A DNA stretch of 34,296 nucleotides, from contig JAHEXJ010000017.1 in the NCBI GenBank assembly GCA_023252155.1, positions 1-34,296 on the forward strand, in the 5' to 3' direction. Below the pieces are notes generated by a model that was not told the DNA's origin, searched no databases, and saw only the letters and a program-made list of their open reading frames with translations. Of this stretch, positions 1 to 34,296 are shown piece after piece. The position numbers and the translations under genes were made by a program. This stretch comes from Actinomycetes bacterium (GTDB lineage: Bacteria; Actinomycetota; Actinomycetes; Nanopelagicales; Nanopelagicaceae). Positions within the stretch are counted from its first letter, which is position 1, and the number at the start of each line of letters is the position of its first letter.

Positions 1-75
<75 letters not shown>

Positions 76-87
76 TCGGTAAGACGT

Positions 88-117
88 ATCGTAGGCGATA
101 GTCACCATCGCAACCAA
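88..117 (-). promoter_or_regulatory. Probable sigma-70-type promoter of the tRNA-fMet gene
   Basis: On the minus strand there is a TTGGTT (-35, positions 117-112), an 18-nt spacer and TACGAT (-10, positions 93-88), ending 12 nt before tRNA position 1. A start a few bases upstream of the tRNA 5' end is compatible with RNase P processing. This is a pattern match only. Confidence 0.45.
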
Positions 118-148
118 ATCGTGTACAAGAAGTGCAAGAAATACGGGC

Positions 149-173
149 AAAAAGTGGAAGTTTTACTTTCCAC
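149..173 (-). terminator. Rho-independent terminator at the end of the UPF0182 operon
   Basis: On the minus strand GTGGAA pairs with TTCCAC across an 8-nt loop and is followed at once by five T residues (153-149). The stop codon of the UPF0182 gene (165-163) sits in the loop. This closes the three-gene operon before the tRNA gene. Confidence 0.7.
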
Positions 174-3003
174 CTTGGGCCGCAATTGCCGCAGCAATCG
201 CTGATTTCAAACGATCCTGCGCAGCGCCGTAGCCTGCAAAATCGCCCTTCGCCAACGCTGCTTGGCCGTCAGCCATTGCTTGCTTTGCACTCTGAAGCGC
301 GGCGGCAAGTGCTGCAGATTTCGAGCCGACAGGACCCGTCGGAGTCGTTGTTGTAGTCGTGCCAGTTGTTCCAGAGTTACCGCCGAACACTTGATCCAGC
401 GCGCCTTGGAGAGTGTCGTCGTATCCGATCTGATCACCGAATGAAACGAGAACTTTCTGCAGCAACGGATACGAAGCGGTGTTAGCAGTTGCTCGCACAT
501 AAACCGGTTGCACGTAAAGTAATCCGCCACCGACCGGCAGTGTCAGCAAATTACCAAGCACAACGTCAGATCCACCTTGACGCAGCAACGAAAGGGAATT
601 AGCAACTGTTGGCTTCGCTTCAAAGTTAGAGGCAACTTGCGAAGGACCTGCGATGTTTGTGCTACGCGGCAATTGCAAGACCGAAATCTTGCCGTAGTTA
701 GGTCCTGGGTCCGAGATGACCGATGCAAACGCGGACAAGTTCTGTCGTCCACCCACCGGCACAAACGGCGTCGTCAAAGAGAACGACGGCTTTGTGGCAC
801 CTGGCATTTGCAGTGTCAGATAGTACGGAGGCTGAGCACTTGCGTTTCCGCCAAATGTCGAGGGGTCAGTTGGTACGCGCCAGAAATCTTGTCCGCCATA
901 AAACGCACTAGCCGTCGTAACGTGATACGAACTCAAGATGTCTCTCTGTACTCTGAAGAGATCTTCTGGGTAGCGAACATGAGCGAGCAAATCAGCTGAA
1001 ATCGCACTCTTGGGCTTAACCGTGTTTGGGAAAGCCTTGCTCCACGTCTTGAGGACTGGATCACTTGTATCCCACTGATAGAGATTCACGGTACCGTCAT
1101 AGGCATCAACGGTTGCTTTCACCGAGTTGCGGATGTAGTTGATTGAAGTATCCGCCTGCGCAGTAATCGACGAGGAATTGGTGGTCAGCGCATCCGTTGT
1201 TGAACCAGCAAGGGTTGTCTTCTTCGAATACGGATATCCGGCGCTGGTTGTGTAGCCATCAACGATCCAAATGATTCGACCATCAACGATCGCAGGATAC
1301 GGATCGCCGTCAAGAGTCAACCAAGGCGCTACTTTTTGGACTCGATCGCGAGGATTACGGACGAAGAGAATCTTGGAATCCTTATTGATCAAGTTAGACA
1401 AGATAATGCGCTGTTCTTGATACTTGATGGCAAAGACAAAGCGGTTAAGCAATGAACCAACTGGCACTCCGCCGGTTCCACTGTATGTGACGTTCCTCTG
1501 ACCGTTGGCCGAGGAATCATCCGGGTAGTCCAATTCGACTGGCGTGCCGGTCTTTGTTCCACCAACGATTGAATAATCGGGGACATTCTCACCGAAATAA
1601 ACACGAGGTTGGAAAGTTCCGAGGCCCTTCGTTGGAGGCAGGTCGCCGACCAGGAATGACGGTTTTCCATCAGCATCGCGCACGTTGCCGTAAGCGGCGA
1701 CGAAGCCGAATCCGTGCGTGTAGACCAAGTGATCGTTGATCCAGTTTCTGCTGGGATTGCCGGCTAGGTTCAATTCGCGAACTGCGACAACAGTGTCGCG
1801 TTGTACGCCGTTGACTTTATAGCGATCGATATCGAGTGAATCCGGGAATGTGTAATAAGGCTTAATTTGCTGCAACTGGCGGAAGGTGGCCGATAAAACA
1901 TTTGGGTCCATAAGTCGAATGTTTGAAATCGTCGATGCATCCTTAGACAACTGTCCTGCCGAAGTGGAAATCGTCGCCTGATAATCGGTGACCTTTACGC
2001 CTGAAAGCCCATAAGCGGCCCTTGTTGCATCGATGTTCTTCTGAATGTAGGGCGCTTCCTTTGAAGATTCACTTGGCTTCACTTGGAATTGTTGAATGAT
2101 TCCAGGATAAACACTCTGGATCAAAACGGAGGAGACAACCAGCAATGCCACACCTGCCGCTGGAAGAACCCATGAACGACGCACGATGTTTGCAAAAAAC
2201 AGAAGGGAGCACACAACGGCAATGCCGGCAAGAATTGCCTTCGCAGGCAGCAGCGCGTTTACGTCGGTGTATCCAAGGCCCGTGATGAGACGGCCTTCCT
2301 TGAGCGCCAAGTGGTAGCGGTCCAGCCAGTAGGCACCGCCTTTAAGTAGCACGATGATGCCAAGCAGAATCGACAACTGAACTCGGGCAGTAACCGTGGT
2401 TCGATCTTCATGAACCTGCGGACGTATACCGCCGTACAAATAATGGACGACTACCGCAGCTACGAGGGAAATAATGACAGTGGAAATGCCCCACTCGAGC
2501 AACGACTGCCAGAAAGGTAGACGGAAAGCGAAGAAGGAAATATCCAGATGGAACTGCGGATCCTTTGTGCCAAAGGGAGTCGAGTTTCTAAAGAGAAGCC
2601 ATGACGACCACAGCTGTGAACCAGCTACACCTGCAAGATAGAAAATTACGAGCGCCAGAACGCCAGTTACGAGTTTGCGAATCGGCTCGATCTGTCCGCG
2701 ATATCGCTCCAGGTTGTCGGCCTCAATAGTCAAAGGAACATAGAGTGGACGACGGCGATAGGCGATGATGATATTTGCGACGATGATGAGAGAGGTGAGC
2801 GCCCCAAAAACTAGGAAAAGCGAGGCCTTAGTCGTGAGCACCGTTCGCCAGACATTGGTGAAATTGACCGATTTGAACCAGAGCCAATCCGCATAGAAGC
2901 CGCTTAGGGAAACCATCGCCAGTATGGCAGCGAAGACGATCGCTACAGTGATGATGAGAGGGCGGCGGTTCCTGGGGATATTGGGACGACTAAAAGAACT
3001 CAT
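163..3003 (-). CDS. UPF0182 family integral membrane protein
   Basis: This 946-residue protein matches the actinobacterial/cyanobacterial UPF0182 family (M. tuberculosis Rv3193c type), whose function is not established. Seven hydrophobic segments lie in the first 300 residues, roughly at 15-36, 60-82, 110-132, 168-190, 208-226, 255-274 and 277-298. A family-like motif GFYADWLWF follows the first one. About 600 residues of predicted extracytoplasmic domain follow, with conserved-looking stretches such as YTHGFG and PRVYFGE. Near the C-terminus is a Thr-rich linker and an Ala-rich tail that could form a helix. The gene starts 9 nt after the Lon-like protease gene and is the last of a three-gene operon. 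The same arrangement occurs in mycobacteria, suggesting a shared envelope role, but no reaction can be assigned. Confidence 0.93.
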   Translation of the reverse strand: MSSFSRPNIPRNRRPLIITVAIVFAAILAMVSLSGFYADWLWFKSVNFTNVWRTVLTTKASLFLVFGALTSLIIVANIIIAYRRRPLYVPLTIEADNLERYRGQIEPIRKLVTGVLALVIFYLAGVAGSQLWSSWLLFRNSTPFGTKDPQFHLDISFFAFRLPFWQSLLEWGISTVIISLVAAVVVHYLYGGIRPQVHEDRTTVTARVQLSILLGIIVLLKGGAYWLDRYHLALKEGRLITGLGYTDVNALLPAKAILAGIAVVCSLLFFANIVRRSWVLPAAGVALLVVSSVLIQSVYPGIIQQFQVKPSESSKEAPYIQKNIDATRAAYGLSGVKVTDYQATISTSAGQLSKDASTISNIRLMDPNVLSATFRQLQQIKPYYTFPDSLDIDRYKVNGVQRDTVVAVRELNLAGNPSRNWINDHLVYTHGFGFVAAYGNVRDADGKPSFLVGDLPPTKGLGTFQPRVYFGENVPDYSIVGGTKTGTPVELDYPDDSSANGQRNVTYSGTGGVPVGSLLNRFVFAIKYQEQRIILSNLINKDSKILFVRNPRDRVQKVAPWLTLDGDPYPAIVDGRIIWIVDGYTTSAGYPYSKKTTLAGSTTDALTTNSSSITAQADTSINYIRNSVKATVDAYDGTVNLYQWDTSDPVLKTWSKAFPNTVKPKSAISADLLAHVRYPEDLFRVQRDILSSYHVTTASAFYGGQDFWRVPTDPSTFGGNASAQPPYYLTLQMPGATKPSFSLTTPFVPVGGRQNLSAFASVISDPGPNYGKISVLQLPRSTNIAGPSQVASNFEAKPTVANSLSLLRQGGSDVVLGNLLTLPVGGGLLYVQPVYVRATANTASYPLLQKVLVSFGDQIGYDDTLQGALDQVFGGNSGTTGTTTTTTPTGPVGSKSAALAAALQSAKQAMADGQAALAKGDFAGYGAAQDRLKSAIAAAIAAQGGK

Positions 3004-3012
3004 GCGCCAACG

Positions 3013-3825
3013 CTACCGATTTCGTTGCCAAGTGCAATGTGGGATGGCGCTTTTTGAATCTTTGAGCACACTTATGGCTTCTTTGAGGGTATTTACTGAA
3101 TAAACAGTGATTCCAGCAGGCACATGTGTCACGTCATTGCAATTTGCGACCGGCGCCAAAAAAAGCGTCGCACCGGCTCTCTTTGCCGCCACCAATTTGT
3201 CGTCGATTCCGCCAATCGCCCCGACTTGGCCCTGCATGTCGATCGTGCCCGTACCCGCAACGATTCTGCCCTTGAGAAAGTCGGTAGGCGTCAATTTCGC
3301 AACGATCGCGAGAGCGAAAACCAGCCCACCGCTCGGCCCGCCCGTATCCTTCAGGGCAAATGTCACGGGAAAGGGCAATACATACTTCGTCGATTTAACC
3401 CCCGCAGAGTTGGAAACCGTTTGTTGCTTTACGGGAAAATTCAGATACGTAAGGGCAGCAGCGGCTGCCGATTGTTGCGATCCGACCATCTCGGCCACGT
3501 TGGTGGCATCAATTTCCTTCGAACTCGTGTTGTCGGGATAGATCGCGTTTCGCGGATACACAATCGAGTTGGAACTTATCCATGCCGGAATGATTTCAAA
3601 GCCGAATAACTTTGAGTCCGGACTCGTAACATAAACGGAAGTGAGTAACAACTTGCCAGTAGGCGGATACGTTTTCTGCCCTGAGATCTTGATCATCGAA
3701 TGAAGGACATCTTGTCCTTGTCCGGGAGTCAAGATCACATAAGGCAAGGGAAGTAGAAGACTCGCAGCGAGAAAGAATCCAAGTATGAAGATCGCCGGTT
3801 TGGGCAGATGCGAAAGGCGCACCAT
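3013..3825 (-). CDS. Membrane-anchored Lon-like (S16) serine protease, YlbL/Rv3194c type, lacking a PDZ domain
   Basis: The 270-residue protein has one N-terminal membrane segment (about 12-31) and an extracytoplasmic S16 peptidase domain. The serine lies in GGPSGG (Ser165) and the lysine in GGIDDKLVAAKRAGA (Lys210), the Ser-Lys dyad expected of Lon-type proteases. The GTGTID and NC...VPAG motifs after it are typical of the actinobacterial YlbL-like family. Family members usually carry a PDZ domain between the N-terminal part and the peptidase and run to about 340 residues. Here LNFPVKQQTV is followed within about 20 residues by the peptidase strand LPFPVTFAL, so no room remains for PDZ. The gene is 11 nt downstream of a small membrane protein gene and upstream of UPF0182. 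The protease call is firm; the substrate is unknown. Confidence 0.9.
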   Translation of the reverse strand: MVRLSHLPKPAIFILGFFLAASLLLPLPYVILTPGQGQDVLHSMIKISGQKTYPPTGKLLLTSVYVTSPDSKLFGFEIIPAWISSNSIVYPRNAIYPDNTSSKEIDATNVAEMVGSQQSAAAAALTYLNFPVKQQTVSNSAGVKSTKYVLPFPVTFALKDTGGPSGGLVFALAIVAKLTPTDFLKGRIVAGTGTIDMQGQVGAIGGIDDKLVAAKRAGATLFLAPVANCNDVTHVPAGITVYSVNTLKEAISVLKDSKSAIPHCTWQRNR

Positions 3826-3836
3826 GTACTGATGAG

Positions 3837-4052
3837 CTACTTGTCCGAAGACTCAATTTTGGTTTCCGGCTCATCCCCGTCTTCGTGAGGCTTGAACGAA
3901 CTCTGGAAACGCTGAAATTGGGATACCGAACGCGTAGTCTCGTTCTGAAATTTTTCTTGGAATTTGGTGACCCAGAGGACATAGCCAAGCGCCCCCACCA
4001 CTGCTGCAAGAGGGACTAACCACCAAACTAGGGCCGAAAAAGCGCTGGACAT
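3837..4052 (-). CDS. Small single-pass membrane protein, first gene of the protease/UPF0182 operon
   Basis: The 71-residue protein has one hydrophobic segment at about residues 8-28 (ALVWWLVPLAAVVGALGYVL). A polar, Gln- and charge-rich tail ending in an acidic DGDEPETKIESSDK follows. No family was recognised with certainty. It is considered real because it ends 11 nt before the protease start, shares its strand, and has a convincing leaderless start: TAGGCT lies exactly 6 nt before the ATG. It could be an assembly factor or regulator for the adjacent membrane protease, but this is inference. Confidence 0.75.
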   Translation of the reverse strand: MSSAFSALVWWLVPLAAVVGALGYVLWVTKFQEKFQNETTRSVSQFQRFQSSFKPHEDGDEPETKIESSDK

Positions 4053-4058
4053 GGTTCA

Positions 4059-4064
4059 AGCCTA
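4059..4064 (-). promoter_or_regulatory. -10 element TAGGCT for a leaderless transcript of the protease/UPF0182 operon
   Basis: TAGGCT fits the actinobacterial TANNNT -10 consensus and lies 6 nt (TGAACC) before the ATG at 4052. There is no Shine-Dalgarno sequence, so transcription probably begins at or next to the start codon. The same hexamer and spacing recur at 19575-19580. Confidence 0.5.
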
Positions 4065-4141
4065 CCGCCATCGGGAACAAAGCGTCGCCTCGCATTGTTA
4101 CATGACATAAGCGTAGAGTTTCTATTCCAACAAGGAGAATC

Positions 4142-5497
4142 ATGTCGCCCTTTGGTTTTGGACCTTCAGATGACGGTGAGAAGCCTGAAGAAAATCCCGA
4201 GAATCCTGAGAACAATCCAGACCTCGCCGCGCTCTTTGCGCTACTTCAATCGCAACTCAATTCTCAATTTGGCGAACAACTCCCCGACGATTTCAGCAAG
4301 AACATTCAAGAACAATTTTCCAAGTTAGGAATCAATCCTGTTGAGTTCTTACAATCACTCGGAAAGGCCGGACAAGCCGGTGACACTTTCCCAATCGATA
4401 TAAGTCGAGACCTCGCTCGCAAGTATGTCAGTGCACATGGATCGGCCCTCATCGGCACAACCGATGTCGCCGTGTTCCGCGAGGCGATGGAGATCGCTGA
4501 TCTTTGGCTCAATGATGCAACCGTCTTCCCGGCAAATTCAAGTGAGCGAAAAATTCTTAGCAGGGCAGATTGGGTTGACACAACCATGCCCGGTTGGAAA
4601 TTAACTGTCGAACCACTTGCAGCAGGCCTTGCAAAAGCCATGACTGCCATCGTCGAATCGCAAGAATTGCCCGAAAATGCCTTACCAATCACTCAAGTAG
4701 CGGGCATGTTACGAACTTTTATTGCAACAATGATTGCAACTCAACTTGGCCAAGTAATTGGCGGATTGGCAGCCAACGTCACTGGTGTTCACGATGTCGG
4801 CCTTCCACTTCTCGAACCTGCGCACCCTGCGTTGATACCTGAAAACGTCACGAAATGGAGCGCCGACATTGGAGTAGTTGATTCCGAGGTGCGGATCTTT
4901 CATGCACTGCGCGAAGGTGCGGTCGCGCGATTGTTCGACAACAACCCATGGTTGGTCGATTACATGCGGACATCAATTGCAGATTACGGAAAAGGAATTC
5001 GCATCGACGTCGAAGCGATGCAACGACAGGCCGAAGAGGCAATCGACTCCGGCGCAATCGATCCGAACAACCCAGAAACTTTTTCCATTGCACTGAATGA
5101 AGGACTCTTCACTCCCGAGGAAAGTCCCGAACAAGTCGCGGCACTTACGAAATTGGAAACTGCACTTGCACTCATTGATGGATGGGCCGATGACGTAACA
5201 ACTCTCGCTGCCGCAGATAGGTTGCCATCGCTCAATGCATTACGCGAAACACTTCGTCGGCGCCGAGCAACGTCATCACCTGCACAACAACTGTTTTCAT
5301 CTCTTTTTGGTTTGGAAGTTTCACCACGCATGTCGCGCGAAGCAAGCGCGTTCTGGCGAGAAATTCGCGAGCTTCGCGATCTTGATACCCGAGATCGAAT
5401 ATGGTCGGGAATTCTTCCGACCCACGAAGAATTGACCAGCCCCGAAACCTACTTAAAAAGCATTGAAGTGCCCGACGATCTCTCGGGGCTTACCTAA
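4142..5497 (+). CDS. DUF2342 family protein (zincin-like putative hydrolase, Rv3195 type)
   Basis: The 451-residue protein matches the actinobacterial DUF2342/TIGR03624 family, often labelled zinc-dependent metalloprotease. Support includes the start MSPFGFGP, the central Gln/Gly-rich helix ATQLGQVIGGLA, the segment EVRIFHALREGAVARLF, and the end block SPAQQLFSSLFGLEVSPR followed by RDRIWSGILPTHEEL. The region where relatives, as I recall them, read REAAHxRLF here reads REGAVARLF, so a putative zinc-ligand histidine is replaced by valine. No HExxH is present, so catalysis is doubtful. The N-terminus is Asn/Glu/Pro-rich and probably disordered. The start is fixed by AAGGAGA a few bases before the ATG. 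It is divergent from the protease operon, as in mycobacteria. Confidence 0.88.
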   Translation: MSPFGFGPSDDGEKPEENPENPENNPDLAALFALLQSQLNSQFGEQLPDDFSKNIQEQFSKLGINPVEFLQSLGKAGQAGDTFPIDISRDLARKYVSAHGSALIGTTDVAVFREAMEIADLWLNDATVFPANSSERKILSRADWVDTTMPGWKLTVEPLAAGLAKAMTAIVESQELPENALPITQVAGMLRTFIATMIATQLGQVIGGLAANVTGVHDVGLPLLEPAHPALIPENVTKWSADIGVVDSEVRIFHALREGAVARLFDNNPWLVDYMRTSIADYGKGIRIDVEAMQRQAEEAIDSGAIDPNNPETFSIALNEGLFTPEESPEQVAALTKLETALALIDGWADDVTTLAAADRLPSLNALRETLRRRRATSSPAQQLFSSLFGLEVSPRMSREASAFWREIRELRDLDTRDRIWSGILPTHEELTSPETYLKSIEVPDDLSGLT

Positions 5498-5508
5498 ATA
5501 AAGGGGTG

Positions 5509-5534
5509 AAAAAAAGCGAAGCCCCCGGGCGCTC
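5509..5534 (-). terminator. Terminator of the candidate small RNA
   Basis: On the minus strand GAGCG...CGCTT encloses a CCC/GGG inner pairing and continues into TTTTTTT (5515-5509). The stem is imperfect (bulged), but the T tract is strong. It is oriented against the DUF2342 gene, which ends at 5497. Confidence 0.5.
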
Positions 5535-5590
5535 AATTCTCTGTCTGCCTTCCCCTTGCAGACACAGAACGGTTATCCGAGGACTTCGTA
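5509..5590 (-). ncRNA. Candidate small non-coding RNA with its own promoter and terminator
   Basis: On the minus strand a well-spaced promoter (TTGATT at 5624-5619, 17 nt, TACGTT at 5601-5596) predicts a start near 5589. About 25 nt later a hairpin TGTCTGC/GCAGACA (5564-5558 with 5548-5542) has a G-rich 9-nt loop AAGGGGAAG. It is followed by a GC-rich imperfect hairpin (5534-5515) and seven T residues (5515-5509). No start codon followed by an ORF lies in the predicted RNA of about 80 nt. The run of A before the hairpin on the plus strand shows that the terminator works in the minus direction, away from any annotated gene on that strand. I do not recognise a known RNA family. Confidence 0.5.
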
Positions 5591-5595
5591 AGCGC

Positions 5596-5624
5596 AACGT
5601 ACGTGACATTTCACCGAGAATCAA
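5596..5624 (-). promoter_or_regulatory. Promoter of the candidate small RNA
   Basis: TTGATT (5624-5619) and TACGTT (5601-5596) are separated by exactly 17 nt on the minus strand. Both match sigma-70/SigA-type hexamers reasonably well, and no protein-coding start follows downstream. Confidence 0.5.
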
Positions 5625-5723
5625 CTGAGAGTCCCACTTTTTTCCAAAATACTTCTGTGAAAATGTCGGAGATTTTTTGGCGTCGTCGATGGTCGTTAGT
5701 CCAAATGGCTAGGGAAGTTGAGA

Positions 5724-5729
5724 TAACTT
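5724..5729 (+). promoter_or_regulatory. -10 element TAACTT for a leaderless metallopeptidase transcript
   Basis: TAACTT fits TANNNT and lies 6 nt before the ATG at 5736. No Shine-Dalgarno sequence is found at the usual distance. Confidence 0.4.
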
Positions 5730-5735
5730 GGGACT

Positions 5736-6326
5736 ATGACCTCTGATTTTCAGACGCGAGTCGAATCTGCGCTCGTGGATCAACCCTTGCTGCAGGAGTT
5801 GCCTGGGATCAGCGAGGGCGAAATCATCGTCGTCCGTTCGACTCGCCGAAAGCGAAACATTGCGGCTTACCGGCAGGGGGGCCAAATAATCGTCTCGATC
5901 CCGGCTCGACTGAGCAAAGCCGACGAAAGAGCCGTCGTTCCCGAGATGGTGGCCAAGATCCGCGCCTCCGAGGCCTCGCGGGCAATCGACGAGTCGGTTC
6001 TAGCCTCACGCCTAACGGACTTGCTGACCCTGTGGGCACCCGAAATCACCGAGAAGGCGACCTCGGTCACCTGGAAGCGGGCGATGAACGAGCGCTGGGG
6101 CTCATGTACCAGCGTTGATGGCACGATTCGCATTTCTGAGCGGCTCCAGCGGGTCCCCGAGTACGTTTTGGACTACGTCCTCTTCCATGAAGGCATCCAC
6201 CTGCGCTTCGGTGACCATGGGAGCCAGTTTCAAGAGATGATCGCCCGATTCCCCAAATCCGAGCTTGCCCAGGCGTATTTGGACGGATATGAGGCGGCAG
6301 AAATCGCGATTCGGCCCTATAAGTAA
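5736..6326 (+). CDS. YgjP-like (DUF45/M48-type) zinc metallopeptidase
   Basis: The 196-residue protein carries the YgjP/DUF45 signature: NERWGSCTSVDGTIRIS at about 118-134, then DYVLFHEGIHLRFGDHGSQF. The zinc motif is HEGIH (151-155), with His161 as the likely third ligand and Glu152 as the catalytic base. The length is typical for the short cytoplasmic version and no signal peptide is present. The N-terminal half has the VVRSTRRKRNIAAYR stretch common in this family. Its physiological substrate is unknown. The gene stands alone between the sRNA gap and the DUF5679 gene and appears more GC-rich than its neighbours by eye. The ATG follows a leaderless -10. Confidence 0.9.
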   Translation: MTSDFQTRVESALVDQPLLQELPGISEGEIIVVRSTRRKRNIAAYRQGGQIIVSIPARLSKADERAVVPEMVAKIRASEASRAIDESVLASRLTDLLTLWAPEITEKATSVTWKRAMNERWGSCTSVDGTIRISERLQRVPEYVLDYVLFHEGIHLRFGDHGSQFQEMIARFPKSELAQAYLDGYEAAEIAIRPYK

Positions 6327-6328
6327 GG

Positions 6329-6388
6329 CACCCGACACGCTCAAAAAGTTTGACCCAATGGCGACAAAACCTCACCCGCCACGCTCAA
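6329..6388 (+). repeat. Two 16-nt direct repeats 44 nt apart downstream of the metallopeptidase gene
   Basis: CACCCGACACGCTCAA (6329-6344) and CACCCGCCACGCTCAA (6373-6388) differ at one base. A third partial copy, CACGCTC, occurs near 6410. They lie upstream of the DUF5679 gene and could be regulator sites or chance similarity. Confidence 0.35.
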
Positions 6389-6469
6389 GCAGGGGTATCG
6401 TGACCGTTGCACGCTCGCGGCCCTTGTAGGAAATCCTCTCACAAGCCGCTTGCGTCGATTGGAGGAGAA

Positions 6470-6631
6470 ATGGCAGAGACATATACAGGTGACGCTTACT
6501 GCGTTAAGTGCAAAGAGAAGCGTGACTTTACGGGAACCGTTAAGGTCTCAGACTCTGGTCGTCGCATGGCTCAGGGCATCTGCTCGGTCTGTGGCACCAA
6601 GCTAAACCGCATCCTTGGCAAAGCGCAGTAA
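6470..6631 (+). CDS. DUF5679 small zinc-ribbon protein
   Basis: The 53-residue protein has two CxxC pairs (Cys11/Cys14 and Cys38/Cys41) in YCVKCKEKRDF and ICSVCGTKLNRILGK, with a basic, Gly-rich centre (SDSGRRMAQG). This is the DUF5679 type found across Actinobacteria, of unknown role, probably nucleic-acid or protein binding through one zinc ribbon. The start chosen is the ATG at 6470, preceded by a near-perfect GGAGGAG; an upstream in-frame extension lacks support. A strong terminator follows, so it is probably transcribed alone. Confidence 0.9.
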   Translation: MAETYTGDAYCVKCKEKRDFTGTVKVSDSGRRMAQGICSVCGTKLNRILGKAQ

Positions 6632-6655
6632 TCCGAGCCATACAGTTCTTTAAGG

Positions 6656-6694
6656 CTGGCATCCCCGCGTACTTGTGGGGGTGCCAGTTTTTTT
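6656..6694 (+). terminator. Strong rho-independent terminator after the DUF5679 gene
   Basis: CTGGCATCCCC pairs with GGGGGTGCCAG over 11 positions (one G-T pair) around a 10-nt loop and is followed by seven T residues (6688-6694). Confidence 0.9.
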
Positions 6695-6772
6695 CATCCC
6701 GCAGCGTGAACCCTTAGTAACGCAGCGCTCATAAAAGTGGCAAAGGTCCACAGATAATCCGTCCGTAGTTCA

Positions 6773-6794
6773 ATCGGCATAAGCGCGAGCCGAT
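6773..6794. promoter_or_regulatory. Inverted repeat upstream of the TOMM-like gene
   Basis: ATCGGC (6773-6778) and GCCGAT (6789-6794) form a perfect 6-bp inverted repeat with a 10-nt spacer, ending 10 nt before the ATG at 6805. It could be an operator or a weak 5' hairpin; chance is possible. Confidence 0.25.
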
Positions 6795-6804
6795 CATTAG
6801 CGCC

Positions 6805-7953
6805 ATGAATACTGTGCAATCGGACTTGCCAACTCTTCGATTAGATGTGGCTCTGCAATTCGAATCTCGCGCCGTTAAACCACACCTCAAACGTGGAATC
6901 ATCCTTCTTCCCGGCCCGGAGTTCACCTACGTCGGTCGAATTGACCGCGGCCTCGAAGTCGCATCCCCTGCCCGTATCTCACTTTCGGATATGGATGGCA
7001 CTCATACTTGTCAGGAATTAAGTCTTGCCCGCGAAATCCCACTCGAAGACATAGAGACTTTAGTAACCGAACTCGATCGTGCCAGCCTCATCGACACTTA
7101 CTCATCCAAGATTTCGGTGCACAATCGTTTCCACTCGCCCAATATCAACCGCGCCTCACATGACGGTGACGACAGCAACGATGGCGCATTTCAACAACTC
7201 AAGGCTCGCCTAGTTCCAGAACTCGCCTCTGCCACGTGGATCTCGGGCGTTCGAGACGGCGGAGCGCAGATTGTGAGTAAACGACAGGAGTGGCAGGTGC
7301 GCATCTGCGGCGAATCGCGGATTGCAACACTTCTCTACGGAATTCTTCTTGCTAGCGGATTCACCAACACCTCGTTGCAGGCGCACAACAGTTCAAAAAG
7401 GATTGGCGAGGAAGATCTTTGCGCAGGATTTTTTCATCCCAGCGATATCGGCCTTCAATTAGAGAAACGATCAAGCGAACTAACTCGCGAGCTCTCGCTC
7501 TTTCCAATTGGTCCATCGAACAAGCCTGAAGAAACGGGCACAAAACCTCTGATGATCGCGGTCGGGGCGGTCTCGGCCGATCAAATCCAGCAGTGGATGA
7601 GCCAAGGCATCCCTCATTTAATAATTGGTATCCCAGAAAGCGAATCCATTGAAATCGGTCCGATCGTCATTCCAGGAAAGAGTCCATGCGCGCGATGTGT
7701 TGCGATGACTCGCGAGGATCAAAATCCCACATGGAAAGAAATCACATTGCAGAAAGTGCTCATGCCAAGCGTGGAAGTTCCGGTCGCGGTGGCCCATCAT
7801 GTAGCCGGAATCGCCGCACTTGAGTTACTTCACTACGTCGATGAAGGACTATCCCCGCTCATCGGCGCCAGTTCCAGGGTCAACTTTCATGGGCCACTCG
7901 CGAGCGACAAGCAAACATTTGCCCGTCACCCCGCGTGTGGGTGCAACTGGTGA
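6805..7953 (+). CDS. Orphan TOMM cyclodehydratase-like (E1-like, TIGR03882-type) protein
   Basis: The 382-residue protein resembles the actinobacterial family annotated as bacteriocin biosynthesis cyclodehydratase domain or TOMM leader-peptide-binding protein (Rv3196 position). The most diagnostic part is the C-terminal third: a strand reading IGPIVIPGKSPCARC, a helix-rich block HHVAGIAALELLHYVDE, and the end HPACGCNW. Cys295/Cys298 and Cys378/Cys380 form a likely structural zinc site as in E1/ThiF-like proteins. A middle region (about 145-290) has Rossmann-like features, but no clear glycine-rich ATP loop is visible. No YcaO gene, dehydrogenase or Cys/Ser/Thr-rich precursor peptide is seen nearby. 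It may therefore have a housekeeping role. It is convergent to whiB7. Confidence 0.72.
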   Translation: MNTVQSDLPTLRLDVALQFESRAVKPHLKRGIILLPGPEFTYVGRIDRGLEVASPARISLSDMDGTHTCQELSLAREIPLEDIETLVTELDRASLIDTYSSKISVHNRFHSPNINRASHDGDDSNDGAFQQLKARLVPELASATWISGVRDGGAQIVSKRQEWQVRICGESRIATLLYGILLASGFTNTSLQAHNSSKRIGEEDLCAGFFHPSDIGLQLEKRSSELTRELSLFPIGPSNKPEETGTKPLMIAVGAVSADQIQQWMSQGIPHLIIGIPESESIEIGPIVIPGKSPCARCVAMTREDQNPTWKEITLQKVLMPSVEVPVAVAHHVAGIAALELLHYVDEGLSPLIGASSRVNFHGPLASDKQTFARHPACGCNW

Positions 7954-7985
7954 CCCCGTGACCTTTCGCACGGGGTCAACCAGTT
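7945..7985. terminator. Long hairpin shared by two convergent genes
   Basis: AACTGGTGACCCCGTG (7945-7960) pairs with CACGGGGTCAACCAGTT (7969-7985), 16 bp with one bulged base and an 8-nt loop. The stop codon of the TOMM-like gene and most of that of whiB7 lie inside the arms. No T tract follows on either side, so it may act as a bidirectional terminator or as an RNA-stabilising 3' stem. Confidence 0.6.
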
Positions 7986-8346
7986 ACGCTGCGTCGGACT
8001 GCTCCTCCTGAATCGCGGCCGGTGTAAGCCTTGGACGTCCAACCGTCCTTCGTCTTTCAATAACCGCGCCATCTTCGAAAAGTTCGCCGCCCCAAATACC
8101 ACAGGGTTCTTCGCGAGAAACCGCTGCGTCCAAGCACTGCGAACGGACAGGACATCCACCACAGAGAGCTTTTGCGGCCGCAATACCCTCGTTGGTCTCG
8201 GAGAAGAAGAGGTCAGGATCGGCCGTGTGGCACGGCAGATTGAATGCAACATCCGAGCCGTATGTGCCTGTTACGGCATCTAGCCCAATCTTGTTTCCAT
8301 TCTGCGCCCAGCCTGGAACTAGTAGTTCGCTAAAGAGAACGGTCAT
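7984..8346 (-). CDS. whiB7: WhiB7-like iron-sulfur transcriptional regulator
   Basis: The 120-residue protein has the four cluster-binding cysteines of WhiB proteins in the expected spacing (Cys39, Cys62, Cys65, Cys71), followed by the G[VI]WGG turn (GIWGGE, 83-88). A basic segment with an AT-hook-like core follows (RRRTVGRPR, about 98-106). The AT-hook and the location next to uvrD2 indicate WhiB7, which with SigA activates intrinsic resistance genes under ribosome stress. I chose the ATG at 8346 because GAGGTGAGG precedes it; a GTG three codons upstream (8355) is possible but lacks a good ribosome site. A leader with upstream ORF and attenuator precedes the gene, which fits the known control of whiB7 and wblC. 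The symbol is inferred from domain and synteny. Confidence 0.87.
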   Translation of the reverse strand: MTVLFSELLVPGWAQNGNKIGLDAVTGTYGSDVAFNLPCHTADPDLFFSETNEGIAAAKALCGGCPVRSQCLDAAVSREEPCGIWGGELFEDGAVIERRRTVGRPRLTPAAIQEEQSDAA

Positions 8347-8461
8347 GGTCCTCACCTCATCTCTGCTGGCTTCCCAGCGGTCATCTCTCGTCTTGTCGAA
8401 GTTTTCTCATTTACTTCATTGTCAGGGGTTCTGTTTTTTATTTAGTTATGTTGGGGAAATG

Positions 8462-8498
8462 AAAAAGGGCCCGAATCCTTTGTGGATTCGTGGCCCTT
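8462..8498 (-). terminator. Attenuator terminator in the whiB7 leader
   Basis: On the minus strand AAGGGCC-A-CGAATCC pairs with GGATTCG-GGCCCTT (14 bp, one bulged A, 5-nt loop) and is followed by a short T run ending at 8462. It stands 115 nt before the whiB7 start and 16 nt after the upstream ORF stop, so it would block transcription into whiB7 when formed. Confidence 0.85.
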
Positions 8499-8539
8499 GG
8501 GGTCCTTCTCGGTTTTAACCGATTGGGCTCCAAGTGGCC
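8492..8539 (-). promoter_or_regulatory. Candidate antiterminator pairing in the whiB7 leader
   Basis: GGCCACTTGG (8539-8530), inside the last codons of the upstream ORF, can pair with CCAAGGGCC (8500-8492), which includes the 5' arm of the terminator. The pairing is 9 bp with one bulged A and is mutually exclusive with the terminator stem. A ribosome finishing at the stop codon (8515) would cover the intervening region. A ribosome held near codons 39-41 (8562-8554) would leave it free. Confidence 0.6.
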
Positions 8540-8676
8540 TGATCCGCAAATGCTGGATACCAAGCTGTGCGCTTTGATGCTCCATTAGCGGCGGCTGTAT
8601 TGGCGTGAGTCTGTGCGAAAAGATGCGCAATTGCAGCCGAAAGCGCCAATGATTGAGGTTGCATGAACTTCAACAC
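8515..8676 (-). CDS. Upstream ORF (53-codon leader peptide) of whiB7
   Basis: A GTG at 8676 follows AGGAG (8687-8683) by 6 nt and opens 53 codons ending in TAA at 8515; an ATG four codons in (8664) is an alternative start. The peptide begins MLKFMQPQSLALSAA, is rich in Ala and Asn in the middle (ANTAAANGAS), and ends AWYPAFADQATWSPIG. The stop lies just before the terminator hairpin, and the Ala-Thr-Trp codons near the end form one arm of an alternative stem. This is the arrangement expected for translation-dependent attenuation, known in principle for whiB7/wblC leaders in other Actinobacteria. The peptide itself is probably not functional beyond being translated, although the end may be conserved. 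I found no other gene in the 8347-8792 gap. Confidence 0.72.
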   Translation of the reverse strand: MLKFMQPQSLALSAAIAHLFAQTHANTAAANGASKRTAWYPAFADQATWSPIG

Positions 8677-8730
8677 GTTGCGCTCCTAACTGTTAGAAAT
8701 AAATTGCCCAAATTGAAATTGCTTAGGGGA

Positions 8731-8786
8731 AGGATAAAGGAAAGGTGCACATCCGCGCAAATGAATTAATGGTCAAACTTTTATAA
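8731..8786 (-). promoter_or_regulatory. Promoter region of the whiB7 leader with AT-rich WhiB7-type elements
   Basis: Two overlapping candidates are visible on the minus strand. One has TTGACC (8776-8771) preceded by TTATAAAA (8786-8779), with only a weak -10 (GATGTG) at 17 nt. The other has TTGCGC (8760-8755) preceded by ATTAATTCAT, then TATCCT (8736-8731) at 18 nt. WhiB7-dependent promoters are known to carry an AT-rich stretch just upstream of the -35, contacted by the AT-hook, so either fits autoregulation. The region starts 7 nt after the uvrD2 stop. Confidence 0.45.
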
Positions 8787-8792
8787 CTGTTC

Positions 8793-10463
8793 CTAACCGC
8801 CCAGTAACCCCGCCTCACGAAGGAATCGGCTGGGATTTCCTCGATAACTCAAGAACAAATGGCTCTTCGCCCGCGTAATTCCCACATAAAACAGCCTTCG
8901 CTCCTCCTCTACTGCGTTTTCATGGGTTGGAAGCGTCCCTTCATTCACCCCGACCAGAAAGACTTGGTCCCATTCGAGGCCCTTTGCAGCGTGCAATGTT
9001 GCAAGGGTTGTCACCGGCATGACCGGCGGATTGTTCTGTTCGGCTCGCTCTTCGAGTTCACGCAGGTAATTCCGCAAAGTTTTCGGCGTAAAGGCCGAAT
9101 CGCGATCGAGTTCGCGGGCCAAATGGAGCAGGGCGGTAATTCCGTCTGTACTCGAGTTTGTAATGAACGGCTGTGCGATCGAACCCAACTCCTCGATCCA
9201 CGAAAGATCGTGAGTTGGGATGACAGATGCTTGTCGCACACCCTTTAGGAAGTCCCGAACGTCGCTCCGATCGAAGAAGCGATCGTTGTTTCGAACTTGA
9301 TAGGGAATCTGCGCGGCAACACACGCGCGTTCAAGGGCGTTGAGTTGCGAGTTGGTGCGGGCGAGGACCGCAATATCCTGCGCTGCTACCCCAGTAGAGG
9401 TGAGTTTGATAATTTCTTCAACGACGCCTGATGCCTCTTTGGATTCATCTCGATACTCCCTAACCAAAGGGTGAGAGCCGTGATCATTTACTGAAGTGAT
9501 CTCATGCCCCATCGATGCGCTTCGTAAAACGGTGTTGGCCATGAAGTTGATCTCCGGCGTCGAGCGATACCCCGCGGACAAGCGAATGACTTGAGCTTCC
9601 GGAAATCTGCGCGTGAAAGTATTGAGAAAAACCGGGGTTGCTCCAGCGAAAGAATAAATGGTTTGTGCCGGATCGCCCACGACGCAAATTTCTTCTCGGC
9701 TGCCCAACCACGCATTGATCAATCTCTGTTGAAGCGGAGAAATATCCTGGTACTCATCAATCGTGAAATGACGATACTGATCTTGCACCCGTTCGCGGAC
9801 TTCGCGTTCCTCTTCGATCATCGCCGTCGTGAGAAGCAGAACATCCTCGAAGTCTATGGTGCGCTCTTGTCGCTTCAAACTTTCGTAGGCTTCATACACC
9901 TGGGCAACTTGGCCCGGATTTATGCGGCTGCGTTCTGCGCGATCTTTGGACTCCTCGATGTAATTCTCGGGAGCAATTTGCGAAACCTTGGCCCACTCAA
10001 TTTCTGTAGCGATATCTCGCATCAATTCGCGAGATGAGTTGCCGAGAGTGCTGACCAAACCCGCCCGCGAGATTGCCTCTTTCAGAAAGGCTGCCTTGGT
10101 CGTCAGTAAATCCGGAGTCCGACCACCAAAGACACTTGGCCAGAAGAAAAGCAGTTGTTTTAGGGCCGCGGAGTGAATTGTCCGAGCTGCAACGCTGGGA
10201 ACACCAAGCGAGCGCAGTCGTGCGCGCATCTCACCGGCTGCCCTTGCCGTAAAGGTGAGCGCTAGAACCTTCTGCGGGTTCATCACGCCGATGGCCGCAG
10301 CGTAGGCAATGCGATGTGTAATCGCACGGGTCTTGCCGGTTCCAGCCCCTGCGATAACGCAGACGGGCCCTCGAACCGCCAGGGCTACCTGTCGTTGTTC
10401 ATCATCAAGGGCTGCCAATATTTCTTCGGCGCGCACATCATTTACTTCAGGCAGCGGATTCAT
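8793..10463 (-). CDS. uvrD2: UvrD2-like superfamily I DNA helicase without HRDC domain
   Basis: The 556-residue protein is a 3'-5' SF1A helicase by motifs: Walker A GAGTGKT (39-45), DEYQD (236-240), GDPAQTIYSFAGA (263-275), a TLHAAKGLEWDQVFLVGVNEG block and VGITRAKSHLFLSYRG near the end. Mycobacterial UvrD2 is about 700 residues, with a cysteine-containing linker and a C-terminal HRDC domain. This one stops directly after the motor (FLREAGLLGG), so both are missing. The start used is the ATG at 10463, which overlaps the nudC stop as ATGA; in-frame upstream ATGs at 10472 and 10514 lie inside nudC. Downstream lies the whiB7 promoter. Role: DNA unwinding in repair or replication restart; specifics are inferred. 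Confidence 0.9.
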   Translation of the reverse strand: MNPLPEVNDVRAEEILAALDDEQRQVALAVRGPVCVIAGAGTGKTRAITHRIAYAAAIGVMNPQKVLALTFTARAAGEMRARLRSLGVPSVAARTIHSAALKQLLFFWPSVFGGRTPDLLTTKAAFLKEAISRAGLVSTLGNSSRELMRDIATEIEWAKVSQIAPENYIEESKDRAERSRINPGQVAQVYEAYESLKRQERTIDFEDVLLLTTAMIEEEREVRERVQDQYRHFTIDEYQDISPLQQRLINAWLGSREEICVVGDPAQTIYSFAGATPVFLNTFTRRFPEAQVIRLSAGYRSTPEINFMANTVLRSASMGHEITSVNDHGSHPLVREYRDESKEASGVVEEIIKLTSTGVAAQDIAVLARTNSQLNALERACVAAQIPYQVRNNDRFFDRSDVRDFLKGVRQASVIPTHDLSWIEELGSIAQPFITNSSTDGITALLHLARELDRDSAFTPKTLRNYLRELEERAEQNNPPVMPVTTLATLHAAKGLEWDQVFLVGVNEGTLPTHENAVEEERRLFYVGITRAKSHLFLSYRGNPSRFLREAGLLGG

Positions 10464-11386
10464 CGGGACCATCCAGTACTGCCCAAATCGTTTTCTGCTT
10501 GGACGCCATACCAATACTCAATCATCCGTCTTGAAACACTGATCCGCGGCGGCAAAGAAATGTCACCGCTGGCAACCGCGACCTTGAGGTCTTCGCGAGA
10601 GAACCATCTGATCTCGACAATTTCTTCGCCATCTGGACGTGCGATTGAAATATCAGATGCAGTTGCTTCATAGGCAATCATGATGGAAGCTGGGAAAGGC
10701 CACGGTTGCGAACCCAGATAGTGGACAGAATGGACTACGAGTCCGGATTCTTCCTCGACTTCTCGAAGCACACACTGCTCGAAGGACTCACCGGGTTCGA
10801 CAAAACCTGCGAAATTGGAAAATCTCCCTGGCGCCCATGAATGTTGACGACCCAACAAAATTCGATCTTGCTCATCCTTTATCAGCACAATGACTGCAGG
10901 ATCTGTGCGCGGATGATGTTGACTCGCATCGATTTCACAAACTCGTACCGCACCGCCCAAATCGGATTTTGTCGCCGCTCCACACAGTGCGCAAAACTGA
11001 TGCGAGGTATGCCAATTTGCCAATGCAATCGCATGTACGGCAAGGCCAGCTTCTTCGTCGTCAATTTCTGCGCCAATTTGGCGAAGTGATCTCAATTCCG
11101 CATCAATGAATATTTCTTCGGTGGTATGCCAGGCAAAATAACTGGTCCCGTTGGCGGCATCTAGGCCAAGGAAATATTTCTCACCGATGCCTGAAATTTC
11201 ATCGGATTTATGGAAGATCAAACCCGAATCCGTTGCATGGACGCGATCGACCACGACAACGAGAATCTTTGCCTCGTGCCAGAGTTGCTCCATTTTCAAA
11301 GGATCTGTTCGCAGATGACCGGCTCGATCAATAATGCTCCGAGCCAGAACAAGGTTGTGCAACCGACCTTTGTTGGTGACGCTCAT
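10460..11386 (-). CDS. nudC: NudC-like NAD+ diphosphatase / RNA de-NADding Nudix hydrolase
   Basis: The 308-residue protein has a Nudix box GFVEPGESFEQCVLREVEEESGL (194-216) with all catalytic glutamates and the NudC-specific SQPWPFPAS motif (226-234). An N-terminal zinc-ribbon region contributes FCALC (Cys132, Cys135) and a third Cys150, but the fourth expected cysteine is not visible before the HHPRTDPAVI strand. NudC cleaves NAD(H) to NMN(H) plus AMP and can remove NAD caps from RNA. The start at 11386 gives the usual family length (about 310) and lies behind a TAGTCT -10-like hexamer. A longer reading frame back to 11608 would overlap the divergent gene. It is translationally coupled to uvrD2. 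Confidence 0.9.
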   Translation of the reverse strand: MSVTNKGRLHNLVLARSIIDRAGHLRTDPLKMEQLWHEAKILVVVVDRVHATDSGLIFHKSDEISGIGEKYFLGLDAANGTSYFAWHTTEEIFIDAELRSLRQIGAEIDDEEAGLAVHAIALANWHTSHQFCALCGAATKSDLGGAVRVCEIDASQHHPRTDPAVIVLIKDEQDRILLGRQHSWAPGRFSNFAGFVEPGESFEQCVLREVEEESGLVVHSVHYLGSQPWPFPASIMIAYEATASDISIARPDGEEIVEIRWFSREDLKVAVASGDISLPPRISVSRRMIEYWYGVQAENDLGSTGWSR

Positions 11387-11394
11387 GATGGGCG

Positions 11395-11407
11395 AGACTA
11401 CTAGCAT
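11395..11407. promoter_or_regulatory. Abutting divergent -10 elements between nudC and the EEP-family gene
   Basis: On the minus strand TAGTCT (11400-11395) lies 8 nt before the nudC ATG. On the plus strand TAGCAT (11402-11407) lies 6 nt before the ATG at 11414. The two hexamers are separated by one base, so the promoters are back to back and both predicted transcripts are leaderless or nearly so. Confidence 0.4.
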
Positions 11408-11413
11408 GGGCCT

Positions 11414-12211
11414 ATGCGCCTCACCTCGTGGAATTACCTTCACGGCCTGCCCACCCCCCTCTCTGAGCCCACAAATCAAGGCCTTTCCAAGGCAATCACC
11501 GCTCTGGCCACCGACGTCCTTGGACTTCAAGAGGTCGACTACATGCTCGAGCGATCGGGCGAAGAGAACCAGGTGGCTCGCATCGCCGAGTTGATGGGCA
11601 CCACGCATTGGGCATTTGCGCCTTCGGTCATTGGATCCCCCGACGAGGATTGGATGGTTCCAGGTTCAACGGATGTAAAAGTCGTGACGGAAAGTGCAAC
11701 AGGAGTCCCGGGATACGGAATTGGCTTGGTCTCGAAAATCCCTGTCGCATCGTGGCATCGACTCGACCTTAAGGTCGCGCCAGTCGGGATTTATATGAAA
11801 TTGCCTCGAAACGGAATCATCAAGCGAATATATGTGCACGATCATCCCCGATCTGCCCTTGCGGCAGTACTCGAAAATGGGTGGGTCATCATCAACACGC
11901 ACTTGTCGTTCGTTCCCCTCTTCAATTATCTGCAATTGCTCGAAGTTAAAAGATGGGCAAAGAAATTTCCCATTACCGATAAGAACAAGATCATCATCAT
12001 GGGAGACCTTAATTTGCGTCGGAGTGCCCTTGTACGTGGAGTCAATTGGAACTCCCTTGCAACCAAGCTCACATTTCCAAGTTGGTCGCCGAAAGTTCAA
12101 ATTGATTACATACTCTCGCAGAAGGTCGCATCAGAAGATGTCATCGCAGTCGATCTTGTCCCATCTGGAATTAGCGACCATCTTCCCCTAAGCGTGGATG
12201 TAGATCAGTAA
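11414..12211 (+). CDS. Endonuclease/exonuclease/phosphatase (EEP) family protein
   Basis: The 265-residue protein shows the EEP fold signatures: RLTSWNYLHG at the start (Asn7), the metal-binding glutamate in LGLQEVD (Glu40), NTHLSF in the middle, GDLNLRRS, and the terminal SDHLPLSVDV with the catalytic Asp-His. No signal peptide or membrane segment is seen, so it is probably cytoplasmic. Members act on DNA, RNA, phospholipids or inositol phosphates, and the substrate cannot be read from sequence. The start is the first ATG behind a leaderless -10. The 3' end overlaps the convergent adnB by 7 nt. It interrupts the otherwise mycobacteria-like nudC-adnBA order. Confidence 0.87.
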   Translation: MRLTSWNYLHGLPTPLSEPTNQGLSKAITALATDVLGLQEVDYMLERSGEENQVARIAELMGTTHWAFAPSVIGSPDEDWMVPGSTDVKVVTESATGVPGYGIGLVSKIPVASWHRLDLKVAPVGIYMKLPRNGIIKRIYVHDHPRSALAAVLENGWVIINTHLSFVPLFNYLQLLEVKRWAKKFPITDKNKIIIMGDLNLRRSALVRGVNWNSLATKLTFPSWSPKVQIDYILSQKVASEDVIAVDLVPSGISDHLPLSVDVDQ

Positions 12212-15200
12212 GCATCAAGTAAAGCGATCAAGCCATCTTCATCCAGCAAATCTGAACGTCGGTCCGTCACTCCAGTTGGAACATAGTGAAATGCTGCGCT
12301 GACCTTAGACAAATCAATCTCGTTGAGTTTGGACCATGCCAATCGGTAAACAGCTAGTTGTATCGCTGCCGATTCACCCAACTTCTTGGATCCTGTCTTC
12401 CAATCCACAACCTCGAATCTGTCTTCGATCTTGTAGACCGCGTCAATTCGTCCGCGAAGCAAAACTCCAGAGACGACCGTTTCAAATGGGACTTCGACGG
12501 CGAAGGGTTGGCGATCTGCCCACTCGCTGGAGAGCCAACTCGCTTTGAGTTTCTCAAGTGTCTGATCTTCCTCGAGTGGATCAACCGACTCGAGATCCTC
12601 GTCATCAAAAAGCGTCCCTTGGCCAAAGTGCTTTTCGATCCAAGCATGAAAGACGGTGCCTCGACGTGAATACTCATCCTGCGATCGAGGCATAGGCCGA
12701 CGTATAGAAAGGGCTAATTCTTGAGGGTTTTCGCGCAATGCCACCAAAGTCGAAACCGAAAGGCGCGGAGGCAAGAAGACTTCTGGTTTGGAGTTGCCCC
12801 GTTGAATCTCGGCCAATAGGGCGGCGCTGTCACGAATCCAGGATTGGATCTCTTCGTCTTCATTTTCGATTAATGGGTGCGGTACCGATGAGCGAACAAG
12901 ATCGATACCGGCATCGAATTGCGCGCGCTTTGAACCCAACGGATCGCGAGGCCAAATTCCTGTCAGTGGATTTTCGGCGGCCGGATTGGTGGCGCCGTCT
13001 TCGGGAGGTGGAGTTTCGGCCAGCACAATCCCGCCATATTGAGCTGCTGCCAACGAAACATATTCGTAAATCTCGCTTGGCTCTACCGCCTTAGCGCCGT
13101 CGCGCCACCTCGATGTTGTGCAAATCAAGTTGGTGCGTGCGCGCGTTACCGCGACGTAGGCGAGTCGTATTTCTTCGCCATGCTTGAGCAGATCGCAACT
13201 GTCGGCGAATTTCTCAAACTCTTTGCGCACATCTGTATTTGAGGTGCATTGGGATATATCGATTGATGGCAGTTCTTGGCTATCGCCTCGAAGTTGGAAG
13301 GGAATGTGCTTCTCATTTGTTAGCCAGTTATCTTTCTCATTACCTGTGCCGGGAAAAGTTCCTTTGGCCAATCCGGGTAAAGCGACGACATCCCATTCGG
13401 CGCCCTTGGCATTGTGAATAGTCAGGATCTGGACAACATCACTTCGAACCTCGGGGGCCCCGGATTTGAGTCCACCTTCTTCGGCAACTGCCACATCCAG
13501 CCACCTGAGGAAATCTGCAGTCGTGCCACCGGTGCGCGCAAATTTTGCCGCCTCATCCATGAAACGATCCAAATGGCGTCGTCCGTTCTGCGTTCCGTCA
13601 CGGAGCATTACTTCAAGATCCAAATTTAGATAGCTTTCAATTTCCGAAATCAGATCGGTAAGCGGCCCACCGGCACGAGACCTGAGCCTTCGAAGATCTT
13701 CTGCGAAATGTGCAAGCCTCGAAAGACCCGCCGCAGTGAAGTCGCCTTTATCAGCCTGCGAAATCTCATCGAGAGCGTCTATCAAGCTGCCAAGAAATTG
13801 GTCATCGGCCTCCTCTCGCAAAGGATTCCCAGCGGTGATCTTGGCGATGAGCCCCTTGGAAGTCATCTGCGTAGCTTCGGCCCGCGTGCGGGAATATCGA
13901 CCCAGGGCAGCAATATCCGAAGCGCCGAGATTGATTCGAGGTCCGGCCAGGTGGCGCATCAGTGACGCCCCCGCTTCGGGATCAGTGACGATACGAAGCA
14001 AGCTAATGACATCGGCAACTTCGGCAACATGCACAAGTCCACCTACGCCCAAGACTTCGACGGGAATATCTGCTTCACGAAGAGCCAATTCGATATCGGG
14101 AATTTGCGATCGCTTCCGGACCAGGACAGCGAAGGATGAACGTGTGCTCACATCGAGCGCCAAACGCTCTGGACTAAACCAAAGTCCTGAGAAATATTCG
14201 GCGATGGCGTTTGACTCGGCCTCCATCGTTTCGAAAATTCCGCATGCGAGTTCGCCGGGTCCAGCATTGTCGCGAGCAACAAGAGGTGCAACATCCACTA
14301 CCGAGTTCTCTCGAATTTGACCGGAGATTGCATTTGCCAGATTAAGAATGAGTTCATCATTGCGAAATGTCGTCGAGAGCGAATACTCCTTCGGACCAAC
14401 TTGTCCGGGACCTTTCGGGAAGTGCTTGGCAAAAGCGCCAATAGTTCCTGCCGAGGCGCCGCGCCAGGTATAAATCGCCTGACATGGATCTCCGACCGCC
14501 ATCACGGGATGCGAGTTCCCAAATAAAGCCGAAAGCATCCGCACCTGTGACTGAGAGGTGTCTTGGTATTCGTCCAATAAAACGACGCGATATCGGGATC
14601 GTTCGATCTGAGCCACATCGACAAACTCATTTGCGACATCGGCTGCAAGTGACATCTGATCATCAAAGGAGAGCAAGCTATCTCTTCTTCTCGTGGCGAT
14701 GAATTGTTCGACCATTGGCAAAATCGAAATGCGCTGGTTGAGAACGGTCACCACTTTGCGTACAACTTCGTTAGATTTCGGCCCCATTGCCTCAATGTGG
14801 GAAAGTATCTTGGCAGACTCCTCTTTTATGTCATCCGGCGAACACTGATGTTCGAGAACTAACCGAGTCAATCCAATGACATCACTGATGACAGTGCTCA
14901 ACGCACTTTCCGATGTGAAACTTTCGTCGCTCCAATTGGTCACAAGGTCAGATGCCATCTGCCAAATTGCGGCGTCTCCGAGTGGTTCGTCGCTTGCGTC
15001 AATGCCATATCGAATCGAGTGCTCACTCAAAAGACGACCGGCATAGGAGTGGTAGGTCATAACTGCAGCGTCAATTGCTGCATTCTTGCCTATCAAATCG
15101 GCTTGTCTCAATTGGCGCAGGCGAGATCTGATTCGGATTCCGAGTTCGCCCGCCGCCTTACGGGTGAAGGTCAGTCCCAAGATTTCATCGGGACGGACCA

Positions 15201-15399
15201 GACCATTGGCTACCAAGTAAAGCACCCGCGCGCTCATGGTCTCGGTCTTGCCTGAGCCAGCTCCTGCAATCACCACGGCAGGTTCGAGGGGCGCAGAAAT
15301 GATCGCCGCTTGCTCGACAGTGGGTTTGCGCACTTTGGGATCGATCTTCGAAAGCGCCTTGGCGATGTCGTATGGTGAGTACTTAATAATTTGGCTCAC
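12205..15399 (-). CDS. adnB: AdnB-like helicase-nuclease subunit
   Basis: The 1064-residue protein combines a UvrD-like motor with a RecB-type nuclease. Motor motifs include Walker A AGAGSGKT (45-52), LLDEYQDTSQ, VGDPCQAIYTWRGA, LTIHNAKGAEWD and YVAVTRART. The C-terminal nuclease has His918, Asp986 and VVDWKTG (Asp999, Lys1001). No four-cysteine iron-sulfur set is present. In mycobacteria AdnAB is the heterodimeric motor-nuclease that resects double-strand breaks. The start is GTG at 15399, overlapping the adnA stop as GTGA, which implies translational coupling and equal stoichiometry. An upstream in-frame ATG at 15462 lies inside adnA and is less likely. Confidence 0.92.
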   Translation of the reverse strand: MSQIIKYSPYDIAKALSKIDPKVRKPTVEQAAIISAPLEPAVVIAGAGSGKTETMSARVLYLVANGLVRPDEILGLTFTRKAAGELGIRIRSRLRQLRQADLIGKNAAIDAAVMTYHSYAGRLLSEHSIRYGIDASDEPLGDAAIWQMASDLVTNWSDESFTSESALSTVISDVIGLTRLVLEHQCSPDDIKEESAKILSHIEAMGPKSNEVVRKVVTVLNQRISILPMVEQFIATRRRDSLLSFDDQMSLAADVANEFVDVAQIERSRYRVVLLDEYQDTSQSQVRMLSALFGNSHPVMAVGDPCQAIYTWRGASAGTIGAFAKHFPKGPGQVGPKEYSLSTTFRNDELILNLANAISGQIRENSVVDVAPLVARDNAGPGELACGIFETMEAESNAIAEYFSGLWFSPERLALDVSTRSSFAVLVRKRSQIPDIELALREADIPVEVLGVGGLVHVAEVADVISLLRIVTDPEAGASLMRHLAGPRINLGASDIAALGRYSRTRAEATQMTSKGLIAKITAGNPLREEADDQFLGSLIDALDEISQADKGDFTAAGLSRLAHFAEDLRRLRSRAGGPLTDLISEIESYLNLDLEVMLRDGTQNGRRHLDRFMDEAAKFARTGGTTADFLRWLDVAVAEEGGLKSGAPEVRSDVVQILTIHNAKGAEWDVVALPGLAKGTFPGTGNEKDNWLTNEKHIPFQLRGDSQELPSIDISQCTSNTDVRKEFEKFADSCDLLKHGEEIRLAYVAVTRARTNLICTTSRWRDGAKAVEPSEIYEYVSLAAAQYGGIVLAETPPPEDGATNPAAENPLTGIWPRDPLGSKRAQFDAGIDLVRSSVPHPLIENEDEEIQSWIRDSAALLAEIQRGNSKPEVFLPPRLSVSTLVALRENPQELALSIRRPMPRSQDEYSRRGTVFHAWIEKHFGQGTLFDDEDLESVDPLEEDQTLEKLKASWLSSEWADRQPFAVEVPFETVVSGVLLRGRIDAVYKIEDRFEVVDWKTGSKKLGESAAIQLAVYRLAWSKLNEIDLSKVSAAFHYVPTGVTDRRSDLLDEDGLIALLDAY

Positions 15400-18300
15400 T
15401 CCATCACCGTCCGGCCCTCGCTCTGAATGGGGCAAGCGTTTCTTACATTGCATTGGCTGCATCGCTGGTTGATCGTTGCTAAGAATTCGCGTCCGGACAT
15501 TGCCTCAGCGATCTCCATAATTTCCGCCCGGATCTCCTCAGCGTCAACCGAAGGTTGGCGGCGAGTTGTGGCCTCGATTGTTTTTGACCCGAGGTAAACG
15601 AGTTCAGCCCCTGCGCTGGCACGACTTTCGTGAATAGCGCTAAATCCGCCTTCAACAACAGCAAGTTGGTATGCCTGCATCTGAAGATTGGTGAGTGCAT
15701 CATTTTTGCTGATCGCCTGAGCACCCGTTTTGAAATCAACTATGAAGAGTTCGCCATCGGCGGTAACCTCTAAGCGGTCGACGCTTCCGCGAATTTTCGC
15801 TCTTCCAACCGTTACCTCAAATGCGGCTTCAACGCCGATAATCGCTCGCTCTTCCAACGACGCTTTGTGGTAGCGGACGAATTTCTCAATCATCAACACG
15901 GCGCGTCGAAGTTGAGACGTGCTAACCCATCCAGTGTTGGGGTCGATCAATTTCCAGGATTCGCGAAGTTTTGCCACTAAATCGTCTTCGGTGAGGGTGG
16001 GCTGTTCCTCCATGAGCGCGGCGAACGCATGAATGGCAGAACCTAGAACTTGGGCGGTGCTATCGCCATTTGTACCGCCATTGCGCTCAAGGAACCATTT
16101 CACGCCACATTCGGTGAATCCCTCTGCGCTGCTCGGCGAGACCGGTACAAGAGAATCAGGTGGAACCACCGGTGCCGTGCTACTTATCGGCAGTACGCCC
16201 GCCCATGAACCTATATCGGCTGCGGCAAGCCCATCCTGGTCAAGTCGCCTCAAAAGTGAGCCAGCCACGCTGGCTTTTGCACCATGCAGCTGATTTCTCA
16301 ACGTCGATACAAGTGCGGTAGGTGTGATCGGTCGTGGAACCTTTGTCGCCACATCCAATTCAAGATCTCCCAAAACCTCTGTTGCGATCTCTTCAAAATA
16401 CGCAGAAGGTTCGTCGTCATCTTTCTGCACCGCTGTAACTATCAATTGGGATCTTGCTCGCGTTACTGCAACGTGAAGTAATCGCCTCTCATCTTCGATT
16501 AACCCGCTGGCAGAAACCATTTCGAGTTCTTTTCGAGCGAGGTCCCCATGCCGAAGGCGCTCTACCAACCGCTCACTGCCGAGCAACGAACCCCGCTGAC
16601 GAAGGTTTGGCCAAGTGCCTTCCTGCAAACCAGCTACTGCAACAATTTCCCACTCGCGTCCTTTGGCGGCATGCACAGTGAGGATCTCAACAACATCGGG
16701 CCGTTGGCCCTGCGCCGTTATTACATCGCCCAGAATATTTTCCTGGCTAATCTGGCGAATAAAACTATCGGCCTTTGAATGGGGGAAACGTTCAGCAAAT
16801 CTTCTGGCCGCTTCGAAAAGTTGCATCATGGCATCGAGATCGCGATCTGCGGCCGCCCCGCGGGTTCCGCCTCGCAACGCCTGTCGCCGCCACGCTTCAC
16901 TAAGACTCGAACCATCTGACGTTAAGGCATCATTCCAAATTTCCCACAGAAGGTCTTCGCCCTGGGTACTGGAACGACGCAGAACCTTTCGAGCACGTGA
17001 AAGAAGATCATGAATTTGATGAAGTGGGCTTGCCCCATCGATTGTTATTTCGCCCTTATCAATCGCCGCAATAAGAAGTTCGGCACCTGTGCGCGTATCC
17101 TCCTCTGACCTTGTTGCAATAAGTGCCCGACGTATCCTTCGCAATGAAACCGAATCGGCTCCCCCAAATTCGCTGAGCAAGAGGCGTTCGCAAATGTCTG
17201 TATTGAGTTGCTTCTGCCCTAAAGCGATCTGCGCGAGTAGCAGAAACGGCGCAATGGCAGGGTTATTTGAAAGGGCTTCAATATCGGATGCAACCGGTAT
17301 GCCCGATTGCGAAAATGCACGACGGAGAGCAGTGGCTTGCGCCCCTGGTGTGCGCAAGATGACGGCCATCTGGCTCCAGGGTTTGTTCTCGATCAGATGA
17401 GCATGACGGAATTGGTATGCGATGAATTGGGCTTCCTCGCTCTGCGAACGGAATCGACCGACAACAACAGGATTTTCCTCTTGATCAGCGGACGAATTTG
17501 AACTAGCACGCTCACGTTGAGGCGCGGTTCCGCGAAAACCGTCAACCACGATTTTCCCTATTTCGAACACAGCTGCGGTCGTTCGAAAATCCTCACTCAA
17601 AATGACCTGCGCCCCACGAGCCTTGTATTTCTCTAGCTCCGCATCGAGTTGGTCTGGATCGGCACCGCGGAAACGCCCAATAGCGCTATCGCCATCGGCA
17701 AAAATCACAATGTCATTTGCGACTAGCTCATGAAGTAATTTGCGCTGGGCCGGATCACTTTCCTGAAATTCATCGACGAGAATTGTCGTGAATCGGGCGC
17801 GAAGCTCGGTGGCGATCGATGGGTTTTCTTTGAGGTGGTGATAAGCCTCAATAACGATCTGGCTGGGGTCGATTCTTCGCTTCGCGTCCCCTGCTGAATC
17901 TGCTTGCAGATCCATTACATCTAGGTATTGCTTCCAGAAAATGGCTGCACTCTCCCAATACTTTTCGCCGTACTGACGGCCAAGATCTGCGAGTTGATCG
18001 GGAGAAAGATTTCGCTCGGAGGCACGCAGAATGAGATCGCGGAGTTCGCGCACAAAACCATGAGTGGTGAGAGCCTTTTCAAGGTCGGCCGGCCAATAGT
18101 TTTTCCCAAGATCAATGTCGCCATCTAGCAGGTCACGAATAAAGAACTCTTGTTCAGGTCCTGACATGAGAATGGGATCGGAAGAACTGGGGCTTGCCTT
18201 CATTTTGAGTATAGAAAAAGCTAGGGAGTGAAAAGTACGGGCGATGGGTTCGTGCATGATCGCCGACGTCCGCAGAGCAACCGCGTCTCTGAGCTCGGAG

Positions 18301-18548
18301 GCACGCTCTCGCCCATATGTCAGCATCAAGATTGAATTGGGATCTTGACCTTGCCAGATACGCGAAAGAGCCGACTCCACCAACACAGTCGTCTTTCCTG
18401 TCCCCGGACCTCCGAGTACCACCAGCGGGGAATCGCGATGGGCAATAACTTGGCTTTGGTCTTGTGAGAAATTGAGGACTTTATTGGCAATCGGACGCCG
18501 GACCAGTGGACCGACAAGCTCCGATTGATGTTTCATCACGCCCCCCAT
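15396..18548 (-). CDS. adnA: AdnA-like helicase-nuclease subunit with iron-sulfur cysteines
   Basis: The 1050-residue protein has an N-terminal UvrD-like motor and C-terminal RecB-type nuclease. Walker A GGPGTGKT is at 46-53, motif II is VDEFQESDP, motif V LTVHAAKGREW and motif VI VAVTRARSQ. The segment equivalent to GDPxQxIYxFRGA reads GDSAIGRFRGA, a divergence that suggests weakened ATPase or an altered DNA contact. The nuclease shows His840, Asp924 and VDFKTG (Asp938, Lys940). Cys814 plus the terminal CSQCNVRNAC (Cys1030, Cys1033, Cys1039) match the AddB-type iron-sulfur staple. It is the first gene of the adnA-adnB pair. The ATG at 18548 or 18536 could start it; the second has a G-rich stretch before it. 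Confidence 0.92.
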   Translation of the reverse strand: MGGVMKHQSELVGPLVRRPIANKVLNFSQDQSQVIAHRDSPLVVLGGPGTGKTTVLVESALSRIWQGQDPNSILMLTYGRERASELRDAVALRTSAIMHEPIARTFHSLAFSILKMKASPSSSDPILMSGPEQEFFIRDLLDGDIDLGKNYWPADLEKALTTHGFVRELRDLILRASERNLSPDQLADLGRQYGEKYWESAAIFWKQYLDVMDLQADSAGDAKRRIDPSQIVIEAYHHLKENPSIATELRARFTTILVDEFQESDPAQRKLLHELVANDIVIFADGDSAIGRFRGADPDQLDAELEKYKARGAQVILSEDFRTTAAVFEIGKIVVDGFRGTAPQRERASSNSSADQEENPVVVGRFRSQSEEAQFIAYQFRHAHLIENKPWSQMAVILRTPGAQATALRRAFSQSGIPVASDIEALSNNPAIAPFLLLAQIALGQKQLNTDICERLLLSEFGGADSVSLRRIRRALIATRSEEDTRTGAELLIAAIDKGEITIDGASPLHQIHDLLSRARKVLRRSSTQGEDLLWEIWNDALTSDGSSLSEAWRRQALRGGTRGAAADRDLDAMMQLFEAARRFAERFPHSKADSFIRQISQENILGDVITAQGQRPDVVEILTVHAAKGREWEIVAVAGLQEGTWPNLRQRGSLLGSERLVERLRHGDLARKELEMVSASGLIEDERRLLHVAVTRARSQLIVTAVQKDDDEPSAYFEEIATEVLGDLELDVATKVPRPITPTALVSTLRNQLHGAKASVAGSLLRRLDQDGLAAADIGSWAGVLPISSTAPVVPPDSLVPVSPSSAEGFTECGVKWFLERNGGTNGDSTAQVLGSAIHAFAALMEEQPTLTEDDLVAKLRESWKLIDPNTGWVSTSQLRRAVLMIEKFVRYHKASLEERAIIGVEAAFEVTVGRAKIRGSVDRLEVTADGELFIVDFKTGAQAISKNDALTNLQMQAYQLAVVEGGFSAIHESRASAGAELVYLGSKTIEATTRRQPSVDAEEIRAEIMEIAEAMSGREFLATINQRCSQCNVRNACPIQSEGRTVME

Positions 18549-18593
18549 TCAACATGAGAACGGGGACATAAGGTGGCATTCGACCCGAAATGA

Positions 18594-19568
18594 TCAGGGT
18601 CCGTACCCGTACGCTAGTACTTTGCAGTCGTTGCCGACATATTTTGCATATCCTTCGCTACCAGTTCCACAGACGTTCTTGCTCAAATCTTCGGTTACTG
18701 AGACGGTATAGGTTTCTCCGGTGGCCGAGTCGTGAACGACTTCCGTACCAAGTTGCGCGTTGTATGCGCTGTTTGCGTCAGAGGATCCATCCGTTGACGG
18801 GATCGGGGTAAAGGGGTCGGTACCAACAATTATCTGCGCAGTACACCTAATACTCAATACCGCCCGAAAATAGCGCAATACGTCAGATTGTGTTGTACCA
18901 ATTGGCGCGACAACACTTCTCACTATATTCAGGTAATCGATGGAAATCTTGTCCCCTTGCATGGGGTAGAAGAGCACATAGCCTTCGTATTTTGGGGAAG
19001 AAACATTGAATCCGTGGTAGCCCTGAATAACTAATTCGCTTCCATCGGTAGCGAATTTTTCGGTTTTAAGGCCGCCTGCCTCATTACGAACGACGGCAAG
19101 GGCTTGAATCAGCGGATTGGGTGACGACAGATCTGGGTCGCGACCATAGACATTATCAAATGCTCTGTTCAGATACGTAACAGGGAAATACCACAATTCC
19201 CCTGCTACTTTCTTATCGGAGGAGTAGATATCTGCTGCTTTACCCTGAAAATCGGTGATTGCCCAACCCTTAGGAACATAGGCATAGCAATTGGCCGATG
19301 TCACCTTCACCACGACTTCTGAATCGCTCACACTGATTCGCTTGAAAGTGGGGGTCGGTTTTGGTGCGACGAGAACTCCCTTATTCCAAACCAATTTCTT
19401 CCCTGATTTCACACATGTGTACTTCTTGCCAGAAACGATCGAGGTTTGACCAAGTTTTGCGCACTTGGTACCCGCCTTAGTTGCCGCAGTTGCCGTAGTT
19501 GCCGTACCCACCGACGCAAAAAGCAGTACTAAGGAAACGGAACCGGCCAGCCAAAATTTGTGTGGCAT
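18594..19568 (-). CDS. Secreted protein with N-terminal C-x15-C motif, unknown function
   Basis: The 324-residue protein starts with a signal peptide (hydrophobic 6-20, AxA-like site near 26-29). The mature N-terminus holds KCAKLGQTSIVSGKKYTC and then VKSGKKLVWNKG, where Cys36 and Cys52 may form a disulfide. This short motif recurs in many exported proteins of small-genome freshwater Actinobacteria, as I recall. The rest (about 75-325) is not recognised; it contains a NCYAYVPKGWAITDF segment that may be a beta-rich domain, and a Cys pair near the C-terminus (KNVCGTG...NDCK). It is 32 nt downstream of prpD but has its own leaderless -10, so it may be expressed separately. Confidence 0.75.
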   Translation of the reverse strand: MPHKFWLAGSVSLVLLFASVGTATTATAATKAGTKCAKLGQTSIVSGKKYTCVKSGKKLVWNKGVLVAPKPTPTFKRISVSDSEVVVKVTSANCYAYVPKGWAITDFQGKAADIYSSDKKVAGELWYFPVTYLNRAFDNVYGRDPDLSSPNPLIQALAVVRNEAGGLKTEKFATDGSELVIQGYHGFNVSSPKYEGYVLFYPMQGDKISIDYLNIVRSVVAPIGTTQSDVLRYFRAVLSIRCTAQIIVGTDPFTPIPSTDGSSDANSAYNAQLGTEVVHDSATGETYTVSVTEDLSKNVCGTGSEGYAKYVGNDCKVLAYGYGP

Positions 19569-19574
19569 ACAGAC

Positions 19575-19580
19575 AGCCTA
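19575..19580 (-). promoter_or_regulatory. -10 element TAGGCT for the secreted protein (leaderless)
   Basis: TAGGCT lies 6 nt before the ATG at 19568. It is the same hexamer and spacing as at 4059-4064. Confidence 0.45.
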
Positions 19581-19600
19581 TGTTCAAGACTCCGAGTCTG

Positions 19601-21064
19601 CTATGAGGTGGCCCTCTTTACGAATAAATCCATGAATTCGTTGACCGCAATCGCCTCGAATTTCACTGGGTTCAGACTCACATCAAGAATTCTTTCCTGC
19701 GCAGCCTTCGGAAATACTCTGGCGAGATTGGTCTTGTACTTCTCGATCAGCAGTGGAATCCCCTCGCTTCGCCGGCGGGCATGACCGATCGGGTATTCAA
19801 CGACAATTTCATCGAGACTGCTCCCGTCGGTAAATTCGACGGTCAACGCGTTGGCGATCGAGCGCTTATGTGGATCGTGATAGTCAAAGGTGAATTGTGG
19901 ATCTTCAACGCAAGTAATCTTCGCGCGTAAAGCGTCAATTCTTGAATCACTTGCCACGTCGTCTTCATAATCGCGAGCTGTCAATCGGCCGAAGATCATC
20001 GGAACCGCAACCATGTACTGGATACAGTGATCACGGTCAGCAGGATTATTAAGCGGACCCTTCTTATCGATGATTCGAATACACGCTTCGTGCGTCCGAA
20101 TGGTCACCTTGGCGATATCGTCGGAAGTCTTGCCAAGCGACTTCAACTTTTCAAAGATGGTCATCGCGGCCTCGACGCCAGTCTGTGAGTGAAATTCGGC
20201 GGGGAAGGAAATCTTGAAAAGGACGTTTTCCATGACATACGAGCCATATGGGCGTTGAAACGTAAAGTGCTCGCCACGAAATAGCGAATCATAAAAGCCC
20301 CAGGTCTTTGCGGTGAGAACGGTTGGATACCCCATTTCGCCGGCCTGTGCCATCAGCGCGAGTCGAACCGCGCGAGATGTTGCATCCCCAGCAGCCCATG
20401 ATTTGCGAGATCCGGTATTTGGGGTGTGGCGATAAGTCCGCAGGGATTGTCCATCGACCCATGCAAGTGAGACTGCATTGAGAATTTGTGATCGGCTAAG
20501 ACCCAGCATCTTTGCCACAACAGCCGTGGATGCGACTTTCACTAACACAACGTGGTCGAGCCCAACTCGGTTGAAAGAATTTTCCAGCGCGATGCATCCT
20601 TGGATTTCGTGTGCCTTGATCATCGCAGTCAATACATCTCGCATGACCAACGGTTTGCCACCGTTTGCAACCGCCGTGCGTGAAAGCCAATCGGCCGTAG
20701 CGAGAATGCCGCCTAAATTATCTGATGGATGACCCCACTCTGCGGCTAGCCAAGTGTCATTAAAATCTAACCAGCGGATCATCGCCCCTATATTGAATGC
20801 ACCCTGCACAGGATCTAATTCGTAATTGGTTCCGGGGACCTTGACTCCATTTTCAACGACCGTCCCGGGCACGAGGGGTCCTAATAGTTTGGTGCACGCC
20901 TCGTACTCCAATGCCTCAAGGCCGCAACCAAGTGTGTCTAAGAGGTCATTCCACGCGGTTTCGTAGGCGAGGTCCGAAGTGATTTCAAATTTCTCAACGT
21001 AGTCAACGATATCGATGATTTCTTGGTCAAACTCTTGCTTAATAATCTTCTCTGCGTGTGACAC
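19601..21064 (-). CDS. prpD: 2-methylcitrate dehydratase PrpD
   Basis: The 487-residue protein matches the MmgE/PrpD family in full length: SDLAYETAWNDLLDTLGCGLEAL near the N-terminus, FNIGAMIRWLDFNDTW and WGHPSDNLGGILA in the active-site region, and SWAAGDATSRAVRLA in the middle. PrpD dehydrates 2-methylcitrate to 2-methyl-cis-aconitate in propionyl-CoA catabolism. The start is GTG at 21064, 8 nt after the prpC stop, with an AGATAGG sequence upstream. It is the third gene of prpB-prpC-prpD. No acnD/prpF-type alternative is present, consistent with the PrpD (not AcnD/PrpF) route. Confidence 0.95.
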   Translation of the reverse strand: MSHAEKIIKQEFDQEIIDIVDYVEKFEITSDLAYETAWNDLLDTLGCGLEALEYEACTKLLGPLVPGTVVENGVKVPGTNYELDPVQGAFNIGAMIRWLDFNDTWLAAEWGHPSDNLGGILATADWLSRTAVANGGKPLVMRDVLTAMIKAHEIQGCIALENSFNRVGLDHVVLVKVASTAVVAKMLGLSRSQILNAVSLAWVDGQSLRTYRHTPNTGSRKSWAAGDATSRAVRLALMAQAGEMGYPTVLTAKTWGFYDSLFRGEHFTFQRPYGSYVMENVLFKISFPAEFHSQTGVEAAMTIFEKLKSLGKTSDDIAKVTIRTHEACIRIIDKKGPLNNPADRDHCIQYMVAVPMIFGRLTARDYEDDVASDSRIDALRAKITCVEDPQFTFDYHDPHKRSIANALTVEFTDGSSLDEIVVEYPIGHARRRSEGIPLLIEKYKTNLARVFPKAAQERILDVSLNPVKFEAIAVNEFMDLFVKRATS

Positions 21065-21072
21065 GAATAAAC

Positions 21073-22224
21073 CTATCTCTTGTCGATGGGCACAAAGTCC
21101 AGATCATCTGGGCCAGTGTAATTCGCGCTTGGGCGGATGATCTTGTTGTCGTTGCGCTGTTCGATTACGTGCGCAGACCATCCAGTGGTTCGCGCTATTG
21201 CAAATATCGGTGTGAAAAACGATGTCGGAATATTCATCTTGTTGTAAACGACCGCCGAAAACCAATCCAGATTTGGGAACATCTTCTTCGTATCCCACAT
21301 GACGGTTTCGATACGCGATGCAATCTCATAAAGTTGCATCGAGCCGTCTTGAATTGAAAGTTCCTCGGCCACGGCCTTGATTACCTTATTTCGAGGGTCA
21401 GAGATTGTGTAGACAGGGTGGCCAAATCCCAGAATCACTTCCTTGTTCTCAACTCTTGCGCGAATATCTTTCTCGGCTTCATCGACGCCCTTGTAGCGCT
21501 GTTGAATTTCTAGGGCCACCTCATTGGCGCCGCCGTGCTTTGGACCACGCAGGGCTCCGATTGCGCCAGAGATTGCCGAGAAGATGTCCGATCCCGTACC
21601 GGCAATAACTCGCGCGGTAAAGGTCGAGGCATTGAATTCGTGCTCGGCGTACAAGATGAGCGAGACGTGCATCGCCTTGACCCACTTGGGATCTGGTTCA
21701 ATCCCATGAAGAAGATGGAGGAAGTGCCCACCGATTGTTTCATCATCGGTCTCCACTTCAATCTTCTTTCCAGATTTTGCGAAGTGATACCAATACAGAA
21801 GCATCGAACCCAAGGATGCAATAAGTCGGTCGGCAATCTCGCGCGCCCCGGTATCGGTATGCACTAGAGATTCAGGTGACTGGCAACCGAGGGCGGATAC
21901 ACCAGTTCGCAGAACATCCATGGGGTGAGCCGTCGCCGGAAGTGCCTCCAGAACTTGCTTCACCGAATTTGGCAAACCGCGCAATCCCCGAAGTTTCGTC
22001 TTGTAGTCGGCAAGCTCGTGCGAGTTGGGCAATTTGCCATGAACAAGAAGATAAGCCACTTCTTCAAATTCGCAATTCTGCGCTAAATCGAGGATGTCAT
22101 ACCCACGATAGTGAAGATCATTTCCTGTCTTGCCAACCGAGCAAAGAGCCGTATTTCCTGCGGCAACGCCTGAGAGCGCCACCGACTTTTTAGGCTTGAA
22201 TTCTGCTTTTGTATCCTCGCTCAT
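21073..22224 (-). CDS. prpC: 2-methylcitrate synthase (citrate synthase family)
   Basis: The 383-residue protein is a type II-like short citrate synthase. It has [13 protein letters not shown] (His195), [13 protein letters not shown] (His230) and [13 protein letters not shown] (His269), the active-site histidine region of the family. The length and the operon position between prpB and prpD favour 2-methylcitrate synthase, which condenses propionyl-CoA with oxaloacetate. Such enzymes often also accept acetyl-CoA. Its ATG overlaps the prpB stop as TAATG, indicating coupled translation. Confidence 0.93.
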
Positions 22225-23117
22225 TACTGCTCGCCCTCTTCGTTTACTTGAAATTGGTCTAGCGCTTTTTCAAATTTGTAATAGTCGATTCGCTCGTAAA
22301 GTTCTTCGCGCGTCTGCATATCGGCAATTACTGCGTGCTGACTTCCGTCCCGGCGTATGGCTTCAAATACCTTCTCTGCTGCTTTGTTCATGGCTCTAAA
22401 GGCCGACAATGGATAAAGGATCATTGAAACTCCGACACCTGCAAGTTCGTTGCTGGAAAATAACGGAGAGAGCCCAAATTCAGTTATGTTGGCCAGCACG
22501 GGGACTTTGAGTTCGTCGGTGAATCGTTTGTACATGGCAAGATCCGAAATTGCTTCGGGGAATATCGCATCGGCGCCGGCATCAACATAAGCGTGGGCGC
22601 GCTCCAACGCTTGATCGAGTCCTTCGCCAGCAAGTGAATCGGTCCGCGCCATGATGAAAAAACCGCCGTCGTAACGGGCGTCAACTGCCGCCTTGATGCG
22701 GTCGACCATTTCGGCCTTACTAACCAGTTCTTTGTTGGGACGATGCCCGCAACGCTTTGCACCCGCTTGATCCTCGATGTGCATTCCTGCAGCACCTGCC
22801 TTGATCAAAGATTTCGTTGTGCGTGCAATGTTGAATGCCGATGCGCCAAAACCCGTGTCTGCATCTACCAGTAATGGGATGTCGCAAACATCGGTTATTC
22901 GACGAACATCGATAAGGACATCTTCCAAAGTTGAAATACCTAAATCAGGAAGACCGAGTGAGCCGGCAGCAACGCCACCACCCGATAGATAAATTGCCTT
23001 ATAGCCAGCCCGTTTTGCCAGAAGGGCGTGATTTGCGTTTATTGTGCCAACAATCTGCAGTGGTGATTCATCTACCAATGCATTTCTAAACCGAACTCCC
23101 GCGGAGGGTTGAGTCAC
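22224..23117 (-). CDS. prpB: 2-methylisocitrate lyase PrpB
   Basis: The 297-residue protein has the isocitrate lyase/PEP mutase signature KRCGHRP (121-127; Cys123 is the catalytic residue) and the metal-binding VDADTGFG (Asp85, Asp87). It cleaves 2-methylisocitrate into pyruvate and succinate, the last step of the 2-methylcitrate cycle. The start is GTG at 23117 with no Shine-Dalgarno sequence; TACGCT lies 6 nt upstream, suggesting a leaderless operon transcript starting here. It follows typA by 29 nt, so read-through from typA is also possible. No prpR-type regulator or propionyl-CoA ligase gene is visible in the window. Confidence 0.94.
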
Positions 23118-23123
23118 CGCAAG

Positions 23124-23129
23124 AGCGTA
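23124..23129 (-). promoter_or_regulatory. -10 element TACGCT for a leaderless prpBCD transcript
   Basis: TACGCT fits TANNNT and lies exactly 6 nt before the prpB GTG start. The -35 region overlaps the end of typA and is weak. Confidence 0.4.
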
Positions 23130-23146
23130 CCAGTAGGAAAAATCCT

Positions 23147-25045
23147 TCAGTCTTGGTTTTGTCGCTTAGCCCGTGCAGTCAGGCGAGCGCGCTCGTCTGC
23201 GTTAAGGATCACTTTGCGGATTCGAACCATGGCCGGTGTCACTTCGATGCACTCGTCTTCACGGCAGAACTCGAGGGCGCCTTCCATATTGAGTCGCTTA
23301 GGCGGGATAAGGCGCTCGGCCTCATCAGTACCCGAGGAACGCATGTTGGTCAGCTTCTTTTCGCGCACTGCATTGACGTCCATATCTTCTGAACGCGAAT
23401 TCTCTCCGATGACCATGCCCTCGTAAACCTCTGCGCCCGGTTCGACGAAGATAGATCCACGATCTTGGATTGCGTACATGGCGTAGCTCGTAACAAAACC
23501 GCGGCGATCTGAGACAAGTGAGCCAGTTGGCCGGGTGCGTAGTTCGCCGTGCCAGGCCTCGTAGCCGTCAAAGACGTGGTGGAGCAGGCCAGTTCCGCGA
23601 GTTTCTGTAAGGAATTCAGTACGGAATCCGATCAAGCCACGGGAAGGAACGCGGTAGTCAAGACGAATCCATCCGGTGCCGTGGTTGACCATCTGCTCCA
23701 TACGGGCTTTGCGAAGCGCCATCAACTGCGTGATAACGCCCAAATAATCTTCAGGGGCATCGATAGTCAGGTGCTCCATTGGTTCGTGCATCTTGCCGTC
23801 GACCAGCTTGGTAACGACCTGTGGCTTGCCAACAGTGAGTTCGAAACCTTCGCGCTTCATGATTTCTACAAGAACCGCGAGCTGTAGTTCGCCACGACCC
23901 TGTACTTCCCATGTGTCTGGGCGATCAGTGTTGAGGACTCGAAGGGAAACGTTACCGATCAATTCTGCATCAAGGCGGCTCTTAACGAGACGAGCAGTCA
24001 ACTTTGTGCCGCTCTGTCCGGCAAGGGGTGATGTGTTGATACCAATTGTCATCGAGATACTTGGTTCATCGACTGTGATCAATGGAAGTGCGATCGGATT
24101 ATCCGCATCTGCCAAAGTTTCGCCCAAAGTAATAGTGTCAAAACCGGCAACCGCGATGATGTCTCCAGGACCTGCTTCAAGTGCTGGAACTCGCTCGAGT
24201 GCTTCGGTCAATAGAAGTTCGGAGACTTTGACTTTCTCCATCGTTCCATCGGTCTTGATCCAAGCGACGGTCTGGCCCTTCTTGATAACGCCTTCGCGAA
24301 CACGGCAGAGAGCAAGACGACCAAGGTAAGGAGATGAGTCGAGGTTGGTCACGTGCGCTTGAAGCGGCGCACCTTCGTGATACTCCGGAGCCGGAATTGC
24401 AGAGAAGATGGTGTCGAAGAGTACGTCTAGGTTTTCTTCCTCTGGCATTCCGCCATCGGCGGTACGAGTTAGCGATGCACGCCCTGCTTTGGCAGAGGCG
24501 TAAACAATAGGAAATTCAATCTGCTTCTCATTGGCGTCTAGGTCCAAGAAAAGTTCGTAGGTCTCATCGACGACTTCAGCAATCCGCGAGTCAGGGCGGT
24601 CGACCTTATTAATAACAAGAATTACTGGCAAATTTTTCTCAAGTGCCTTACGAAGCACGAAACGGGTCTGTGGCAATGGACCTTCAGAGGCATCCACCAG
24701 CAGAAGTACGCCGTCGACCATTTCGAGTCCACGTTCTACTTCGCCGCCGAAGTCGGCGTGGCCCGGTGTGTCGATAATGTTGACGATGTTGGTACCGCGG
24801 TGAACCGCGGTGTTCTTGGCAAGAATAGTGATGCCCTTTTCGCGCTCCAGATCCATCGAGTCCATCATTCGGTCCTGGCCCTCGGATTGCTCCTTATAAG
24901 CGGCAAAGGCACCAGACTGCCAGAGCATGGCGTCAACGAGGGTGGTCTTGCCGTGGTCAACGTGGGCAATAATGGCGACGTTTCGCAGGTTGTCACGCTT
25001 TTTGATCGGCAAACCTGCCAAATGCGCTGTAAATGAATTAGCCAT
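23147..25045 (-). CDS. typA: Translational GTPase TypA/BipA
   Basis: The 632-residue protein is a full-length TypA. G1 is AHVDHGKTT near residue 28, G3 [14 protein letters not shown], and G4 NKVDR. These are followed by beta-barrel and EF-G-like domains III and V and the TypA-specific C-terminal domain (segments such as [18 protein letters not shown] and [14 protein letters not shown]). It binds the ribosome and supports 50S assembly and growth under stress or cold. The ATG at 25045 follows GAGGG. A single-gene promoter probably lies in 25046-25180, with AGAATA on the plus strand (TATTCT on the minus, 25106-25101) as a possible -10. Confidence 0.96.
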
Positions 25046-25182
25046 GAACCCTCAACTCCACTCGATTGTGCCCTTAATGAACATCAACAGAGCGGTGCAA
25101 AGAATAGCATCTAGCACATGTAACCCTTAAATCGTGAGAATTTTACGCGAGAAACTAAAGTCTTGGCGCTAAATGGGACAGA

Positions 25183-25188
25183 TATAGT
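25183..25188 (+). promoter_or_regulatory. -10 element TATAGT upstream of the aminotransferase-exporter pair
   Basis: TATAGT (25183-25188) matches the consensus well. A weak GTCTTG sits 17 nt upstream. The start would be near 25195, giving a short leader to the ATG at 25221 with the AAAGGGA ribosome site. Confidence 0.45.
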
Positions 25189-25220
25189 GGCGCTAGTGCG
25201 CCTTGGAAAGGGACAAACGA

Positions 25221-26573
25221 ATGGCTAATTCATCCATTAATTCAACGGACGGGGCTGACGTTTTCGCCCAAGATCGTGCCCATGTATTTCATTCATGGTC
25301 TGCGCAAGCGCAAATTGCTCCAATTCCTGTTGCCGGTGCCCAAGGTTCTTACTTCTGGGATTACGATGGAAAGAAATATCTAGACTTCTCATGTCAATTA
25401 GTGTTCACAAATATCGGTCATCAACACCCAAAAGTTGTTAAAGCAATTCAAGATCAAGCGGCCGTACTCGCAACAATCGCCCCGCAGCATGCAAACGTTG
25501 CTCGCAATGAAGCCGCGAAAAGAATTGTCGAACTCGCCGGACCAAAATTCCAAAAAGTCTTTTTCACAAACGCCGGCGCCGATGCCGTTGAAAACGCGAT
25601 TCGTATGGCCAGACTCCATACTGGCAAAGAGAAGATTCTTACGACCTACCGTTCGTATCACGGCAACACGGGCGCAGCGATTACTGCAACGGGCGATCCC
25701 CGACGCTTCCCCAACGAGTACGCGATAGGGCACGTACATTTCTGGGGACCATATCTTTACCGATCCTCGTTCTGGGCAACTAGCGAAGAGCAAGAATGTT
25801 CGCGCGCCCTAGAACATCTCGAGCAGACCATAATCTTCGAAGGTCCTGCCACTATTGCCGCGGTCATGCTTGAGAGCATTCCCGGAACTGCTGGAGTTCT
25901 TGTTCCTCCAAAGGGATACCTCGAAGGTGTTCGTGCCCTGTGCGACAAATACAAGATTCTCTGGATAGCCGATGAAGTCATGTCTGGCTTCGGCCGTGCT
26001 GGCAAATGGTTCGCTTTCCAACATTCGACCGTGGTACCTGACTTAATTACCTTCGCTAAAGGCGTTACGTCTGGATATGTCGCCCTCGGCGGTGTCGTCA
26101 TTCCCGATGAGATTGCCAAGACATTTGACGACAGAGTTTTCCCAGGCGGACTCACGTATTCGGGCCATCCTCTTGCTTGCGCGACTGCGGTTGCCACACT
26201 CGATGCGATGAAGGAAGAAAAGATGGTGGAGAACGCCGCCCATATCGGCGAGACCATCTTGGGTCCGGGACTTCGAGATCTGGCAAAAAAGCACAAGGTG
26301 ATGGGTGATATTCGGGGCACCGGCGTCTTCTGGAGTGTCGACTTCGTCTCCGACCGCGAATCACGTGCTCCGCTTGCCCCGTACGGAGCATCGAGTCCGG
26401 CGATGAACGAGCTCGTTGCAGCATGCAGAAAGAATGGTCTGATGCCCTTCGCCAACTTCAACCGTTTGCAGTTGGTGCCGCCCTGCAACATTTCCGAGGC
26501 CGATGCCAAATTGGGACTAGAACTACTTGATATTTCCATCGCGGAAATAGACAAGTACTACACCGCTAAATAG
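25221..26573 (+). CDS. Class III PLP-dependent aminotransferase, omega-amino acid:pyruvate / taurine:pyruvate type
   Basis: The 450-residue protein shows the class III signatures: HSWSAQ at the N-terminus, KVFFTNAGADAVENAIRMAR, the YRSYHG turn, the PLP aspartate in WIADEVMSGFGRAG (Asp251), and the PLP lysine in TFAKGVTSG (Lys280). The N-terminal HSWSAQ and the DFSCQLVFTNIGHQHP block resemble the taurine:pyruvate aminotransferase branch, but beta-alanine or another omega-amine donor is equally possible. The ATG at 25221 is preceded by AAAGGGA; the TTG at 25203 that extends the frame is less likely. The EamA gene follows by 12 nt, so amine metabolism and export may be linked. Confidence 0.85.
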   Translation: MANSSINSTDGADVFAQDRAHVFHSWSAQAQIAPIPVAGAQGSYFWDYDGKKYLDFSCQLVFTNIGHQHPKVVKAIQDQAAVLATIAPQHANVARNEAAKRIVELAGPKFQKVFFTNAGADAVENAIRMARLHTGKEKILTTYRSYHGNTGAAITATGDPRRFPNEYAIGHVHFWGPYLYRSSFWATSEEQECSRALEHLEQTIIFEGPATIAAVMLESIPGTAGVLVPPKGYLEGVRALCDKYKILWIADEVMSGFGRAGKWFAFQHSTVVPDLITFAKGVTSGYVALGGVVIPDEIAKTFDDRVFPGGLTYSGHPLACATAVATLDAMKEEKMVENAAHIGETILGPGLRDLAKKHKVMGDIRGTGVFWSVDFVSDRESRAPLAPYGASSPAMNELVAACRKNGLMPFANFNRLQLVPPCNISEADAKLGLELLDISIAEIDKYYTAK

Positions 26574-26585
26574 GACAGAAAATTC

Positions 26586-27533
26586 ATGGCGCGCTCGCAT
26601 AACTCAAAGACCTGGGTCGCGCTCTGGACTGTCTACATACTCTGGGGTTCGACTTACTTTGCAATAGCGATCGCAGTCAGATCAATGCCGTCGCTTCTCG
26701 CCATGGGAATCCGCTTCCTGCAGGCATCGCTCCTGCTTGGACTATTCCTTCTCATTCGCAAAGGCACAATTCCCTTTCGTATACCGCGAAAAGAAATACT
26801 CAGCGCAGGAATGTTCGGGGCCATGCGCCTTGGTATCGGTCTCGGCGCGACGTCCCTTGCCGAGCACACCGTTCCAAGCGGGATTGCAGCGCTTATTTAC
26901 AGCTGCCTTCCGTTATGGATCTCACTCTTTCGGGCCATGTCCGGTGATCGACCTGCTGCCCTTTCTTGGTTTGGAATTGCGATCGGATTCATTGGAGTCG
27001 CCATCCTCCTAAAGCCTGGACAAGTGACGGCAGTGGCCCATTCCGATCCAAATAAACTCTGGTTCTGGATGGCCGTCATTCTCTTCGGGAACTTCTGTTG
27101 GGCGTTGGGCACTTTCTTGGCACCCAAATTTCCAACCCCGAAAAATACTTTTATCTCCACTTTCTACGAGATGCTTTTCGCGGGATTCATACTCATCGTC
27201 GTTGGGATGATTTCAGGTGAGAAATTGTCCAGTTTCAAAAACAGCACTTCCTCTGGATGGCTCGCACTTCTTTATCTCAGCATCTTCGGCTCGATTATCG
27301 GTTATAGCGCCTACGTCTGGCTAGTTGCCAACGCGCCCGTTGGATTGACCGCAACATACGCATATGTGAATCCTGTGGTCGCCGTCTTTCTCGGCGTTGT
27401 ATTCATTCATGAGAAGTTTCGAATTTCAGAATTGCTTGGAGGGTTAGTTGTCGTGTTGGGCGTAATACTTGTTGTCAGCGTTGAAGGACGAAAGAAGTCC
27501 GCTACTCCGGTTCGGCCACTGGAAAATCTGTAG
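26586..27533 (+). CDS. EamA/DMT-superfamily transporter
   Basis: The 315-residue protein is strongly hydrophobic, with about 10 membrane segments arranged as two EamA repeats (first about 10-145, second about 160-300). Typical motifs include LWGSTYFAIAIAVR and PSGIAALIYSCLPLW in the first half and YLSIFGSIIGYSAYVWLV...YAYVNPVVAVFLGVVF in the second. EamA proteins usually export amino acids or related metabolites. It follows the aminotransferase gene by 12 nt and is probably co-transcribed. Its last 32 nt overlap the 3' end of the convergent MFS gene. Confidence 0.9.
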   Translation: MARSHNSKTWVALWTVYILWGSTYFAIAIAVRSMPSLLAMGIRFLQASLLLGLFLLIRKGTIPFRIPRKEILSAGMFGAMRLGIGLGATSLAEHTVPSGIAALIYSCLPLWISLFRAMSGDRPAALSWFGIAIGFIGVAILLKPGQVTAVAHSDPNKLWFWMAVILFGNFCWALGTFLAPKFPTPKNTFISTFYEMLFAGFILIVVGMISGEKLSSFKNSTSSGWLALLYLSIFGSIIGYSAYVWLVANAPVGLTATYAYVNPVVAVFLGVVFIHEKFRISELLGGLVVVLGVILVVSVEGRKKSATPVRPLENL

Positions 27534-28752
27534 TCGGCATTCCAAACTCGACTTCATGATGTGGATTCCTTTTTGAAGTTCCGAGAATGGTTGGAGCAAA
27601 TGCACCCGTCGTCACAAGACAAGCAATGCCACTAAGGAGTATCGCAATACGTGGGTCGATTACTGTGACAACGGCTCCACCTATAGCAAATGAAGCGATC
27701 TGGCCGGCTGACGTTACCCCTTGCACAGCTGATGTAACACGGCCTCGACTTACATCCGGAGCGCGCTGGAGCATGAGTGCAAAGAAATAGGCATTCAAAG
27801 TGCTGACGCCGATTCCCGCCATCGCAGCCACGGGAAAGAGCAGCACCCAATTCCAGGCACACCCAGTCAGAAGTACTCCAAGCCCTGCCAAAAATGCACC
27901 TGCAATTATGTTCACTGGCAATCGCTCTTGACTGACTTCGCGTCTTTCATTGAAGACGGCCGCTACCAACGCACCTGCAGCAAATGTGGAGCCTACGAGT
28001 CCATAGGCAAACGTTGTGGCATGAAGATTGTTCAGGACGAAGAATAATTCTCCTACGCTGTACATCCCAACTGTCACATTCAAACTAAATCCCAAGATCG
28101 TTAAAGCTCGTATAACGGGTTCTTTTCTCACTATTTGCAATCCGACCCATACCTCACCTCGAACCCGTGGCCCTCTTTCGCGCGCGTGAAAGGGAAGGGT
28201 GAGGAAGATCGGAACGAGTGTGATCAGTGCAAATGTGGCGGCATCGGCGATCATCGGTGACACGAAACCCAGTTTGCTAACCATGAGTCCGGCGATACCG
28301 GGCCCGCCGATTCCCGCCAATGCGTAAAGCGCTTGAAACAGCGACATCGCCCGTGGCATTGCTTCTTTGCCTACGATTTCAGGCAACGTTGCCGACCACG
28401 CAGGGCCTGAAACTGCTTGGCCTGCCCCGATCAGACCAATCAGCACAACAGAAACATAGAGAGGCGAATTAATTGCGAGGAGCGCAGCGAAAATCGCCTG
28501 TACGGCAGTCACAATGGGGGCAAGACGGCGCACCGGTACGCGATCGGTAATTGTTCCCGCCCAAGGTGAAAGCAAGATCAGAGGCAGTTGACCCGCCGCC
28601 ATGATTGCCGCTATTGAAAGGGCACCACCACCGTTGTGCTTGACTCTTAACAAAAGAGCGAAGATGGCAAGTTCGTCGCCAAGAAGCGAGATTGCCCGAG
28701 ATATGGCAATGATTCGAATCGTGTTCCAACCTTTTGGACTCTGCTCTGACAC
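27502..28752 (-). CDS. MFS transporter
   Basis: The 416-residue protein has about 12 hydrophobic segments and MFS features, including WAGTITDRVPVRRL between TM2 and TM3, a family-type loop. It resembles the MFS_3/drug-efflux-like group, but the substrate cannot be stated. The start is GTG at 28752, 9 nt downstream of the second small three-TM gene, so it is likely the last gene of that operon. The 3' end overlaps EamA by 32 nt on the opposite strand. Confidence 0.88.
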   Translation of the reverse strand: MSEQSPKGWNTIRIIAISRAISLLGDELAIFALLLRVKHNGGGALSIAAIMAAGQLPLILLSPWAGTITDRVPVRRLAPIVTAVQAIFAALLAINSPLYVSVVLIGLIGAGQAVSGPAWSATLPEIVGKEAMPRAMSLFQALYALAGIGGPGIAGLMVSKLGFVSPMIADAATFALITLVPIFLTLPFHARERGPRVRGEVWVGLQIVRKEPVIRALTILGFSLNVTVGMYSVGELFFVLNNLHATTFAYGLVGSTFAAGALVAAVFNERREVSQERLPVNIIAGAFLAGLGVLLTGCAWNWVLLFPVAAMAGIGVSTLNAYFFALMLQRAPDVSRGRVTSAVQGVTSAGQIASFAIGGAVVTVIDPRIAILLSGIACLVTTGAFAPTILGTSKRNPHHEVEFGMPTTDFPVAEPE

Positions 28753-28761
28753 TATGCGTCT

Positions 28762-29199
28762 TCAAAAGTTCCAGTGAAAAAAGAGAATCAAAGCAGTCGC
28801 TCCGAAAACAACGGTAAAGAATGAGATCAACCATCGCTTATTGGCTTCAACTCCCCGAAGCAGAAGAACATAATCTACTGTAATCATCGACGTGACTACG
28901 TATACACCTCTTATCGTGTCGTGATAAGTCTTGAATCCGAGAAAATAAAAATCTGTTGCCTTTGCGCCGAATTCAAAATGATCGATGACCATGAGAACGA
29001 AGAAGGTGATGAGAGCGGTAAGAATCGATGTCGTGAGCACGGCCAAAATAGGTGACCGAGACAAGACGTATCCATGCGAAAATCTAAATAAAGGCGAACT
29101 CGGATCCTCCTGCAAAATCTTCGTTCGATTCAATACATCTGCGTCGAATCGCGCCCGCCTCCTCAACTTTTTAGGACCTTTGGTTGCATCTGACTCCAT
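28762..29199 (-). CDS. Small three-TM membrane protein, paralogue of the upstream gene
   Basis: The 145-residue protein has a charged N-terminus (MESDATKGPKKLRRRARF), the motif SPLFRFSHGYVLSRSP and about three membrane segments (near 52-74, 95-115, 122-142). It ends ILFFHWNF. It aligns with the preceding gene over its whole length: EDxxxPxFxFSHGxxLxRSP, a shared VxTxD in TM2 and the terminal LFHWxF. The ATG at 29199 overlaps the previous stop as TAATG; a longer frame to 29499 runs through the upstream gene and is rejected. No known family was recognised. An MFS gene follows 9 nt later. Confidence 0.75.
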   Translation of the reverse strand: MESDATKGPKKLRRRARFDADVLNRTKILQEDPSSPLFRFSHGYVLSRSPILAVLTTSILTALITFFVLMVIDHFEFGAKATDFYFLGFKTYHDTIRGVYVVTSMITVDYVLLLRGVEANKRWLISFFTVVFGATALILFFHWNF

Positions 29200-29648
29200 T
29201 AGGACCACCCCATAAAGGACCAGTGAAAGAGAATCATTGGAAGAATGAAGATTGCGACAAAGTAGCCTGCGAGCAAGAATGAACGCTTTCGTAAACCAAA
29301 TCCAAAGAGTGCCTCGGCTAAATCGATTGTCATTACTCCCGCAAAATAGACAACCGACTGCACCATAAATACGGGAATGTGAAGATTCAATAAAGCAATG
29401 GAGGGGTAATGAGTCTGTTTCTTGAATAGAGCGAGAACCATGACACCGGAGAAGAGCATTAATACGTAGAAGAAAAAGTTCGCCACTATGGACACCCAAG
29501 GGGACCTGAGAATTAGATTTCCATGCGAAAATCCAAAAGCAGGTGCGGTGGAATCTTCTTTTATCGATTGGAACTTATTCACAATGTCCAAGCGATTTCG
29601 TTTCCACCTGGATAACTTTTGAACTCCAGTACGTTCTGCTGACTCCAT
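29199..29648 (-). CDS. Small three-TM membrane protein, first of a tandem paralogous pair
   Basis: The 149-residue protein has a basic N-terminus, the motif KEDSTAPAFGFSHGNLILRSP and about three membrane segments (near 52-76, 88-110, 123-143). It ends LFHWSFMGWS. The start is well supported by GGAGGT before the ATG at 29648 and a good -10 (TATAGT) upstream. It is a paralogue of the next gene and together they form a tandem duplication. DNA identity persists at the FSHG segment, where TCCATGCGAAAATC (plus strand) is found in both copies. The function is unknown. It may be part of a membrane complex with the MFS protein or the DMF-ase-like protein upstream. Confidence 0.77.
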   Translation of the reverse strand: MESAERTGVQKLSRWKRNRLDIVNKFQSIKEDSTAPAFGFSHGNLILRSPWVSIVANFFFYVLMLFSGVMVLALFKKQTHYPSIALLNLHIPVFMVQSVVYFAGVMTIDLAEALFGFGLRKRSFLLAGYFVAIFILPMILFHWSFMGWS

Positions 29649-29669
29649 GCGTACCTCCAGTTATGAGGC

Positions 29670-29675
29670 ACTATA
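29670..29675 (-). promoter_or_regulatory. -10 element TATAGT for the tandem three-TM gene pair
   Basis: TATAGT (29675-29670, minus strand) matches the consensus and is followed by GGAGGT (29658-29653) and the ATG at 29648. No clear -35 is visible. It suggests the pair can be expressed independently of the upstream gene, 69 nt away. Confidence 0.4.
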
Positions 29676-29717
29676 CATTCGCAAATCCAGGTAGTGACTC
29701 TCCGAAGGCTGAGTTTC

Positions 29718-31433
29718 CTACTTAAGTGTGGCTCCAACGGCCTTTGTCTGCCACATCTTCAAAATCTGACTGGTCATAGTTTGCATCGTCTTCTCGGTTG
29801 CAGGTCCAACCGCATGAGAGACGCACGAAGGCAAAAGATTGCATGTCCACGTTGTGAGTCCGGCGTCAAACACAGCAGAACCCGAAGGAGTCGTAAACCA
29901 GACTGTTTGCTCCACGGGAACTTTTTCAAACTTCGAGACTTCTTCTTCGGTTGACGGAAGGACGTCCCTGAAGTCCAATTTGCCAGTAAATATGACGTGG
30001 ACGTTGGGCGGCTCCGCCGCGTTCTTAACTGTGGCATCGATTTCAGTATCTCCGGATACCCCATCGATCGTTGAATTCGCGGGGATCTTGAGCCATTTCG
30101 GAATGTCAACTGCGTGCAAATTTCCGTAGACATGCACTCCATTTGTTTCAGTGCCCAGAATGAGATTTGGAGGCGTGTTCACGTGCGGATCTTGAAATTC
30201 AACCGTGACAAAGTTATTTGCGGTCACCGGATCTTCGGTCGTCTTTCGGTAGACGATGACGTGGCGGTACTCCCCTTTAGGCGAAGGCCCTAAGCGCGTT
30301 TGCCAATAGGCGTTATTTGCACCAAGGAAAGCCAGATTGATTCCCTGATTCCTGTCCGCGATAGCCGTTTCAAACATCCGACGCGTGAAATATTCCGCAT
30401 GGCCGCTGAAGACAAGCCCGTTGTAATGTGTTGAAATCGACGGCCATTGATGAAGGTCGGTGTCTGCGATCTGATCGGTGTTAAGTCCCTCTTTTTCTAG
30501 GAACTGCACCAAAGTGATGCCGTCGCGATCTAGATGAAGGGCTCCGCTTCCTTCAATAGGGCGATCAAGGGAGACGATGCGACTTCGCTCAAGGCGACGG
30601 GCGACGATGCTTCCGCCAGGCCCGAGATAAAGCGAGCGGCCACCGAAAGTGTTGTATGCGGCCCATGTCATCGTTGAGTGAACCAACACAAGTTTGGAAC
30701 TTGCCAAGGGACTTCGCACAATCAAGGGCGCAATGGATTCAATAGCACCTCGTGGAGAGATGGATGCGATTAAGTAGAAGCCAGGGGTCCAATTCTTCCC
30801 GACCGTGAACTTCAAGGTGGACTTCCATTTAGTTTCAACCATGCGCTCGGCGTTCTTAACGATTGGCATCTTCTGCAATTTCAACTTGATCGGTTTTGAT
30901 TTCCAGACAAGTCGCGCGCCACTTCCGCCGTACCAGCCAATTCGCAGCGCTTCGAAAGTTCTCTTACCAACTGGAGCCTCGGTTGTTAAGTGCGAAGATG
31001 CATAAATGTTGATGGTCTGCCCACACGAAACTGAGGACTGATCCAACCACAGGACACTTCCACGAGGGCTTGCAACGTCTAAGTTGTGCCAACTCTTCAT
31101 TGACATCTTCACGCCGGGTCTTTGATTTTCTTTCTTCACCCATTCGCCCGCGAGTGGCGCACAAGTTGAGTTCTTGTATAGACCAATATCCGCCGGAATT
31201 TTGGTGGCCAATGATTGAGCGAACGTTTCAATTGCATTCTTATTGATATCCGGGTGCTTGGCCAAAGGGGCTATCTTCACAGGTTGGCGTTCCTGCAAAT
31301 CGAAATAGAAGGTGATGCTTAATCCCGCGCCGAGGACGATAAGAACAACCGCGATCACACTAAAGAGCGTGGCCTTGGGATGGGCGCGGAAAGTCTGCCA
31401 CTCCCTATAGATGGCGTTAGCCAGTTTGGACAT
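29718..31433 (-). CDS. Membrane-anchored N,N-dimethylformamidase beta subunit-like (DMFA2_C) protein
   Basis: The 571-residue protein has one N-terminal membrane segment (about 22-45) and an extracytoplasmic domain of about 520 residues. Family-like motifs are FEALRIGWYGGSGARLV, WAAYNTFGGRSLY, YNGLVFSGHAEYFTRRM and NLAFLGANNAYWQTRL, which match the large-subunit domain of N,N-dimethylformamidase found also in many actinobacterial proteins of unknown role. Cysteines near 85, 137 and the C-terminus (TCNLLPSC) suggest disulfides outside the cell. No small alpha subunit is present, so formamidase activity is doubtful. It sits upstream of the tandem three-TM genes and downstream of a phosphodiester glycosidase-like gene on the same strand. 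Confidence 0.75.
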   Translation of the reverse strand: MSKLANAIYREWQTFRAHPKATLFSVIAVVLIVLGAGLSITFYFDLQERQPVKIAPLAKHPDINKNAIETFAQSLATKIPADIGLYKNSTCAPLAGEWVKKENQRPGVKMSMKSWHNLDVASPRGSVLWLDQSSVSCGQTINIYASSHLTTEAPVGKRTFEALRIGWYGGSGARLVWKSKPIKLKLQKMPIVKNAERMVETKWKSTLKFTVGKNWTPGFYLIASISPRGAIESIAPLIVRSPLASSKLVLVHSTMTWAAYNTFGGRSLYLGPGGSIVARRLERSRIVSLDRPIEGSGALHLDRDGITLVQFLEKEGLNTDQIADTDLHQWPSISTHYNGLVFSGHAEYFTRRMFETAIADRNQGINLAFLGANNAYWQTRLGPSPKGEYRHVIVYRKTTEDPVTANNFVTVEFQDPHVNTPPNLILGTETNGVHVYGNLHAVDIPKWLKIPANSTIDGVSGDTEIDATVKNAAEPPNVHVIFTGKLDFRDVLPSTEEEVSKFEKVPVEQTVWFTTPSGSAVFDAGLTTWTCNLLPSCVSHAVGPATEKTMQTMTSQILKMWQTKAVGATLK

Positions 31434-31460
31434 GCCTAATGATTCCCATTCGTCGCGATT

Positions 31461-31492
31461 GAGAAAGATGTTACCCCGAGCAAGGGGTCATC
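31461..31492 (-). terminator. Possible terminator between the glycosidase-like and DMF-ase-like genes
   Basis: On the minus strand ATGACCCC can pair with GGGGTAACAT (8 bp with a bulged A) across TTGCTC and is followed by CTTTCTC. The T tract is interrupted, so efficiency is uncertain. Confidence 0.35.
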
Positions 31493-31527
31493 AAAGCCAA
31501 ACTATGATTTATTCAACAAACCCGTGT

Positions 31528-32679
31528 CTATTTGTAGTAGACAGCAAAGAAATCGCGGCTGGTCGTACTGAAATATCTGTTTGCCGGTCGCTGGAAATTC
31601 AAGATTTTATGTGGCGTTAAGAGAGTTGACCCTGTATTCGGCGTGTACCACATGTACGAAATCCACGATTTGTTGATGTCGAGTTGCATCGCGCGCACGG
31701 CGCCGGCATGCAGCAACAAAGTTGCCAGGGACCGGGCGGATAAGGCATCCCCAGCCGCGTACACCAAATCACCATTAGCCGTGATTCCGATGCCACTTCG
31801 CCAAACATCCGTGGATGCGCCAACTGTTGTTCCCCAGTTTGCCCGTACTGCAACGTCGAGATTCTTAGCGAGTTGACCGTTGGAAACCAGTAGTTGAAGA
31901 TTCTGTCGCACTGAGACAACATCTGGTGTCATTGAGACATCGCTTCCCCATGCGCCAATCGCGGTCTCTCCATTTTTATACACGACTAGCGATGCAGCAC
32001 CCGGTGTCAGGGTTCCGACAGTGTGGCCATTTTGGTAATAGCCACCACGTGCATCCTTGATTTTGAATCCGCCATTGAATGCAGCTAACAGCCCCGAGGT
32101 GCTTGAATCTACAAGACTTGTTTTTGTCGACCACAAAGGCAATCGCCCAGGATCGGACTGGCCGGGATGCTGCACAAGTCGAGTGTGCTTACCAGACATC
32201 CAGACGACAGCACTTAAGTACGAAGTGTGCAATGCATCGGGGCGTAAATATGCGACCTGCACCAACGGCATTCCATGGGAGGTGACTATTGCTTTGTACT
32301 TGCCCTCATTAGGTAATGAGGGTGTGACAACCGTTGAGAGGGAACTTTGCAACAAGTGTTCACTTGGCGAATTCCAATTAACGGATACTGCTGAAGGTTG
32401 CAGAAGCGAGCCAGTGGGAGTGCCGCCAATCTTTGGCGGATTGAGACGATATTGGAGAGACTCAAGAGTTGTAACCACGGTACCCAAGCCGTGTCCGCGC
32501 GCCCACTCCGCAATCTTTGCCGAGACAGGATCGTTCACGGGAGTAAAGACGGCGCTGGCAAGTGACCAACTGGTAGCGATTACACCGATGAAGAGAAGAG
32601 CACCGATGCCCACAAAAACACGTCGAGCAACGAAGTTGCGATGACTTGCAGATTGAACGCGCGTTGACCTAAGGCTCAC
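31528..32679 (-). CDS. Exported phosphodiester glycosidase family protein (NAGPA/DUF2233)
   Basis: The 383-residue protein has an N-terminal membrane/signal-anchor segment (about 21-44) and a C-terminal NAGPA-type domain. Characteristic strings are LLAAFNGGFKIKDARGGYY, TLTPGAASLVVYKNG, SVRQNLQLLV, VWRSGIGITANGDLVYAAGD and AGAVRAMQLDINKSW. Members cleave or bind phosphodiester-linked sugars, and the bacterial ones are poorly characterised. The start is GTG at 32679. AGGAG lies about 12 nt upstream, rather far, so another start cannot be excluded. It could act on cell-surface teichoic-acid-like or glycolipid phosphodiesters, by inference only. Confidence 0.87.
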   Translation of the reverse strand: MSLRSTRVQSASHRNFVARRVFVGIGALLFIGVIATSWSLASAVFTPVNDPVSAKIAEWARGHGLGTVVTTLESLQYRLNPPKIGGTPTGSLLQPSAVSVNWNSPSEHLLQSSLSTVVTPSLPNEGKYKAIVTSHGMPLVQVAYLRPDALHTSYLSAVVWMSGKHTRLVQHPGQSDPGRLPLWSTKTSLVDSSTSGLLAAFNGGFKIKDARGGYYQNGHTVGTLTPGAASLVVYKNGETAIGAWGSDVSMTPDVVSVRQNLQLLVSNGQLAKNLDVAVRANWGTTVGASTDVWRSGIGITANGDLVYAAGDALSARSLATLLLHAGAVRAMQLDINKSWISYMWYTPNTGSTLLTPHKILNFQRPANRYFSTTSRDFFAVYYK

Positions 32680-32798
32680 AGTGTTGTTGGTCTCCTAGGC
32701 CGATGATCTATGGATCGCCGACACTAGATATCCAATCTGGTAATTCCCCGCGCAAGTACAGAGTGTTTACCTTGAGAAGGTAGAAGATTTGCTGAGAA

Positions 32799-33872
32799 CT
32801 AAACGTTAAATCGGAATTCGACAACATCTCCGTCGTGCATGACGTAGTCCTTGCCTTCCATCCGAACTTTGCCCTTCGCCTTCGCCTCGGCCATAGAGCC
32901 GGCGGCAACCAAATCATCAAATGAGACGACTTCGGCCTTAATAAAGCCCTTTTGGAAATCTGTGTGGATTACACCTGCGGCCATGGGGGCGGTGTCTCCG
33001 ACGTGAATGGTCCACGCACGAGTCTCTTTCGGACCAGCTGTTAGATAAGTCTGCAAGCCCAAGGTGCGAAAACCGACGTGAGCCAGGGTGGCCAAGCCAG
33101 GTTCGCTAAGTCCAATTGAATTAAGGAGCTCGAGGGCGTCTTCATCACTGAGTTCTGCCAATTCCGCTTCGGTCTTTGCATCTAAGAAGATGGCCTCCGC
33201 CGGAGCCACAAGGGCGGCAAGTTTGGCACGCAGTTCTGAATCATTGAGTTCGGTTGCATCAACGTTGAAAACATAGAGAAATGGTTTGGCCGTAAGTAAA
33301 TGCAATTCCGCGAGCGCTTCAAGATCAACGCCACTACTTGATAGCGGCTTTCCTGAATTGAGAACAACCTCGGCCTGTTTAACGGCATCCAGAACGTGCT
33401 GACGATCCTTGTTCATCCGAGCTTCTTTTTCGATTCGAGACATCGCCTTCGAAATGGTCTGCAAATCGGCAAGGGCCAATTCAGTATTGATGATCTCCAT
33501 ATCGCTGGCTGGATCAACACGGCCTTCGACGTGAATAACGTCGCTGTCATTGAAGACACGAATGACCTGACAGATTGCATCGGTCTCACGGATGTTGGCC
33601 AAGAACTGGTTGCCGAGCCCTGCCCCAACAGATGCGCCCTTAACAATTCCGGCAATATCGACGAAAGAGACCACGGCAGGCAGCAGTTTTTGCGATCCGA
33701 ATATGCCAGCCAAGACCGCTAGACGCGGGTCGGGCACGCCTACGACTCCGACGTTAGGCTCGATCGTGGCAAAGGGGTAGTTGGCGGCCAGGACGTTGTT
33801 CTTTGTCAGGGCGTTAAAAAGGGTGGACTTGCCCACGTTGGGCATGCCGACAATTCCAATAGAGAGGCTCAC
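32799..33872 (-). CDS. ychF: Ribosome-associated GTPase/ATPase YchF
   Basis: The 357-residue protein is full length for YchF/OLA1. Near the N-terminus is [21 protein letters not shown], with the P-loop in [10 protein letters not shown] coiled-coil region lies in the centre, and the C-terminal TGS domain ends [25 protein letters not shown]. YchF binds ribosomes and hydrolyses ATP, with roles in stress and redox response. The start is GTG at 33872. A TAGGCT lies 9 nt upstream (33887-33882), slightly further than the 6-nt leaderless spacing seen elsewhere. It is divergent from rmuC. Confidence 0.95.
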
Positions 33873-33923
33873 GAGGAGTAGAGCCTACGCGTCTTCGTCG
33901 GTGGTTCCTGCCACGATAAGCCC

Positions 33924-34296
33924 ATGAACAATTCGGTGGGCATATCTCTAGGCGCGTCTATGGGCATTGTGGGCCTGATAGTCGGGGCATTGATCGGCTT
34001 TCTCCTATCAAAAGCGCGATCGGCCGGCGTGCAGGCCCAACTCGATGTGGCCAATGCATCGGTCGGAACTCTCGAAAAGCAGATCGCGGTGATGCAAGGT
34101 TCCCAGACCGAGACCACTCGATTGGCTACCGAACTTGAAGCGATGAAGAAATCCGTCGAGTCGTTGTCGACCCAGGCAAGGGAGGCCGAACTAAGTCGCG
34201 TCACCGCCGAGCAGAAAATTCGAAACGACCTCACCAATATGGCGACGACCAATAAGTCATTGCTTGAGGAAACATCAAAGATTGCTGGCGCTCTCT
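33924..34296 (+). CDS. rmuC: RmuC family DNA recombination protein, 3' part outside the window
   Basis: An ATG at 33924 opens a frame that stays open to the end of the window (124 codons, partial). It encodes a short N-terminal membrane segment (SMGIVGLIVGALIGFLLSKA, residues 12-31). A long heptad-rich coiled coil follows, and a sequence near the cut (AEQKIRNDLTNMATTNKSL) is typical of the RmuC start before the nuclease-like domain. RmuC restrains recombination between inverted repeats. The call rests on the TM plus coiled coil and the LEETSKIAGAL stretch, because the conserved core is outside the window. Confidence 0.75.
   Translation, partial: MNNSVGISLGASMGIVGLIVGALIGFLLSKARSAGVQAQLDVANASVGTLEKQIAVMQGSQTETTRLATELEAMKKSVESLSTQAREAELSRVTAEQKIRNDLTNMATTNKSLLEETSKIAGAL

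Follow-up and report, generated by a model that had tools for sequence, protein, structure and literature searches.

The leader of whiB7 in the analyzed stretch of DNA (the window, 34,296 nucleotides) is very probably a translation-coupled transcription attenuator, for which we infer promoter use, translation in this organism, termination and induction by stress. The best reading is that it represents the whiB7/wblC attenuator of this type, already described for soil-dwelling relatives, in a freshwater actinobacterium. The present analysis adds the antiterminator, a promoter-like block past uvrD, and a sensing part rich in alanine, threonine and histidine. It extends a known resistance switch to abundant freshwater bacteria with small genomes, since 60 of the 61 family genomes searched gave a match to the RNA element (a weak one in four cases), and the comparison splits the RNA constraint from the peptide constraint on the whiB7 upstream open reading frame (uORF).

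Organization of the whiB7 leader

The source genome comprises 1.8 Mb in 114 contigs and is 83.8% complete. The elements of the leader and the flanking genes, in the direction of transcription, are as follows.

8793 to 10514, minus strand: uvrD-type helicase gene, preceding the whiB7 unit in the same direction (Pfam UvrD-helicase and UvrD_C)
8731 to 8770, minus strand: promoter-like block, with ATTAATTCAT at 8770-8761, TTGCGC at 8760-8755, 18 nt, and TATCCT at 8736-8731
8683 to 8687, minus strand: AGGAG, Shine-Dalgarno-like site of the uORF, with a 6-nt spacer to GTG (sequence)
8515 to 8676, minus strand: uORF of 53 codons plus TAA (sequence and ORF list; orthologues and coding signal in the family)
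8530 to 8539, minus strand: antiterminator 5′ arm GGCC-a-CTTGG, from the last position of codon 46 through codon 49 (duplex tests and folding)
8492 to 8500, minus strand: antiterminator 3′ arm CCAAGGGCC, which overlaps with the 5′ arm of the terminator (duplex tests and folding)
8465 to 8498, minus strand: terminator hairpin of 14 pairs with one bulged A (sequence and folding; compensatory changes at 7 of the 14 pairs)
8462 to 8466, minus strand: terminator T run (sequence)
7984 to 8346, minus strand: whiB7, 120 aa (Pfam WhiB; best solved match WhiB7 7kif, E 2.6e-25)

The uORF starts with the GTG at 8676, ends with the TAA at 8517-8515 and encodes the peptide MLKFMQPQSLALSAAIAHLFAQTHANTAAANGASKRTAWYPAFADQATWSPIG. 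The terminator hairpin reads AAGGGCC-a-CGAATCC / ACAAA / GGATTCG-GGCCCTT. An earlier note on this DNA had described a 53-codon uORF with AGGAG 6 nt ahead of its GTG and a spacing of 16 nt from the uORF end to a 14-bp T-tailed hairpin, and the window sequence agrees with both statements to the base; the distance of about 170 nt that it gave from the uORF to the whiB7 start is 168 nt, counted from the stop codon to the ATG at 8346. In our judgement, this ATG is more likely to be the whiB7 start than the GTG that the ORF list gives at 8355. Three T-tailed hairpins in the whole window, both strands included, reached a score of at least 18, and the leader hairpin is among them; the top-scoring one lies at 6654-6689 on the plus strand, shortly past an ORF at 6407-6631.

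Among the solved structures, the window WhiB product matched WhiB7 far better than WhiB1 (E 1.4e-9), WhiB4 or WhiB3, and on these matches the gene downstream of the leader is a WhiB7 orthologue. NCBIfam assigned no family to the 120-aa product. WhiB7 matches at E 1e-15 or better were obtained in 178 of 201 family genomes, and some of them (e.g., in G094, G050 and G047) contain stop codons inside the aligned stretch, presumably owing either to alignment overrun or to damaged copies. Four more WhiB-like matches, 25-47% identical to the query (L002-L005), lie on other contigs of the source genome (C86, C88 and C100 of G000). The gene at 6805-7953 on the plus strand, convergent with whiB7, showed a weak, sub-threshold similarity to a TOMM precursor leader-peptide-binding domain.

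An alignment of 19 same-genus leaders showed that ATTAATTnATTTGC and a TAnnnT hexamer, which in the window lies 18 nt past TTGCGC, are conserved. With moderate confidence, we regard this conserved block past uvrD as the putative whiB7 promoter. A scan of 7600-9800 for the sigma-70 consensus returned no site. In the available part of PMC7157823, the WblC site of the autoregulated promoter is given as an AT-rich GAAAWY sequence 3 nt upstream of the −35 element; the AT-rich block of the window occupies about the same position as the site described there, with different letters (not GAAAWY).

These elements are combined in the following proposed mechanism. Transcription would begin just past uvrD, and the uORF would be translated while it is being made. 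Ribosomes reaching the stop codon would cover the antiterminator 5′ arm, so that the terminator could form and RNA polymerase would halt ahead of whiB7. With a ribosome stalled or unloaded before about codon 44 (by a drug or by a shortage of charged tRNA), GGCC(A)CTTGG would be left free to pair with the 3′ arm once the latter has been transcribed, ahead of the terminator 3′ arm. The terminator foot beside the T run would then be occupied, and read-through into whiB7 would follow. A response of whiB7 to antibiotics would be expected in this organism.

Conservation of the layout in the family and the class

To define the family set, we started from 154 loci and discarded 15 short leaders as well as 25 duplicates, leaving 114 distinct leaders of at least 350 nt each. 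The uORFs were placed by a hairpin and open-frame rule, which superseded an early end-motif rule (77 of 88 leaders placed); where one leader held several frames, we chose the one whose end was most similar. In every one of the 114 distinct leaders, a T-tailed hairpin follows an open frame of at least 25 aa at a distance of 5-45 nt, and the chosen uORFs stop 15-25 nt ahead of the hairpin. For the chance test, a single detector (a T-tailed hairpin after a uORF of at least 25 aa) was applied to the same 450-nt stretches, real and dinucleotide-shuffled. It responded to 114 of 114 leaders of the family (freshwater Nanopelagicaceae, acI) vs. 19 of 684 shuffles, and a hairpin score of 20 was reached by 111 real leaders vs. 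one shuffle. A Shine-Dalgarno-like match of at least 4 nt precedes an in-frame start in 84 of the 114 leaders. The openness of the frame alone is weak evidence, because over the last 40 codons or fewer the +1 frame has a stop in only 48/114 leaders and the +2 frame in 93/114.

The commonest ends of the family uORFs are GGSTR, WSPIG, WSSIG, WGSTR and WSAIG. Two leaders, L202 and L207, do not fit these, their uORF ends being too divergent for the status of orthologues; they are included in the 45-leader recoding set described below and excluded from the 43-leader duplex, covariance-model and composition sets.

The class set consisted of 60 leaders, mostly one per genus, taken from the matches listed for 243 matching genomes (296 searched). 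The uORF-hairpin arrangement was found in 46 of the 60, and the detector used did not find it in the other 14. The class uORFs end in P-P-x in 16/46 cases and in W-[SG]-P-P-x in 9/46, which we take as the same end as WSPIG.

Predicted competition between terminator and antiterminator

The sequence GGCC(A)CTTGG pairs with CCAAGGGCC, which is mostly shared with the terminator foot. Folded apart, the terminator and the antiterminator are nearly equal in stability (−25.2 and −24.2 kcal/mol). In stepwise folding, the antiterminator was complete ahead of the terminator 3′ arm, except when the RNA was masked as far as the stop codon; the masking model strips all RNA upstream of the front edge of the ribosome and is cruder than a real footprint. 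Once the terminator 3′ arm is complete, the equilibrium favors the terminator even without a ribosome (0.86-0.96), and whole-RNA equilibrium folding gives no switch by itself. Since the equilibrium lies on the terminator side at that point, the switch would have to be kinetic, and the stepwise folding model suggests a switch of this type. A kinetic decision is usual for attenuators.

Counted in a fixed register, antiterminator pairs occupied 69.7% of cells vs. 67.1% in shuffled rows, and a slide by one column gave 69.3% with a higher covariation score. These counts are equivocal, and register-free duplex tests were therefore used. We think that the register of the antiterminator shifts between genera, because in L058, for one, the leader's own duplex is displaced by one base.

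Among 43 family leaders, the uORF tail paired with its own arm at −22.3 kcal/mol and with swapped arms at −17.5 kcal/mol, and none of 3000 permutations was as good. In the family controls, a tail window taken 15 nt upstream retained a small effect (12/3000), and windows at least 30 nt upstream or the stretch past the T run gave no effect (234/3000 or more). The class yielded −23.4 kcal/mol for the own arm vs. −19.6 kcal/mol for swapped arms (45 leaders, L156 being excluded as cut at a contig end; 0/3000 permutations as good), with no effect in the controls using tail windows 30 or 60 nt upstream. Motifs chosen after inspection of the rows followed the same pairing: TCGAG occurs in the tail of 6/7 class leaders with a TCGAG arm, 0/21 with a CCAG-type arm and 2/18 others.

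Synonymous recoding of the tail weakened the pairing from −22.0 to −15.3 kcal/mol in the family (45 leaders), where 27/45 stood at 5% or less, and from −23.4 to −20.3 kcal/mol in the class (46 leaders), where 12/46 did so. For the window leader, 1.5% of the synonymous recodings were as stable as the real tail. The duplex tests and the stepwise folding support an antiterminator that would exclude the terminator, and both competing helices co-vary, with the fixed-register counts equivocal.

Coding and composition of the uORF

In 38 independent pairs of family uORFs, with the last 12 codons excluded, 157 of 302 single-base codon changes were synonymous. This fraction of 0.52 compares with 0.276 (sd 0.022) when the same changes were placed at random, so the frame appears to be read across the family. 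The window and its nearest relative (L007) differ by two synonymous and six non-synonymous single-base codon changes, a comparison that alone would not show coding.

The xTGG core of the uORF end stands in phase 2, as Trp, in 48 leaders, and in phase 1 in 37 of the 39 leaders with Gly there. This change of amino acid with phase, together with the weakening of the pairing on recoding, argues that the antiterminator is the main reason why the end is conserved. The earlier note had proposed conservation of the last 15 codons as a test, and the ends are indeed similar in many leaders; the similarity is mostly that of RNA pairing and gives by itself no proof of peptide function. The peptide that its reader could give no identity to is here an end-conserved whiB7 uORF (ATWSPIG).

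The N-terminal part of the uORF is variable even among close relatives, and the sensing part is most consistently marked by its composition. Within the stretch preceding the arm, alanine averaged 21% over 43 family leaders and exceeded the 10.3% of the window proteins in every one of them; this background is crude, being made of 22 ORFs of at least 200 aa from one window, uncurated as genes. Against the same background, threonine was elevated in 43/43 leaders, histidine in 42/43 and tryptophan in 41/43, and glycine and leucine were below it in all 43. The remaining two frames of the family DNA have about 6% alanine. In the class uORFs, alanine averaged 19.5% in the pre-arm stretch. Of the 53 codons of the window uORF itself, 14 specify Ala, and 13 of these come no later than codon 44. 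Taken whole, the family peptides look rich in Ala, Thr, His and Trp and poor in Gly, Leu, Val, Asp and Glu.

We also advance a tentative proposal, which we consider less likely than not. Across Actinomycetes, the whiB7 leader might sense translation through the amino acids that make up a freely evolving uORF (chiefly alanine, joined in the acI family by threonine and histidine) rather than through a peptide motif, the motif-like C-terminus being a mere reflection of the antiterminator RNA; the acI bacteria of freshwater might then keep the switch mainly as a sensor of alanine or general starvation rather than of drugs. With the uORF end explained by the antiterminator and composition as the steadiest trait, what the whiB7 uORF senses becomes testable by codon replacement.

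Alternative explanations

The leader hairpin could act as an ordinary terminator, and one might suppose that it merely closes the unit before it, be this uvrD or a gene for a small protein, with the whiB7 promoter lying after it. The median of 81 nt from hairpin to whiB7 in the family would accommodate a compact promoter in many leaders. However, the gap is shorter than 60 nt in 19/114 leaders and shorter than 50 nt in five, which leaves little space for both a promoter and a ribosome site; the sigma-70 scan around the gene found no promoter, and co-variation links the uORF tail to the terminator arm. We therefore give this explanation very little weight. An equally improbable view is that the product of the uORF functions as a small protein or as an arrest peptide specific for a drug, so that the peptide and not the RNA is what is conserved. 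Coding selection across the family and the likeness of the C-terminal residues in many leaders agree with it, whereas the phase change of xTGG between Trp and Gly leaders, the weakening of tail pairing under synonymous recoding and the divergence of the N-terminal part among close relatives speak against it.

Chance open frames are plentiful here: the segment 6500-10500 is overlapped by 73 ORFs of 20 aa or longer, and in some leaders a second frame also stops close to the hairpin. That the uORF is such a frame, standing by accident ahead of a terminator, is nevertheless hardly credible given the detector counts in real and shuffled leaders, the coding signal in the 38 family pairs and the co-variation of terminator and antiterminator.

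Two familiar leader types were also considered and rejected. An attenuator of amino-acid biosynthesis would have a frame rich in the codon for its operon's product; here an alanine-rich frame precedes a regulator gene and not a biosynthetic one. For an arrest-peptide leader of the erm type, no conserved arrest sequence was seen, the N-terminus being variable and the end explained by RNA.

Relation to known leaders

Lee et al. (2022, Mol Microbiol 117:179) reportedly described the whiB7/wblC uORF attenuator in Streptomyces and Mycobacterium. The available parts of PMC11550727, PMC9618640 and PMC13393426 present an attenuator of the same logic for whiB7/wblC, and that of PMC4128351 reports a uORF, a stem-loop and attenuation at whiB7 in two mycobacteria. 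As far as these excerpts go, the window leader resembles the known system in its downstream gene, uORF, Rho-independent terminator, antiterminator and position. The layout in 46/60 class leaders and the W-[SG]-P-P-x end of 9/46 class uORFs add to the likeness. It differs in belonging to low-GC acI and in using CTTGG/CCAAG, in contrast to CCTGGAG/CTCCAGG in many class leaders. The earlier suggestion that attenuation is shared with other actinobacterial whiB7/wblC leaders is borne out as a probable reading by WhiB7 orthology, conservation in family and class, coding selection and the co-varying antiterminator.

In the part available, PMC13236596 treats the ilvB1 leader of M. tuberculosis as an amino-acid attenuator. 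The window leader shares with that type, so far as described there, a leader frame that is presumably translated (alanine-rich in the window) and terminator/antiterminator alternatives, but the gene it would control encodes a transcription factor, in place of an operon for making that amino acid. The excerpts of PMC13236596 and PMC13370626 cite Poulton et al. The available part of PMC12421871 describes Streptomyces leaders that belong to ABCF genes for antibiotic resistance, such as are5sc and tiaA, in which a uORF senses ribosome-targeting drugs and a terminator and an antiterminator are present; drug sensing by the window leader would be the corresponding inference. By the same source, the uORFs of the ABCF leaders are very short and ribosomes stall on their start codons, in contrast to the 53-codon frame and WhiB regulator here. 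A literature search, in which works pairing Nanopelagicales with WhiB (among them one on phage WhiB proteins) were covered in part, returned no account of the whiB7 leader in Nanopelagicaceae.

Distribution of the RNA element

At gathering scores, Rfam detected only a tRNA in the window, and the leader itself received a single chance-level match (E 2.9). A covariance model was built from the family RNA and used to seek further copies. In the source genome, it matched the whiB7 leader and its opposite strand and nothing else. Among the 61 family genomes, the 60 matches stood at E 0.01 or better, the four weak ones lying between 4.6e-5 and 1.9e-4. The model does not reach the class: 8/59 genomes matched, four of them in the family and four weak, so that outside the family 4/55 class genomes were found, weakly.

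Eight weak or odd sites in the family genomes were inspected. Six coincide with the ends of longer ORFs and resemble ordinary terminators, and L227 is without a convincing uORF. In genome G013, which has no whiB7 match, a whiB7-type leader (L228) lies past a uvrD-like ORF at a contig end, and its lack of whiB7 is probably due to the contig break rather than to gene loss.
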